Shown: positions 1 to 64,000 of the stretch, piece after piece | How the letters are laid out: every line of letters starts with the position of its first letter | Position numbering within the stretch: position 1 is the stretch's first letter | Assembly: GCF_003550175.1 (NCBI RefSeq) | Contig: NZ_QXDF01000001.1 | Location: 1,078,501-1,142,500 of the forward strand | DNA: 64,000 bases | Source of the DNA: Dichotomicrobium thermohalophilum | GTDB lineage: Bacteria > Pseudomonadota > Alphaproteobacteria > Rhizobiales > Rhodomicrobiaceae | Reading direction: 5' to 3' | Made by a program: the position numbers and the translations under genes | Notes under the pieces: generated by a model | Told to the model about the DNA's origin: nothing | The model's input: the letters and a program-made list of their open reading frames with translations, nothing else | Database searches by the model: none

Positions 1-2020
<2,020 letters not shown>

Positions 2021-2120
2021 ATCGTCCTCCTCAAGCGCGTGAGCCTTCGCCCGTAAGCGGCGCGCCGGCCACGCCTTCGTCAGTCAAGTCATCAAGTAAG
2101 CACCCGGTCTGTACCGCGAT

Positions 2121-2142
2121 GCGACACAGGATGTAGTGTCGC
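2121..2142. repeat. 7-bp inverted repeat upstream of clpB
   Basis: GCGACAC and GTGTCGC form a perfect 7-bp inverted repeat with an 8-base spacer, about 100 bp upstream of clpB. It does not match the CIRCE operator (TTAGCACTC-N9-GAGTGCTAA). It could be an operator or a hairpin; no function is claimed. Confidence 0.4.
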
Positions 2143-2285
2143 GCGGCTGCCCTGGAAAGCCGCTAGCCTGATGACTCGCTGCGATTTTCCACGCTTTCGC
2201 AGAACGCCCGAAGACGCTGCCGGGTTTCACGGCGGGCGGCGCATGACGCTTGACGCTTCGCCGGCCGCGCGACAGGTTCACCGCC

Positions 2286-3038
2286 ATGATCACCGTCCGT
2301 CATCTCTACCGTTACCCGGTCAAGGGCCTGTCGCCGGAGCCGCTGGACGAGGTGCGGCTCGAGCCCGGCGAGACAATTCCCTTTGACCGCGCCTATGCGA
2401 TCGAGAACGGCCCGGGGCGGTTCGACCCGACCGCGCCAAAGCATCTGCCCAAGATCAATTTCCTTATGCTGATGCGCCACGAGAAGCTGGCGGCGCTGGA
2501 AACCGCTTTCGATGCTGACAGTCAGATGCTCACCATCTACCGCGACGGTAAGCAGGTCGCGCGCGGGGATCTGAGCACCAGGCTGGGACGCCAGATGATT
2601 GAGCAGTTCTTCGCCGGTTACATGACAGGCGAGTTGAAGGGCGCGCCGCGGGTCGTCACCGCGCCGGGCCACAGCTTCTCCGACGTGGCGGACAAGTGCC
2701 TGCATCTGGTGAATCTGGAGACGGTGCGCGCGCTGGGCGCGGAGATCGGCAAAGAGTTGGACCCGCTGCGCTTCCGCGCGAACGTCTATTTCGACGGGCT
2801 GGCGCCCTGGGCGGAGGCGCAGTGGCTGGACGGGCAAATCCGCATTGGCGAGGTGACATTGGACGTCTTCGCGCGCACTGACCGCTGTGCTGCCACGGAC
2901 GTCAACCCCGAGACCGCCGCGCGCGATACCAGCATCCCGCCCGATATGATGCGCATGTACGGGCATAATGAGCTAGGCGTCTATGCGCGCGTGATCGAAG
3001 GCGGCACGGTGCGCGTCGGCGACGAGATCACCGCTTAA
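2286..3038 (+). CDS. MOSC domain protein with N-terminal beta-barrel
   Basis: This 250-residue protein has the two-part layout of the MOSC family (molybdenum cofactor sulfurase C-terminal related). An N-terminal MOSC_N beta-barrel opens with VRHLYRYPVKGLSPEPL, and a C-terminal MOSC domain contains RFRANVYFDG and DRCAATDVNP, whose cysteine is the expected cofactor-contacting residue. Members such as YcbX and mARC bind molybdenum cofactor and reduce N-hydroxylated compounds with redox partners, but substrate cannot be read from the sequence. Longer in-frame starts exist upstream (2250). ATG 2286 is chosen because the conserved domain begins immediately after it. It is convergent with hisB, with a compound hairpin between them. 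Confidence 0.85.
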   Translation: MITVRHLYRYPVKGLSPEPLDEVRLEPGETIPFDRAYAIENGPGRFDPTAPKHLPKINFLMLMRHEKLAALETAFDADSQMLTIYRDGKQVARGDLSTRLGRQMIEQFFAGYMTGELKGAPRVVTAPGHSFSDVADKCLHLVNLETVRALGAEIGKELDPLRFRANVYFDGLAPWAEAQWLDGQIRIGEVTLDVFARTDRCAATDVNPETAARDTSIPPDMMRMYGHNELGVYARVIEGGTVRVGDEITA

Positions 3039-3068
3039 TCTACGTCAAGATCCGTCTGGAACCACGTC

Positions 3069-3172
3069 ATGCCCGTGCTTGATACGGGCATCCATCATAT
3101 CGGGCTGTTGAATTCGTTCTCTGGGTTGCCGGGTTGCTCGGGTCGAGCCTGAGCACAGGCAAGCCCGGCAAC
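3069..3172. terminator. Compound hairpin between convergent MOSC gene and hisB
   Basis: Two stem-loops lie in the 173-bp convergent gap. The first pairs ATGCCCGT (3069-3076) with ACGGGCAT (3084-3091). The second pairs GTTGCCGGG (3125-3133) with CCCGGCAAC (3164-3172) and contains an inner stem GCTCGGG/CCTGAGC. There is no clear T-run, so it may be an intergenic palindromic element that doubles as a bidirectional terminator. Confidence 0.5.
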
Positions 3173-3211
3173 GACGACAGGTGAACCAAGCCCGACAGAT
3201 GCGAATGCGGC

Positions 3212-3823
3212 TTAGCCGCCGAGCTGGCCCTTGGTCGAGGGGATCGCGTCCGCCATGCGTGGGTCGATCTCGACGGCCGCGCGCAGCGCCCGCGCCAGCG
3301 CCTTGAAGCAGCTTTCGGCGATGTGGTGGGCGTTCGCCCCGTAGAAGGTCTCGACGTGCAGCGTCAGCCCGGCGTTCTGCGCCAGCGCCTGGAAGAACTC
3401 GCGGAAAAGCTCGGTGTCCATCTCGCCAATCTTGGCCACCGGGAACGCGACACGCCAGACGAGGTAGGGACGCCCGGAGATGTCCAGCGCCACCCGGCTC
3501 AGCGTCTCGTCCATCGGCAGTTCCGCCGCGCCATAACGCCGGATGCCGCGCCGCTCGCCGAGCGCCTTGGCCAACGCCTGGCCCAGCGCGATGCCGCAGT
3601 CCTCGACCGTGTGATGCGCGTCGATGTGCAGATCGCCCTTGGCGCGCAGGGTGACGTCGATGAGCGAGTGCCGCGCGAGCTGTTCCAGCATGTGGTCGAA
3701 AAAGCCGACGCCGGTTGCGATGTCGTATTGCCCCGTGCCGTCAAGCGCGACGCGCACGCTGATCTGCGTTTCCTTCGTTTCGCGCGCCAATTCGGCAACG
3801 CGCATGTCGCCAGAGTCGGTCAT
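3212..3823 (-). CDS. hisB: Imidazoleglycerol-phosphate dehydratase
   Basis: HisB dehydrates imidazole-glycerol-phosphate to imidazole-acetol-phosphate in histidine biosynthesis. At 203 residues it is the monofunctional form, close to the usual 195-200. The two manganese-binding HHxxE motifs are present: [19 protein letters not shown] and [22 protein letters not shown] 3823 has an upstream AGGAC; a second in-frame ATG lies at 3805. It is divergent from hslV, a common alphaproteobacterial neighbourhood. The usual hisH-hisA-hisF genes do not follow; the next gene downstream is the unrelated MOSC gene on the opposite strand. Confidence 0.97.
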
Positions 3824-3951
3824 TCCGGTCCTGCGCCTTGTTGAGCCACGGCCTTACAAGCGTATAGCAGCTTTATTCGCCGGGCGCGAACCTGCTACAA
3901 GGCGCACGCATTGCATAGGCGCAGAGCGCGGCGTATATGGCGGGGCAGATC

Positions 3952-4512
3952 ATGAGCGAGCAATCCACATCTTTCCCGGGCTGGCATGCGACCACGATCG
4001 TGTCGGTCCGCAAGGACGGCAAGGTCGTCATCGCCGGCGATGGCCAGGTTTCCATCGGCCAGACCGTCATGAAATCGAATGCGCGAAAGGTCCGGGCGCT
4101 TGGCAAGGGCGACGTGATCGCCGGCTTTGCCGGGGCGACGGCCGACGCCTTCACGCTGTTCGAGCGGCTTGAGCAGAAGCTGGAGCAGTATCCGGGGCAG
4201 CTCATGCGCGCGAGCGTCGAGCTTGCCAAGGATTGGCGAACTGACCGTTACCTGCGCCGCCTGGAAGCGATGATGGTCGTCGCGGATCGCACGAACACAC
4301 TGGTGCTCACCGGCACTGGCGACGTGCTGGAACCGGAGAACCACCTCGTGGGTATTGGCTCGGGCGGCAACTACGCAATGGCGGCGGCGCGCGCGCTGTA
4401 CGACACGGACATGAGCGCGGAAGACATTGCGCGGCGTGCCATGAAGATCGCCGCCGACATCTGTATCTACACGAACGACACGATCACGGTGGAAGCGCTC
4501 GATGCCGACTAG
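3952..4512 (+). CDS. hslV: HslV (ClpQ) peptidase subunit
   Basis: HslV is the N-terminal-threonine peptidase of the HslUV (ClpYQ) proteasome-like complex. [19 protein letters not shown] matches the mature N-terminus of the family. The catalytic threonine is residue 14 from this start, so a 13-residue propeptide ([13 protein letters not shown]) must be removed, as seen in other alphaproteobacteria. An alternative ATG at 3937 would add five residues; neither start has a strong ribosome-binding site, and the shorter one was chosen on propeptide length. KDWRTDR and ICIYTN are further family signatures. The stop overlaps the following membrane-protein gene by 11 bases, so it heads an hslV-membrane protein-hslU operon. 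Confidence 0.95.
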
Positions 4513-5578
4513 GGACCAGCTGGACGAGGCCGTGGCCGCAGGCGTCATCGGGCGCGCGGAGGCGGACCGGCTGGCCGATTTTTTGGCGCGGCGCGAAGCT
4601 CATCCGGCGCAGCCGGAGGATGCGGAGGCCATCCGTTTCGTCCGTGGCTTCCACGACATCTTCCTGACGATCGGAATCGCTCTGCTGCTGACCGGCGTGG
4701 CCTATACCGTCGGCCTGGTTGCCGGAACCTTGGCGTTCGCAGCCGTCGCGGTGGTGGCGGTCGCGCTTGCCTTTTACTTCACGCGGCGGCGACGGCTGAC
4801 CTTGCCGAGCATCGCGCTGTCGCTGGGCTTCGGGATTTCACTGGGGTATCTCGTCGGTACGTTCGGCCTTGCGCTCTGGGAGGCCGCCGCGCCGGGGCCA
4901 TTCGCGGGCCCAGCCGGAGGCGACAAGGACAGCTATGCCGGCCTGTGCATTTCCGCGGCGATCGCGCTTTCTTCGTTCGGCTACTACCTTTATTTCCGGC
5001 TGCCCTTTACGCTGGGTCAAACCGCAGTGGCGGTCGCTGCGACAGCCTATTTTCTGCTGCAGGTGCTGCTGCCGGAGACGGCGACGGCCTGGAGCACACC
5101 ACTCTTTCTTGCCCTCGGGCTCGGCACGTTCGCGCTTGCGATGCGCTATGATCTGCGCGATCCGGCCCGGCACACGCGCTTTTCCGACGCCGCGTTCTGG
5201 CTGCATCTCGCTGCCGCGCCGATGATCGTGAACAGCGCGATGGGCTTCGTCTGGACGACCGACCGGGCAAGCCTCGCCCTTGGCGATGCCGTGAGCACGA
5301 TTATCTTGATTGCAGCGCTCGCCGTCATCGCACTGATCATTGACCGGCGGGCAATCCTCGTCGCCGGGCTGATCTATTTCGGCGTGGCGCTGTCGGTGAT
5401 CATCAACAGAACGGGCATGGACGAGGCCTCGGTGACGGCCTTCACCGTTCTCGGGCTCGGCGCGGCCTTGCTGCTGCTGGGGGTTGGCTGGCGCCGGACG
5501 CGCCAGGAGGTCGTTTCCCAGCTTGTGCCCGCCGCGCTCGCCCGGCGCCTGCCAACCGTTGAACCGGAGCACGCATGA
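4502..5578 (+). CDS. Polytopic membrane protein between hslV and hslU
   Basis: This 358-residue protein has a hydrophilic N-terminal segment of about 45 residues with a helix-forming pattern ([22 protein letters not shown]), followed by roughly nine or ten hydrophobic stretches separated by short charged loops such as FTRRRR and the C-terminal WRRTRQE. The short N-terminal helix pair followed by many membrane segments recalls DUF2157-type proteins, but this assignment is tentative. No catalytic motif is visible. It overlaps hslV by 11 bases and its stop overlaps the hslU start (ATGA at 5575), so it is almost certainly co-translated with the protease. The context suggests a link to HslUV or heat stress, which is inference only. 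Confidence 0.85.
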
Positions 5579-6882
5579 CCAATTTCAGTCCCCGCGAAAT
5601 CGTCTCGGAACTGGACCGCTACATCATCGGCCAGAAGGATGCCAAGCGCGCGGTCGCCATCGCGCTGCGCAACCGCTGGCGCCGCCAGCAGCTTGAAGAG
5701 GACCTGCGCGAGGAAGTCCTGCCGAAGAACATCCTGATGATCGGCCCCACTGGTGTGGGCAAGACCGAAATCTCACGCCGACTGGCGAAGCTCGCGAATG
5801 CCCCGTTCATCAAGGTCGAAGCGACGAAATTCACCGAAGTTGGCTATGTCGGCCGCGATGTCGAGCAGATCATCCGCGACCTGCTTGAGGCGGGCCTGGG
5901 TCTCGTGCGCGCGGCCAAGCGCAAGGAGGTGCAGTCCTCGGCGCATCTGGCGGCGGAAGAGCGTGTTCTGGACGCCCTGGTCGGTGAGCATTCTTCGCCG
6001 GCAACGCGCGAGTCTTTCCGCAAGCGCCTGCGCGATGGCGAGCTGGACGACAAGGAAATCGAGATCGAGGTCACCGACACTGGCGGCGGGATGCCGAGCT
6101 TCGACGTGCCGGGCATGCCCGGTGCGCAGGTCGGCATGATCAATATTGGCGACATGCTCGGCAAGGCGTTCGGCGAGCGGAAGAAGAAGAAGACGGTCTC
6201 GGTCCGGGACTCTTACGACCTTCTCATCCAGGAGGAATCGGACAAGCTGATCGACGAGGACCAGATCATCCAGGAAGCAATCCAGACGGTCGAGAACAAC
6301 GGCATCGTGTTCCTCGATGAGGTCGACAAGATCACTGCTCGTTCCGAGCGGACCGGCGGCGATGTCAGCCGCGAGGGCGTACAGCGCGACCTGCTGCCGC
6401 TGATCGAGGGCACGACGGTCAGCACCAAGTACGGGGCCGTCAAGACCGACCACATCCTGTTCATCGCGTCAGGCGCCTTCCATGTCTCCAGCCCGTCGGA
6501 TATGCTGCCTGAGCTTCAGGGCCGGCTGCCGATCCGGGTTGAGCTTCGCGCACTGACCGAGGAGGATTTCCGCCGAATCCTGCGCGAGCCCAAGGCCAGT
6601 CTCATCAAGCAGTACGTTGCGCTGATGGCGACAGAGGGGGTGGAACTTGAGTTCACCGATGACGCCATTGACGCGATCGCGCAGATCGCCGTTGAAGTGA
6701 ATGCGAATGTCGAGAATATCGGCGCGCGCCGGCTGATGACCGTGATGGAGCGCGTGCTGGACGAGATCAGCTTCGACGCGACCGACCGGGTGGACGGGAA
6801 GTTCGTGATCGACGCCGAGTATGTTCGCGCGCAGGTGGCCGACCTGGCGAAGAATACCGACCTGTCGAAGTTTATTTTGTAG
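5575..6882 (+). CDS. hslU: HslU (ClpY) unfoldase ATPase subunit
   Basis: HslU is the AAA+ hexamer that unfolds substrates and feeds them to HslV. At 435 residues it is close to E. coli HslU (443). It begins with [21 protein letters not shown], then Walker [10 protein letters not shown], the pore-loop region [14 protein letters not shown], the inserted I-domain (about residues 110-230, rich in charged residues and KKKK), Walker [11 protein letters not shown], and the sensor-2 arginine region NIGARRL. It ends in DLSKFIL, the conserved C-terminal tail that docks into HslV. ATG 5575 overlaps the upstream membrane gene by four bases. Confidence 0.98.
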
Positions 6883-6952
6883 AGGGTCGTGTTCGCACGC
6901 CATTTCCGCTACAGGGTATTTCGGAAACCCGTTTCACAGACGAAAAAAACAG

Positions 6953-7624
6953 ATGACCAGCGATCCGTCCGAGGCCGATATCAAGGGCAGCGTCCAAGCC
7001 GATAACTGGCTCGTGGTCGGCTGGTTCACGCCCGACTATCGGGCCCTCGCGGAGAACTTCGCTGCCAACCTTGAGGTTTATCGGACGCCCTTTCATCTGT
7101 TCTCCAAGTCCAAGTCGGAAAAAGGTTGGAACACGTGGCGCAAGCCGTCCGTCGTGCTTGAAGCCATGTCGGTCTATCCGGATAAGACGATTGTCCTTAT
7201 GGACGTGGATTGCATCCTGAACGGCGATATCGCGCCGCTCACGGGCATCGGCGGAGACGTGGGCATTCGCGTCAATGCCCGTAGAGCCCGGCTGCTTTGG
7301 CCGATGCACAAGCGTGTCGTTCTCAAGGCGACCTCGCAAGTCGCCGTTTTTCATCCGACAGAAGGGGCCAAGCGGTTTGCATCAGAATGGGAGCGCCAGT
7401 GTGCGCAGACCCATTACAGCGGAGACGAGGCGGCGATGCTGCAGGCCTTTCTGACCGTCCCGGGTGTGGCTTTTACGCAGATCGGAAGACCCGCCATGGT
7501 CGACCACGAGAGCGCGCACGCCGACAGAAAACCGCGGACTTTAAAGGAGCGACTGAAGGCGATCGAACGGCGTTTTCGTACAGGGCGAACGCAGGCTGCC
7601 AAGGAAGCAGGGTTGGGGCGTTAA
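6953..7624 (+). CDS. Glycosyltransferase-like protein with DxD motif
   Basis: This 223-residue protein carries IVLMDVDCILNGDI, whose Asp-Val-Asp at residues 84-86 fits the metal-binding DxD of GT-A fold glycosyltransferases. A later ATSQVAVFHPT and YSGDEAAML resemble the acceptor-side motifs of sugar transferases that build surface glycans. The C-terminus is basic (KERLKAIERRFRTGR) and may associate with the membrane. Longer in-frame starts reach back into hslU, so ATG 6953 is preferred. It lies 70 bp after hslU on the same strand and leads a group of three transferase genes. Donor and acceptor are unknown. Confidence 0.65.
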   Translation: MTSDPSEADIKGSVQADNWLVVGWFTPDYRALAENFAANLEVYRTPFHLFSKSKSEKGWNTWRKPSVVLEAMSVYPDKTIVLMDVDCILNGDIAPLTGIGGDVGIRVNARRARLLWPMHKRVVLKATSQVAVFHPTEGAKRFASEWERQCAQTHYSGDEAAMLQAFLTVPGVAFTQIGRPAMVDHESAHADRKPRTLKERLKAIERRFRTGRTQAAKEAGLGR

Positions 7625-7688
7625 TCGCCACGGGGTGGTTTCGCGGTCATCCCGCATCGCCGGTATAAAGAAACGCAAGTCAGCGCGT

Positions 7689-8441
7689 TCACCGCCAGTG
7701 CGTTTCGACCCATTCCGGTTTGACGAACCTTTTGAACGGCCTTTTGAGAATCATTTTCTCCGGCCAGTTCCCGGCGATGACATCATCGATATCCGGCTTT
7801 CCGGTGAAGGCAACAATCTTGGCTTCCGGTGGAAGCTGCGCCTCCCGGAACATGCGCTGCGGCCAGTTCGGCAATAAAGAGTGCTTGAAGCTGACGCACC
7901 ACTCATCGGGCCAATATGTGATCTCTGAAATTTCGTTTGAAATAAACGTCTGGCTGTTTCGATATTTCCGCCAGAAGCCGATCGGATCGTCTTGCACTTT
8001 GTCATAAAGATACGAATGAGCGCCCACACGGAAGCGATAGCAGGATGTATTCCCGACCTTCCGATAAATACTCTTGATCCTGTTACGCGTGGTCCAGTTC
8101 CGAATGACACAGAAAGTCGAGTTCGGCCTGTAGTCGAAAAACTCGTCGATGTTCCCGGTCACGATCAGGTCAAGATCAAGATAAAGAACGTCACCTTCGA
8201 GACCGGCCAGATTTGTCTGCCAGAGCCCGACCTTCCGCCAAGGACGTCGGGACATGAACTCGGGTAAGTCGATGGGCGGCAGATCGTGGGTTTCCACGCC
8301 GCTGTCGATGCCGTGCGTATCTTCCGTGAAGCAAATGAAGCGGAGAGGGCGCCGTGTATGGCGTTTCACCATGGAGTAGAGCCGATTGACGTATTCCGGG
8401 CCGTAACGCGTGCCCCACTTCATGCATACGACCGTTTGCAC
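7689..8441 (-). CDS. Glycosyltransferase, GT-A fold type
   Basis: This 250-residue protein opens with a Rossmann-like strand (TVVCMKWGTRYG), has LRFICFTED as a second strand, then VLYLDLDLIVTGNIDEFF, in which Asp-Leu-Asp (residues 89-91) fits the nucleotide-sugar/metal DxD. The same LDLDxxxxGxID pattern is seen in family 8 and related bacterial transferases. The GTG start at 8441 is supported by GGGGAG six bases upstream; an internal ATG at 8423 is the alternative. It faces the flanking glycosyltransferase genes in the opposite direction. Its job is presumably building a cell-surface polysaccharide or lipid-linked sugar; the sugar cannot be deduced. Confidence 0.75.
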   Translation of the reverse strand: MQTVVCMKWGTRYGPEYVNRLYSMVKRHTRRPLRFICFTEDTHGIDSGVETHDLPPIDLPEFMSRRPWRKVGLWQTNLAGLEGDVLYLDLDLIVTGNIDEFFDYRPNSTFCVIRNWTTRNRIKSIYRKVGNTSCYRFRVGAHSYLYDKVQDDPIGFWRKYRNSQTFISNEISEITYWPDEWCVSFKHSLLPNWPQRMFREAQLPPEAKIVAFTGKPDIDDVIAGNWPEKMILKRPFKRFVKPEWVETHWR

Positions 8442-8640
8442 TGCAATCTCCCCGCCGAGTGCCGCCCGACCAAGACAATCAGACAGGCGTGTCAGGCGCT
8501 CCTGCCATGGCTGTGGTTGCGCAACATAAATGCGTCATAATGATGAACTGTCTCGGTAAACACGCGTCAGGGGCAGTCAGTTCGGGCGCTTTGGCGGTTT
8601 TGGGGTGTCGCGCACAAGCGTTCGAGGTCAGGTGAGCTAC

Positions 8641-9675
8641 ATGAAAATACTCAATGTCATTGGGAGCAACAAGAAAGGCGGTGCGGAGCAGTTTTTCGTG
8701 CGACACGCCCAAGCGCTACAAGAAAGAGGCGTGTCTCAATCCGTTGTGGTTCGCAAAGGCGGCTGGGTCGAAAAAAGGCTCGGTGATTCGGGGATCCCAC
8801 TTGTCTCATTTCCTTTCGGTGGCGCGCTGGATTTCGTGACGAAAAGGAAAATGGAGCGCCTGATAAAAGCCGAAAAACCAGATGTGATATTAAGCTGGAT
8901 GGGCCGAGCGGCAAAACACGTGCCGGAGACAGAGGCGCCTCACATAACAAGGCTTGGAAATTATTATCCGCTCAAGCACTACAAGAATTGCGATTATTTT
9001 ATAGGCAATACTCCAGAAATAACGAAGTATATTCTGGACCAAGGGGTGGAAGACGGTCGTGTCCGCTACATCCCGAATTTCGTTCAGACAAAACCGGCCA
9101 AACCAGCAGATCGAAGTATCTTTAACACACCACCGGATGCCCCATTGATCCTCTGGATGGGCCGGATGACGCACAGCAAAGGCCCTGACGTCGTTGTTGA
9201 GGCCCTTTCGGACGTGCCGGGTGCCTATCTTTGGATGGCAGGCGCAGGGGAGATGCAGGACGCGCTGGAGGCGGCTGTCCGGCAGCGTCAGTTGGAAAGC
9301 CGCGTCCGCTTTCTCGGTTGGCGAGAAGATATTTTCAGCCTGCTCAAGGCGGCTGACGTATTCGTATGTGCATCCCGGCATGAAGCTCTTGGTAACGTGA
9401 TACTGGAAGCATGGGCACAATCCACGCCAGTCGTGGCGGCGCGTTCGCCGGGGCCCGAGCACCTCATCGAGGATGGCAGAACCGGCATCCTTTTTGAAAA
9501 CGGTTCTCCGCAAAGCCTGGCGGAATCGCTTAACCAGCTGATCGAAAGCCCCCACGAACGTAGACGCATGGGCGCCGAGGGCAATCGATATCTGTCAGAG
9601 AACTTCGGACGGGAAAAGATTGTCGATCAATACATCGACTTGTTTGAAAACGCGAGACGCAGCAACGGCGCATAG
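8641..9675 (+). CDS. Glycosyltransferase family 4 (GT-B fold)
   Basis: This 344-residue protein starts with MKILNVIGSNKKGGAEQFF, the glycine-rich loop of GT4 enzymes. The C-terminal donor-binding half shows LILWMGRMTHSKGPDVVVEAL, RVRFLGWREDI and the EX7E signature in ASRHEALGNVILEAWA. It retains sugar configuration and probably uses a nucleotide sugar to extend a lipopolysaccharide or exopolysaccharide chain. ATG 8641 is preceded by AGGTGAG; an upstream GTG at 8605 is less likely. Codon choice is visibly richer in A/T (runs of aaa, gaa, att) than flanking genes, which hints at acquired DNA. Confidence 0.88.
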   Translation: MKILNVIGSNKKGGAEQFFVRHAQALQERGVSQSVVVRKGGWVEKRLGDSGIPLVSFPFGGALDFVTKRKMERLIKAEKPDVILSWMGRAAKHVPETEAPHITRLGNYYPLKHYKNCDYFIGNTPEITKYILDQGVEDGRVRYIPNFVQTKPAKPADRSIFNTPPDAPLILWMGRMTHSKGPDVVVEALSDVPGAYLWMAGAGEMQDALEAAVRQRQLESRVRFLGWREDIFSLLKAADVFVCASRHEALGNVILEAWAQSTPVVAARSPGPEHLIEDGRTGILFENGSPQSLAESLNQLIESPHERRRMGAEGNRYLSENFGREKIVDQYIDLFENARRSNGA

Positions 9676-9761
9676 GTGCTCCAGTGCTCTCGGCGTAGCG
9701 CATAACCGCTGCCTCTCTTTTCTTGATTGACGAGTGACAGCAGAACAGGTGAGCACCGCCG

Positions 9762-10625
9762 TCACCGCAGCCCGTGACCACCCGTGTAACCGTTACGAAC
9801 GGGCGGCTGCCACTCCCGAAGCGTGCCGGAGGCGGGCTGATAAATCTCCGCGCGCAACGGATAGCACGCCGCGGCATCGCTCGAATGTTCGCTGCCACAA
9901 TCCCCGCCGGGGCAGGCGGACAGCGCGGCCAGCAGATCGATTTCGGCGAAAAACTCGATGAAGTCGCCCGGCCGCGCCGGGCTGGCCTTCATGAAATACT
10001 GCTGGGTGTCCTGCGTGAAGCCTGTGCACATGAACACGTTCAGGACGTCATGCACATGCCGCTCGGCCTCTTCGGGCGTCATGTTCCGCGACTCCGCCAG
10101 GGCGCGGATCAGATTGGAGTGGCAACAGCGGTCGTAGTCCTCGCCGTTCAGCAGATGATTGGTGTACGGATCGCAACGCGTGCCGATCACGTCATGCACG
10201 CCGGCGCCATCTGCATCCCAGCCGTACCAGTCCAGCGTATCTCGGGTGATTGTCGCCATCGGGCGCAGATAGGGCAGGTTGCTCCAGAGCCGGTCGCCGG
10301 TGGTGACGTGAGTCCCGTGGAGCGCGCGAGTCTTGCCGCTGAAGAATCGCTCGGACAGATCAGCCGCGTTCCACAGATTCAGATCGCCGACCTGCGGTCC
10401 GTCGGTGATGGCGATGCGGAAGAAATGTCCCGCCGGGACGAAGAAGGTCGCTGCATCCCTTGGTGGCACGGTGACGGCGTCAATCTGTGTCATCCCGGCG
10501 CGCGCGGCGTCGTAAAATGCCGCATCGAATGGCGGTAGCGTTTCCGGGGGATAACAGATCACCGGGCGGACCGCCTTCCGCTCCGCCGCATCGGCCGGGG
10601 CCGGGTGCTGTGCGCGTGTCGTCAT
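9762..10625 (-). CDS. DUF1989 / urea carboxylase-associated family protein
   Basis: This 287-residue protein matches the DUF1989 pattern: FFRIAITDGPQVGDLNLWNA, FFSGKTRALHGTHVTTGDRL, then DVIGTRCDPYTN and a cysteine-rich CCHSN. Family members sit beside urea carboxylase or ABC importer genes and are thought to be accessory or ring-opening enzymes of nitrogen metabolism; their reaction is not well established. ATG 10625 is chosen over a GTG at 10673 with no ribosome site. It is divergent from a polyamine-type ABC transporter, which suggests the two handle the same nitrogen compound. The shared 236-bp gap contains three palindromes. Confidence 0.8.
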   Translation of the reverse strand: MTTRAQHPAPADAAERKAVRPVICYPPETLPPFDAAFYDAARAGMTQIDAVTVPPRDAATFFVPAGHFFRIAITDGPQVGDLNLWNAADLSERFFSGKTRALHGTHVTTGDRLWSNLPYLRPMATITRDTLDWYGWDADGAGVHDVIGTRCDPYTNHLLNGEDYDRCCHSNLIRALAESRNMTPEEAERHVHDVLNVFMCTGFTQDTQQYFMKASPARPGDFIEFFAEIDLLAALSACPGGDCGSEHSSDAAACYPLRAEIYQPASGTLREWQPPVRNGYTGGHGLR

Positions 10626-10710
10626 CGCCGATCCCGCTTTGTTTTCATGGCCGTCGCGAGGCGGTTTCGTCACTTACCCACGAAAGTTGGCCTTGATCAT
10701 CGTTAATCCG

Positions 10711-10755
10711 GGCTATAGCCTATCAGCAAATCTGATGCGAGCCATAAGCATGGCT
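10711..10755. promoter_or_regulatory. Three adjacent palindromes in divergent promoter region
   Basis: Between the DUF1989 gene and the ABC ATPase gene lie GGCTATAGCC (10711-10720), ATCAG-N5-CTGAT (10722-10736) and AGCCAT-N4-ATGGCT (10740-10755). Their close packing between divergent genes suggests operator sites for a shared regulator, although the last one followed by a T-rich stretch could instead fold as a weak hairpin. Confidence 0.4.
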
Positions 10756-10861
10756 AGCTTTGTTTTTCGCAGTCGGGGAGCATGGTCCGTGTCCTTGGCA
10801 CGGGTCATGCTTATACATGGGCCAAGGCGAAAGACGCTTTAGAGCGGAGGGCATTTCCGAC

Positions 10862-12010
10862 GTGGACCAGCTGTCGACACCCACGGCCGAAACCGAAAAG
10901 GTCTCGCAAACGAAACCGGAGGACGCCTACGTCCGGTTCGATCGCGTACAAAAAAGCTATGACGGCGAAACACTCGTCGTCAAAGATCTGAATCTCGATA
11001 TTGCCAAGGGCGAGTTCATTACGCTGCTCGGCCCCTCTGGCTCGGGCAAGACGACCTGCCTGATGATGCTGGCCGGGTTCGAGCCCGCGACGCATGGCGA
11101 GATTTTCCTGGACGGGCGCCCGATCAACAACGTCCCGCCGCACAAGCGCGAGATCGGGATGGTGTTCCAGAACTACGCGCTGTTCCCGCACATGACCGTG
11201 TGGGAGAACCTCGCCTTTCCGCTGCAGGTGCGCAAGCTGCCCAAGTCCGACATCGAGAAAAAGATTGGCCGCGCCCTCGACATGGTCCAGATGAGCCAGT
11301 TCGGCGGACGCCGCCCGGCGCAGCTCTCCGGCGGTCAGCAGCAGCGCATCGCGCTGGCCCGCGCGCTGGTGTTCGAGCCGCAGCTCGTCCTGATGGACGA
11401 GCCGCTCGGCGCGCTCGACAAGCAGCTACGCGAGCACATGCAGTACGAGATCAAGCACATCCACGAGAATCTTGGCGTGACGGTCGTCTATGTGACGCAT
11501 GACCAATCAGAGGCGCTGACGATGTCCGACCGCGTTGCGGTGTTCAACGATGGCGTGATCCAGCAGCTCTCCACGCCCGACGTTCTGTATGAGGAGCCGG
11601 AGAACAGCTTTGTGGCGCAGTTCATCGGCGAGAACAACAAGTTGACCGGGACAGTGAAGTCCCTCGGCAACGACGGGCTGTGCCAGGTCGAGATCGAGGG
11701 CGGCCATGTCGTCGAAGCCCTGGCCGTCGCTGTGGATCAGGTTGGCGCGCCCACGACCCTGTCGCTGCGCCCGGAGCGCGTCGAGATCAACCCGGATGAG
11801 GGCGCCACGGCGAACAGGCTGGAAGGCCGCATCGAGGAACTGATCTATCTCGGCGATCACATCCGCACGCGCATGTCCGTGGCGGGCCACGACGATTTCA
11901 TCGTCAAGGTGCCGAACACCCACGGCCACAAGATCATAAAGGAAGGTGAAACGGCTATGGTCGGCTGGGCCAGTCAGGACTGCCGCGCCCTCGACCCGAT
12001 GCCACTGTGA
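10862..12010 (+). CDS. Polyamine-type ABC transporter ATPase
   Basis: This PotA-like ATPase energises import of a small polar, probably amine-containing solute. Walker A is GPSGSGKTT (about residues 57-65), the Q-loop lies in VFQNYALFPHMTV, the signature is LSGGQQQRIALARAL, and Walker B is LVLMDEPLGALDK, followed by the switch histidine in VTHDQSEA. The last hundred or so residues form a TOBE-type domain. GTG 10862 is chosen because GGAGGG lies ten bases upstream; ATG 10817 and a TTG at 10760 lack a good site. The 382-residue length fits the family. The binding protein and two permeases follow on the same strand. Confidence 0.92.
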   Translation: MDQLSTPTAETEKVSQTKPEDAYVRFDRVQKSYDGETLVVKDLNLDIAKGEFITLLGPSGSGKTTCLMMLAGFEPATHGEIFLDGRPINNVPPHKREIGMVFQNYALFPHMTVWENLAFPLQVRKLPKSDIEKKIGRALDMVQMSQFGGRRPAQLSGGQQQRIALARALVFEPQLVLMDEPLGALDKQLREHMQYEIKHIHENLGVTVVYVTHDQSEALTMSDRVAVFNDGVIQQLSTPDVLYEEPENSFVAQFIGENNKLTGTVKSLGNDGLCQVEIEGGHVVEALAVAVDQVGAPTTLSLRPERVEINPDEGATANRLEGRIEELIYLGDHIRTRMSVAGHDDFIVKVPNTHGHKIIKEGETAMVGWASQDCRALDPMPL

Positions 12011-12219
12011 CGGTTTCTCCGGGTCCCAGCCGCAATGCCGGGCGGTCCATGCACACCAAGAAGCAGGGCGTCGCCAGGCACTGGCGGAGCGGGACCGTAA
12101 TAACAAGAAGGCGGTCAACGCCCATCTCGTGCGTCTCCGGGGGGAGCGCACCTCCTCGTGTTCCAGGCGACATTCGTTGCTCGGAATCAAACTCAAGACC
12201 ATGACGACGTATTTACCCG

Positions 12220-12246
12220 ATTGGTTAACAGGAGGATCTAACCAAT
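12220..12246 (+). promoter_or_regulatory. Hairpin enclosing the ribosome-binding site of the binding-protein gene
   Basis: ATTGGTTA (12220-12227) pairs perfectly with TAACCAAT (12239-12246). The 11-base loop ACAGGAGGATC presents the Shine-Dalgarno GGAGG, and the last two stem bases are the A and U of the start codon at 12245. Such a fold could tune translation or protect the 5' end of this highly expressed message. Confidence 0.5.
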
Positions 12247-13342
12247 GAAACTCAAGAGCTTGGGCCTGCTTGCTGCGGGCGTCATGGCCGCCTCGACAGT
12301 GGTGGCCAATGCACAGGATCAATCGCTGACGATCGTTTCCTGGGGCGGCGCCTATACGGAATCGCAGGTGCGTGCGTACCACGAGCCCTACACCGAGAAG
12401 ACGGGCGTTCAGATCTACAACGAGGATAAGTCGGCCCAGGCCCTGGCGGGCATCCGTTCGCAGGTCGAGGCGGGCAATGTGACCTGGGACATCGTCGACA
12501 TGCTTCAGGCTGACGCGCAGCGCGCTTGCGACGAGGGCCTGATCATGGAGATCGACCATGACGAGTGGTTCGCGCCCGCCCCGAATGGTGCCCCTCCGAC
12601 GGAGGACTTCATCGAGGGTACCCTGGGTGACTGCTTCGTCCCGAGCATCCTGTATGCGACGATGTTCGCTTACAACACCGAAGCCTTCGAGGGTGAAGGT
12701 CCGCAGACGATCGAGGATGTCTGGAACCTCGAGAAGTTCCCGGGCACCCGCGCCCTGCAGAAGATTCCGCAGAAGAACCTGGAATGGGCGCTGATCGCCG
12801 ATGGCGTCGATCCCGAGAATGTTTATGAAGTGCTGGCCACCAAAGAAGGTCAGGACCGCGCCTTTGCGAAGCTGGACGAGATCAAGGACAGCGTGATCTG
12901 GTGGTCGGAAGGCGCTCAGCCGCCGCAGATGCTCGCCGACGAGGAAGCCGTGATCGCGACGGCTTACAACGGCCGCATCTTCAACGCGCAGGTCAACGAG
13001 AACCAGCCGTTCAAGATCATGTGGGACCACCAGATGTTCGAGGTTGACGGTTGGGTCGTGCCGCGTGGCAACGAAGATCAGCTCGACCTGATCAAGGACT
13101 ACCTGTACTTCGCCACGGACACGCAGCGTCTGGCCGACCAGGCCAAGTACATTGCGTATGCCCCGGCGCGCAAGTCGTCCGTTCCGCTGGTCAGCACACA
13201 TGCCGACTCCGGCGTGGACATGAAGCCGCACATGCCGACCAGCCCGGAGAACTTCAAGACCGCCGTTCAGTTCAACACCGAATTTTGGGCGGACTACGGC
13301 GATCTGCTTGAAGAGCGTTTCAACGCCTGGGTTGCGCAGTAA
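12245..13342 (+). CDS. Periplasmic polyamine-type substrate-binding protein
   Basis: This 365-residue protein has a clear Sec signal peptide (MKLKSLGLLAAGVMAASTVVANA, cleavage after ANA) and the PotD/SBP_bac_8 layout: LTIVSWGGAYTESQVRAYHEPY at the mature N-terminus, then WDIVDMLQADAQRACDEG and a C-terminal WVVPRGNEDQLDLIKDYLYF. It captures a solute in the periplasm and delivers it to the permease pair encoded downstream. The aromatic- and acid-rich pocket is consistent with a polyamine or amino-acid-like cation, but the ligand is not identifiable. AGGAGG lies just upstream of ATG, inside a hairpin loop. A strong stem-loop follows the stop codon. Confidence 0.92.
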   Translation: MKLKSLGLLAAGVMAASTVVANAQDQSLTIVSWGGAYTESQVRAYHEPYTEKTGVQIYNEDKSAQALAGIRSQVEAGNVTWDIVDMLQADAQRACDEGLIMEIDHDEWFAPAPNGAPPTEDFIEGTLGDCFVPSILYATMFAYNTEAFEGEGPQTIEDVWNLEKFPGTRALQKIPQKNLEWALIADGVDPENVYEVLATKEGQDRAFAKLDEIKDSVIWWSEGAQPPQMLADEEAVIATAYNGRIFNAQVNENQPFKIMWDHQMFEVDGWVVPRGNEDQLDLIKDYLYFATDTQRLADQAKYIAYAPARKSSVPLVSTHADSGVDMKPHMPTSPENFKTAVQFNTEFWADYGDLLEERFNAWVAQ

Positions 13343-13363
13343 GCGCGAATACCAGAACCTGGA

Positions 13364-13392
13364 GGAGAGCGGTCCTGCGCGGGCCGCTCTCC
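13364..13392 (+). terminator. Stem-loop after binding-protein gene
   Basis: GGAGAGCGG (13364-13372) pairs with CCGCTCTCC (13384-13392) across an 11-base loop, directly after the binding-protein stop and before the permease gene. With no T-run it is more likely an mRNA-stabilising or partial-termination element that keeps the binding protein in excess over the permeases. Confidence 0.6.
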
Positions 13393-13422
13393 CCGCCATG
13401 ACCAAAGAAGGCGAGTGGTGAC

Positions 13423-14688
13423 ATGCAGGACGCAACACCAGCGCAGCTCGAGACCCTGAAGACGGCCGACGGCACGCCGCTGAAGGACAGTATCCGCAAG
13501 TCGGAACGTCGGGCGCGCATCCGCGCATTCCTGCTCGTGCTGCCGCTGCTGGCTTTCCTCGTCATCACGTTCATCGTGCCCATCATGGCGATGATGGGTC
13601 GATCCGTTTATAACCCGGAGGTCGTCAACTACCTTCCCAATACTGCTGAAGCACTGCAGGAATGGGAGGGTGAAGGGGTTCCGGGCGAAGATGTTTTCGC
13701 CGCCCTGGCGAAGGACATGGTTCAGGGGCGGGAAGACCGCACCATCGGCCGGGTCGCCGCGCGCATCAACCGCGAGCTTCCTGGCGCGCGCAGCCTCATG
13801 CTGGGGACCGCGCGCGACGCCGATGAGATGCAGCCGCCCTACAAGGAAGCGTTCATCGCAGAGGACGACCGCTGGACGAATCCGGAGTTCTGGGGGATCC
13901 TCAAGCGGGAAAGCCGCTTGATTACGCCAAGCTACTATCTCCTTGCGCTCGACTACGAATATACGCCGCAGGGGAACATCGAGCCTCGGCCGGAAATCTA
14001 TCAGGTCTACACGGATCTGTTCATCCGCACCGCCTGGATGAGTGTGCTCATCACGGTGCTGTGCATCCTGTTGGCCTATCCCGTTTCATATCTCCTGGCG
14101 ACGCTGCCGCTGCGATATTCGAACCTCCTGATGATCCTGGTGCTGTTGCCCTTCTGGACCTCGCTGCTGGTGCGCACCTCGGCCTGGATCGTGCTGCTGC
14201 AGCAGGAGGGCGTCATCAATGACTTGCTTGTCGGGGCCGGCTTCATCAGCGACGACGGCCGATTACGAATGATCTACAACCAGACCGGCACGATCGTGGC
14301 CATGACGCATATCCTGCTGCCATTCATGATCCTGCCGCTCTATTCGGTGATGAAGACGATCAACCCGAGCTATCTGCGCGCGGCGCGCTCACTTGGAGCG
14401 ACCCCGCTGGTCGCGTGGTTCAGGGTCTATTTCCCGCTGACATTGCCGGGGCTTGCCGCGGGAGTCATGCTCGTCTTCATCCTGGCAATTGGCTACTACA
14501 TCACGCCTGCCCTGGTCGGTGGCGAGACGGGCATCTTCATATCCAACATGATCGCCAGCAACATGCAGGGGTCCACGGCGCAACTGCGCCTGGCTGCGGC
14601 GCTGGCAACGATCCTGCTGGTCTTGGTGATGCTGTTCTACTGGCTCTTCAACAAGCTGGTGGGCGTGGAACGGTTGAAGTTCGGCTAG
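13423..14688 (+). CDS. ABC transporter permease, PotB-like, with large periplasmic insertion
   Basis: This inner-membrane permease has 421 residues, about 145 more than E. coli PotB. The excess lies after the first membrane span (about residues 35-57): a polar, acidic stretch to about residue 195 (containing EWEGEGVPGEDVFAALAKDM and RPEIYQVYTDLF) that should sit in the periplasm. The remaining spans are standard, with the EAA-type coupling loop SYLRAARSLGATPLVAWFRV contacting the ATPase. It lies between the binding-protein and second permease genes in one operon. The insertion may help dock the binding protein; that is inference. Confidence 0.9.
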   Translation: MQDATPAQLETLKTADGTPLKDSIRKSERRARIRAFLLVLPLLAFLVITFIVPIMAMMGRSVYNPEVVNYLPNTAEALQEWEGEGVPGEDVFAALAKDMVQGREDRTIGRVAARINRELPGARSLMLGTARDADEMQPPYKEAFIAEDDRWTNPEFWGILKRESRLITPSYYLLALDYEYTPQGNIEPRPEIYQVYTDLFIRTAWMSVLITVLCILLAYPVSYLLATLPLRYSNLLMILVLLPFWTSLLVRTSAWIVLLQQEGVINDLLVGAGFISDDGRLRMIYNQTGTIVAMTHILLPFMILPLYSVMKTINPSYLRAARSLGATPLVAWFRVYFPLTLPGLAAGVMLVFILAIGYYITPALVGGETGIFISNMIASNMQGSTAQLRLAAALATILLVLVMLFYWLFNKLVGVERLKFG

Positions 14689-14718
14689 GCACGCGACGGG
14701 ACGAAAGGAAACGAAACG

Positions 14719-15570
14719 ATGGCGCTGCCTCCTTATGCAAGCACGCTTGAGCGCGTCTGGCACTACGCGTACCACGTGATCTGCGCGCTGATCTTCCTGT
14801 TTCTGATCTTTCCGATCCTCGTCATCCTGCCGCTGTCGTTCAACGCGGAGCCCTATTTCACGTTTACCACCGAGATGCTCCAGTTCGACCCGGCGGGCTA
14901 TTCGCTTCGCTGGTACGACGACCTCTTGAGCAGCGAAGAGTGGCTGCGTGCGATCCGCAACTCCTTCATTATTTCGATTGCCTCGACAGTCATCGCCACG
15001 ACCCTGGGAACGCTCGCCGCGCTCGGACTGAGCCGCCGGCACATGCCTGCGCGCGGCTTCATCACGGCGCTGCTCATCTCGCCCATGATCGTGCCGCTCA
15101 TCATTACTGCGGCGGCGCTGTTCAGCTTCTATGCGCGCATCGAGCTGTCGCAGACCTTTTTCTCCATCATCATGGCGCATGTCGTCCTGGGGACACCCTT
15201 CGTGGTGATCACGGTGACCGCCGCGCTGGCCAGTTTCGACGAGCAGCTGATCCGCGCATCATCCAGTCTCGGCGCAAACCAGACGACGACCTTCTTCCGG
15301 GTGATCCTGCCGCTGGTGCTGCCGGGCGTTATCTCTGGGGCGCTCTTCGCGTTTGTCACCTCGCTCGACGAGGTGGTCGTGGTGCTGTTCCTGGCGGGTC
15401 CCGAGCAGACGCCGATTACGGTGCGCATGTTCTCCGGCCTTCGCGAAGAGATCAGCCCGACGATCCTGGCACTGGCCACAATCCTCGTTGGCATTTCCAT
15501 CGCGCTTCTGACCACGCTGGAGATGATCCGCCGGCGCGGCGAGCGCCTCCGCGGTCTCAGCCCCGGCTAG
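14719..15570 (+). CDS. ABC transporter permease, PotC-like
   Basis: This 283-residue second permease has six hydrophobic spans and the ATPase-coupling loop QLIRASSSLGANQTTTFFRV. It forms the translocation pore with the upstream PotB-like protein. The start ATG 14719 is preceded by AAAGGAAACG. It is the last gene of the importer operon and its stop codon lies in the loop of a GC-rich hairpin. Confidence 0.92.
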   Translation: MALPPYASTLERVWHYAYHVICALIFLFLIFPILVILPLSFNAEPYFTFTTEMLQFDPAGYSLRWYDDLLSSEEWLRAIRNSFIISIASTVIATTLGTLAALGLSRRHMPARGFITALLISPMIVPLIITAAALFSFYARIELSQTFFSIIMAHVVLGTPFVVITVTAALASFDEQLIRASSSLGANQTTTFFRVILPLVLPGVISGALFAFVTSLDEVVVVLFLAGPEQTPITVRMFSGLREEISPTILALATILVGISIALLTTLEMIRRRGERLRGLSPG

Positions 15571-15578
15571 AGCCGGGG
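15561..15578 (+). terminator. Hairpin at the end of the polyamine-type ABC operon
   Basis: CCCCGGC (15561-15567) and GCCGGGG (15572-15578) flank a four-base loop that holds the TAG stop codon of the permease gene. A short T-containing tail follows, so it probably ends the operon. Confidence 0.55.
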
Positions 15579-15686
15579 TTGCGGCGTTTCCGCGCGCGTG
15601 TTCACGGGGATGGGGCAATTGCGCTTCCGCGGCCGAGCGGTTAGCCTTTCCGCCAATCATCATCGCGGAAAGTCTGAGCAAAAGCC

Positions 15687-16871
15687 ATGTCCGGTAAGGC
15701 CGAGTTCCAGTGGGATGACCCGCTCCTCCTTGAAGAAGAGCTGAGCGAGGAAGAGCGCCTTGTGCGCGACACCGCACGCGCCTATGCCCAGGAGAAGCTC
15801 CTGCCGCGCGTTATCTCGGCGTTTCGCGAGGAACGCTTCGACCGCGAAATCATGTATGAGTTGGGCGAGCTTGGCCTGCTCGGCTCGACGATCCCGGAGG
15901 AATACGGCGGCGCCGGCGCGAACCATGTCTGCTACGGGCTGTCCGCGCGGGAGGTCGAGCGCGTCGACTCCGGCTATCGTTCGGCGATGAGCGTTCAGTC
16001 CTCGCTGGTCATGCACCCGATCCACGCCTATGGATCGGACGCTCAGCGCGAGCGATTTTTGCCCCGCCTCGCCTCCGGCGAATTGGTCGGCTGCTTCGGC
16101 CTGACCGAGCCGGATCATGGCTCCGATCCCGGCAGCATGGCGACGCGCGCGGAAAAGGTTTCGGGCGGCTACCGGCTCACTGGCGCGAAAACCTGGATCA
16201 CCAATTCGCCCATCGCCGATATCATGATCGTCTGGGCCAAGCTGGACGGTGCAATCCGAGGTTTCATCCTGGAACGCGGCATGGCAGGCCTGGAGACCCC
16301 GGCGATCGAGGGCAAGCTCAGCCTGCGCGCCTCCATCACCGGCCAGATCGTGATGGACGAGGTTTTCGTGCCGGAGGAGAATCTGCTGCCGAACGCGGAA
16401 GGGCTGAAGGGCCCGTTTGGCTGCCTGAACAAGGCGCGCTTCGGCATTGCCTGGGGCGCATTAGGCGCGGCGGAGTTCTGCTGGCACGCTGCGCGGGCCT
16501 ACACGCTCGAGCGCGAGCAGTTTGGCCGGCCGCTTGCGGCCAACCAGCTGATCCAGAAAAAGCTTGCGGACATGCAGACCGAGATTGCGCTCGGCCTGCA
16601 AGGCTGCCTGCGAGCCTCACGCATGCTGGATGACGGGACCTGTACGCCGGAGACGATTTCGCTTCTCAAGCGCAACTCTTGCGGCAAGGCGCTGGAGATC
16701 GCCCGGGCGTCGCGCGACATGCACGGGGGCAACGGCATCAGCGAAGAATATCATGTCATGCGGCACCTCATGAACCTGGAAACGGTCAACACCTATGAAG
16801 GCACGCATGACATTCACGCGCTGATCCTCGGCCGCGCCCAGACGGGCCTTCAAGCTTTCACGGGCCATTAA
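15687..16871 (+). CDS. gcdH: Glutaryl-CoA dehydrogenase
   Basis: This acyl-CoA dehydrogenase oxidises and decarboxylates glutaryl-CoA to crotonyl-CoA in lysine and tryptophan breakdown, using FAD and electron-transfer flavoprotein. Its 394 residues match the family. Diagnostic stretches of the glutaryl-CoA branch are [34 protein letters not shown] and [18 protein letters not shown]. The catalytic base is Glu371 in [19 protein letters not shown] and the C-terminal [10 protein letters not shown] are also typical. It is a single gene between two ABC transporter operons. Confidence 0.95.
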
Positions 16872-17041
16872 AGGAGCATGTCAGAAGCGTGACGCGTGCC
16901 TAAAAATTCGGCAAAAACAGTCAGCTTACGCAACAAAAGTCCAATAGATTGATCGTTGTTAACGGTTGCAGGGCGTAGCTGGCTGTGACAACAATACCCA
17001 CTTCATAAAAGAGCCGCTGGCCATTTAAAGGGAGGAAACCT

Positions 17042-18274
17042 ATGAAACCATTGTTGAAATGGTCGCTATCGGCGTTTGCCGCCGTCGGTCTGATGGCCGC
17101 CCCGCAGGCTGCGTCCGCGCAGGACTGCGATACGATCGAGCTTGGCGCGGCGATCTCGCTGACGGGCAAGTATGCCACCAACGGCATGCACACGCAGAAT
17201 GGATACGAATTCGCGATCGACAAGATCGCTGAAGCTGGTGGCGTTCAGATCGGTGACAAATGCTACAATTTCAATGTCACCTACTACGATGACGAGTCCA
17301 AGGGTGACCGCGCCGCGACGCTGGCTGAGCGCCTGATCCAGCAGGACGAAGTCCAATATATGCTTGGCCCGTACTCCTCGGGCATGACGAAGGCGATCGC
17401 GCCGGTCACCGAGAAGTACAAGATCCCGATGATCGAGGCCGAGGGCGCGTCTCGCTCGCTGTTCAACAAGGGTTACAAGTATCTCTTTGCGGTCCTGTCA
17501 ACCTCTGAGCAGTACCTGGCCGAGGCCGTTAATCTGGCCGCGGATGTGGCGAAGGAGAACGGCAAGGATCCGTCCGAGGTGAAGCTGGCCGTTGCGGTCG
17601 AGAACGACCCGTTCTCGCTCGATATTCGCGCGGGCGTGCTTGAAGACGCGGCGAAGTACGACATGGATGTCGTGATCGACGAGAAGCTGCCGCGCGACCT
17701 GTCCGACATGAGTGCGATCCTGACCAAGGTGTCGCTCATCAAGCCGGACCTGCTGGTTGTTTCGGGTCACTCGAAAGGTGCGGCAACGGCCGTGCGCCAG
17801 ATCGAGGAGCAGAACATCCAGACCCCGATGGTCGCGATGACGCACTGCGAGGCGGCCGACGTGACCGGCAACTATGGTGACGCCGCGAACGGCATTCTCT
17901 GCGCCACCCAGTGGGCCGAGACGCTGAAATACGAGGATCCAATCTTCGGTACCGCCGCGAACTTCGAGAAGGAGTTCAAGGAAGCGTATCCGGAGTATCA
18001 GGGCAAGACGGTCCCGTATCAGTCCGCCCAGGCGGCCGCTGCGGTCTACGTGTTCAAGGACGCTTTCGAGCGTGCCGGCACGCTGGACAAGGATGCTGTG
18101 CGCGATGCGATCGCCGAGACCGACCTGATGACCTTCTATGGTGGCATCAAGTTCTCGGATGCGGGCAACAACATCGCCAAGCCAATGGTGCTCCGCCAGA
18201 TCCAGGACGGTCAGTACAACGTGGTCGCGCCGGCAAAGTTCGCGTCTCACGACCTGATCTATCCGCGCAAGTAA
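17042..18274 (+). CDS. livK: Branched-chain amino-acid-type ABC substrate-binding protein
   Basis: This 410-residue periplasmic-binding protein of the Leu/Ile/Val (HAAT) family has a signal peptide ending in PQAASA. The mature part begins with the family motif IELGAAISLTGKYATNGMHTQ, and later YMLGPYSSGMTKAIAPVTEK and QAAAAVYVFKDAFERAG are characteristic. The preferred ligand could be a branched-chain amino acid, another amino acid or an amide; sequence alone does not decide. GGGAGG sits seven bases before ATG. Four transport genes follow in the same direction after an 11-bp stem hairpin. Confidence 0.9.
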   Translation: MKPLLKWSLSAFAAVGLMAAPQAASAQDCDTIELGAAISLTGKYATNGMHTQNGYEFAIDKIAEAGGVQIGDKCYNFNVTYYDDESKGDRAATLAERLIQQDEVQYMLGPYSSGMTKAIAPVTEKYKIPMIEAEGASRSLFNKGYKYLFAVLSTSEQYLAEAVNLAADVAKENGKDPSEVKLAVAVENDPFSLDIRAGVLEDAAKYDMDVVIDEKLPRDLSDMSAILTKVSLIKPDLLVVSGHSKGAATAVRQIEEQNIQTPMVAMTHCEAADVTGNYGDAANGILCATQWAETLKYEDPIFGTAANFEKEFKEAYPEYQGKTVPYQSAQAAAAVYVFKDAFERAGTLDKDAVRDAIAETDLMTFYGGIKFSDAGNNIAKPMVLRQIQDGQYNVVAPAKFASHDLIYPRK

Positions 18275-18300
18275 TCGAGCGCGGAATCCCGTGAACAAGC

Positions 18301-18336
18301 GGTACCGGGCGTTCGCACAACGGTGCGCCCGGTACC
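18301..18336 (+). terminator. Stem-loop between livK and livH
   Basis: GGTACCGGGCG (18301-18311) pairs perfectly with CGCCCGGTACC (18326-18336). It sits in the only long gap of the operon, after the binding-protein gene, and lacks a T-run. It probably stabilises the upstream message or partly stops transcription. Confidence 0.6.
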
Positions 18337-18384
18337 CCGCCGCCCTCCAGGTGCGCGGCCGTCACAGCCAACCGGGCGAGGCCG

Positions 18385-19308
18385 ATGGATCAGATTATCT
18401 CGAATTTCAATCTCCTCTTCCAGTTCCCGACGGTGAACCTGAAGATCATCATCGACGGGGTCATGGTCGGCGCCCTCTTCGCTCTGGCCGCTTATGGCCT
18501 GGCTCTCGTCTGGGGCGTCATGAACGTGAAGAATCTGGCGCAGGGCGACTTCGTCATCGCCGGTGGTTACGTCGCCTGGTTCTCCAGCACCCAAATGGGC
18601 GAATACAGCATCCACCCGCTTCTTGGCGTGCCCCTGGCGTTCATTGTGCTGTGGGGCGTTGGCTGGATCGTCTACAAGCTGGTTATCAACCGGGTGATCG
18701 AGCGCGACCTGTTCACTTCGCTGCTGGCCACCTTCGGTGTCGCGATCATGACGGCGCAAATCCTCAACCTGCTGTTCGGCTCGGACACCCAGAGTATCCA
18801 GCTTCCTTATGAAACGCTTCATCTGTTCGGCGGCGTCGTCGACCTGCCGATCGCCAAGCTGATCGGCGTCGGTCTCGCGGGCGTTCTGGCTCTTGGCGTG
18901 GTCTTGTTCATGCGCTACTCGCGCACCGGCCAGGCAATCCGGGCGACCGCGCAGGATCCGCGTGCGGCGCGCGTTCTGGGTATCAACACGGACCGCATCT
19001 ACGCCTTCACGTTTTCGCTGAACGCCGCGATCTGCGGGGCGGCGGGCGCGATCATCGTGATGGCCTGGGTTATTCAGCCATTCTACGGCATCGTCTATTC
19101 GATCCGGGCGTTCGTGGTGGTCACGGCGGCAGGTCTCGGAAACCTGCCCGGTGTTATCGCCGCGGGGCTGGGACTTGGCGTACTCGAACAGTATGGCGCG
19201 CTGATCTTCGGCATCGGCTATCAGCAGGCCATCGCCGTTCTGCTGCTGCTCATCGTGCTGATCATCCGACTGGCCCAGCAGCAGCGGGTCCGTCAGGCGC
19301 TGCAGTAG
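18385..19308 (+). CDS. livH: Branched-chain amino-acid-type ABC permease LivH
   Basis: LivH is the first inner-membrane permease of the importer. The 307 residues contain about eight hydrophobic spans, with LALVWGVMNVKNLAQGDFVI near the N-terminus and the family region GQAIRATAQDPRAARVLGIN that couples to the ATPases. ATG 18385 follows a GGGCGAGG ribosome site. LivM starts 18 bp downstream. Confidence 0.93.
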   Translation: MDQIISNFNLLFQFPTVNLKIIIDGVMVGALFALAAYGLALVWGVMNVKNLAQGDFVIAGGYVAWFSSTQMGEYSIHPLLGVPLAFIVLWGVGWIVYKLVINRVIERDLFTSLLATFGVAIMTAQILNLLFGSDTQSIQLPYETLHLFGGVVDLPIAKLIGVGLAGVLALGVVLFMRYSRTGQAIRATAQDPRAARVLGINTDRIYAFTFSLNAAICGAAGAIIVMAWVIQPFYGIVYSIRAFVVVTAAGLGNLPGVIAAGLGLGVLEQYGALIFGIGYQQAIAVLLLLIVLIIRLAQQQRVRQALQ

Positions 19309-19326
19309 GAAGACGGGAGAGCCGGG

Positions 19327-20394
19327 ATGAGCAAAACCCTCTTCTACATCGCGATCCTCGCGATCAGCCTGATCGCGCCATTCGCGTTTCCAGACTACAA
19401 GACCCAGCTGGCAACGCTGTGGCTGATGATCATCGTCTCGCTGACCTGGGACATGACCGGCGGGCAGATGGGCTACAACTCGCTGGGCAACATCTTCTTT
19501 TACGGCGCGGGGATGTATGTCGCCGGGGTGTTCGGTATCGGGATAGCCCATGACGTCGGGGCCTACAACAACGCGTTCAGCGGCGATGTCTTCAAGTTCA
19601 CACCTACAGAGTATTTTGTCGGACTGTTCGTCGGCAGCCTGCTGGGAGGCGTGTTCTGTTCGGTTTCCGCGCTGATTCTGGGCTATCTGCTGTTCGGTCT
19701 GCGTGGTCCGTATTTCGCCATCGGCACGCTGGGCGTCGCTGTCGCAGCGGGTGAACTGGTCGCAAACTGGGAGTGGATCGGCGGCGGGCAGGGCATCTCG
19801 CTGCCCGTGTACCCATACGACCTCGAACAGGGCAAAGACGTCTTCTACTTCATGTTCATGGGCGTCGGCGTGGCGTTGTTCGCCTTCCTGGCCTGGCTCT
19901 ATAACACCAAATTCGGCGCGGCCATCAACGCCATTCGGGATGACGAGGAAAAGGCCGAAGGTCTCGGTATCGACACCCTGCGCTACAAGCTGTTCACCTG
20001 GGCGATCGCGGCCTTCTTCGTGGGTATTGCCGGCGGCATCTCCGGGTATCAGCTCATCCACTTCGAGCCGCTGGAATCCGCCTTCCAGACCATCAACCTC
20101 GGTATCTTCATGGTCGTGTGCGCGCTGCTGGGCGGCAAGGGCACGCTGTGGGGGCCGGTCGTAGGGGCGATCCTGTTCCACGTCTTCAAGGAGGTAACGT
20201 GGAACTATCTGCTCGGCTGGCAGTGGGTCGCGCTGGGTGCGCTGATCGTCGTCACCGTGGTCTACTTCCAGGAGGGCATCGTCGGCTGGGTCCGGCGGCA
20301 GAAGCCCGAATGGTTCGGCATCGTCGTTGAGGAGGACACCGGCGCGCGGGCCAAGCCCACGACTGGCGCCCAACCGGCGGGAGCGGCGGAATGA
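19327..20394 (+). CDS. livM: Branched-chain amino-acid-type ABC permease LivM
   Basis: LivM is the second permease, 355 residues, strongly hydrophobic. The family signatures are WDMTGGQMGYNSLGNIFFYG, RGPYFAIGTLG and FGAAINAIRDDEEKAEGLGI. After the last span there is a polar C-terminal tail (about 40 residues, EEDTGARAKP). Its stop overlaps the livG start by four bases, so the two are translationally coupled. Confidence 0.93.
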   Translation: MSKTLFYIAILAISLIAPFAFPDYKTQLATLWLMIIVSLTWDMTGGQMGYNSLGNIFFYGAGMYVAGVFGIGIAHDVGAYNNAFSGDVFKFTPTEYFVGLFVGSLLGGVFCSVSALILGYLLFGLRGPYFAIGTLGVAVAAGELVANWEWIGGGQGISLPVYPYDLEQGKDVFYFMFMGVGVALFAFLAWLYNTKFGAAINAIRDDEEKAEGLGIDTLRYKLFTWAIAAFFVGIAGGISGYQLIHFEPLESAFQTINLGIFMVVCALLGGKGTLWGPVVGAILFHVFKEVTWNYLLGWQWVALGALIVVTVVYFQEGIVGWVRRQKPEWFGIVVEEDTGARAKPTTGAQPAGAAE

Positions 20395-21137
20395 CCCAGA
20401 ATGTCATTGAAGTCAACGGCGTCTCCAAGGCGTTTGGCGGCGTCCAGGCGAACAAGGACATCTCCCTGACCGTCCCGGACGGCAAGATCACCGGCCTGAT
20501 CGGGCCAAACGGCTCGGGCAAGACGACGCTGTTCAACTCGATCGTTGGCTATCACCCGATCGACGAAGGCTCGATCCGCTTCGAGGGGCGGGAGATTTCC
20601 AAGCTGCGCGTGCAGCAGATTGCCCGTCTGGGGCTGCTACGCACCTTCCAGCAGACGCGCATCTTCAAGAACATGAACTGCGTCGAGAACATGCTCATCG
20701 CGGTGCCCCACCGCAAAATGACGATGCTGGACATGTTCGACCGCGCCAATCCCGAAGAGATGGAACGCGCGGAGATGCTGCTGGAGTTCGTCGGACTTTA
20801 CAGCAAGCGCAAGCTGACTGCCGGCAGCCTCTCCTTCGGCCAGCAGAAGCTGCTCGAATTCGCCATGGCGTTGATGAATGAGCCGAAGGTGCTTCTGCTC
20901 GACGAGCCGACGGCAGGCATCAACCCCACGCTCATCAACGGGCTGATCGACCGGCTGAAGAAGGCGAACAGCGAATTCGGCATCACGCTTCTGATCATCG
21001 AGCACAACATGCGCGTGATCATGAACATGGCGGACACGATCTACTGCCTCGCGCATGGCAAGATGCTTGCCTCCGGCACGCCGGAGGACATCCAGAACGA
21101 CCAGCGCGTGATAGACGCCTATCTGGGAGCGCACTGA
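20391..21137 (+). CDS. livG: Branched-chain amino-acid-type ABC ATPase LivG
   Basis: This is one of two cytosolic ATPases of the importer. Its 248 residues contain Walker A GPNGSGKTT, the Q-loop in LRTFQQTRIFKNM, the signature LSFGQQKLLEFAMAL, Walker B VLLLDEPTAG and the switch region LLIIEHNM. ATG 20391 overlaps livM by four bases and the stop shares one base with livF. Confidence 0.94.
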   Translation: MTQNVIEVNGVSKAFGGVQANKDISLTVPDGKITGLIGPNGSGKTTLFNSIVGYHPIDEGSIRFEGREISKLRVQQIARLGLLRTFQQTRIFKNMNCVENMLIAVPHRKMTMLDMFDRANPEEMERAEMLLEFVGLYSKRKLTAGSLSFGQQKLLEFAMALMNEPKVLLLDEPTAGINPTLINGLIDRLKKANSEFGITLLIIEHNMRVIMNMADTIYCLAHGKMLASGTPEDIQNDQRVIDAYLGAH

Positions 21138-22060
21138 TGGCGAACAACGAGCGAGACGCGTCTCTGGAGAAGGCTGAGGCGCAGGCGGCCGAAGCCGCGC
21201 GGCGGGCGCGCTCGGCCGGCTACCACATGGGCGGCGTGGAGACGGTGCTGTCCGTTGACGAGGTGACGCGCCAGGCCAAGTCGCTGAGCGAGGAGGTGCC
21301 GGTCAGCAAGCTGGAGGCGCTGGCGGGCCATGACCCCTACCTGTCGGTCGAAGATCTCGATGCCGGCTACGGCAAGATGCAGATTCTGCACGGGATCAAT
21401 CTGCGGGTGGCGCGGAAGCAGTCGCTGTGCCTGATCGGGCCGAATGGTGCGGGCAAGTCAACCGTGCTGCATGCGATCTTCGGCTTCAACAACATCTTCT
21501 CCGGCAGCATCAAGATTGGCGACGGCGCCAACAAGCGCGACATAACCGGACTGTCCGCGAACGAGAAGCTGCGCCAGGCGGGAATCGCCTATATCCTGCA
21601 GGACAAGTCGGTCTTCCCGGGCATGACCGTCGAAGAGAACCTGTGGATGGGCGGCTTCCTGATGGACAAGCCTTCCGAGGCGCGGACGGCGGCCGAGCGG
21701 GTGTTCGACAAGTATCCGCGCCTGGCCGCGCGGCGCAAGCACCAGGCCAAGGTACTGTCTGGCGGCGAGCGGCGGCTCCTGGAAATCTCCCGCGCGCTCG
21801 TGATGAACCCGGAAATCCTGCTGGTTGACGAGCCGTCCATCGGGCTGGAGCCGCGTTTCATCGACATGGTGTTCGAGATTCTGCACGACCTGCAGCATGT
21901 CGAGGGGAAGACCATCGTCATGGTCGAGCAGAACGCCAAGAAGGGTCTGGAGTTCGCGGATATCGGCTACGTTCTGGTTTCCGGCGAGATCGCAATCGCC
22001 GGCAAGGGCGACGAACTGCTGGAGAATCCGAAGGTCGGCCAGCTCTTCCTCGGCGGTTAG
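21137..22060 (+). CDS. livF: Branched-chain amino-acid-type ABC ATPase LivF with N-terminal extension
   Basis: This is the second ATPase. At 307 residues it is about 65 longer than ordinary LivF (around 240). The extra length is an N-terminal, charged, alanine-rich segment (ASLEKAEAQAAEAARRARSA and on to about residue 67) before the normal domain begins at PYLSVEDLDAGYGKMQILHG. Walker A is GPNGAGKST (residues 101-109), the signature is LSGGERRLLEISRAL and Walker B is ILLVDEPSIGL. The ATG at 21137 overlaps the livG stop, so the extension is probably real. It ends convergently with a CoA-binding protein gene, sharing four bases. Confidence 0.92.
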   Translation: MANNERDASLEKAEAQAAEAARRARSAGYHMGGVETVLSVDEVTRQAKSLSEEVPVSKLEALAGHDPYLSVEDLDAGYGKMQILHGINLRVARKQSLCLIGPNGAGKSTVLHAIFGFNNIFSGSIKIGDGANKRDITGLSANEKLRQAGIAYILQDKSVFPGMTVEENLWMGGFLMDKPSEARTAAERVFDKYPRLAARRKHQAKVLSGGERRLLEISRALVMNPEILLVDEPSIGLEPRFIDMVFEILHDLQHVEGKTIVMVEQNAKKGLEFADIGYVLVSGEIAIAGKGDELLENPKVGQLFLGG

Positions 22061-22476
22061 CCCAGCAGGCGCGCGTGCTCTATCTTCGGGCAGCGGTCGG
22101 CGACGACCTGCAGCCCGGCCGCCTCGGCGATGCGCGCGGCTTCCATATTGACAGCGCCGATCTGCATCCACAGCACCTTCGCGTCGATCGCCACTGCATC
22201 CTGGGCAATCGGCACGACCGCGTCCGGGTGCCGGAACACGTCGACGACATCTACCGGCTCGGGCAGATCGGTCAGCCGCGCAACCACCGGCCGGCCAAGG
22301 ATTTCGCGGCCCGGCCGCCCGGGGTTCACCGGAAAAACCTCGTAACCGTGGTCAAGCAGATAGCGCATGACCTCATGGCTTGGCCGCGCCGGATTGGGAC
22401 TCGCGATGATCACCGCATAGCGGCGATATCGCGTGAGAACGTCCCTCAGCGCGGCGTCGCTGTCGATCAGCGCCAT
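22057..22476 (-). CDS. CoA-binding domain protein
   Basis: This 139-residue protein is a stand-alone Rossmann-type CoA_binding_2 domain (YccU-like). YAVIIASPNPARPSHEVMRYL forms the first strand and helix, GYEVFPVNPGRPGREILG the second, and DVVDVFRHPDAVVPIAQDAV follows the conserved order. A longer start at 22497 would overlap the upstream crotonase, while ATG 22476 starts five bases after the crotonase stop; it is preferred. The two are likely co-transcribed. The partner that uses the bound CoA is not identifiable. Confidence 0.85.
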   Translation of the reverse strand: MALIDSDAALRDVLTRYRRYAVIIASPNPARPSHEVMRYLLDHGYEVFPVNPGRPGREILGRPVVARLTDLPEPVDVVDVFRHPDAVVPIAQDAVAIDAKVLWMQIGAVNMEAARIAEAAGLQVVADRCPKIEHARLLG

Positions 22477-22481
22477 GCGGC

Positions 22482-23315
22482 TTAGCGGCCTTTCCACTCC
22501 GGCTTGCGTTTTTCCAGGAAGGCGCCGATGCCTTCCTCGGCGTCCGGCTCCATCATGTTGGCGACCATGACGCCAGCAGCGTAATCGTAAGCCTGTGACA
22601 GCGGCATCTCGGCCTGCCGGTAGAAAGCCTCCTTGCCGATTGCCACGATGGCCGGCGATTTTGCCGCGATCTTTTCGGCAAGCTTGAAGGCGGCTTCCTG
22701 CACGCCGCCGGCTTCGACGACGCGATTGACGAGGCCGTACTGCGCCGCCTGATGCGCGTCGATCATCTCGCCGGTCAACAGCATCTCCATGGCGTGCTTG
22801 CGGGAGACGTTGCGGGACAGTGCGACCATCGGCGAGGAGCAGAACAGCCCGATATTGACGCCCGGTGTGGCGAATTTCGCCTCCTCCGCCGCCACCGCGA
22901 GATCACAGGACGCAACGAGCTGGCAGCCCGCGGCCGTGGCCGTGCCGCTCACCGCCGCAATGACGGGCTGCGGCAGATGGACGATCTGCTGCATGACCTC
23001 GGCGCATTTGCGCATGACCTTTTCGTAGAATCCACGTCCGCCATCCGGGTCGCCGCGGTGTGCGGTCAGTTCGCGCAGGTCGTGTCCGGCGGAAAATACT
23101 GGCGGTGCGTGGTCGATCACGACGGCCTGCGCCGTTCTGTCGCCGGCGATTTCAGTGAGCCGCTTGCTCAGCGCGTCGAGAAGCGCATCGGACAGCGCAT
23201 TGCGGGCTTTCGGCCGGTTCAGGGTCAGCAGCACGATTGAACCGCGCCGCTCCATCAAGAGCGGGCTTTCCTCCCTCAGGTCGTTCGTGGAAAGGTTTGC
23301 AGCAACTTCCGTCAT
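22482..23315 (-). CDS. Crotonase-superfamily protein lacking the hydratase glutamates
   Basis: This 277-residue protein has the enoyl-CoA hydratase fold: VLLTLNRPKARNALSDALLD for CoA binding and VFSAGHDLREL for the first half of the oxyanion hole. At the positions of the two catalytic glutamates of true hydratases it has Gln132 (GCQLV instead of GCELA) and Gly152 (ATPGV instead of xxPEx). It therefore may not hydrate enoyl-CoA and instead resembles the ECHDC3-type or thioesterase/isomerase-like side branches. ATG 23315 is preferred to a TTG at 23324, though GAGGG fits the TTG slightly better. It is followed by the CoA-binding protein gene. Confidence 0.85.
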   Translation of the reverse strand: MTEVAANLSTNDLREESPLLMERRGSIVLLTLNRPKARNALSDALLDALSKRLTEIAGDRTAQAVVIDHAPPVFSAGHDLRELTAHRGDPDGGRGFYEKVMRKCAEVMQQIVHLPQPVIAAVSGTATAAGCQLVASCDLAVAAEEAKFATPGVNIGLFCSSPMVALSRNVSRKHAMEMLLTGEMIDAHQAAQYGLVNRVVEAGGVQEAAFKLAEKIAAKSPAIVAIGKEAFYRQAEMPLSQAYDYAAGVMVANMMEPDAEEGIGAFLEKRKPEWKGR

Positions 23316-23396
23316 TGCGTTCAAATGTCCCTCGTAGTCGGTTACACCGTGGCAAGGTAACCGATTTTGCGGTGTGATGCACGAGGGAGGGCAGAC

Positions 23397-23846
23397 GTGT
23401 CAGACGAGTGCCAACCGGGCGTGATGAGCCTCGGGGAGGTGGATGATTTTCTTGACCGGGAGTTTGCCGAACTCCGCCGCACCACGCCGACGCTAAAGGT
23501 CGAGGCGGTCGGGCAAGGCTTCGCGCGGCTGCGTTTGGGCTATGATCCGCAGATGCTGCGCCCCGGCGGCACGATCTCCGGCCCGGCGATGTTCACGCTT
23601 GCGGACGTGGCCCTGTATGTCGCCGTGCTGGCAAGCATCGGCCCTGCAGCGCTGGCAGTGACCACCAATCTGAACATCAACTTCTTGCGCCGGCCGCAGC
23701 CAGGCGATCTGCTGGGAGAAGCGCATCTGCTGAAGCTGGGCAAGAGCCTGGCGGTGGGCGAGATCTACTTGCGTGCACCGGACAGCGATGATTGCGTGGC
23801 ACATGCGGTGGCGACCTATGCGCTGCCGCCCGACCACAAGTGGTAA
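23397..23846 (+). CDS. PaaI-type hotdog-fold thioesterase
   Basis: This 149-residue hotdog-fold protein shows the PaaI pattern RPGGTISGPAMFTLADVALYVAVL, where the Gly-Gly and the Asp of LAD line the acyl-CoA site, then TTNLNINFLRRPQPGDLLGEA. It probably hydrolyses a small acyl- or aryl-CoA thioester in the cytosol. GTG 23397 is chosen because GGGAGG lies a few bases upstream; the in-frame TTG at 23367 has none. It is divergent from the crotonase and its natural substrate may belong to the same pathway. Confidence 0.85.
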   Translation: MSDECQPGVMSLGEVDDFLDREFAELRRTTPTLKVEAVGQGFARLRLGYDPQMLRPGGTISGPAMFTLADVALYVAVLASIGPAALAVTTNLNINFLRRPQPGDLLGEAHLLKLGKSLAVGEIYLRAPDSDDCVAHAVATYALPPDHKW

Positions 23847-23855
23847 AATAATACC

Positions 23856-23888
23856 GCAATCCTAATGCACTGTTATTGCATGTTTTTT
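23856..23888 (+). terminator. Weak terminator after thioesterase gene
   Basis: GCAAT/ATTGC and ATGCA/TGCAT can form alternative short stems ending at 23881, followed by six T residues (23883-23888). The stem is weak, but position and T-run suit a factor-independent terminator. Confidence 0.35.
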
Positions 23889-23909
23889 GGTCCGCAACGC
23901 AGGTTTTTC

Positions 23910-23938
23910 TTGACCGGGGCGCGCGGATCGGATACATG
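23910..23938 (+). promoter_or_regulatory. Candidate promoter of rplM-rpsI
   Basis: TTGACC (23910-23915) is separated by 17 bases from TACATG (23933-23938), within the CTTGAC context favoured by alphaproteobacterial housekeeping sigma factor. It lies about 70 bp before rplM. The -10 is imperfect. Confidence 0.45.
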
Positions 23939-24007
23939 CCGGAGCCGAGTGATCGCGCGGGTCCGCCCGCGCTTGGGCGATTTTCCCGACAATTTGGAGC
24001 AGAGGCC

Positions 24008-24472
24008 ATGAAGACCTTCTCGGCCAAGCCCTCGGATATTGAGAAAAAATGGGTGCTGATTGACGCTGAGGGCCTCGTGGTTGGCCGGCTCGCGGCGTTT
24101 ATCGCGGCCCGCCTCCGGGGCAAGCACAAGCCGACCTTTACCCCGCACATGGATGACGGCGACAACGTGATCGTGATCAACGCGGACAAGGTCGTGTTTA
24201 CCGGCCGCAAGCGCAACGACAAGACCTACTACTGGCACACCCGTTATCCGGGTGGGATCAAGGAGCGCAAGGCGCACCAGATCCTGGACGGGCGCTTCCC
24301 CGAGCGGGTGCTGGAAAAAGCCGTCGAGCGCATGCTGCCGCGTGGGCCGCTGGGTCGTCAGCAGCTCAAGAACCTGCGCATCTATTCCGGCGCGGAGCAC
24401 CCCCACGAGGCACAGCAACCGGAACAGCTCGATGTGGCGTCGCTGAATCCGAAGAACACGAAGAGATACTAG
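24008..24472 (+). CDS. rplM: 50S ribosomal protein L13
   Basis: L13 is an early-assembly protein of the large ribosomal subunit. The 154 residues carry the family stretches [47 protein letters not shown] and the signature region [20 protein letters not shown]. It is slightly longer than the 142-residue E. coli protein at the C-terminus. It is followed after five bases by rpsI, the universally conserved L13-S9 pair. Confidence 0.98.
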
Positions 24473-24477
24473 AGATC

Positions 24478-24975
24478 ATGTCCGAGCAGGAAATCAAGTC
24501 TCTGGAAGAGCTTGGCACCGCGACGGAAGCGGAAGGGCCGGGCGAGGGGCTGGGTGCCGCCCCGGTTTACGAACAGAAACTGGACGAGCACGGCCGCGCC
24601 TATGGCACAGGGCGGCGCAAGAACGCCGTGGCGCGCGTCTGGGTGAAGCCAGGCAAGGGCCAGATCTTCGTGAACAAGAAAGAGATGTCGGAGTACTTCG
24701 CGCGCCCGGTGCTTCAAATGTTGGTGCGCCAGCCGCTGGTGACCGCCGATCGCGACAGTCAGTACGACATCATGTGTACGGTTTCGGGCGGAGGCCTGTC
24801 GGGCCAGGCTGGCGCCGTGCGGCACGGCATTTCGCTGGCGCTTACCCGCTATGAGCCGGAGTTGCGGCCGATTCTCAAGAAACAGGGCTTCCTGACGCGT
24901 GACGATCGTCAGGTGGAACGCAAGAAGTACGGCAAGGCGAAAGCGCGCAAGAGCTTCCAGTTCTCCAAGCGCTAG
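24478..24975 (+). CDS. rpsI: 30S ribosomal protein S9
   Basis: S9 binds the 3' domain of 16S rRNA, and its basic tail reaches the P-site tRNA. The conserved body starts at [17 protein letters not shown] and ends in the typical [11 protein letters not shown]. The 165-residue length includes an acidic N-terminal extension of about 35 residues ([17 protein letters not shown]-like composition) that is common in alphaproteobacteria but absent from the 130-residue E. coli protein. Confidence 0.98.
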
Positions 24976-25036
24976 CGCGCAACCCGAAACCCGGGATCCG
25001 GTTCTCGGAGAAGATCGCACGTCAAATCAGCAAGAA

Positions 25037-25075
25037 GGAGCCACATCCCGATTTCACCAGAACGGATGTGGCTCC
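25037..25075 (+). terminator. 12-bp hairpin after rpsI
   Basis: GGAGCCACATCC (25037-25048) and GGATGTGGCTCC (25064-25075) form a perfect 12-bp stem with a 15-base loop, 60 bp past the rpsI stop. There is no T-run directly after it; together with the next hairpin it probably ends the ribosomal operon. Confidence 0.55.
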
Positions 25076-25101
25076 GGGCCGGCTTTACGATCAGGTACAA
25101 A

Positions 25102-25130
25102 AAAATGGCTGGCACGAAGCCAGCCATTTT
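25102..25130. terminator. Bidirectional terminator between rpsI and dps
   Basis: AAAATGGCTGGC (25102-25113) pairs with GCCAGCCATTTT (25119-25130) across a five-base loop. Because the stem ends in A/T runs it reads as a factor-independent terminator from both sides. On the minus strand, behind dps, it is followed by seven T residues. Confidence 0.85.
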
Positions 25131-25153
25131 CATTTCGTCAGCGGTCGCCCGAC

Positions 25154-25627
25154 TTAGTCGCTCAGATGCGCGCCGAGCATCCAGGCGAACTTGTCGTGCT
25201 TCTGCGCCCGGCCGATCGCCATGTCGTTGGTCACGACGTCGCCCTGCTTTTCGGCCAGTTCGGCCAACGCGCGCAGTGTCGCGGACACGGTCTCTTGGTC
25301 AGCCTTCAGCGCGGCGACCATCTCCTTGTCCGACTTGTGGCCGTCGCACTCATTGACGGCGCTGCGCTTCAGGTATTCGGAGTGACGGCCCTCGGCGTGC
25401 GCGCCCAGCGCCTTGATGCGCTCGGCCAGCTCGTCCTGCGCCTCGAAATGGTCCTCGTAAATCTCCTGAAACAGCTCATGCAGCGGGCCGAATGCCATGC
25501 CGGTCACGTTCCAGTGGTAGTTCTGGGCCTTCATGGTGAGCACGGCCGTTTCGGCCAGCGACTGGGTGAGCCCCTCAACGATTTCCTGCTTCGCATCGGG
25601 AGCAATTTCCACGGAAGTCTGCTTCAT
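25154..25627 (-). CDS. dps: Dps-family ferritin-like DNA-protection protein
   Basis: Dps forms a dodecameric shell that oxidises and stores iron and shields DNA from peroxide. The 157-residue protein contains all four dinuclear-site ligands expected by alignment with Listeria Dps: His38 (NYHWNVTG), His50 (GPLHELF), Asp65 and Glu69 (AQDELAERI). The N-terminus is short and has few lysines, so strong DNA binding is not assured. ATG 25627 is preferred; its ribosome site AAGGAG is formed by the last codons of the upstream gene, whose TGA stop is two bases before the ATG, so translation is coupled. Confidence 0.93.
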   Translation of the reverse strand: MKQTSVEIAPDAKQEIVEGLTQSLAETAVLTMKAQNYHWNVTGMAFGPLHELFQEIYEDHFEAQDELAERIKALGAHAEGRHSEYLKRSAVNECDGHKSDKEMVAALKADQETVSATLRALAELAEKQGDVVTNDMAIGRAQKHDKFAWMLGAHLSD

Positions 25628-25629
25628 GA

Positions 25630-26145
25630 TCAATTCTCCTTCGGGTTCGATTGGGTATCAACGGGTAATGTCTCGTTATCGTTGGCCGGCGGCATCAGGT
25701 GCGCCGCCAATTCGCGGGCGAGGAACAACATCCAGCGCCGTCCGGCCGGCTCGATGGTGGACTCGATGAGGTAACGCGCACTTGCCATGTCGTCCTCGGC
25801 GACCACCTGCAACAGGCGCGCTACCCATCTCTCGCCGGAGCTGACGCCGCTGGACTTGGTGTTGAAGAACACCATGCGCCGTTTGGCGTAGCGGCTGAGG
25901 CCATGGAAGAAGGCGGCCGAGACACGTTCGACAGAAACCGAGGGATCAGCCGCGATCACCATGCATGCATGGTCCAGATCCTGCCGCGGCTGTAACATGC
26001 TGTCCCGCAACAATTCCCTCAGCCTCTGAACCAGATCGTAGGTGGGGCATGCATCGCACGGATTGATCACCGGTGCATCCGCCTCATCGGAGCGGAGCAT
26101 GACCACCTTGCACTGATCCTCACGTTCGTCGTGGCTTGCTTCCAC
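25630..26145 (-). CDS. Unrecognised protein co-transcribed with dps
   Basis: This 171-residue cytosolic protein matches no family I recognise. It has a Cys-x-x-Cys near the N-terminus (NPCDACPTYD), a mixed alpha/beta body (LDHACMVIAADPSVSVERVSAA-like pattern, then RRMVFFNTKSS) and a polar C-terminal tail. GTG 26145 is preceded by AGGACGAG; ATG 26100 is the alternative start. Its last codons supply the dps ribosome site, so it is very likely functionally tied to Dps, for instance in iron or oxidative-stress response. That link is inference. Confidence 0.7.
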   Translation of the reverse strand: MEASHDEREDQCKVVMLRSDEADAPVINPCDACPTYDLVQRLRELLRDSMLQPRQDLDHACMVIAADPSVSVERVSAAFFHGLSRYAKRRMVFFNTKSSGVSSGERWVARLLQVVAEDDMASARYLIESTIEPAGRRWMLFLARELAAHLMPPANDNETLPVDTQSNPKEN

Positions 26146-26176
26146 GATTCAGCTCGTCCTACGTTGATACCCCGAA

Positions 26177-26199
26177 TTTAGATTTATAACAAGTCTAAA
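26177..26199. promoter_or_regulatory. Inverted repeat over the likely -10 of the dps operon
   Basis: TTTAGA (26177-26182) and TCTAAA (26194-26199) flank an AT-rich centre that on the minus strand reads TTATAAAT, a plausible -10. The repeat lies about 32 bp before the GTG of the first operon gene. Half-sites resemble the iron-regulator Irr box, but the 11-base spacer is longer than that motif allows. Confidence 0.45.
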
Positions 26200-26290
26200 A
26201 AGTGCGCGTCGCGCCTCGGGGAATGACCCATTGCTTTCCTAGGGTACTTAAGTCGCCGCGCCAGGTCCAACAACTCGCGGGGCCCGATCG

Positions 26291-26320
26291 TTGACAATGA
26301 GAGCCGCCGGCGCCTATAGC
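26291..26320 (+). promoter_or_regulatory. Candidate dapE promoter
   Basis: A perfect -35 TTGACA (26291-26296) is separated by 18 bases from TATAGC (26315-26320), 25 bp before the dapE start codon. Confidence 0.6.
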
Positions 26321-26345
26321 CGCAGGAACCGCGAGGAGTTGCCCC

Positions 26346-27503
26346 ATGAGCGCCGCCGATCCTTTGGCTCTGGCTGCCGATCTTATCCGCTGTCCGAGCG
26401 TCACGCCTGACGCTGCCACCGCGCTTGACGTGGTGCAGGGCGCCCTCGAGCCGGCTGGTTTCGCCTGCCATCGGCTGGTGTTCAGCGCGCCCGGTACGCC
26501 GGATGTCGACAACCTCTACGCGCGGATCGGCGCGGGACGGCCGCATCTGTGCTTCGCCGGGCATGTCGACGTTGTTCCGCCGGGCGACGAGGCCGCCTGG
26601 AGGCACCCGCCGTTCTCGGGCGTGATCGCGGACGGCGAGCTTTGGGGCCGCGGTGCGGTCGACATGAAGGGTGGGGTGGCCTGCATGATGGCTGCGGCGC
26701 TCGATTTCCTCGCTGCGCGCGGTACGCCTGCTGGCGCGATCAGCTTTCTCATCACCGGGGACGAGGAAGGCCCGGCGGTCAACGGCACGCGCAAGGTGTT
26801 GGACTGGATGGCGGAGCAGGGCGAGCGCCCGGACCACTGCCTGCTCGGCGAGCCGACCAACCCGAAAGCGCTCGGTGAAACGATCAAGATCGGACGTCGT
26901 GGCAGCCTGAGCGGCCGGCTCGTGATCACCGGCACGCAAGGGCACGTCGCCTATCCGGATCAGGCCAACAACCCCATCCGCGGTCTGGCGCGCGTGTTGA
27001 ACTGGCTGACCGAGCTACGCCTTGATGACGGAACGACGCATTTCGCCCCGTCCAACCTGGAAGTCACGAGCATCGACGCGGGCAACGCCGCCCACAACGT
27101 CATTCCGGCCCAAGTCACGGCCAAGTTCAACATCCGCTTCAACGACGCGCACACGCCCGAGAGCCTCAAGGAGTTGATCGCCGGGCGGATTGGCGAGGCG
27201 CTTGCGGGGACGGGCCTCGCGCACGATCTGCAATTCCGCCTGTCTGGCGACAGCTTCCTGACCGAGCCGGGCCCATGGGTCGAGGCGCTGAGCGCGGCGA
27301 TCGCGGAGGTTACGGGGCGCACGCCTCATTACGACACGGGCGGCGGTACCTCGGACGCGCGGTTCATCAAGGACACCTGTCCCGTTGTTGAGTTCGGCCT
27401 GACTTACGGATTGATCCACGCCGTGGATGAGCGCGTGCCCGTGGACGATCTCCATCAGCTCACAGCAATCTATCGGCGCTTCCTTGAGCGGTATTTCGCC
27501 TGA
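26346..27503 (+). CDS. dapE: Succinyl-diaminopimelate desuccinylase
   Basis: DapE releases succinate from N-succinyl-LL-diaminopimelate on the route to lysine and peptidoglycan. It is a cytosolic dinuclear zinc M20 peptidase-fold enzyme of 385 residues. Metal-site motifs are [22 protein letters not shown] and the catalytic-acid stretch [15 protein letters not shown], with [10 protein letters not shown] and the late [20 protein letters not shown] lies upstream of ATG. Its 3' end overlaps the oppositely oriented amidohydrolase gene by 44 bases. Confidence 0.97.
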
Positions 27504-28416
27504 CGGCGACCGCGCCCGTCGGCCCGTGGATGCGCCGCACAATCCGGTATGTGTTCGCATAAGCCGCGACAGAGGGCTGGATCGGGTTCGCATAACCACC
27601 GCCGATCGCCATCGCTACGGGGATTCCGCGCCGCGCGCATTCGCGCAGGACCATCTCGTCGCGCGCCATCAGCCCATCATGCGTGAGCGCCAGCCGGCCC
27701 AGCTTGTCCTCGGCGAGCGGGTCGACGCCCGCCTGGTAGAGCACGAGATCAGGCCGGAACGCGAAGACGGCCGGAAGATGCTCGGCGAGCATGCGCAGAT
27801 AGGCAGCATCCTCCATCCCGTCGGGCAGCGGCACGTCAAGATCGGACTCGCGTTTTCGGAATGGAAAGTTCTTCTCGCCGTGCATCGAGAAGACGAAGAC
27901 GGACGGGTTCGCGCCCAGGATCGCCGCGGTGCCGTCGCCCTGATGCACGTCGAGATCGACCACCGCCAGGCGCTCGGCCCACCCGTCGGCAAGCGCGCGC
28001 AGCGCCGCGACGGCTTGGTCATTGTAGATGCAGTAGCCCGCACCGAAGTCCCGGTGAGCGTGATGCGTGCCGCCTGCAAGCTGCCCGGAGATGCCGTCCG
28101 CAAGCGCTGCGCGGGTCGCCGCTACGGCCCCGCCGGTCGAGGCGCGCGTGCGCCGAACAAGGTGTTCGCTCCAGGGAAAGCCGATGCGCCGCATACTCCT
28201 TGGATCGAGCGAGCCGCTCTCGAACGCGGCAATGTAATCGGCATCGTGCGCGCGTGCGATGTCGGCGTCCTCCGCCAGCGGCGAGAGGTGCAGTTCATCG
28301 GGCGCGAGCAACCCCTCGTGCAAAAGCCGCTCACGCAGCATCGCGTATTTCTGCCCCGGAAACCGATGGCCCTCGGGCAGCGGTAGATTGAACGTGTCGG
28401 AGTAATAGGCGCGCAT
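27460..28416 (-). CDS. Histone-deacetylase-family amidohydrolase
   Basis: This 318-residue protein belongs to the zinc-dependent histone deacetylase/acetylpolyamine amidohydrolase family. Visible motifs are [19 protein letters not shown] (tandem active-site histidines), the zinc ligands Asp and His in [11 protein letters not shown], the third ligand Asp in [14 protein letters not shown], and the late GGGYANP glycine loop. Bacterial members deacetylate polyamines, acetoin-related substrates or proteins; the substrate here is unknown. ATG 28416 is preferred; longer starts add a low-complexity segment without family similarity. Its C-terminal 14 codons overlap dapE on the other strand. Confidence 0.88.
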
Positions 28417-28675
28417 CAGTGTCGAGCCTTTCACAAATCCGGTAACGATGCCAGTCTCTGGCTGGTCGCAGCAGGTGGTGGAATGCACCTGCTTTGGATC
28501 CGTATACGCTCGCCACGGCGCATTCGATCGTGTTTCACGCAAGAGCTTGCGGCGTGGTGTTTATGACAGAAGCACCCTAGTATAGGCAGACTTTGCGCTA
28601 TATTTTTGTCATGAAGTGGAATTGGCTTAAAATTTTCTTGAATTGAAAGCGCGTATGGCTTAACAGCAGGTTCGG

Positions 28676-29299
28676 ATGGGGCGGGCGCATAACGAGCGGG
28701 AGTCAAACTTCTTGACGCGAGGTCATGATTTTTTCGCGCGAGTCGGTTCTGCAGTCTGTGGGACTTTCAGTTGCGGGATTATCTTGCTTGACAGCAGCGG
28801 TGCGCCGCTTCTCATGAACGCAGCGGCCGAGCCGGACGTCTCTAGCGACGGGCCGCTCTACCTGGATGGCGTTGGCGCGTTGCGGGGGAGGGATAACCGG
28901 CTTGACCGAGCCCTGAGGGACGCCTCCGGCAACTCTGGCAAAGCGGCCGCGCCGATCGTCGTGCGCCTGGATGAGGATGCCGGCGCGAGATCGGTGTGGA
29001 TCGTCCCCGTGAAAGACGAAGACGCCGCGGCGCTGGTCATGCTGACAACGACGGCACCGCCCGAGGTGCGGAGCGACCTGGTCTCAGACATGCTCGGGGT
29101 CAGCCAGGCTGAGGGAAAACTCGTGCACGCGCTGATGGCGGGCAAGACCCTGACGGTCTACGCGCGCGATGCCGGTCTGTCCTACAACACCGTGCGGAAC
29201 CAACTGCGTAGTGTCATGTCGAAGACGCAGGCCGGTTCACAGATCGAGCTTTTGCTGACGGTCGAGCGGCTTATTCCACCGCTTCGCATGTCGCCTTAG
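28676..29299 (+). CDS. LuxR-type helix-turn-helix regulator
   Basis: This 207-residue protein has an N-terminal region with a PAS-like pattern (GIILLDSSGAPLLMNAAAE) and a C-terminal LuxR/GerE-type DNA-binding domain: LGVSQAEGKLVHALMAGKTL, then the recognition helix region LSYNTVRNQLRSVMSKT. It lacks an acyl-homoserine-lactone domain, so it probably senses an internal signal or works as a stress regulator. The upstream region (28560-28675) is strikingly AT-rich for this genome. It is the nearest regulator to the glucan-trehalose operon that starts 341 bp downstream, and may control it. Confidence 0.8.
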   Translation: MGRAHNERESNFLTRGHDFFARVGSAVCGTFSCGIILLDSSGAPLLMNAAAEPDVSSDGPLYLDGVGALRGRDNRLDRALRDASGNSGKAAAPIVVRLDEDAGARSVWIVPVKDEDAAALVMLTTTAPPEVRSDLVSDMLGVSQAEGKLVHALMAGKTLTVYARDAGLSYNTVRNQLRSVMSKTQAGSQIELLLTVERLIPPLRMSP

Positions 29300-29640
29300 G
29301 CAACCAGATACTGGGCGCCGGGCTCTGCGCGCGATACGGAGCGCGCTAATGTCTGCCCGTTGTCAAATACGCGCCAAATCCGGAGTGGGCCCAAGGGCCT
29401 CTGGCAAGGTTTGCCAGTCGGATTGCCTTGCGTTGTCAGGACGATATTCATCCCCTTCCCGGTCTCATCAAGGCAGTGCTTTCGGTCAGCAGTGGATCGG
29501 GCTTATACTCGTGTCCTTTGAATCCGTTTTGCCTGTGCTGACACGATCTGGAACGCAGCTTCCATTTTTACGTTCTCGCCAGAGGAAACGGTGAGACAGC
29601 CAATCCGGCGGCCACGGTCGCCGGCGCAAGAGATAATGCT
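29300..29640 (+). other. Intergenic region before the glucan-trehalose operon
   Basis: No convincing gene was found here. Near the left end GCGCGC-N8-GCGCGC and TGGCAA-ggt-TTGCCA (29402-29416) can form hairpins that may end the regulator gene. A good -10-like TATACT lies at 29504-29509, but no clear -35 was found upstream. The operon promoter is therefore expected in 29450-29640 and may need an activator. Confidence 0.4.
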
Positions 29641-31659
29641 GTGAAGTTCGAGACTGCATCCGGGCCAAAAGACGCCGCCTCGCGGGAGGCGCTGTACGAC
29701 CTTGCGCAGAGTCGTGTCGCGATCGAGGGCGTCTGGCCGGAAATCGATTGCGGACGATTCGAGGTTAAGCGTGTTGTCGGCGATGAGCTGACGGTCGGGG
29801 CCGATATCTTTGTTGACGGCCATGACAAGCTGGATGCCGCCGTTCTGTTCCGCCGTGCAGCGGACAACGAGTGGTCGGAAGTGCGGATGGACTTCGTTGA
29901 GAACGACCGCTGGCGTGGCAGCTTTTCCCTGACCGAAAACACCCGCTACCTCTACACCATCATCGCGTGGCGCGACCTGTTCGCCACCTGGCGCGACGAG
30001 GTCGAGAAGAAGCGCGCGGCCGGTCAGTCGCTTTCAACCGAGATAGAAGAGGGCCGCATTCTGATCGAGGATGCGGTCCAGGCCGCGGCGCACGGGACCG
30101 AGCCCGAGCGGACCGCGCTGCGCGCGCTCCATGGCTACATCGAAGAAGCGGCGAGCGAAGCCGACCGGTTGGACCTTATGTTGACGGACCGGGCCGTTGA
30201 CCTGATGAGCAAGGTCGCGCGTCGGACCCATCTGACGCGTTACGAGAAGACCCTGTCCGTCTGGGTCGACCGGCCGAAGGCGGCATTCAGCGCCTGGTAC
30301 GAGATGTTCCCGCGCTCGCAGTCGGGCGACCCGCAGCGGCACGGCACCTTCGATGATGTGATCGCCCGGCTGCCTTATGTGCGCGATCTCGGCTTCGACG
30401 TGCTTTATTTCACGCCGATCCACCCGATCGGCAAGATGGACCGCAAGGGGCGGAACAACGCGCTTGAGGCCGAACCGGGCGATCCGGGGAGTCCGTACGC
30501 GATTGGCTCGGAGGAAGGCGGCCACGACGCGATCCACCCGGAACTCGGCACGTTCGCGGATTTTCACCGCCTCGTGAAGGCCGCCGAGCAGCACGGACTT
30601 GAGATCGCGCTCGACATCGCGATCCAGTGTGCGCCGGATCACCCGTGGATCACCGAGCATCCCGAATGGTTCGACTGGCGCCCCGACGGGACACTGAAAC
30701 ATGCCGAGAATCCGCCGAAGAAGTACGAGGACATCGTCAACGTTCATTTCTACCGCGAGGCGCTGCCGTCGCTCTGGTTCGCGCTGCGCGATGTCGTGCT
30801 GTTCTGGGCGGGCCACGGCGTGCGCATTTTCCGGGTCGATAACCCGCACACCAAGCCCTATCCGTTCTGGGAGTGGCTGATCGAGGATGTCCGCGCGCGC
30901 TATCCAGAGACGATCTTCCTGTCGGAAGCCTTCACCCGACCGAAGGTGATGAAGCGGCTTGCGAAGCTCGGCTTCAACCAGTCCTACACGTACTACACCT
31001 GGCGCAACACCAAGGCCGAGCTGACCGATTACCTGACCGAGCTGACGCGCTCAGAGAGCCGTGAATATTTTCGGCCGAACTTCTTCACCAACACGCCGGA
31101 CATCAACCCGATCCCGCTACAGACGAGCGGGCGGCCCGGCTATCAGGCGCGGCTGATCCTCGCGGCGACGCTCGCTTGCAACTACGGCATCTACAACGGT
31201 TTCGAGCTGTGCGAGGGCACCCCAATCCCCGGCGAGGAGGAGTATCTCCACTCGGAAAAATACGAAATCCGCGCCTGGGACTGGGACCGGCCGGGGAATA
31301 TCAAAGACGACATACGCTTCATCAACCGACTGCGCCGCGAGCATCCGGCTCTGCAGCAGTTCCTCAACCTCAACTTCTACAACGCCTGGAACGACAACAT
31401 CATCTACTACGGCAAGATGACGGATGACCTGCGGGACGTCCTGCTGTTTGCCGTGAATCTCGACTTCTGCCACCCGCAGGGCGCGCATTTCGAGGTTCCA
31501 CTGTGGGAATTCGGCCTGCCGGATGATGCGTCCGTCGGCGTAGAGGACCTGATCACTGGCGAGCGCTTTACCTGGACCGGCAAGGTCCAGCACATCCATC
31601 TCGACCCGAATGTGCGACCCTATGCGGCCTGGCGTCTGCTGCCGCCGGGAGGAGCCTGA
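29641..31659 (+). CDS. glgE: Maltose-1-phosphate maltosyltransferase GlgE
   Basis: GlgE transfers maltose from alpha-maltose-1-phosphate to the non-reducing end of alpha-1,4-glucan, an alternative to ADP-glucose glycogen synthesis. The 672-residue length fits. The GH13-type barrel shows FDVLYFTPIHPIGKMDRKGR, the nucleophile Asp400 in FRVDNPHTKP and the acid/base Glu429 in FLSEAFTRPKVM, followed by the GlgE-specific YTYYTWRNTKAEL. The N-terminal 120 residues form the extra domain used for dimer contacts. GTG 29641 is the only plausible start before the conserved domain. Its stop overlaps the next gene (TGATGA), beginning a seven-gene cluster. Confidence 0.97.
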   Translation: MKFETASGPKDAASREALYDLAQSRVAIEGVWPEIDCGRFEVKRVVGDELTVGADIFVDGHDKLDAAVLFRRAADNEWSEVRMDFVENDRWRGSFSLTENTRYLYTIIAWRDLFATWRDEVEKKRAAGQSLSTEIEEGRILIEDAVQAAAHGTEPERTALRALHGYIEEAASEADRLDLMLTDRAVDLMSKVARRTHLTRYEKTLSVWVDRPKAAFSAWYEMFPRSQSGDPQRHGTFDDVIARLPYVRDLGFDVLYFTPIHPIGKMDRKGRNNALEAEPGDPGSPYAIGSEEGGHDAIHPELGTFADFHRLVKAAEQHGLEIALDIAIQCAPDHPWITEHPEWFDWRPDGTLKHAENPPKKYEDIVNVHFYREALPSLWFALRDVVLFWAGHGVRIFRVDNPHTKPYPFWEWLIEDVRARYPETIFLSEAFTRPKVMKRLAKLGFNQSYTYYTWRNTKAELTDYLTELTRSESREYFRPNFFTNTPDINPIPLQTSGRPGYQARLILAATLACNYGIYNGFELCEGTPIPGEEEYLHSEKYEIRAWDWDRPGNIKDDIRFINRLRREHPALQQFLNLNFYNAWNDNIIYYGKMTDDLRDVLLFAVNLDFCHPQGAHFEVPLWEFGLPDDASVGVEDLITGERFTWTGKVQHIHLDPNVRPYAAWRLLPPGGA

Positions 31660-34600
31660 TGACGACCACGCCCGAACTCGCCGCCAAGCTCGCCGAGGCG
31701 GTGACCAGCGCCGCCGAGACCGGCGCAAGCCTGATCGATCGCACTCAGAGCGACTGGTACAAGGACGCGATCATCTACCAGCTTCACGTCAAGGCGTTTC
31801 AGGACGCCTCGGGCGACGGCATCGGCGACTTTGCGGGGCTGATGAGCCGGCTGGACTATGTGCAAGATCTTGGCGTCAACACCATCTGGCTGCTGCCTTT
31901 CTATCCATCACCGCTGCGCGACGACGGTTATGACATCGCCGATTATCTCAACGTCAATGAAAGCTACGGTGACCTGCTGCAGTTTCAGGCATTTCTGGAA
32001 GAGGCGCATCGGCGCGGCATCCGGGTTATCACCGAACTTGTCATCAATCACACCTCGGATCAGCACCCCTGGTTTCAACGCGCGCGACAGGTGCCGGCCG
32101 GCTCGCCCGAGCGGGACTTCTACGTCTGGAGCGACGACGACAAGAAGTACGCGGGCACGCGCATCATCTTCCTGGATACCGAGGCGTCCAACTGGACCTG
32201 GGACCCCGTCGCCCAAGCCTATTTCTGGCACCGCTTCTACTCGCACCAGCCGGACCTGAATTTCGACAACCCGGAAGTGTTCCGCGAGGTCGTCGGGGTA
32301 CTGAAATTCTGGCTGGACATGGGCGTGGATGGTCTGCGGCTCGACGCGGTGCCCTATCTGTGCGAGCGCGAAGGCACGAACAACGAGAACCTGCCAGAGA
32401 CTCATGAGGTATTGAAACGCGTGCGCGCTGCGGTCGACGAACGCTATACGGACCGCCTCTTGTTGGCCGAAGCCAATCAGTGGCCGGAGGACACGGCACC
32501 GTATTTCGGCGCGGGCGATGAATGCCACATGGCGTTCCACTTTCCGCTCATGCCGCGCATCTACATGGCTGTTGCCCGGGAGGACCGCTATCCGATCACG
32601 GATATCCTGCGCCAGACGCCGGACATCCCAGCCAACTGCCAGTGGGCGCTGTTCCTGCGCAATCACGACGAGCTGACGCTGGAGATGGTCACGGACGATG
32701 AGCGCGACTATCTCTGGCAGACCTACGCGACCGACAAGCGCGCGCGCATCAATCTCGGTATCCGCCGCCGGCTCGCTCCGCTGCTGGAAAACGACCGGCG
32801 CAAGATGGAGCTTTTGAACGCGCTGCTGCTCTCCATGCCCGGGACGCCCGTGATCTACTATGGTGACGAACTCGGCATGGGGGACAACTACTATCTCGGC
32901 GATCGCGACGGCGTGCGCACGCCGATGCAGTGGTCGGCCGACCGCAACGGCGGTTTCTCCCGCGCCGACCCGCAGAGGCTCTATCTGCCGCCGATCATGG
33001 ACCCGATCTACGGGTACCAGGCGATCAACGTCGAGGCGCAGCAGCGCGATTCCTCCTCGCTGCTCAACTGGATGCGCAAGATGATCGCCGTGCGCAAGTC
33101 GCATCTGGCGTTCGGGCGCGGCGGCCTGCGCTTCCTCTATCCGCGCAACCGCAAGGTACTGGCCTATGCGCGCGAGCATGAGGGCGAGACGCTGCTGTGC
33201 GTGTTCAATCTGGCGCGCTCGGCGCAGGCCGTGGAACTCGATCTTTCCGACTATCGCGGGCGCGTGCCCGTGGAATTGACCGGTAGCTCGGCCTTCCCGT
33301 CGATCGGCGAACTGCCATACATGCTCACTCTGCCGGCTTACGGATTCTACTGGTTCATCCTAACCGAGCAGGGCGAGGAGCCGCACTGGCGGATCACCCC
33401 GGTCGAACCCCCGCACGAGTTCATCACCGTGGTCTTCACCGATAGCTGGCAAAGCGTTCTGGACGGGCGCGAGCGCGCGCATCTGGAGACGGACTGTCTT
33501 CCCGCTTTTCTCCCGCAACAGCGCTGGTTCGGCGCTAAGGACGCCGACATCACCAGCGCGCGCTTGCAGCCGCTGGCGGTGTTCAGCGCGGACAGTCACA
33601 GCTATCCGCTGAGTACGGTGCGGGTCGAGCTTGATACGGGCGACACCCAGGAATATTTCCTGCCCCTGGCCGCGCAGTGGGGCGAAGTGCCGGCCGGTGC
33701 AGGTGCCAAGCCGGGTGCGAAGATGGCCAAGCTGCGGCGTGGCCCGCGCATGGGCGCGTTGCTCGACGCGACCCAGACCGACGGCTTCACCCGCGGCGTG
33801 GTGAATGCGATCCAACAGTCCCGCAAGCTGGATGCGCATGATGGCACCGTGGTTTTCAAGCCGGTCAGCACGTTCAAGCCCGTGCCGGCGGACGCAAATG
33901 TCCGTGTGGTCGGGGCCGAGCAGAGCAATGTGTCCGCGATCGTCGATGAGCGGCTGATGATCAAGGTCTATCGCCGCCTGCGCCACGGTATTCAGCCCGA
34001 AGTCGAGATTGCGCATTTCCTCAGCCATGTTGCCCATTACGACAACACGCCGGCGCTGCGCGGTTACGTCGAATATCAGCCGAACGAGGGCGAGCCGGTG
34101 GCGCTGTCGGCGCTGTTCGATTTTGTCGAGAACCAGGGCGACTGCTGGAATGCGATCGTCGACGGGCTGGACCGCGCGCTTGAAGAGCACGCGTTGACAA
34201 CCGTGGAGAGTATCGAAGACGAAGCCGCCGACACGCTGCCCTATACTTTCCCGATCAACCTGATGGGCGTGCTTGGCAAGCGGACTGCCGAGTTGCACCA
34301 GGCCTTCGCCATCGACACCACGGACCCCGCCTTCGGCCGCGAGGCGCTGAGCAAGGCGGATATCTCCCGCTGGGTCGACGATCTGCAGAACGAGATGAGC
34401 CGCGGCTTTCTCGCGCTCGAGCGCGCGGCCAAGCATAACGAGGGCCTCGAAGGCATCGTCGCCGAACTTCGGGATGCGCGTGAGGACGTGGAGCGGCGCG
34501 TCTGCGCGCTGACCAATACGCCGGCAGATGGCGCCAAGACGCGCGTCCATGGCGATTTTCACCTGGGACAGGTTCTCGTCTCCCAGACCGACGTCGTCAT

Positions 34601-34994
34601 CATTGACTTTGAGGGTGAGCCGGGTCGCGCCCTGGAGGAGCGCCGCGCGAAGACGTCACCGCTGCGCGACGTGGCGGGGATGCTGCGCTCGATCGACTAT
34701 GCCGCCTTCGCCGCACTCGATCGGGTCAGTAGCCGCGTGCCGGAGCTTCCCGAGCGGACGGTCGCCGCCGCCGAAAACTGGCGCAAGCGCGCGAGCGATG
34801 AATTCGTGCAGATTTATAGGGCGACGGCTGGCGACATGCCGAGTCTGCCCAAAGACCCGGAGACCTTCGCCCGGCAACTCGAAATCTTCCTGTTTCAAAA
34901 GGTCTTTTATGAGGTCGGCTATGAGGCGGCCAACCGCCCGACATGGCTGTCGATCCCGGTGCGTGGTGCGCTTGAACTGATCTCGCGGGCGTGA
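31659..34994 (+). CDS. treS: Trehalose synthase-maltokinase fusion
   Basis: This 1111-residue protein joins two activities. The N-terminal part (about residues 20-590) is trehalose synthase, a GH13 enzyme interconverting trehalose and maltose: [20 protein letters not shown], the nucleophile in [11 protein letters not shown], the acid/base in [11 protein letters not shown] and the transition-state Asp in [11 protein letters not shown]. The C-terminal part (about 610-1111) is maltokinase, which makes maltose-1-phosphate with [14 protein letters not shown] at its start and the kinase-like catalytic [10 protein letters not shown] and metal-binding [13 protein letters not shown]. The fusion hands maltose directly to phosphorylation, supplying the substrate of GlgE encoded immediately upstream. 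Start overlaps glgE by one base. Confidence 0.97.
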
Positions 34995-35025
34995 CGCGGT
35001 CGCGCCAAAGTCAAAAGGTGACTGC

Positions 35026-37224
35026 GTGAATACCTATCCGGCCAGAAGCGATATCGAGGCGATCGTCAGCGGACGTCACGGCAATCCTTTTGCTGTGCTC
35101 GGCCCTCAATGGCCGTCCGAGGACACCTGTGTCCTCAGCGTCTTTGCGCCGGAAGCTCAGCGCGTGGAGGCGATCAACCGGGAAACCGGCCAGGTGCTTG
35201 CCCCGCTGGAGAAGCTGGACGCCGGCGGGTTCTTCGCCGGTGTGCTGCCCGATGTGCCGATGCGTCCCGGCTACCGCCTGCGCCTGTCCTGGGACGATGA
35301 TCGCTGGGAAAGGGAAGATCCCTACCGCTTTCCACCCATTCTCGGCGAGACGGACATCCACCTGATGGCCGAGGGGACGCATCGCGAGCTTTACACCAGG
35401 CTCGGCGCCCACCCTATCGAGATGGAAGGCGTGGCCGGTGTCGCTTTCGCCGTGTGGGCGCCGAACGCCCAGCGCGTCAGCGTCGTGGGCGACTTTAACG
35501 GCTGGGACGGCCGCCGCCATCCGATGCGCCGGCACGGCACAGCCGGCATCTGGGATCTTTTCATTCCCGGGGTCGAGGCCGGTGCGCTCTACAAGTTCGA
35601 CATCATCGGCCCCAACGGCGAAGTGCTGCCGCAGAAGGCCGACCCGATGGCGTTTTCCATGGAAGCGCCGCCGGCGAATGCCTCGCGCGTTGTCGCGCCC
35701 GTGCAGCAGAACTGGGGCGACCATGCGTGGCTGGAGAAGCGCTGGGACGCTCAGAACCGGGCGGCGCCGATCTCGATTTACGAGGTGCATCTCGGCTCAT
35801 GGCGGCGCGGCGAAGGCGGAGCGTATTTCGACTATGATCGGCTCAGCCGGGAATTGGTTGCCTATGTAAAGGACCTCGGCTTCACCCACATTGAGCTCTT
35901 GCCCATCAGCGAACATCCCTTCACTGGTTCATGGGGGTATCAACCGCTCGGGCTGTTTGCCCCGACCGCGCGTTACGGGGCGCCCGATGGTTTTGCCCGC
36001 TTTGTGGAGCGCTGCCACCAGGAAGATATCGGCGTGATCATCGACTGGGTGCCCGGCCATTTCCCCTCGGATGCCTACGGCCTCGCGCGCTTCGACGGCA
36101 CGCCGCTCTATGAGCACGCCGACCCGCGCCGCGGCTTTCATCCCGACTGGAACACGCTGATCTATGATCTGGGGCGGCCCGAGGTTGCCAACTTCCTCGA
36201 CTCCAACGCGCTTTTCTGGATCGACCGGTATCACGTTGACGGGCTGCGCGTGGATGCCGTGGCTTCGATGCTCTACCTGGACTATAGCCGCGAGCACGGG
36301 GAGTGGGTGCCCAATGTCCACGGCGGTCGCGAAAACCTCGAAGCCGTCGCGTTTCTCAAGGGCATGAACACGCGCGTCTACGGCGCTTTCCCCAGCGCCA
36401 TGACGGCGGCCGAAGAGTCGACCGCCTGGCCGATGGTGTCCGCCCCCGTCGAGTCGGGCGGGCTCGGCTTCGGCTACAAGTGGAACATGGGGTGGATGCA
36501 CGACACGCTGTTCTATATGTCGCAGGACCCGATCCACCGCCGCTACCACCATTCTTCGCTGACATTTGGCCTGCTCTACGCCTTCAGCGAGAACTTCATC
36601 CTGCCGCTCAGCCACGACGAGGTCGTGCACGGGAAGGGCTCGCTGATCGGGAAGATGCCCGGCGACCGCTGGCAGAAATTCGCGAACCTGCGCGCCTATC
36701 TCGCCTTCATGTGGACGCATCCGGGGAAGAAACTGCTGTTCATGGGCGGCGAATTCGCCCAGGAGCGCGAGTGGGACCACGACAGTCAACTGGACTGGCA
36801 CCTTCTCTCGCTTCCGGAGCACCGCGGCGTGCAGGACCTCGTGCGCGATCTCAACCGGCTGTATCGCAGCACGCCGGCGCTGCATGAGCTTGATTGCGAG
36901 CCGGCGGGCTTCGACTGGGTCGAGGCAAACGATGCAAACCGCAGCGTGCTCGCCTATCTGCGCAAGGGCGTAGGGGATACGCCGCCGGTGCTGGTTGTGT
37001 GCAATTTCACACCGGTCGTCCAGTATGGATACAGGGTCGGTGTGCCGTTTGGCGGTGCCTGGAGCGAGCGTCTCAATACGGATGCCGCGCATTATGGCGG
37101 CTCGAATCTCGGTAATCTCGGGCAGGTGCACACGACCGACACGCCGGCGCACTCCCTGCCCGCCTCACTGGAGTTGACGCTGCCGCCGCTTGCGACAATC
37201 GTCCTGGCCCCTTATCCAACGTAA
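35026..37224 (+). CDS. glgB: 1,4-alpha-glucan branching enzyme
   Basis: GlgB introduces alpha-1,6 branches into linear alpha-1,4-glucan. Its 732 residues contain an N-terminal carbohydrate-binding domain ([21 protein letters not shown]) and the GH13 core with [12 protein letters not shown], the nucleophile in [16 protein letters not shown], the acid/base in [10 protein letters not shown] and the transition-state Asp in [15 protein letters not shown] 35026 is preceded by AAGGTG and lies 31 bases after treS. It works on the polymer made by GlgE. Confidence 0.97.
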
Positions 37225-37237
37225 CAAGAGTGAACAA

Positions 37238-39352
37238 GTGGCAATAGATATCGGGCGCGTCGCAGCAGGGCTGCCTTACCCGCTCGGCGCGACACATGAT
37301 GGATCGGGCGTCAATTTCGCAGTGTTCTCGGCCAACGCGACGCGGGTGGAGCTCTGCCTTTTCGACAAGCGCGGCAAGACCGAAGAGGCCCGTCTCACGT
37401 TGCCGGAATACACCAACGAGGTCTGGCACGGCTATGTGAACGGGCTGCGCCCCGGCCAGCTTTACGGTTTTCGCGTCCACGGTCCCTACGCCCCCGAAGA
37501 GGGGCACCGCTTCAATCCCAACAAATTGCTGCTCGACCCCTACGCCAAGGGCATGAAGGGCCGATTGAAGTGGAGCGATGCGCATTACGGCTACAGGCTC
37601 GGTGACGACGAGGCGGACCTGTCCTTCGACGAGCGGGACTCCGCGCCGTACATGCCGAAATGCGTTGTGACCGAGGCGCCCGCGCGGCAGCGTTTCAGCT
37701 TTCCCTGGCGGCGCGAGACGCGGCCGCAGGTCGACTGGGCCAACACGGTTGTCTACGAGGCCCATGTCCGCGGCATGACCATGCTGCATCCGCTGGTGCC
37801 GGACAAGGCGCGCGGGACCTTCGCCGGGCTGGCACACCCGGCCGTGATCGAGCATCTGGTCAAGCTCGGCGTCAGCACGATCGAATTGCTCCCCGTTCAG
37901 GCGTCGGTCGATGACCGCTTCCTGGAGGAGCGGGGCCTCAGCAACTACTGGGGCTATAACACCATCGGTTTCTTTGCCCTGCGCGAGACGTACCTTCAGC
38001 GCGGCGGGAACATCGACGAATTCAAGCTGATGGTGCACAAGCTGCACGAAGCCGGGATCGAGGTCATCCTCGACGTGGTCTACAACCACACCGCGGAGGG
38101 TAACCACCTCGGGCCGACGCTATCCTTCCGCGGCATCGACAACGCGAGCTATTACATGCTCGCGGACGACCCGCGCTATTATTTCGACACCACCGGCTGC
38201 GGCAACACGATCAACCAGCGCCATCCGCGCGTGCTGCAGATGATCCTCGATTCCCTGCGCTACTGGGTGCAGGAGTGCCATGTTGACGGCTTCCGCTTCG
38301 ACCTGGCGACCTCGCTGGGACGGGAATTACGGGATTTCGAGCCGAACGCGACCTTCCTCGATGCTATCGGGCAGGACCCGACGCTCGCCAAGGTCAAGCT
38401 GATCGCCGAACCCTGGGATGTCGGCGACCATGGCTTTCAACTCGGCAACTTCCCGCCGGGTTGGGCAGAGTGGAACGGTCAGTATCGCGATAACCTGCGC
38501 AGTTTCTGGCGCGGCGACGAGGGCTATCTGCCGGCGGTCGCCTCGGCCATGCTGGGCTCGGCGGGACTGTTCGACAAGCAGGGCCGACGCCCCTGGTCCA
38601 GCATCAATTTCGTCACGGCGCATGACGGCTTCACGCTGGCCGATCTCTACGCTTACAACGACAAGCACAACCTGGCGAACGGCGAGAACAACGAGGACGG
38701 CCACGACGACAACCGGAGCTGGAATTGCGGCGTCGAAGGGCCGACGGATGACCCGGAGATCCTTGGCCTGCGCGCGCAGATGCGCCGAGGCCTGCTGACG
38801 GCGCTGTTCCTGTCCCAGGGCACGCCGATGATGCTGATGGGCGACGAGGTCGGCCGCTCCCAGCAGGGCAACAACAACGCCTATTGTCAGGACAATGAAA
38901 TCTCGTGGCTCGACTGGGAGAGCATCGGCGAGCGCGACCAGGCTTTCCTCGACTATACGGCGGGCCTGATCCGGCTGCGCGAGCGCTGCCCGCTGCTGCG
39001 CCAGCCGGACTTTCTGCACGGCGAGCCGGCGATGGCCGACGGCACGAAGGACGTGACCTGGCTGCGGCCGGACGGTGCGGAAATGCAGGAGGATGATTGG
39101 AGCAATGGTTATTCCCGCAGCATCGGCCTCATGCTCGCCCAGGCGGCCAGCGCGCCATACTTGATTCTTTTGAACGCGCATCACGAGCCGATCGATTATC
39201 GAACGACTCAGCCGGAAGCGGTGATGGGCTGGACGCTGCTGGCGGATTCCGCGCGCGGCCTGATCGAGCCGGAGGCGCCGGACGTTGCGCCTGGCGAGGC
39301 CGTCACCGTGCCGGGGCGCGGTGTCTTGTTGTTCGAGGGGCGTTTGGGATGA
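37238..39352 (+). CDS. glgX: Glycogen debranching enzyme GlgX/TreX
   Basis: This isoamylase-type enzyme hydrolyses alpha-1,6 branch points, freeing linear maltooligosaccharides. The 704 residues show YPLGATHDGSGVNFAVFSANA (carbohydrate-binding domain), the GH13 regions VILDVVYNHTAEGN, DGFRFDLATSLGRE (nucleophile), LIAEPWDVG (acid/base) and FVTAHDGFTLADL. The GTG at 37238 is chosen with AAGAG upstream; an earlier in-frame start would overlap glgB. Next to treZ and treY the same enzyme is often called TreX. Its stop overlaps treZ (ATGA). Confidence 0.96.
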   Translation: MAIDIGRVAAGLPYPLGATHDGSGVNFAVFSANATRVELCLFDKRGKTEEARLTLPEYTNEVWHGYVNGLRPGQLYGFRVHGPYAPEEGHRFNPNKLLLDPYAKGMKGRLKWSDAHYGYRLGDDEADLSFDERDSAPYMPKCVVTEAPARQRFSFPWRRETRPQVDWANTVVYEAHVRGMTMLHPLVPDKARGTFAGLAHPAVIEHLVKLGVSTIELLPVQASVDDRFLEERGLSNYWGYNTIGFFALRETYLQRGGNIDEFKLMVHKLHEAGIEVILDVVYNHTAEGNHLGPTLSFRGIDNASYYMLADDPRYYFDTTGCGNTINQRHPRVLQMILDSLRYWVQECHVDGFRFDLATSLGRELRDFEPNATFLDAIGQDPTLAKVKLIAEPWDVGDHGFQLGNFPPGWAEWNGQYRDNLRSFWRGDEGYLPAVASAMLGSAGLFDKQGRRPWSSINFVTAHDGFTLADLYAYNDKHNLANGENNEDGHDDNRSWNCGVEGPTDDPEILGLRAQMRRGLLTALFLSQGTPMMLMGDEVGRSQQGNNNAYCQDNEISWLDWESIGERDQAFLDYTAGLIRLRERCPLLRQPDFLHGEPAMADGTKDVTWLRPDGAEMQEDDWSNGYSRSIGLMLAQAASAPYLILLNAHHEPIDYRTTQPEAVMGWTLLADSARGLIEPEAPDVAPGEAVTVPGRGVLLFEGRLG

Positions 39353-41178
39353 GCCACAGCTTCGCCTTCGCGCGCCACTGGGGCGCCGAGCCGCTGGCCG
39401 ATGGCCGGGCGCGGTTCCGCCTCTGGGCGCCGGGGCAGGGCATAGTCGCGCTGATCGCGGATGATACGGGCGCGAAACGCGAGATGCAGCCGAAGGATGA
39501 CGGCTGGTTCGAGATCACGACAGACGCGGTCCCGCTCGACAGCGGCTATTGGTTCGAATTGGAGGACGGCACGCGCGTGCCCGACCCAGCCGCGCGCGCG
39601 CAGATGGATGATGTGCACGGGCCGTCGCGGCTCATCGACCCGCGCGCCTATAGCTGGCTTGTGCCGGACTGGACCGGGCGGCCGTGGCACGAGGCGGTCA
39701 TCTATGAGCTTCACACCGGCACCTTCACCGAAGACGGCACCTTCGCGGGCGTGGAGGCGCGGCTCGATTATCTGGCCGATCTGGGCGTCACGGCTGTCGA
39801 GCTGATGCCGGTGGCGCAGTTCTCCGGCGCGCGCGGCTGGGGCTATGACGGCGTGCTCCCCTATGCGCCGCACCCGGTCTATGGCGGGCCGGATGCGCTG
39901 AAGCGGCTGGTGGACGCGGCGCACGCGCGCGGGCTGATGGTCCTGCTCGACGTGGTCTACAACCATTTCGGCCCGGACGGGAATTACCTGCACCTCTACG
40001 CGCCGCAGTTCTTCAACCCGAAGCGGCAGACGCCCTGGGGCGCGGCGATCGACTACACGCAGCCGGCCGTTCGACAGTTCATCATCGACAACGCGCTGTA
40101 TTGGCTGGAGGAATACCGCTTCGACGGGCTGCGCCTCGACGCGATCGACCAGATCCACGACCCGTCCAAGCCGACAATCATCGAGGCGCTTGCGGCGGAG
40201 GTCCGCGCGCGCATCACGGACCGGCATGTCCACCTGACGACCGAGGACAGCCGCAACCTCGTCGACCTGTTCGAGCGGGAGGAGGGCTGCCCGAAGCTCT
40301 ACACCGCCGAGTGGAACGACGACTGGCACCATGTCGCGCACACCCTCGCCACCGGGGAGTCCGAGGGCTACTACATGGACTACCCGCCGGACAGTGCCGC
40401 GCAAATGACCCGCGCGCTGGCGACCGGCTACGTCTATCAGGGCGAGCGGTCGACGTTCCTGCATGACGCGCCGCGCGGCGAGCCGAGCGCGCATCTGCCC
40501 CCGGTCGCGTTCATCGACTTCCTGCAGAACCACGACCAGATCGGCAACCGCGCCTTTGGCGAACGGCTCAGCACGCTGGCCGCGCCGGAGGCGATCGCGG
40601 CGCTCACCGCCATCCTGCTGCTTAGCCCGCATATCCCGCTGCTCTACATGGGCGAGGAATGGGGCGAGACGCGGCCCTTCCTGTTCTTCACCGATTTTCA
40701 CGGCGAGCTTGGCGATGCGGTGCGCGAGGGTCGGCGCAATGAATTCAAGCGCTGGAAGAGCTTTCAGGACGCGCATCACCGCGCCGAAATTCCCGACCCG
40801 AACGCGGTGGAGACCTTCGATAAATCAAAGCTAGACTGGGACAAGCGCGACGCGCCGGAGCATCGGGCGCGGCTGGCTTACACGCGGGACTTGCTGGCGC
40901 TGCGGCAGCGTGAGATCGCGCCGCGCCTGGACAGCGTCGGCGGGCACGCCGCGACCCGGCAAGAGACGGATGGCCGTTGCCTGCACGTGGCATGGCGGCT
41001 GGGCGATGGCAGCGAACTGAGCGTTACCGCGAATCTCGGGGGCGCTCCGACCCCGTTCGCCGCGACCCCAAGCGGGCGGCGCCTGTTCGCGCAGCCTGAA
41101 GGCGCGGCAGATGCGCTGCGCGAAGGCCATCTGCCGCCCTGGTCCGCCATTTTTCATCTGGCGGAGGGCACGCCATGA
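39349..41178 (+). CDS. treZ: Malto-oligosyltrehalose trehalohydrolase
   Basis: TreZ cuts trehalose from the end of malto-oligosyl-trehalose made by TreY. The 609-residue protein has the N-terminal domain (ARFRLWAPGQGIVALIADD), the linker VIYELHTGTFTEDGTFAGVE, and GH13 motifs VVYNHFGPDGNYL, DGLRLDAIDQIHD (nucleophile), TTEDSRN and FLQNHDQIGNRAFGERL (transition-state Asp). ATG 39349 overlaps glgX by four bases; a longer in-frame start would lie deep inside glgX and is rejected. The stop overlaps malQ. Confidence 0.97.
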   Translation: MSHSFAFARHWGAEPLADGRARFRLWAPGQGIVALIADDTGAKREMQPKDDGWFEITTDAVPLDSGYWFELEDGTRVPDPAARAQMDDVHGPSRLIDPRAYSWLVPDWTGRPWHEAVIYELHTGTFTEDGTFAGVEARLDYLADLGVTAVELMPVAQFSGARGWGYDGVLPYAPHPVYGGPDALKRLVDAAHARGLMVLLDVVYNHFGPDGNYLHLYAPQFFNPKRQTPWGAAIDYTQPAVRQFIIDNALYWLEEYRFDGLRLDAIDQIHDPSKPTIIEALAAEVRARITDRHVHLTTEDSRNLVDLFEREEGCPKLYTAEWNDDWHHVAHTLATGESEGYYMDYPPDSAAQMTRALATGYVYQGERSTFLHDAPRGEPSAHLPPVAFIDFLQNHDQIGNRAFGERLSTLAAPEAIAALTAILLLSPHIPLLYMGEEWGETRPFLFFTDFHGELGDAVREGRRNEFKRWKSFQDAHHRAEIPDPNAVETFDKSKLDWDKRDAPEHRARLAYTRDLLALRQREIAPRLDSVGGHAATRQETDGRCLHVAWRLGDGSELSVTANLGGAPTPFAATPSGRRLFAQPEGAADALREGHLPPWSAIFHLAEGTP

Positions 41179-43028
41179 CCGCGGAACTCGACCGCCTTGC
41201 CCAAGCCTATGGCATCAGCCTGTCCTACACCGACGAGATGGGCACCGAGCGGTTCCCCAGCGACGACTGCAAGCGCCAATTGCTCGGGGTGCTGGGCGTT
41301 GACGCGCAGACGGACGAAGATGTGCGCCGCAGCCTCGCCGCGATCGAAGCGCCGGCGTGTCATGTCCCGGAGTGGCTGGAGCATGACCGCGCCTGGGGCA
41401 TAACCTGCCAGCTCTATGGCCTGCGCTCGGCGCGGAACTGGGGGATCGGGGATTTCGAAGACCTTGCCCGGCTCGCCGCGCTGGCCGGGCCGTCCGGCGC
41501 GGATTTCATCGGCATCAACCCGCTGCACGCGCTGTTCTTTGCCGAGCCGCGGCATTTCAGCCCCTACGCGCCTTCCAGCCGGCGGTTTCTCAACCCGCTG
41601 TACATTGCGGTGGACCGGCTTGAAGGCGCCGACATGCCTGGTAGCTCCGCGCTGGAGTCGGTGAGCGCGGGTGACCTTGTCGACTACCCGGAAGTGAGCC
41701 GGCTGAAACAGGCGGCGCTTGAAACCGCCTTTGCCCGCGCCCGCGGCTCCGGCCTGAATGGCGACAGCGCCGAGTCCGCCGGCTTCGAGGCCTTTCGCCG
41801 TGAGCACGGTGCGCCGCTTGAGGATTTTGCGCTGTTCGAGGCGCTGTCCGAAGCCATGGTTGCACAAGGTTATCCCTGCGGCTGGCATGGCTGGCCGGAA
41901 GCCTTTCGCGACAAGAAGAGCGCCGCTGTGCGCCACTTTCGCGAGGAGAACGGCGAGCGCATCCTGTTTCATATGTGGCTGCAATGGATCGCACACCGCC
42001 AACTTGCCGACGCGCAGGCACGGGCGCGCGCGGCCGGAATGCGGATCGGGCTTTATCTCGACCTTGCGGTCGGCGTCGCGCCGGATGGGGCTTCGACCTG
42101 GAGCGAGCCCGAGAACGTCCTCCGCGGCGTGCGCATCGGCTGTCCGCCAGACGCCTTCAACGCGCAAGGCCAGGATTGGGGTCTCGCGCCGCTCTCGCCG
42201 CAGGCGCTGGAGGCCGACCAAGGCCGGCTATTCGGTCAGGTCATCCGCGAGGCGATCGGGCCGGCGGGCGCGCTGCGCATCGACCACGCCATGGCGCTGA
42301 TGCGGCTTTACCTGATCCCCAGCGACCTGCCGAGCATGGACGGCGCTTATGTCCATTATCCGCTCGACAAGATGCTGCAAGCCCTCGCGCGCACCTCGCA
42401 GGAAGCCTGGACCGTTGTCATCGGCGAGGACCTGGGAACCGTGCCGCCCAACTTCCGCGAGGTCATGCGCGCCGCGCGAATCCTCGGCTATCGCGTGCTG
42501 TTCTTCGAGCGCGAGGAGGATGGCCGGTTCAAACCGCCGCATGCATATGAGCGGGACGCGCTGGCCTGTATCTCGACGCATGACCTGCCGACCCTGCGCG
42601 GCTGGTGGGCCGCGCACGATATCGACATGCGCGAGGGGCTCGGCATGATCGATGGGGAAACGGCGACGGCGGACCGCGCTGAACGCGAGGCTGACTGCGT
42701 CCGGCTGCTGGTGGCGCTCGCGGACAGCGGCGTGCTCCCCGAGGAACTGGCGCCAGCCACGCGCGGCGAGGCAGAGCCGCCCCAGACGCTGACGCAGGCG
42801 CTTTCCATCGCCGTCTCCCGGTTCCTGGCGCGCACGCCTTGCCGGCTGGTCGCGCTGCAGCTTGAAGACCTGACCGGCGCGATCGACCGGGCAAACCTGC
42901 CGGGCACCACGGAAGACCACCCCAACTGGCAGCGCAAGCTCCCGCTGACGCTGGAAGAGCTGGCAAGCGCGCCGGATTTCCGCACGATCACGCAAGCGGT
43001 CGCCGCCGAGCGGCCGAGGACGCCATGA
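41175..43028 (+). CDS. malQ: 4-alpha-glucanotransferase (amylomaltase)
   Basis: MalQ moves alpha-1,4-glucan segments between chains, releasing glucose and lengthening short maltooligosaccharides. The 617 residues match GH77: WGITCQLYGLRSARNWGIGDF, FIGINPLHALFFAEPRHFSP, the nucleophile in LRIDHAMALMRLYLIP, the acid/base in VIGEDLGTVPPNF and STHDLPTLRGWW. In this operon it would recycle fragments too short for TreY. It overlaps both neighbours by four bases. Confidence 0.97.
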   Translation: MTAELDRLAQAYGISLSYTDEMGTERFPSDDCKRQLLGVLGVDAQTDEDVRRSLAAIEAPACHVPEWLEHDRAWGITCQLYGLRSARNWGIGDFEDLARLAALAGPSGADFIGINPLHALFFAEPRHFSPYAPSSRRFLNPLYIAVDRLEGADMPGSSALESVSAGDLVDYPEVSRLKQAALETAFARARGSGLNGDSAESAGFEAFRREHGAPLEDFALFEALSEAMVAQGYPCGWHGWPEAFRDKKSAAVRHFREENGERILFHMWLQWIAHRQLADAQARARAAGMRIGLYLDLAVGVAPDGASTWSEPENVLRGVRIGCPPDAFNAQGQDWGLAPLSPQALEADQGRLFGQVIREAIGPAGALRIDHAMALMRLYLIPSDLPSMDGAYVHYPLDKMLQALARTSQEAWTVVIGEDLGTVPPNFREVMRAARILGYRVLFFEREEDGRFKPPHAYERDALACISTHDLPTLRGWWAAHDIDMREGLGMIDGETATADRAEREADCVRLLVALADSGVLPEELAPATRGEAEPPQTLTQALSIAVSRFLARTPCRLVALQLEDLTGAIDRANLPGTTEDHPNWQRKLPLTLEELASAPDFRTITQAVAAERPRTP

Positions 43029-45709
43029 CCAGGCCACGCGCCACATATCGCCTGCAGTTCCGCGAAGGCATGACCTTTAAGCGGGCGGCCGAACTCGTCC
43101 CCTATCTCGCCGAACTGGGCATCAGTCATCTTTACGCCTCGCCACTGTTCGCCGCCGCGCCGGGCTCGACCCATGGCTACGATGTGGTCGATGTTACGCG
43201 GCTCGCGCCCGAGCTGGGCGGCGAGGACGGCTTCAAGACGCTGTGCCGGGCGTTGAAGGATCACGGTCTCGGCCTGATCGTCGATTTCGTCTCCAACCAC
43301 ATGGGCGCGAGTACGCACAACCCATGGTGGCTTGACGTGCTCGAATGGGGCGAGGCGAGCAACTACGCCGAGCATTTCGACATCGACTGGTCCGCGCCCA
43401 AACTCATCATTCCCGCGCTTGCGGCGAACTACGGCGAGGAACTAAACAACGGCGCGTTCGGTCTGTCGTTCGACCGCAGCGATGGCGGCATCAGCTTCAG
43501 CTACGGCCCGATGCGCCTGCCGCTCACCCCGCCGTCCTATGCGCAGCTTCTCTCGCGGATCGAGAGCGAGGATTTCGCCGAACTGGCGCGCCGGTTCATC
43601 GTCGCCGAGCCGGCGGAGTCGCGCGCGCTGAAGCAGGAATTGGCCGACACCTGCGCGGCGGACCCTGCCACGCGCGACGCGGTCGAACGGGTCCTGGCGG
43701 AAACGGCGGCCGACCTCGACGCGATCCACGAGTTGCACGAGGCGCAGGTCTGGCGGCTGGCCCATTGGCGCGCGGCGCGCGAGACGCTGACTTACCGCCG
43801 CTTCTTCGAGATCGCCGATCTGGTCGGTCTGCGGGTCGAGCGCGCGAGCGTGTTCGACGACGTGCACGCGCGGTTGCTGGAACTGGTCGCCGCTGGCGAC
43901 ATTCAGGGCCTGCGCATCGACCATGTGGATGGCCTCGCCGACCCGAAGAGCTATCTGGAGAAGCTGCAGGAAGCGGGCGGGACGTATCTGCTCGTCGAAA
44001 AAATTCTCGGCCCCGACGAAGACTTGCGCGCCGACTGGCCCGCCGATGGCACGACCGGCTACGAGTTCATCCTGTCGCTTGCCAATCTTCTTGTCGATCC
44101 GCGTGGCGAGGAAGCCATGACGGCCGCCTATAGCGCCTTCCTCGGCGAACAGACCGATTACCACGCGCTGGCTCTGGAGACGAAACGGCGCCTGCTCGCA
44201 CGCAACCTGGCGGGGGAACTTGATCGGCTGAAAGATATGGCGCTGTCGCTGGCGGCCAAGGACCCGATGACGCGCGATTATGGCCCTGATACCCTGCGCC
44301 GCGCGATTATCGAGTTGACCGCTGCGCTGCCGGTCTACCGCACCTATGTGAACGTGGCCGGCCCGGCCGACGCCGACCGCGATCTGATCGAAGCTGCCGC
44401 TGAAGCCGCGAAGACCACCCGTGAGGTTGAGAACGAAGGCGCACTGGACTTCCTCAAGCGCATGCTGTTGCTCGACTTCGCCGAGCCGGAGGATCAGGCA
44501 ACGGCGCTGGAGTTTGCCACGCGCTTTCAGCAGACCACAGGGCCTGTCATGGCGAAGGCGCTGGAGGACACGCTGTTCTATCGCTACAACCGGCTGATTG
44601 CGCTGAATGAAGTGGGCGGCGAGCCGGAACGGTTCGGGGCGCGCCCGGAGCAGTTCCACAGCGCGATGACGCGCCGGCTTGCGCGCCAGCCCTTCGGCCT
44701 CAGCACGACATCCACGCACGACACGAAACGCGCCGAGGATGCCCGCGCCCGCATTTACGCGATCAGCGAGATGCCGGACGGCTGGGCCGCGGCGGTCGCG
44801 CGCTGGTCGGGAATGAACGCGGGACTGCGCGAAGCGGATGGCTTGACGCTCGACCCCGAGACGGAATGGGCCTTCTACCAGGCGTTGCTGGGCGTCTGGC
44901 CGCCGACGCTGATGCCGGACGACGGCGAGGGCCTGAACGCGCTGGCCGACCGCATGGTGCAGTTCATGCTCAAGGCCGTGCGCGAGGCCAAGTCCTTCAC
45001 GAGCTGGACCGCGCAGGATGCCGACTATGAAGGCGTTGTGGAGCGGTTCACGCGTGGCGCGCTCGACCCGGTGCGCTCACGGGTTTTCCTCGACGATTTC
45101 CTGCGCACCTGCGAGCCGCTGTTCGTCGCGGGCGCGCTGAACAGCCTGAGCCAGACGCTCATCAAACTGACCGCGCCGGGAGTCCCCGACATCTATCAGG
45201 GCTGCGAGCTCTGGGACTTCAGCCTGGTGGACCCCGACAACCGGCGCCCTGTGGATTTCGGCATTCGGCACGCGCTGGCACAGAAAGATGGCTCGGACGA
45301 TCCCGCTGCGCTGATGCGCGACTGGCGCTCCGGCGCGGCGAAGATGCATGTGCTTCGAGCCGGGCTCTCCCTGCGCGCGCGCAAGTCGGCGCTATTCGCT
45401 GAAGGAGCGTACCGGCCACTCGTGCTTGCCGGGCCGGGCGCGGATAAACTCATCGCGTTCGCCCGCGTGCATGGCGCTGAGGCCGTGGTCGTGATCGTGC
45501 CGCTCCTGTCGGTGGGCTTGCTGGCGGGGCGATCAAGCCCACTTATCCCGGCCGCGGTCTGGGAGGATACGGCCTTGCAGCTTCCCGACGATCTCCGGGC
45601 GCGTAGCTGGCGCAACCTCCTCGACCCCGGCGCGGGATTCAGCGGCGAGGCGGTCCGGATCGACCGGCTGCTCGCCAACTTCCCCGGGGCGCTCCTGTCC
45701 GCCGGCTGA
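43025..45709 (+). CDS. treY: Malto-oligosyltrehalose synthase
   Basis: TreY converts the reducing-end alpha-1,4 bond of a maltooligosaccharide to the alpha,alpha-1,1 bond of trehalose by intramolecular transglycosylation. The 894-residue protein begins with ATYRLQFREGMTFKRAAELV and contains the nucleophile region LRIDHVDGLADPKSYLEKLQ, the acid/base Glu in YLLVEKILGPDEDL, the hallmark DGTTGYEFILSLANLLVD, and STHDTKRAEDARARI. It is the last gene of the cluster and overlaps malQ by four bases. Confidence 0.97.
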   Translation: MTRPRATYRLQFREGMTFKRAAELVPYLAELGISHLYASPLFAAAPGSTHGYDVVDVTRLAPELGGEDGFKTLCRALKDHGLGLIVDFVSNHMGASTHNPWWLDVLEWGEASNYAEHFDIDWSAPKLIIPALAANYGEELNNGAFGLSFDRSDGGISFSYGPMRLPLTPPSYAQLLSRIESEDFAELARRFIVAEPAESRALKQELADTCAADPATRDAVERVLAETAADLDAIHELHEAQVWRLAHWRAARETLTYRRFFEIADLVGLRVERASVFDDVHARLLELVAAGDIQGLRIDHVDGLADPKSYLEKLQEAGGTYLLVEKILGPDEDLRADWPADGTTGYEFILSLANLLVDPRGEEAMTAAYSAFLGEQTDYHALALETKRRLLARNLAGELDRLKDMALSLAAKDPMTRDYGPDTLRRAIIELTAALPVYRTYVNVAGPADADRDLIEAAAEAAKTTREVENEGALDFLKRMLLLDFAEPEDQATALEFATRFQQTTGPVMAKALEDTLFYRYNRLIALNEVGGEPERFGARPEQFHSAMTRRLARQPFGLSTTSTHDTKRAEDARARIYAISEMPDGWAAAVARWSGMNAGLREADGLTLDPETEWAFYQALLGVWPPTLMPDDGEGLNALADRMVQFMLKAVREAKSFTSWTAQDADYEGVVERFTRGALDPVRSRVFLDDFLRTCEPLFVAGALNSLSQTLIKLTAPGVPDIYQGCELWDFSLVDPDNRRPVDFGIRHALAQKDGSDDPAALMRDWRSGAAKMHVLRAGLSLRARKSALFAEGAYRPLVLAGPGADKLIAFARVHGAEAVVVIVPLLSVGLLAGRSSPLIPAAVWEDTALQLPDDLRARSWRNLLDPGAGFSGEAVRIDRLLANFPGALLSAG

Positions 45710-45749
45710 CAGCCTTACAGATTGGGCCGCGTGACCCCCCTGAGCCGGC
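45701..45749. terminator. Hairpin at the end of treY
   Basis: GCCGGCT (45701-45707), which includes the end of treY, pairs with AGCCGGC (45743-45749). The loop is long and there is no T-run, so this is a tentative terminator for the convergent treY and RidA genes. Confidence 0.35.
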
Positions 45750-45764
45750 TTGCCCCCGCGGTGC

Positions 45765-46169
45765 CTACCCCTCCCGGTAGAGTACGAGGTCGATCTCCAC
45801 CAGCGCATCGCGGGCCAGCTTCGAGACCCCCACGGTTGTCCGGCCGGGCAGGGTGGCATCATCGGGGTAGTAGCGGCGGTAGACCTCGTTGAAACGGGGA
45901 TAATCGCGCTCGAAGTCCGTGAGATAGACGCGGGCAAACACGGTGTCCGTGAGGTCATACCCGACATGGGTCAGGATGCGCTCTAGGTTCCGGAAGGACA
46001 GCTCGGTCTGCTCGGCAATGTCGGCGGGCAGGGGGGCGTCCGGGTTGTCCGGGTCGGCCGGGATCTGGCCGGTCACGTAAAGCCAGTTGCCAACCTTCAC
46101 GCAGTGACTGTACCAAGCGGTCGGCGGCGCAGGCGCAGCAGTCGGGACGTGATAATGCTGTTTTGTCAT
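45765..46169 (-). CDS. RidA family protein
   Basis: This 134-residue YjgF/YER057c/UK114-type protein has the expected order: WYSHCVKVGNWLYVTGQIPADP, EQTELSFRNLERILTHVGYDL, VFARVYLTDFERDYPRFNEVY and the catalytic arginine region LARDALVEIDLVLY near the end. Trimeric RidA enzymes hydrolyse reactive enamines and imines made by amino-acid enzymes; not all subgroups retain activity. ATG 46169 is preferred to a TTG upstream. It stands alone, convergent with treY. Confidence 0.88.
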   Translation of the reverse strand: MTKQHYHVPTAAPAPPTAWYSHCVKVGNWLYVTGQIPADPDNPDAPLPADIAEQTELSFRNLERILTHVGYDLTDTVFARVYLTDFERDYPRFNEVYRRYYPDDATLPGRTTVGVSKLARDALVEIDLVLYREG

Positions 46170-46370
46170 CGTCTTTAATGTCTCCAATTTTCCGAACAGG
46201 TCATGCGGAACGCAGCGCAGGAACCACCTGCGACTCTAAGCCCACCACCGAACCGTTGCGCAAGCCGAAGCCCTTCGCGGCCCAGCTTCGCCGTTGTGCG
46301 TCTGCGCGATACGTCCGTGCTGGAAGCGCCGGGGTCAATCGTTCAGAAGCGGACAACCATCGTCATGAAC

Positions 46371-46646
46371 TCACTGTGCAAGAAAGGCGATCAGGTCTGC
46401 GCGCAACTTGTCGTCTTCCGCATAGTGCCTGCCGAGGAACGCATCAAGCCACCGCGCCTTTTCCGCCGCCGTATCGCCGGGGATGCGCGACCTGATGCGC
46501 TGTGACGGTCCGTGGCACCGAAGGCAGGTTGTTTGATAAGCCTGTTCGCCGCGCGCCGCATCTCCGGGACCGCCCTTCAGCTCCTGGCTCTCGGCGTTGC
46601 TGGTGACCGCAAGGGTCAGCGTTGCCGCGAAAAACAAGACGCGCAT
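46371..46646 (-). CDS. Small periplasmic c-type cytochrome
   Basis: This 91-residue protein has a signal peptide (MRVLFFAATLTLAVTSNAES) and one haem-attachment motif CLRCH (Cys41, Cys44, His45). No methionine follows the motif, so the sixth iron ligand cannot be the usual Met; His74 in GRHYAEDD is a candidate, or the site may be open. The conserved-looking WLDAFLGRHYAEDDKLRADLIAFL matches small cytochromes associated with redox enzymes. GGGAGG lies upstream of ATG 46646. No redox-enzyme gene is adjacent. Confidence 0.82.
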   Translation of the reverse strand: MRVLFFAATLTLAVTSNAESQELKGGPGDAARGEQAYQTTCLRCHGPSQRIRSRIPGDTAAEKARWLDAFLGRHYAEDDKLRADLIAFLAQ

Positions 46647-46901
46647 GTGCAATTCCTCCCTGGTGTCATTCCGTTCTGCCGAAAGCCAAGGGGCATGTCC
46701 GGCAGAGGCCCGCATTTTAGGGGGCTGCCTGATGAACGCGGGAGGCAGCCAAAGCGATCCCGTTCTGGTGCGCCTGAAGACCGCGAAAATCTATGGTACA
46801 GTAAAGTCGGAAGCTCGACGCGCACGGGGCGCGGTTTTGTCGGGCTTGTGGGACGCATAGCTTTAAAACCCCGGCGAAACATTCAGAGAAAGGATGCCCC
46901 C

Positions 46902-47315
46902 GTGAGCAGATATTCGGGCTTGAAGTGGCTCCCGCTCGTGGCTTTGGCAGTTTTCGCCGCGCATTTGGCCAGCGCGCAAACTAGCACGGAAGTCGATGTC
47001 GAAGGCTACCTTTGCCAGGAACCCGTTGATGCGGAGGAGTTCCAGCATCTGGCCTCCACCAATCCGAAGATGTCACGCGCCGCCGCCCTTTCGCGGTTCA
47101 ACGCGACCACCGAGGTACCGCGCTGCGAGTGGTACGAGCGCACTCTTATGATCTACAAGGGTGCTCTCAAGGAAGACAGCGACGAGAATGCGAGGCGCGC
47201 CAAGTATCTGTTCGTTGGCGGGAAAGGCGGGGTGTTCGAGGTGCTCGTATTTGAAACGCCCGAGGGCACCGAAACCCTTTATTCCTGGCGGCGAACGGAC
47301 GATGAGACTGGCTAG
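46902..47315 (+). CDS. Hypothetical exported protein
   Basis: This 137-residue protein begins with a signal peptide (KWLPLVALAVFAAHLASA, cleavage after ASA). The mature part has two cysteines (YLCQEP and PRCEWY) that could form a disulfide and a beta-rich end (YLFVGGKGGVFEVLVFE). I recognise no family. GTG 46902 has AAGGAT upstream; longer in-frame openings to the left lack a ribosome site and overlap the cytochrome gene's opposite strand. It converges with the VOC gene, overlapping it by four bases. Confidence 0.65.
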   Translation: MSRYSGLKWLPLVALAVFAAHLASAQTSTEVDVEGYLCQEPVDAEEFQHLASTNPKMSRAAALSRFNATTEVPRCEWYERTLMIYKGALKEDSDENARRAKYLFVGGKGGVFEVLVFETPEGTETLYSWRRTDDETG

Positions 47316-47779
47316 GATGAATCCTGACCCTGCGGCGCCATGCCTTTCTCGGCCAGCGCCCTGATCGCGCTTTCGGTCTTTGAAAGGCTCTCCAGGCCCA
47401 TGCCGCGCAGGACGTGCGGCGCCTTGGTGAACTGGATGTCCTCGTAGCCGACGATCTGGATCCGGTTGCCCCAGGGATCGAGGAAATCGAGAAACCGGTC
47501 GGAGACGGTCTCCACGCCCAGCGTCTCAACCGCCCGTCGCGCCGCATCCTTGTCATCGACGACCAGCCCGAAATGCCGCTCTCGGTCGCGCGCGCTATCA
47601 GGCGCCTCTGCCAAGGCGATGAACTGGTCGCCGAGGTCGATGAAGGCCATCTTTTCGCTTTTGCTGCGCAGCGTGAAGTTCAGGAAGCTGCCGTAGAACG
47701 CCAGCGCCTCGTCGATGTCGCCGACCTCCAGCGCTACGTGGTTGATGCCCACTGCCGTCGCTTTCTTCGCCTCGGTCAT
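47312..47779 (-). CDS. VOC superfamily (glyoxalase/dioxygenase-like) protein
   Basis: This 155-residue protein has the paired beta-alpha-beta-beta-beta modules of the vicinal oxygen chelate fold: INHVALEVGDIDEALAFYGSF, then HFGLVVDDKDAARRAV and FLDPWGNRIQIVGYED. Candidate metal ligands are the His in NHVALEV, His in RHFGLV and a late acidic residue. Substrate is unknown; the family includes glyoxalases, dioxygenases and resistance proteins. AAGGAG precedes ATG 47779; longer in-frame starts lack a ribosome site. Confidence 0.85.
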   Translation of the reverse strand: MTEAKKATAVGINHVALEVGDIDEALAFYGSFLNFTLRSKSEKMAFIDLGDQFIALAEAPDSARDRERHFGLVVDDKDAARRAVETLGVETVSDRFLDFLDPWGNRIQIVGYEDIQFTKAPHVLRGMGLESLSKTESAIRALAEKGMAPQGQDSS

Positions 47780-47989
47780 CGCCTTCTCCTTGAGCGTGCT
47801 GCCATGCTCGGGGCGTGGACCTGGACGTGTCAAGCGTGTCGGGGCCGGGGTCTGCAGTATTCTGTCAGGACGAGAATTGGGGCGTACGTCGGTGCAACCT
47901 ACTGCCGCCCCTGCGCGCATTGCCGCGCTCTCGCTGCTACCCTAAGGAAGCTGCGCGGCGCTCTCGATCGGCTAAGTGCTTGATTTTAA

Positions 47990-48064
47990 TGGAGCGGGCG
48001 ATGGGATTCGAACCCACGACCCCAACCTTGGCAAGGTTGTGCTCTACCCCTGAGCTACACCCGC
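47990..48064 (-). tRNA. tRNA-Gly (anticodon GCC)
   Basis: The minus strand folds as a complete cloverleaf. The acceptor stem GCGGGTG pairs with CGCCCGC, the D arm contains AGCTCAGGGGTAGAGC, the anticodon arm CAACCTTGCCAAGGTTG carries GCC at 48030-48032, and the T arm contains GTTCGAATCC. The CCA tail is encoded (47990-47992). Confidence 0.97.
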
Positions 48065-48101
48065 ATTCTGAGAGGTGACGGCGCTATGCACCTTCACCCT
48101 T

Positions 48102-48130
48102 TTTATGGCGTAAACGATCAGCGAATGCAA
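48102..48130 (-). promoter_or_regulatory. Candidate tRNA-Gly promoter
   Basis: On the minus strand TTGCAT is followed after 17 bases by CATAAA, about 38 bases before the tRNA 5' end. Both boxes are imperfect. Confidence 0.35.
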
Positions 48131-48143
48131 GGCCCTGCGAACA

Positions 48144-49295
48144 TCATTCCGCCTGTTGCGCGGTCGCCGTGCTCGCGCTGCGCTCTTCCTGCGGCTCGAC
48201 GAAATTCATGATGTCGCGCCGGCTCAACACACCGACCACGCGCCCCGTATCCACGATCACGACATGTGTATGCCCTTCACGGACCATGCGCTTGAGCACC
48301 TCTTTGGCCGGTTCCGCCGGCTGGGCCATGGGTTGATCGGTCAGCGGCTGCATCACTTGTCGCACCGGGATGTCGCCCCACTGCATCTTGGGGACGTGGG
48401 CGTAGTCGCCCAGGGTGAGCGTCCCGACGACCCGTTCGCCGTCTTCCACAAGCAGGATGCGCGGGCGCAGCCGGTAGAAATAGTCCTGCGCGGCCGTCTC
48501 CAGCGAGGCGTCGGCGGGAACCCGAGGCTGATCGCGATCAATTATCGCTCCGATATGTGCGTGGCCCGGGCCGGGAAGATTCCCAGCCTGTTCGCGCGCC
48601 ATTCCTGCAGCGCGGTAGATGAAGAAGCCGATCAGGATCTGCCACATGCCGGCCACGACGATGCCCGTGAAGGCGTTGTAGGCGCCAAACGCCATCAGCG
48701 CGATGCCCAGGCCCCCGCCGACCGTCGCGGCCATGCGTGTGGCCCGGGACATGTTCCCGCTCCACCACCACAGGATCGCCCGCAGGATACGGCCGCCATC
48801 AAGGGGGAAGGCTGGCACCATGTTGAAGGCCGCCAGAATGAAATTGATTATCGCCAGGTAGCCGATAACGGCCAACAGCGGGTCAATCCCGCCGAAAATG
48901 CCGCTCGCGCTGACGCCAAAGAACAGCGCGGACAGCAGGATGCTCGCGATCGGCCCGGCGATGGCGACAAGAAACTCGGCTTTTGCCGTGCGCGGCTCCT
49001 CCTCAAGCTGGGCGACGCCGCCGAAAACGAACAGGGTTATGCCGGAGATGCGCAGGTCGTATTGCCGCGCGACGACCGCGTGCGCCAGTTCGTGGAAGAT
49101 CAGCGACGCAAACAGACCGAGCGCGCCAAGCACGCCCATCCAGAGATACGTGACTTGCGGCAGGCCCTCGATCACGGCTGGGAAATAGCCGGTCGAGAGC
49201 GACCAGACGATCAGGAACGCAAGAATGAACCAGGAGGCGTCCAGTCCGATGCGGAAACCCAGCAGGGAAAAAAGGTAATAACTGCGTCCGAACAT
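48144..49295 (-). CDS. Site-2-type intramembrane metalloprotease with CBS domains
   Basis: This 383-residue membrane protein is an M50 (SpoIVFB/Rip-type) zinc protease. The active-site HExxH is FHELAHA (His68, Glu69, His72) and the third ligand is Asp166 in NMVPAFPLDGGR; about six membrane segments surround them. The C-terminal 130 residues carry two CBS repeats (ILLVEDGERVVGTLTLGDY and VVIVDTGRVVGVLSRRDIMNF) that may bind adenine nucleotides and gate the protease. It likely cleaves membrane-bound regulators such as anti-sigma factors. GGAGG precedes ATG 49295; longer starts lack support. Confidence 0.93.
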   Translation of the reverse strand: MFGRSYYLFSLLGFRIGLDASWFILAFLIVWSLSTGYFPAVIEGLPQVTYLWMGVLGALGLFASLIFHELAHAVVARQYDLRISGITLFVFGGVAQLEEEPRTAKAEFLVAIAGPIASILLSALFFGVSASGIFGGIDPLLAVIGYLAIINFILAAFNMVPAFPLDGGRILRAILWWWSGNMSRATRMAATVGGGLGIALMAFGAYNAFTGIVVAGMWQILIGFFIYRAAGMAREQAGNLPGPGHAHIGAIIDRDQPRVPADASLETAAQDYFYRLRPRILLVEDGERVVGTLTLGDYAHVPKMQWGDIPVRQVMQPLTDQPMAQPAEPAKEVLKRMVREGHTHVVIVDTGRVVGVLSRRDIMNFVEPQEERSASTATAQQAE

Positions 49296-49370
49296 GATGC
49301 CTCCGTGCGCGCCGCTGGCGCCTAAGCGTCCGCAGGCCAGATGTAGCGATTCAACTGCCGAAATAAAGAT

Positions 49371-49392
49371 GCGGCCCGCAGGTGCGGGCCGC
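49371..49392 (-). terminator. Terminator after acetyl-CoA synthetase gene
   Basis: GCGGCCCGC and GCGGGCCGC form a perfect 9-bp stem with a four-base loop. On the minus strand it is followed by ATCTTTATTTC, a T-rich tail, 46 bp after the acs stop. Confidence 0.65.
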
Positions 49393-49437
49393 GCCAACGG
49401 CGGGGCGGGTCTGAAGCCGCCGCCGCCTGATCCGGTT

Positions 49438-51387
<1,950 letters not shown>

Positions 51388-51435
51388 TTGTGGGCTCCTC
51401 CCGGGAAATTCTGGCAAGGCTTGTTCGATGCGCGC

Positions 51436-51464
51436 ATTATGTCGGTGTGGCCGGTCAGGTGCAA
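51436..51464 (-). promoter_or_regulatory. Candidate acs promoter
   Basis: On the minus strand TTGCAC is followed after exactly 17 bases by CATAAT (five of six matches to the -10 consensus), 48 bp upstream of the acs start codon. Confidence 0.5.
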
Positions 51465-51561
51465 CGCCTCGTTCGTCGAAAGCGCGTTTCGGGCTTGACA
51501 GCCCGCCCGGGCGCGCTCAACAGGTGATGTGACACGCTGATCGGCGCGAACGGGCCAGATC

Positions 51562-52110
51562 ATGTATACGCCATCGCCGGAAACACTTTATGTCTGCCCC
51601 CTCGATGCGGTTGATGAGGTGGTAGCACGCGCCCGGCCCGGGCACATGATCTCGCTGGTCAACGACGAGGTGATGCGCGACCTGACGACCCCCTTGGGCG
51701 TTCCGCGTGAGCGTCACCTTCGCCTCACCATGAACGACATCACCCAACCGCGCGACGGGCATGTCGCGCCATCGCCGGAGCATGTCGCTGCGCTGGTCGA
51801 TTTCATGATGTCCTGGGACCGCGGCGCGCCGGTCCTGGTGAACTGTCTGGCGGGCGTGAGCCGGTCCACTGCGGCCGCCTTCACCATCGTATGTGCGCTC
51901 AACCCGGAAACGGATGAACGCCGGATCGCGCGGCTCCTGCGCGAGAGTTCGCCCACCGCGCAGCCGAACCCGCGGCTGGTCGGTTTCGCCGACGAAGTGC
52001 TGGGCCGTGAAGGTCGCATGATCGCGGCGGCTGAGGCCATCGCGGCGAGCGCATTGATGGAGCCGGCCCGCCCCTTCGCCTTGCCCGTGCGCGTGACGGC
52101 GAGCGGCTAG
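51562..52110 (+). CDS. Dual-specificity/tyrosine phosphatase-like protein
   Basis: This 182-residue protein contains the CX5R phosphatase loop as VNCLAGVSRSTAAAF: Cys95 is the nucleophile and Arg101 binds phosphate. The residue before the cysteine is Asn instead of the usual His, which normally lowers the cysteine pKa. A candidate general acid lies in LTMNDITQP. The size suits a compact dual-specificity-like phosphatase of alphaproteobacteria. It stands alone, divergent from acs. Substrate unknown. Confidence 0.8.
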   Translation: MYTPSPETLYVCPLDAVDEVVARARPGHMISLVNDEVMRDLTTPLGVPRERHLRLTMNDITQPRDGHVAPSPEHVAALVDFMMSWDRGAPVLVNCLAGVSRSTAAAFTIVCALNPETDERRIARLLRESSPTAQPNPRLVGFADEVLGREGRMIAAAEAIAASALMEPARPFALPVRVTASG

Positions 52111-52149
52111 GCGCGGCACCGAACCGGTTTGAGTCGTTGCGAGCGGAGC

Positions 52150-52188
52150 GACGCAATCCAGCACACGGGGTTGCTGCTGGATTGCGTC
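52150..52188. repeat. Palindromic intergenic element
   Basis: GACGCAATCCAGCA (52150-52163) pairs perfectly with TGCTGGATTGCGTC (52175-52188). It lies between convergent genes, flanked by GAGCGGAGC and GGCGCTTCGGGCTGGCAATGAC, the pattern of a dispersed REP-like element common in alphaproteobacteria. It may also stop transcription from both sides. Confidence 0.6.
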
Positions 52189-52242
52189 GGCGCTTCGGGC
52201 TGGCAATGACAACGAATTGCGCCGATGCCTTCGGCGCAAGGA

Positions 52243-53511
52243 TTAGAACTGCGCGGTCAGCCCCACGAAGCCGCCCAGTTCCTCGGCTTCTTCGAAGGCG
52301 ATGTAGGCGTCCTGCGTGCCGTCGATGATGACCTGCGGCGCTTCGGTGCGGCGGTAGCGCCCGCCGAGTTCGAGGTTAACGCCTTCCGTCACGCCGAAGG
52401 TCAGGCCGCCTTCGAGATGTAGTGTCCAGACGGTTTTCTCCTCGCTGAGTTTCGCGGTCGAGCTCTCGGAGCCTGCTTGCGACTGGTTTTTAATGTTTTT
52501 GGGGCAGTTCTCGGGAACCGGATCAAGGGAACCCTCGCAAGTGATGACCACGAAGCCGGACTCGCCGATCTGCTCATAGGACCAGTCAGCGGTCGCTGAC
52601 GCGTCATGGAACTCGGCGGTTGCTTTCGCCGTGGCGAAATAGCCGATCTTGAGGCCGCCACCATGAATCGGTCCGCGCACGCTCATGCCGAAGCCAATGC
52701 CCGTGAAGTCGGACTCGATGTCATTGTTATAGGCGAACTCGATGTTCCCCGGAACGTTAGTAAGAATGTTCGGGAGTTGGTTAGGTGGATCGTTATCCGT
52801 GAAGCCCGAGAAATGCTCGTCGACTTCGACCGTGCCGAGCGTGGCGAAAACCATCGGCTGAAGCATATGCTGCAAGCCGCCCTCGACCGGCATGGGCGCG
52901 TCTTTCAGGCTCACGTCCTTCATGCTCGGCGCAGGTTCGTTGCCGAAAAAGAACGTCGGGCGGATACCGAACGCGATCTCGCGCCGGTCATAGTCGTTGT
53001 CGTAGTCGTAGTCGTTAACGTCGAACTGGTTTGTGTCGACCCACTCAAAAGCGCGGCTCTTGTCGGCTTCCGGCGCTTCGAGGTGGAGGTAGTAGCTGTC
53101 GTCTCGGTCTTCGGCTTCGATCGAGCCGCTGTCGCTGACATCGGATGAAATCACGGAACCGCCGACGAAGAAGGCGATCGCGTAATCTCCGTAGCGCTTG
53201 CCGATAAACGCTTCGCCCTCGAAGCCCGAGAACTCTTCATCGTTGTCGAAGCTGACAAAGTTCGGGTCGACGACTTTCGCGGTTTCTCCGTCTAGCTGCA
53301 GCTCACGGAAAAAGTCGCTGCCCTCGCGCTCCATGTGCCCGTACAGCCCCCGCGCGCTCAGGCCGACGAAATACTGATGCGGCGTCTCGTAAACGCCTTT
53401 GGCGGTTTCATCCCGATCCAGCAGATCGGCCGCCATCGCCGCCGGCGCACCGACGCACAGCGCCGCAACGCTCACGGCCCCAAGCAGGGACCGCACACGC
53501 ACTTCCCCCAT
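52243..53511 (-). CDS. Outer-membrane beta-barrel protein
   Basis: This 422-residue protein has a signal peptide (VRVRSLLGAVSVAALCVGA, cleavage after AMA) and ends in GGFVGLTAQF, with the C-terminal aromatic residue needed for barrel insertion. The body alternates amphipathic strands (YFVGLSARGLYGHME, YAIAFFVGGSVIS, LHLEGGLTFGVTEGVNLELG) with acidic, aspartate-rich loops (NDYDYDNDYDRR). It is probably a surface barrel of unknown function; no porin constriction motif was recognised. Two in-frame starts exist (53511 and 53532); the first gives a canonical signal peptide. Confidence 0.75.
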   Translation of the reverse strand: MGEVRVRSLLGAVSVAALCVGAPAAMAADLLDRDETAKGVYETPHQYFVGLSARGLYGHMEREGSDFFRELQLDGETAKVVDPNFVSFDNDEEFSGFEGEAFIGKRYGDYAIAFFVGGSVISSDVSDSGSIEAEDRDDSYYLHLEAPEADKSRAFEWVDTNQFDVNDYDYDNDYDRREIAFGIRPTFFFGNEPAPSMKDVSLKDAPMPVEGGLQHMLQPMVFATLGTVEVDEHFSGFTDNDPPNQLPNILTNVPGNIEFAYNNDIESDFTGIGFGMSVRGPIHGGGLKIGYFATAKATAEFHDASATADWSYEQIGESGFVVITCEGSLDPVPENCPKNIKNQSQAGSESSTAKLSEEKTVWTLHLEGGLTFGVTEGVNLELGGRYRRTEAPQVIIDGTQDAYIAFEEAEELGGFVGLTAQF

Positions 53512-53874
53512 CAACACGTTTTTCTCCCCCATCAACAGCGCCTGCGAACCGGCAGGGCGCCACACTCTAGTGCCTTGTTCTCTCCCCATTCGGCCGGCAA
53601 ACCGCAGGCCGGAACGCCGGGCCCAAATCCGGCGTCCGCTTCACAGTGAAAGAATTTTGTGTCGCCATCGCAAGGCTCTAGAGCCCGCTACCCACCTGGA
53701 TTCAGCGCCGGCGCTCACGGTTTTCGTTGCGGTGATGCATAGAGAACACGGCAATTTTTGCCGCATTTTCGCGATCGGCAGCCAAGTGGACAGGCGCGCG
53801 CGGTTGGTGGTATCCGACAGGTGAATACACGCGCGGTGCGCGCGACGAGGGATACCGGCGAAAGGTCAACGACA
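53512..53874. other. Divergent intergenic region, outer-membrane protein / P450
   Basis: No gene was found. A hairpin CGGCAA-ttt-TTGCCG followed by CATTTT lies at 53749-53769; in a divergent promoter region this could be an attenuator or operator on the P450 side. No convincing sigma-70 pair was found. Confidence 0.4.
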
Positions 53875-55236
53875 ATGGACGCTGCGCAGACTCACGCTCA
53901 GGGGCTGGGCGAGGCGGAAACGGTCTGGTTCAAGCTCCAGATGCTTGCCAAGCAGGACGACCCCATGCCCGCGCTGGTGCGCATGGGCCAGAAATACGGC
54001 GGCTGCATCCGCATCAATCTGCGCGACGAGCGCATCTTCTTCCTGAGCGATCCGGAACTGTTCAAGCAGGTGCTGGTCAAGCGCTACGACTGCTACGGCA
54101 AGTATTTCGACGGCCTGCGCCCGATCTTCGGCAACAGCATGATCACGGTGGACGGCGCGCTCTGGCAGAAGATCCGCATGCCGCAGCAGGCCGCGTTCCA
54201 GCCGAAGATGTACACCGAATACATGCCCTACCTGCTCGCCTCGGTGAACGAGCGCAGCGACCGCTGGGCGGAACTGGCGAAGACGGGCGAGCCGGTGAAC
54301 CTGCTGGAAGAGACCTGGTCGCTGGCGGCCAACATGATCTGCAAGGCGCTGTTCGACCGGGACGTGCCGTTCAACCCGCACCTCATCTTCTCGGCGGTGA
54401 AGAGCTACACCGACGTGCTCAACCACAAGAAGGTCCGCCTGAAGAAGGTCAAGGGCGAGTGGACCGAGGTTCCCTCCGACGATGATGCGGCGACCGCCAT
54501 CGGGCACTGGCTCTCCGTCCCGCCGATGGTGCTGGGTGCCGACCCGCGGGACTATCGCGAGCGCACGCTGCTGACCATGATGCGCGAAGCCGCCGCGGAT
54601 CCGAGCGTGCCGGAGTTCGACGAGCGCCAGGTCATGGACGAGATGAAGCAGTATCTCTGGGCCGGCACGGAGACGACTGCGCTCACACTGACCTGGTGCT
54701 TCTACCTGCTCTCGCTCTACCCGGAGGTGGCCGATCGCATCCGCGCCGAGGGCGAAGCGGTCTATGGCGACCGTGTGCCGACCTTCGAGGACATGCAGGC
54801 GCTGACCTACACGCGCGCGGTTCTGCAGGAGACCATGCGGCTTTACCCACCGATCTGGAGCCTGATCCGCCAGGCGACGGGAGAAGACGAACTGGACGGC
54901 AACAAGGTCGAGCCGGGCGACAAGATCGTGCTGTGCCCGTATATCGTTCACCACGACCCGCGTATCTGGGATGAGCCGGAAAAATTCGACCCCGGCCGCT
55001 TCGAGCCGGAGAAGGCGCGGGCGCGTGACAAGTACGCCTATCTGCCGTTCGGGGCGGGCAAGCGCGCGTGCGTTGGCGGGGCGCTTTCGCTGATCGAGAA
55101 CACGCTGGCGCTGACCCAGCTCTTGCGGCGGTTCCGGCTGGAATATGTCGGGCCGGTGCCGGCGCAGATCGCCGCAACGGTGACGCTCACGCCAAAAGGC
55201 GGCAAGCTGCCATTCCGCATCCTGCCGCTCTCCTGA
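53875..55236 (+). CDS. Cytochrome P450
   Basis: This 453-residue haem monooxygenase has the I-helix oxygen-binding AGTETTALTLTW, the K-helix ExxR in LQETMRLYPPIW, the PERF-like region KFDPGRFEPEK and the haem-binding PFGAGKRACVGG with the iron ligand Cys399. The sequence suits bacterial P450s related to fatty-acid and lipid hydroxylases, but substrate cannot be told. There is no transmembrane anchor. No ferredoxin or ferredoxin reductase gene is adjacent, so its electron donor is encoded elsewhere. AAAGG precedes ATG 53875; longer starts lack domain similarity. It ends 21 bp before the convergent curli genes. Confidence 0.95.
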   Translation: MDAAQTHAQGLGEAETVWFKLQMLAKQDDPMPALVRMGQKYGGCIRINLRDERIFFLSDPELFKQVLVKRYDCYGKYFDGLRPIFGNSMITVDGALWQKIRMPQQAAFQPKMYTEYMPYLLASVNERSDRWAELAKTGEPVNLLEETWSLAANMICKALFDRDVPFNPHLIFSAVKSYTDVLNHKKVRLKKVKGEWTEVPSDDDAATAIGHWLSVPPMVLGADPRDYRERTLLTMMREAAADPSVPEFDERQVMDEMKQYLWAGTETTALTLTWCFYLLSLYPEVADRIRAEGEAVYGDRVPTFEDMQALTYTRAVLQETMRLYPPIWSLIRQATGEDELDGNKVEPGDKIVLCPYIVHHDPRIWDEPEKFDPGRFEPEKARARDKYAYLPFGAGKRACVGGALSLIENTLALTQLLRRFRLEYVGPVPAQIAATVTLTPKGGKLPFRILPLS

Positions 55237-55259
55237 CGCCGCCGGAGAAGTGGTTTTTT
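55229..55259 (+). terminator. Weak terminator at the end of the P450 gene
   Basis: TCTCC (55229-55233) and GGAGA (55244-55248) form a short stem, followed by six T residues that overlap the stop of the convergent curlin gene. Confidence 0.35.
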
Positions 55260-55659
55260 ACCAGCCGCCCTGGAACAGCACGCCAGACTGGCCGTCCCCG
55301 TACTGGTTGACGTTGGCGTTCGTGTCCTTGCCGAACTGGAACACGCCGAGCGTGTTGTCGTTGCCGTACTGGCCAACGCTGGCGTCATGGCCATCGCCGC
55401 GCTGGTAGACGCCGACGTGGTTGCCGCTGCCATGCTGGCTTACCCGGGCGGAGTTGTCGTTGCCGCCGAACAGGCCAAAGCGGCGCTGGACGTGGGAGAA
55501 GGTCCGCAGCCCGCGGGACAGCTTCTTCTGGCCCTTCTCGCTCTTCGGCGAAACGTAAATGCTGAAGCTGCCGCCCGCCTCGGCCGGTTGCGGTGCAGCC
55601 AGACCACCCAGTCCGATGGTTGCGGCCATCACGGCGGCGCAAAGTGTGGTACGTTTCAT
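55258..55659 (-). CDS. Curlin repeat protein, CsgB-like
   Basis: This 133-residue exported protein (signal peptide ending in AEA) has an unusual basic region (SPKSEKGQKKLSRGLRTF) before a curlin repeat region. Glutamines at 75, 86, 97, 108, 119 and 130 recur every 11 residues, each followed by x-Gly, the cross-beta rung of curli fibres. The basic linker and fewer, less regular repeats suggest a nucleator or minor subunit. Third gene of the curli unit; GGGGAG precedes ATG 55659. Confidence 0.85.
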   Translation of the reverse strand: MKRTTLCAAVMAATIGLGGLAAPQPAEAGGSFSIYVSPKSEKGQKKLSRGLRTFSHVQRRFGLFGGNDNSARVSQHGSGNHVGVYQRGDGHDASVGQYGNDNTLGVFQFGKDTNANVNQYGDGQSGVLFQGGW

Positions 55660-55682
55660 GTCTCGTCTCCCCTGGTTCGCGT

Positions 55683-56099
55683 TCAGATATGGCCGCCGAT
55701 GCGCTTGGCGCAGACGAAGGTCTCGCCGCCGGCATGGACCTTGAGCTTGGCGGTATAGGCCGTGCCCGTGCCGCCGAGCGACACCATGCCGAGCTGGGCG
55801 GGGCTGCCGGGATAGGCCGCGAACCCCCCGGCCTGGTTGATATGCGACTGGCCGCTCATGCCCTCTTGCTCGATCGTCAGCTCGTAGCGGCCGGACACCT
55901 TCTCCTCGCTGAACACCACGCCGCGCAGCTCGACGCCGTAAGACCGCGGCGTCACCTCGATCTCGCAGCGCACGCGATCGCTGGTGAACCAGCCCGCGCT
56001 GGCGTCGTCGCCGGAGAAGCCCGCGCCCATTGCTGCCATGCTTGCGGTCAGCGCGGCGCCGGCCAGCGCGCGCCGGATGTTTCTGTTGCGTTTGGTCAT
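55683..56099 (-). CDS. csgH: Curli fibre chaperone CsgH
   Basis: This 138-residue exported protein matches the alphaproteobacterial CsgH family, a periplasmic immunoglobulin-like chaperone that keeps curlin subunits from aggregating, functionally parallel to CsgC. The mature part shows RCEIEVTPRSYGVELRG, VSGRYELTIEQEGMSGQSHI and TAYTAKLKVHAGGETFVCAK, with two cysteines (45 and 130) that could pair. It lies between two curlin genes in the same direction; start ATG 56099. Confidence 0.88.
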   Translation of the reverse strand: MTKRNRNIRRALAGAALTASMAAMGAGFSGDDASAGWFTSDRVRCEIEVTPRSYGVELRGVVFSEEKVSGRYELTIEQEGMSGQSHINQAGGFAAYPGSPAQLGMVSLGGTGTAYTAKLKVHAGGETFVCAKRIGGHI

Positions 56100-56164
56100 A
56101 TCGTGCCTCCATGGGGCCAGGTGCGAGGGGCGCGCACGCCCCCCGACTTGATGAGAGAAAGGGC

Positions 56165-56614
56165 TTAGTCCTGAACGATCACGGCCACGTTGCCCTTGCC
56201 ATGCTGGCTGGTGTTGGCGTGGTTGCCGTGTCCGCCCTGGATAACGCCCACGGCGTTGCCGCGGCCGGTCTGGGTCGTGGTGGCGCTGTGGCCGGAGCCG
56301 AACTGGGCGACGCCGGTCACGTTGCGGCTGCCGCGCTGATAAGTGTCGGCGTAGTTGCCACTGCCGCTCTGACCGACGAAGGTGCGGTTGCCATAGCCGT
56401 CCTGAGTGCTGATGGTCGTGTTGCCATAGCCCCACTGTTTGATCTTCATGCGGTTGCCATAGCCGCTCTGACCGCCACCGGCCTGGTTGAACTTGCCGAA
56501 CTGCTCGATCGAGGCGCTATTGCCGCCGGCAATCGCGGCCGAACCGCCCGCGGCCAGTCCGAGACCGAGAACGAGAGCCATGGCGCTGGACGTCAGAACT
56601 TTGCGGATCGTCAT
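56165..56614 (-). CDS. Major curlin subunit, CsgA-like
   Basis: This 149-residue protein is secreted (signal peptide to about residue 29) and then consists almost entirely of curlin half-repeats. Glutamines at 38, 49, 60, 71, 82, 93, 104, 115, 126 and 137 are spaced exactly 11 residues apart in a Q-x-G-x-G-N pattern (QSGYGN, QWGYGN, QDGYGN, QSGSGN). This gives ten rungs of a beta-solenoid amyloid, fitting the major curli fibre subunit. It is the first gene of the unit; GGGAG precedes ATG 56614. The outer-membrane secretion genes csgEFG are not in the window. Confidence 0.9.
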   Translation of the reverse strand: MTIRKVLTSSAMALVLGLGLAAGGSAAIAGGNSASIEQFGKFNQAGGGQSGYGNRMKIKQWGYGNTTISTQDGYGNRTFVGQSGSGNYADTYQRGSRNVTGVAQFGSGHSATTTQTGRGNAVGVIQGGHGNHANTSQHGKGNVAVIVQD

Positions 56615-56672
56615 TGTGAAAATCTCCCTTGGTTTTCGTGTCGTCTCATCCGAGATGACGAAATCTTTGTAA

Positions 56673-56700
56673 CGAACCCGCTCTGAACCTGTTTTGAACC
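56673..56700 (-). promoter_or_regulatory. Three direct repeats upstream of the csgA-like gene
   Basis: CGAACC (56673), TGAACC (56684) and TGAACC (56695) recur at exactly 11 bp; on the curli strand each reads GGTTCR. They lie about 60-86 bp before the csgA-like start codon and just upstream of a TACAAA that could be the -10. This spacing suits tandem binding of an OmpR/PhoB-type activator replacing a -35 box. Confidence 0.5.
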
Positions 56701-56715
56701 GCGTTGTTGGGTTGT

Positions 56716-56731
56716 GTTCACGCGCGTGAAC
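56716..56731. promoter_or_regulatory. 16-bp perfect palindrome upstream of curli repeats
   Basis: GTTCACGCGCGTGAAC is a perfect palindrome whose GTTCA arms match the direct-repeat half-site. It lies about 100 bp before the csgA-like start and is a candidate upstream operator. Confidence 0.45.
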
Positions 56732-57095
56732 GATGGCTGTTCGGCGAATTCAGGTGTTGTTCATCGGGGGATGGGGCTGCGAAGGCTTGTCATCGCGCCT
56801 GGCGCGCATTACAAACAGTGGAGTCGCAGAGTTTTGTGCCGAGACACGACGTGTTCGCCATGAACCAAGCAGCTTCCTTCGCGTTCGCGATTGACCGCCG
56901 CCGCCTCTCCCCGGCGACGGCTGCGCTGCGTCCGGCTCTGCCAACGCTCCTCAATACGCCTCTTCTAAGCCTTAGCAGCCCCTGAGCATCGGCGGTTCGG
57001 GCCAGCCGGACGGGTGCTTAGGGGATAATGACTGCGACGGGACGACAGGATTTCTCCGGCGAAGACACCGGATCGGATTAAGAGGCAGGATCACA

Positions 57096-58670
57096 ATGAG
57101 CACAGAGACCACGAGCAAGACGGCCGGCGCGCCGGGCGATCGCGTCTTCATTTTCGACACCACGTTGCGCGACGGCGAACAGTCTCCGGGCGCCTCCATG
57201 ACGCGCGAGGAAAAGCTCCAGGTCGCCGCGGTTCTGGACGAGATGGGCGTCGACATCATCGAGGCGGGCTTCCCGGCGGCGTCGCAGGGGGACTTCGAGT
57301 CGGTGCGCGAGATCGCGAAGGCGGCGAAAAACGCTGTGATCTGCGGGCTGTCGCGTGCCGGGAACGCGGACATTGACCGGGCGGGCGAGGCGATCGCCCC
57401 GGCAAAGCGCGGGCGCATTCACACCTTCATCTCCACCAGCCCGCTGCACATGAAGTACAAGCTGGGCAAGGAGCCGCACGAGGTGCTGGAGGCGGTGACC
57501 TCAAGCGTTACGCGGGCGCGCCAGTACACCGATGATGTCGAGTGGTCCGCCGAAGACGCCACGCGCACCGAGCATGACTTCCTGTGCCGCTGCGTGGAGG
57601 CCGCGATCAAGGCGGGTGCCACCACGGTGAACATCCCGGATACGGTCGGCTACACGGTGCCGGAGGAGTTCTACGCGCTCATCACCATGCTGCGCGAGCG
57701 TGTGCCGGGCGCGGACGAGATCATCCTGTCCACCCACTGCCACAACGACTTGGGTCTGGCGGTCGCAAACTCGCTCGCGGGCGTGCGCGCCGGGGCGCGG
57801 CAGATCGAGTGCACGATCAACGGCATGGGCGAGCGCGCGGGCAATGCGGCGCTGGAAGAGGTCGTGATGGCCATGCGCACACGCGCGGACACGCTGCCGT
57901 ATCATACCGGCATCGATACGACGATGATCACGCGGGCCTCCAAGCTGGTCTCTGCCGTCAGCGCATTCCCGGTGCAGTACAACAAGGCAATCGTGGGCAA
58001 GAACGCCTTTGCGCACGAGTCCGGCATCCACCAGCACGGTATGCTGCAGAATGCCCAGACCTACGAGATCATGACGCCGGAAAGCGTGGGGCTGAAGGAA
58101 TCCACGCTGGTCATGGGCAAGCACTCCGGCCGGCATGCCTTCCGCCAGAAGCTGCAGGAGTTGGGCTACGAACTCAGCGACAACGCGTTCGAGGACACTT
58201 TCTACCGCTTCAAGGTGCTCGCTGACCACAAGAAGCACGTCTTCGACGAAGACATCGAGGCGCTGGTGGATGACGAGCTTGCGAGGGCGCACGACAATAT
58301 CACGCTGCTCTCGCTGACGGTGATCGCGGGCACCGGTCAGCAGCGGGCGACGATCACGCTGGATGTCGGCGGCCAGCACGAGACGCGCGAGGCCGTTGGC
58401 CACGGCCCGGTGGATGCGATCTTCAACGCGATCAAGGCGATCGTCCCGCACGAGGCGCGGCTGCCGCTCTACCAGGTGCACGCGGTGACCGAGGGCACCG
58501 ACGCACAAGCGGAGGTGAGCGTGCGGCTCGAAGAGGACGGCATGACCGTGACCGGTCGCGGTGCGGACAGCGATACGATGGTCGCCTCCGCGCGGGCCTA
58601 CGTCTCGGCGCTTAACAAGCTGATCGCCAAACGCGAACGCGTCGCGCCGGAGAGCCGCGCGGCGTCCTGA
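57096..58670 (+). CDS. leuA: 2-isopropylmalate synthase
   Basis: LeuA condenses 2-ketoisovalerate with acetyl-CoA, the committed step of leucine biosynthesis. The 524 residues begin with the DRE-TIM barrel motif [16 protein letters not shown], contain the metal-binding [16 protein letters not shown] and catalytic-region [12 protein letters not shown], and end in a regulatory LeuA dimer domain (from about residue 390) that mediates leucine feedback. AGGCAGG precedes ATG 57096. It stands alone on the plus strand. Confidence 0.97.
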
Positions 58671-58688
58671 TCCGCTCTCGGTTGTGTG

Positions 58689-58814
58689 TCATCCCGTGCG
58701 CGGCGCGGCATCAAATGACGCGACGCCGACACGGGACCGGGTAGCTGCAAGGGGAAACCAACCTGATCCCGGGTCAGCGGCGCATCACGGACGTGCTGCG
58801 CGGCGCCCGGGATG
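58689..58814. repeat. Intergenic palindromic element
   Basis: TCATCCCG near 58689 and CGGGATGA at 58807-58814 are inverted ends of a GC-rich element with inner ATCCCGGG-type repeats, lying between convergent leuA and the patatin gene. It resembles dispersed alphaproteobacterial intergenic repeats and may end both transcripts. Confidence 0.45.
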
Positions 58815-58835
58815 ATATTTCGAGGGGGTTGTGGG

Positions 58836-59891
58836 TCAGCCGACATGCGTTGCGCCGAGCTCGCCGAACAGCGTTCGGATGTCGACGGTCTCCCGCGTGC
58901 CGATATCGTCGAAATGTTGCGCGAGCCACGTGTCGGCAGCGTCACGCCCCAGTTCGAACAGGTGGTGAAGGAACTCCCACTGTGGGTTCATCCGGCTTGA
59001 AGCGCCGAGCGAAGTCATCTCCTCCGGCGCTTCAATTATGTGAATGCGCATCCGGCGGAAGCCGTCCTCGGCCATCTTGCCTTCGTCCATAAGCCGGTTG
59101 ATGAAGTCGACCGAGCGCAGTTCCTTCAGCAGGCTGGAGTTGAAGGTGATCTCGCGCAGCCGCTCCATGATGTCGCGCGCGGTCTTCGGGGTGCCCGGCC
59201 GTTCCACGGGATTGATCTGCACGATGACGATATCGTCGGATTCCACCTCATGGTCGTAGAAAGGAAACAGTGCCGGGTTGCCCATGTAGCCGCCATCCCA
59301 GTAGGGCTTGCCATCGACTTCGACGGCCTGGAACAGGAAGGGCAGGGCGGCGGAGGCCATGACCATCTCGCAGCGCAGTTCGTGCCGGTTGAACACCTTG
59401 ACGCGCCCGGTTTCGACATTCGTGGCGCTGACGAACAGCTTGATATCGTCACAGGACCGGACCCGCTCGAAATCCACGACCGACTCCAGGATGTCGGCGA
59501 GCGGATTGATGTTCAGCGGATTGAACATGTAGGGCGAGATCGTGCTCTGAAACATCTCCATGAAGATCAGAGCCGGCGACTGCGACACGCTCCAGTTTCC
59601 CATGAACACGTCGATCGGCGAACGCTTCAGCGGATTGAGCATCGCGTTGTCGGCGACCGCTCGCCAGAACCGTCCCAGATTCTCGCGCGCGCCATCATAG
59701 CCGTTCTGCATGTAGCCATCGGCCATGACCACGCCGCTCATCGCCCCCGCGCTGGTGCCGCTGATCGCGTCCAGCCTGATGCGGCCATCTTCCAGCAGCC
59801 GATCGAGCACACCCCAGGTGAACGCGCCGTGCGAGCCGCCGCCCTGCAGCGCCAGATTGACCGGCTTGGCGTCCGGTGCCGGATCGCTCAT
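58836..59891 (-). CDS. Patatin-like phospholipase family protein
   Basis: This 351-residue lipolytic enzyme has the patatin signature: the oxyanion-hole LALQGGGSHGAFTWGVLD, the nucleophile Ser47 in GTSAGAM and the catalytic Asp in YWDGGYMGNPALFPF. It hydrolyses an ester bond in a lipid or polyester. The start overlaps the stop of bdhA by four bases, so it is co-translated with a beta-hydroxybutyrate dehydrogenase; a role in polyhydroxybutyrate mobilisation is plausible but inferred. Confidence 0.92.
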   Translation of the reverse strand: MSDPAPDAKPVNLALQGGGSHGAFTWGVLDRLLEDGRIRLDAISGTSAGAMSGVVMADGYMQNGYDGARENLGRFWRAVADNAMLNPLKRSPIDVFMGNWSVSQSPALIFMEMFQSTISPYMFNPLNINPLADILESVVDFERVRSCDDIKLFVSATNVETGRVKVFNRHELRCEMVMASAALPFLFQAVEVDGKPYWDGGYMGNPALFPFYDHEVESDDIVIVQINPVERPGTPKTARDIMERLREITFNSSLLKELRSVDFINRLMDEGKMAEDGFRRMRIHIIEAPEEMTSLGASSRMNPQWEFLHHLFELGRDAADTWLAQHFDDIGTRETVDIRTLFGELGATHVG

Positions 59892-60670
59892 TTCGCGGTC
59901 CAGCCGCCATCCATCGGTAGTGATGCGCCGTTGATCTGCGCGGCTTCATCGCGACAGAGGAAAACGGTCATCGCGCCGATCTGCTCGGTCGTGACAAATT
60001 CCTTGGTCGGCTGCGCTTCGAGGATGACGTTGCGTTTCACCTCTTCTTCGCTGATGCCGCGGGCCTTGGCCGTGTCCGGGATCTGGGCTTCGACGAGCGG
60101 AGTCAGAACGTAGCCCGGGCAGATCGCGTTGACGGTGACGCCATGCTCCGCGCCTTCCAGCGCCAGCGTCTTGGTCAGGCCGAGCATCCCGTGCTTTGCG
60201 GAGACATAGGCCGACTTGTAGGGCGAGGCGACGAGGCCGTGCGCCGAAGCCAGATTGATGATGCGGCCCCAGCCGCGCTGCTTCATCTCGCCGAACACCA
60301 GCCGCGAGCAGTGGAAGGCGCTGGACAGGATGATGGCGACGATCGCGTCCCACTTCTCGACCGGGAACTCCTCGACCGGGGCGACGTGCTGGATGCCGGC
60401 GTTGTTGACCATGATGTCGATCTGGCCGAATTCACGCCGGGCCGTCTCAATCATGTCCTCGATCTGGTCCGGCTTGGTCATGTCCGCGCCGTGAAAGAGG
60501 ACTTTCGCGTCGTATTTGCCGTCCAGCTCCGCGCGGGTCTTCTCGATCTCGTCCGGGTCGCCCAGCCCGTTGAGCATGACATTCACGCCCGCGCCGGCCA
60601 GAGCCTCGGCCATGCCCAGCCCGATGCCGCTGGTGGAGCCTGTGACGACGGCACTCTTTCCTTTCAGCAT
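59888..60670 (-). CDS. bdhA: D-3-hydroxybutyrate dehydrogenase
   Basis: This 260-residue short-chain dehydrogenase interconverts 3-hydroxybutyrate and acetoacetate with NAD. Motifs are the cofactor loop VVTGSTSGIGLG, NNAGIQHVAPVEEFP, the catalytic Ser in NLASAHGLVASPYKSAY and Tyr-x-x-x-Lys in YVSAKHG; the IQHV and ASAHGLVAS stretches are characteristic of the bacterial hydroxybutyrate branch. AAGGAAAACG precedes ATG 60670. Middle gene of a three-gene operon with an SDR upstream and a patatin downstream. Confidence 0.94.
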   Translation of the reverse strand: MLKGKSAVVTGSTSGIGLGMAEALAGAGVNVMLNGLGDPDEIEKTRAELDGKYDAKVLFHGADMTKPDQIEDMIETARREFGQIDIMVNNAGIQHVAPVEEFPVEKWDAIVAIILSSAFHCSRLVFGEMKQRGWGRIINLASAHGLVASPYKSAYVSAKHGMLGLTKTLALEGAEHGVTVNAICPGYVLTPLVEAQIPDTAKARGISEEEVKRNVILEAQPTKEFVTTEQIGAMTVFLCRDEAAQINGASLPMDGGWTAK

Positions 60671-60713
60671 TGCTCGTTTTCCTTGCCTTTTCCGTTGCGC
60701 AATGAGGCATTCC

Positions 60714-61379
60714 CTACCAGGGCAGCTGGCTACCGTCGGCGTGCCAGAAGGTGCCCGTCTCATCCATGCCCAGCGCGTCCAGCCGCGCGATGAGGCCGCG
60801 TGCCGATTCGTCCGGGCCGATATGCCCGCGCCCGCCTGTCATCTCGGTCTGCACGAAGCCCGGGTGTAGCAGGAAGACGGCGACGCCGAGTGATTTCAGG
60901 TCATGCGCAAGGTTCACGCCGGCCATGTTCACGGCGGCCTTCGACATCCGGTAGCCGTAGTTGCCGCCGGAGGTGTTGTCCGCCATCGAGCCGACGCGGC
61001 TGGAGAGAATGCCGATCTTGCCGCCCGACTTCATGAACGGCGCGAACGACCGCGCCACGCGCAGCGGACCGAGCGTGTTGACCTCGAACTGTTCGCGCAG
61101 TGTGTCCCAGTCGAGCGTGTCGAGATTGTCGCCCTTGAGGATGCCGGAGACGTGGACGAGGACGTCGACCGGGCCATTCGCCTTCGTCGCTGCCGTGAAA
61201 CGTTCCACCGACTCGTCGTCGGTGACATCGACATGCTCGTGAATCTCCGCGCCGGTCTCGCGCAGTTCCGGGCTGGCCGAGCGGCAGGCGGCGATGATCT
61301 CCTCGCCCCGCGCCTTGAGCTGTCGGGTCAGTTCCAGCCCGATCCCTCGGTTTGCGCCCACGACAACGTATCGCGCCAT
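60714..61379 (-). CDS. Short-chain dehydrogenase/reductase
   Basis: This 221-residue Rossmann-fold oxidoreductase has the cofactor loop VVVGANRGIGLELTRQL, an NAG-like VHVSGIL, the catalytic Ser in ILSSRVGSMA and YxxxK in YGYRMSK. It resembles the C-factor (CsgA of Myxococcus) subfamily of SDRs, whose cofactor preference and substrate vary. Two adjacent ATGs exist; 61379 gives the better distance to AAGGAG. First gene of the bdhA-patatin operon. Confidence 0.88.
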   Translation of the reverse strand: MARYVVVGANRGIGLELTRQLKARGEEIIAACRSASPELRETGAEIHEHVDVTDDESVERFTAATKANGPVDVLVHVSGILKGDNLDTLDWDTLREQFEVNTLGPLRVARSFAPFMKSGGKIGILSSRVGSMADNTSGGNYGYRMSKAAVNMAGVNLAHDLKSLGVAVFLLHPGFVQTEMTGGRGHIGPDESARGLIARLDALGMDETGTFWHADGSQLPW

Positions 61380-61589
61380 CATTGATCTCCTTGTGATTGT
61401 ACAGTGCTCGAATGCATCGAAATTCCTCAACGCGAGTCTATCGTTTCGCGTTGCAGCATGAAAGCTTTAGCGGGGACGATGACGCAGCCGTGACCGGCCG
61501 CTCATGTGGAAAAGCGCGCGCGGCGCGGGTGTCTGGCCGAGGCGTGTTATCCTTGCTGCGATTCGGCAACGGCAGCGGGGAGCAGGCAC

Positions 61590-62402
61590 ATGGCAGTGGC
61601 CGAGAAAGCACCGGAGGCGACCGGCCCGTCAGCGAAAGGCTCGACGAAGGATTGGGTGCATTACGAGGTCGATCTGTGGTGGACCGACCTCAACACCACC
61701 GAGATCGGCATCTACCAGCATTCGCGCTACCGGGCAAAATCGCGCCAGTTCACAACCGACAGCGACATCTTCGGTGAGGTGAAGGAGGACGGCGAGCGCA
61801 CCCATCTCATCAGCTATCGCGAGGGCGCCTGGGACGAGAGCGAGGGCATGGCCCGGCGGCTGGTGATCAAGCTGTTCTCGGACTCGATGACCTGGCGCGC
61901 GACGATGGACTTGATGATTGGGCGCAGCCTGCAACTCTCCTTCGGGGCTGGCGGCTTCCCGGTGACGGCCTTCTCGGTAAATGTCTCGGGCCACGACCAG
62001 ATTATCCATGTCGAGCGCACTGCGCGGAAATGGCCGGGCTTTCCTGAAAAATTCTCGTTCTTCATCCTCAAGGATGGCGAGCCATTCCTCTACAAGCTGC
62101 GCCGGCACTGGATCAGCATCGGCCCGGACTACTCGCTCTACGACCACAACAACGAGCGGATCGGCATTTTGAACGGCAAGCTGGTCACACTGGGCGGGCA
62201 CTGGGATGTGAAGCTGCGCGCCGATCATGACGACCGCATTCTCAACTGCGTGCTGCAGCTTTTCTGCGCGATGCTGCGCTTCAACAAGGCGTGTCGCGCT
62301 CATGTCGAGGATCTGGTGCAGCGCATGGAGAAGCGCGAATTGCGCCCTCAGCTCGAAAGCCACGAAGCGGATCTGTATCTGAACCCGCGACGCACGCGGT
62401 AA
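61590..62402 (+). CDS. LURP-one/Tubby-like domain protein
   Basis: This 270-residue cytosolic protein shows the repeating beta-hairpins of the LURP-one-related/Tubby C-terminal fold: FSFFILKDGEPFLYKLRRHW and YSLYDHNNERIGILNGKLVTLGG are the strongest matches, followed by a helix (ILNCVLQLFCAML) that in Tubby-like barrels fills the core. There is no enzymatic motif; members may bind phosphoinositide-like lipids or act as scaffolds. ATG 61590 has GGGGAG upstream. It is divergent from the SDR gene. Function unknown; assignment is by pattern only. Confidence 0.6.
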   Translation: MAVAEKAPEATGPSAKGSTKDWVHYEVDLWWTDLNTTEIGIYQHSRYRAKSRQFTTDSDIFGEVKEDGERTHLISYREGAWDESEGMARRLVIKLFSDSMTWRATMDLMIGRSLQLSFGAGGFPVTAFSVNVSGHDQIIHVERTARKWPGFPEKFSFFILKDGEPFLYKLRRHWISIGPDYSLYDHNNERIGILNGKLVTLGGHWDVKLRADHDDRILNCVLQLFCAMLRFNKACRAHVEDLVQRMEKRELRPQLESHEADLYLNPRRTR

Positions 62403-62406
62403 GGTT

Positions 62407-62928
62407 TCAGACGGTCACACGCACGGCAGCGCCTGGCCCCGCGGCGGCCAGAAGTTTGCGCAGATCGGCTTCGCGGAAGGCGATGCAGCCTTCGGTCGGC
62501 GTGAAGCCGGGTGCCGCGAGATGCATGAAGATCGCGCTGCCTCGGCTCCGGCTTCGCGGGACGTCATTATAGCCGAGCACGACGACGAGATCGTACAGAT
62601 GGTCGTCTCGCCAGAGCACTTCGTGGCCGGCGGGATAGGGCAGGGCAACAAGACGGTTGTAGTTGCGGTCGCGTGGGTCATCGCACCAGCCGTCATGCGG
62701 GCGGATGGCTGCGACAGTCAGGCCCGTTGTGGGCCGCTTAACGCGGTCCGCACGGTAAAGCACTCCGCGTATTGGCCACACCCCGATCGGCGTTGCCCCA
62801 TCGCCCTCGCGCTTCAGCGCCCGTCGACCGCCGCGACCCAGCGCGCAGGGCAGCCTTAGCGGGCCCACCACCGCAATGCCCTGCTGTGCTGTCGGCGAAC
62901 GCCCATAGATATTCACGCAAATTTGCAT
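62407..62928 (-). CDS. L,D-transpeptidase (YkuD domain)
   Basis: This 173-residue protein contains the YkuD catalytic pattern with His136 in IFMHLAAPGFTPTEGCIAF and the nucleophile Cys148. Such enzymes form 3-3 cross-links in peptidoglycan or attach proteins to it. GDGATPIGVWPI fits the early conserved loop. No clear signal peptide is visible with ATG 62928, and the start has no ribosome site, so the true start may be a GTG (62916) or the protein may use an atypical export route. It converges with the LURP-one-like gene. Confidence 0.85.
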   Translation of the reverse strand: MQICVNIYGRSPTAQQGIAVVGPLRLPCALGRGGRRALKREGDGATPIGVWPIRGVLYRADRVKRPTTGLTVAAIRPHDGWCDDPRDRNYNRLVALPYPAGHEVLWRDDHLYDLVVVLGYNDVPRSRSRGSAIFMHLAAPGFTPTEGCIAFREADLRKLLAAAGPGAAVRVTV

Positions 62929-63038
62929 TTACGCGAGCGACCTTTCATTGCTGTGAGCCGTGCCGGATGTTGCTTTGCGTTTGGCCGGAGCCTAAATCGT
63001 AAAGCAATGCGATAGAAGCGATTTCGGGAGAGCGCAGA

Positions 63039-63725
63039 ATGAGCACGCCGCGGCATATTCTGGTGGTGGACGACGACGAGGATCTGCGGGACTCGCTGGC
63101 CGAACAGCTCGCGCTGCACGAAGAGTTCGAAACCGAAATCGCTGGCGATGCGCGCGGCGCGATCGACAAGCTGAAAAGCCAGCGTGTCGACCTTGTGCTG
63201 CTCGACATCGGGCTGCCGGATATGGACGGGCGCGAGGCCTGCAAGCTGATGCGCAAGAACGGCTTCAAGGGCCCCATCATCATGCTGACGGCGCAGGATA
63301 CCGACGCCGACATGATTCTGGGACTGGAATCCGGCGCAAACGACTACGTCACGAAGCCGTTCCGCATCGCCGTGCTGCTCGCCAGGATTCGCGCGCAGCT
63401 ACGCCAGCACGAGCAGAGCGAGGATGCCGTCTTCGCGATCGGTCCATATACCTTCAAGCCGGCTAGCAAGCTGCTGCTTGATCAGCAAGGTCGCAAGATC
63501 CGCCTGACCGAGAAGGAAACCTCGATCCTCAAGTACCTCTATCGCGCGGGTGAGAGCGTCATCACCCGGGATGTGCTGCTGCACGAGGTCTGGGGATACA
63601 ACGCCGGCGTGACCACCCATACACTGGAGACTCATATCTACCGCCTGCGTCAGAAAATCGAGCAGGACCCGTCGAACGCGGAGCTGCTTGTTACTGAGGC
63701 CGGCGGCTACAAACTCATGCCGTAG
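63039..63725 (+). CDS. OmpR/PhoB-family response regulator
   Basis: This 228-residue two-component regulator has a receiver domain (acidic pocket in ILVVDDDEDLRD, phospho-acceptor Asp56 in LLDIGLPDMDG, the switch Lys in YVTKPF) and a C-terminal winged-helix DNA-binding domain (LTEKETSILKYLYRAGESVI, VTTHTLETHIYRLRQKIE). No histidine kinase gene is adjacent. It is divergent from the L,D-transpeptidase gene, so envelope control is possible. The GAGAG upstream of ATG 63039 is a fair ribosome site. Confidence 0.93.
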   Translation: MSTPRHILVVDDDEDLRDSLAEQLALHEEFETEIAGDARGAIDKLKSQRVDLVLLDIGLPDMDGREACKLMRKNGFKGPIIMLTAQDTDADMILGLESGANDYVTKPFRIAVLLARIRAQLRQHEQSEDAVFAIGPYTFKPASKLLLDQQGRKIRLTEKETSILKYLYRAGESVITRDVLLHEVWGYNAGVTTHTLETHIYRLRQKIEQDPSNAELLVTEAGGYKLMP

Positions 63726-63790
63726 GCGGCCCGCGGCCCCCTTGTCGAGTGCAGCGACTCAGATCATGGTTTCCCCAGATGGGGGACAAA

Positions 63791-64000
63791 ATGCACGTCG
63801 AAGATCGGGCGCTTCTCGAAAATGTGGAGCTGTTCAAGGGGCTGAGCGACGCGCAGATCGACGCGATAGCAGCCGCTACTGACATCGCATGGTTTGACAG
63901 CGGTCAGCCGATCACGGAGGCCGAGGAGGCCGGCGCGGCGGCGTTTGTCATACTCGAAGGATCGGTGATGGTCGCCGATACGTCGGCCCCTGACGGCTTC
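63791..64000 (+). CDS. Cyclic nucleotide-binding-domain protein (cut by window end)
   Basis: The first 70 codons of this gene are in the window. RALLENVELFKGLSDAQIDAIA and GQPITEAEEAGAAAFVILEG form the entry strand and helices of the cNMP-binding beta-roll of the CRP/FNR superfamily. Whether a DNA-binding or other domain follows cannot be seen. ATG 63791 is preceded by GGGGGA; ATG 63779 is an in-frame alternative. It follows the response regulator by 65 bases on the same strand. Confidence 0.8.
   Translation, partial: MHVEDRALLENVELFKGLSDAQIDAIAAATDIAWFDSGQPITEAEEAGAAAFVILEGSVMVADTSAPDGF

Follow-up and report, generated by a model that had tools for sequence, protein, structure and literature searches.

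The 64,000-nucleotide stretch of Dichotomicrobium thermohalophilum DNA analyzed here (the window) carries a curli unit in which a csgA-like curlin gene is followed leftwards by csgH and a second curlin gene (Table 1). An upstream scan of the second curlin gene found no activator box of the kind described below in the 200 bp before it, and for this reason the gene probably shares a transcript with csgA-csgH.

Table 1. Genes and promoter features of the curli unit and related sites; positions are those of the window, except where G000:C1 marks a position in the host genome.
Feature	Position	Strand	Remarks
Second curlin gene (start revised to 55659)	55258-55659	-	Pfam PF07012, 7e-18 on 55258-55560
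csgH	55683-56099	-	Pfam PF21112, 3.3e-22
csgA-like curlin gene	56165-56614	-	Pfam PF07012, 1.2e-20
Predicted -10, TACAAA	56666-56671	-	12 bp after the core box; spacing as in relatives and the host's own feuN
Third GGTTC copy	56674-56678	-	in the box/-10 spacer; not conserved
Core activator box TTCA-N7-TTCA, candidate FeuP site (match 2)	56684-56698	-	TTCAAAACAGGTTCA in gene direction; before csgA; matches the S. meliloti motif exactly
Palindrome	56716-56731		GTTCACGCGCGTGAAC; perfect over 16 bp, 15 bp beyond the last repeat
Second, opposite box TGAA-N7-TGAA	56749-56763	+	TGAACAACACCTGAA in gene direction; exact match
OmpR/PhoB-type response regulator gene	63039-63725	+	Pfam Response_reg and Trans_reg_C
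TTCA-N7-TTCA-N12-TA, match 1	G000:C1:16801		before feuN-feuP-feuQ
TTCA-N7-TTCA-N12-TA, match 3 (L144)	G000:C1:1835505		before an ORF of 133 aa whose N terminus looks signal-like

The region upstream of csgA reads TGAACAACACCTGAATTCGCCGAACAGCCATCGTTCACGCGCGTGAACACAACCCAACAACGCGGTTCAAAACAGGTTCAGAGCGGGTTCGTTACAAAG in gene direction. The initial annotation had described three GAACC repeats spaced by 11 bp next to a -10-like TACAAA, with a perfect 16-bp palindrome further upstream, and all of these features were recovered, the repeats starting at 56674, 56685, and 56696 on the plus strand. This description was accurate but incomplete, as it left out a second 11-bp pair formed by TGAA half-sites at 56749-56752 and 56760-56763, upstream of the palindrome. 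Read in gene direction, the repeats become GGTTC, the first two of them constitute the core box, and the core of the promoter takes the form TTCA-N7-TTCA-N12-TACAAA. The direct half-sites thus follow each other in steps of one helical turn (10-11 bp), as in the tandem boxes of OmpR/PhoB-type activators. In such boxes, the tandem half-sites replace the -35 element and stand at a fixed distance from the -10. The window element shares with PhoB/OmpR boxes both the 11-bp tandem half-sites and the fixed distance to the -10, but its half-site is TTCA rather than TGTCA, and it has an additional, back-to-back reversed pair. The proposed OmpR/PhoB-type layout is well supported, all the more as it is kept upstream of csgA in relatives (see below).

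The GAACC triplet has a single match in the 2.99-Mb genome and the palindrome pattern GTTCACN4GTGAAC likewise occurs at a single place, with no match for either control. Perfect 16-bp palindromes are not rare as a class, as four of them lie in the 64-kb window. When the 160 bp upstream of csgA were dinucleotide-shuffled 20,000 times, the triplet never arose on either strand, TTCA-N7-TTCA followed by TA after 11-13 bases arose in 10, and the joint occurrence of TTCA-N7-TTCA and TGAA-N7-TGAA was not seen in any.

Within the order, relatives of csgA were identified in 44 of the 397 genomes searched (own genome included), and 30 of the loci, one per genome, were compared. The relatives share the ungapped element TGAAY-N6-TGAAY-N6-TTCAG-N6-TTC-N12-YTARAAC, of which the reversed TGAA pair is a part. 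The element together with the -10 scored at least 20 of 25 in the csgA upstream regions of 26 of the 29 relatives and 17-19 in the other three, whereas the best of 200 shuffles per region never exceeded 18; because the motif was read off the same sequences, these scores describe the promoters rather than test them independently. Twelve columns are invariant among the 26 high-scoring promoters. The window promoter departs from the full element. It scored 19 in a distal register that has no -10, while the proximal part of the relatives' element corresponds exactly to its TTCA pair and -10, with the inner TGAA half-site lost. These two registers are 43 bp apart, and the palindrome sits where they meet, its left arm falling on the half-site that ends the distal, degenerate copy and its right arm on the one that opens the proximal copy.

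We further examined csgA loci on named contigs, among which a single csgA protein used as a query found no relative; the csgA alignment A2 was used next. The best 80 of the 274 loci from the A2 scan were taken and 78 of them used (L204 and L205 had too little upstream sequence); this set partly overlaps the first one, with two Methyloligella records and at least one from Hyphomicrobium present in both. Among these best 80 of 274, the element (at least 15 of 18) was present upstream of csgA in 49 of 50 non-Rhodobacterales loci, L201 being the exception, and in none of 28 Rhodobacterales loci, where the assignment to Rhodobacterales was made by genus name (with the taxonomy of six genera looked up, four of them Rhodobacterales and two Hyphomicrobiales). 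The controls gave no match in either the shuffled (0/78) or the downstream sequences (0/78). The 50-locus counts are not independent, because 34 of these loci are from Rhizobium or Mesorhizobium, three of them from one strain. Element-bearing genera include Methyloligella, Hyphomicrobium, Mesorhizobium, Rhizobium, Agrobacterium, Aureimonas, and Fulvimarina. Two Rhodobacteraceae curlins (58 and 56% identity) rank highest in the scan, yet none of the Rhodobacterales loci has the element.

In 45 of the 49 element-bearing relatives, a TA stands 13 bases after the second TTC, exactly as in the window, whereas a third TTC 11 bp further on was found in two and the palindrome in none. The pair and its spacing are therefore general, and the third repeat and the palindrome are local. 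In the comparison with relatives that the initial annotation had proposed, TTCA-N7-TTC with its reversed pair thus proved conserved, and the third copy and the palindrome did not. We concluded that the element is real and conserved upstream of csgA.

The core box is an exact match to a motif from Sinorhizobium meliloti. According to the accessible text of PMC3616915, TTCA-N7-TTCA was recovered there de novo as Motif 3 and precedes 12 genes. FeuP dependence was already established for five of these, feuN is among the FeuP-dependent genes that carry the motif, and Motif 3 was proposed as the FeuP site; the site is thus a candidate in S. meliloti itself. The half-site and the 11-bp period are the same as in the window, and curli genes or a second, reversed pair are not mentioned in the accessible account of Motif 3 and its 12 genes. 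In the D. thermohalophilum genome, TTCA-N7-TTCA-N12-TA has three matches (Table 1) and its reversed control none. One of them precedes the host's own feu operon, with an N12 spacing between box and TA identical to that of the window promoter. The first protein of this operon has 97 aa and looks secreted, the second is an OmpR-family regulator of 225 aa, and the third is a histidine kinase of 458 aa. FeuP (G000:C1:17209 onward) is encoded 1.1 Mb from the window curli unit and is 75% identical to the FeuP of genome G225; FeuN, which has no Pfam or NCBIfam match, was assigned from position and size only. The second open reading frame after feuQ is ccmI, which we take to be the same gene as cycH. 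An R. leguminosarum paper joins cycHJKL and feuPQ in its title (reference 37 as cited in the accessible text of PMC11103875). Two further FeuP-type sites were noticed in the host genome, one at 1609246 (L091) before a 106-aa secreted-looking protein and one at G000:C1:993376 (L090) upstream of a gene that by eye is superoxide dismutase-like.

A sequence-only model of the 26 csgA promoters, R1, was run on 21 genomes. Its matches at csgA promoters arise by construction, because it was built on them; away from csgA, matches had E values down to 3e-10. The 26 non-csgA loci picked from the match list stand mostly before small proteins with N termini that look signal-like by eye. At L082, the genes behind an R1 match encode a small protein resembling PepSY (Pfam 1.1e-4, which misses the cut-off), a regulator of the OmpR family, and a kinase-like product; feuN-feuP-feuQ is composed in the same way. 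The window promoter itself was not among the best four of the eight R1 matches in its genome, down to an E value of 0.06.

The upstream regions of feuN-feuP were examined in 51 of the 54 genomes with FeuP, leaving out G399, G534, and G632. The exact box was found in 47 of the 51 loci, in 42 of them with a TA at 11-13 bases, the count of 47 treating as misses both L116 and L157, which lie at contig starts where the upstream sequence could not be properly read. The real misses are L169 (G400) and L179 (G070), where FeuP has no exact box in the 600 bp upstream. TTCA pairs at spacings of N2-N6 and N8-N15 were present in 0-2 of the 51 loci and in none on the other strand. Among nine paralogous regulator loci, one carries the TTCA box (L133) and four carry GTCA-N7-GTCA instead (L134, L138, L139, and L141), a word found in none of the 51 FeuP loci. 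Because the paralogue loci differ in this way, the TTCA word appears tied to FeuP and not to the family at large. The GTCA-N7-GTCA word at FeuP-like paralogue operons looks like a sister specificity to the FeuP box.

FeuP itself accompanies the curli box. A protein at least 67% identical to that of G225 was encoded in 21 of 21 genomes, and one at least 70% identical to the host's own FeuP in 33 of 35 further genomes. For the named loci, co-occurrence was assessed for 14 of the 49 element-bearing loci and all 28 Rhodobacterales loci, with 41 of 42 genomes searched. FeuP at 72-82% identity is encoded in all 13 box-bearing genomes. In the 28 Rhodobacterales, the best match to FeuP did not exceed 54%, which is the level of paralogues, and seven had no match at E 1e-40, these absences being counted in genomes of unstated completeness that include some small metagenome-assembled genomes. 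Outside the order, CsgH was found in five sampled genomes besides that of the host (385 searched). In G400, which has FeuP, the element is present with a single mismatch in its TTCA pair, and a further exact pair occurs as well; G703 has csgA-csgH with neither box nor FeuP. The other three, G399, G534, and G632, encode a 70%-identical FeuP, and no TTCA-N7-TTCA was found within 1500 bp upstream of their csgH, a stretch that includes csgA; FeuP therefore need not control curli everywhere. Two of these three genomes carry TGAA-N7-TGAA, 223 and 376 bp before csgA.

The Rhodobacterales loci have a motif of their own. With up to two mismatches allowed, the palindrome TTATCSGATAA was found within the 300 bp before csgA at 21 of the 28 Rhodobacterales loci compared with 1 of 20 others, counts made without a shuffle control. 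The sites lie 105-297 bp upstream of csgA (L181-L255) and in five loci occur twice, 31-32 bp apart. TTATCSGATAA is possibly the operator of a Rhodobacterales curli regulator.

Other readings of the window promoter have to be weighed against FeuP; RirA, an EcfG sigma factor, and CRP-like regulators also came into consideration as conceivable readers. A LexA (SOS) box was our first idea: alphaproteobacterial LexA recognises GTTC-N7-GTTC direct repeats, so that it could read GTTC-N7-GTTC-N7-GTTC in the window and would repress curli. The window word fits such a repeat, and the genome carries lexA, whose match has GAACACAACAGGAAC some 45 bp upstream (G000:C1:1660057-1660071). However, in the 49 element-bearing relatives the first half-site is preceded by C in 40 cases and by G in 3, and GTTC-N7-GTTC was found in 2 of them compared with 45 for TTCA-N7-TTC. 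In addition, GAAC-N7-GAAC occurs in the genome near chance level (78 matches versus 63 for the reversed control), and the TTCA box also precedes feuN-feuP. LexA was set aside on the half-sites of the relatives, and we regard it as extremely unlikely. The palindrome could instead serve an unrelated dimeric repressor as an operator in its own right, beside or in place of a FeuP box. It is perfect over its 16 bp and unique in the genome, but it is absent from all 49 relatives, belongs to a class with four members per 64 kb, and has both arms on half-site positions of the element, which makes a separate repressor very unlikely.

Another OmpR-family regulator, namely the orphan encoded at 63039, CenR, or a FeuP paralogue, would account for the 11-bp period, which is common to the family, and one paralogue locus does have the TTCA box; four of the nine carry GTCA-N7-GTCA instead. 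The CenR regulon of Rhodobacter sphaeroides resembles the present case in its 11-bp tandem repeat, OmpR-family regulator, and envelope genes (PMC9275681). The CenR spacing TGA-N8-TGA is contained in TGAA-N7-TGAA and thus fits, but the sites in Table 1 of that paper are mostly TGAC/TCAC..GTGA, unlike the TTCA and TGAA half-sites, and the genes are different. The orphan regulator, which the initial annotation had linked to the repeats as a guess, is not the likely one. Its protein is identical to the host's FeuP at 74 of 232 aligned positions, and neither TTCA-N7-TTCA nor TGAA-N7-TGAA occurs in the 300 bp upstream of its gene start. Searched against 14 csgA neighbourhoods (4-12 kb), it gave matches in two, at 92-108 bits, and thus has no close homologue in these neighbourhoods. 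Binding by any of these other family members seems unlikely. Given the conservation of the box, its presence before feuN-feuP, and the co-occurrence of FeuP, the regulator is most likely FeuP and not the orphan.

We thus consider the box most likely to be a FeuP box and curli a member of the FeuP regulon, and think it highly probable that the csgA-csgH-curlin promoter is activated by FeuP of the FeuN-FeuP-FeuQ envelope/osmotic system. FeuP binding, the dimer arrangement, activation, and the signal are predicted here from sequence, conservation, spacing, rarity in the genome, and co-occurrence with FeuP. A FeuP dimer would bind the tandem TTCA-N7-TTCA half-sites head to tail; with the box in the -35 position, 12 bp before TACAAA, FeuP would bring in RNA polymerase in the manner of PhoB at its promoters. 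A second dimer may occupy the reversed TGAA-N7-TGAA pair further upstream. In the relatives, the two pairs stand back to back as a 36-bp operator, TGAAY-N6-TGAAY-N6-TTCAG-N6-TTC, and in the window they appear to have been pulled apart and partly degraded, which would have produced the palindrome and the third repeat.

In Enterobacteriales, the curli subunit genes (csgBAC) are activated by CsgD, the role proposed here for FeuP, although FeuP, in contrast to CsgD, is a two-component OmpR-family regulator. Alphaproteobacteria are reported to be without csgD in the accessible text of PMC3521004. It is somewhat probable, in our estimation, that FeuPQ is a general replacement of CsgD in Hyphomicrobiales and near relatives, wiring curli to osmotic, envelope, and host-peptide sensing via a symmetric operator of four half-sites for two back-to-back FeuP dimers, and that Rhodobacterales, having no close FeuP, have rewired curli to a different regulator. 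FeuP of S. meliloti responds to osmotic change (accessible text of PMC11103875) and to the legume peptide NCR247 (preprint PMC12486126, accessible part). If the proposal is true, amyloid production in rhizobia and their relatives responds to osmotic and host-peptide signals, and the FeuP regulon gains a sharp, searchable signature; it may also answer the question of who turns on curli in bacteria without the usual curli regulator.

Our literature search found no link between FeuP and curli. In the accessible text of PMC5539429, PMC8761673, and PMC7769827, the word "curl" refers to root-hair curling; FeuP and curli are separate topics in that of PMC11103875, and FeuP does not appear in that of PMC12547748. 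The accessible part of PMC3187737 deals with a PhoP-like protein of Xylella also named 'feuP' and mentions E. coli curli separately. In R. mesoamericanum STM3625, csgAB was downregulated with root exudate (PMC5789663, accessible text); a csgA of this strain (L256), whose genome also encodes FeuP, carries the full element, and this copy may not be the csgAB of the transcriptome.

Besides csgA, the curli-type element stands before many small secreted-looking proteins (L072, L073, L076, L078, L079, L083, L089, L108, L110, and L111), of which that of L083 has an SH3_3 and that of L078 a DUF302 domain in Pfam. These element-fronted proteins suggest a larger envelope regulon. GAACACAACAGGAAC, upstream of lexA, may be a box through which LexA regulates its own gene. 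In eight genomes (G356, G012, G181, G020, G384, G022, G241, and G306), the element has another, weaker match 1.05-1.23 kb from that of csgA, possibly before a second curlin gene.
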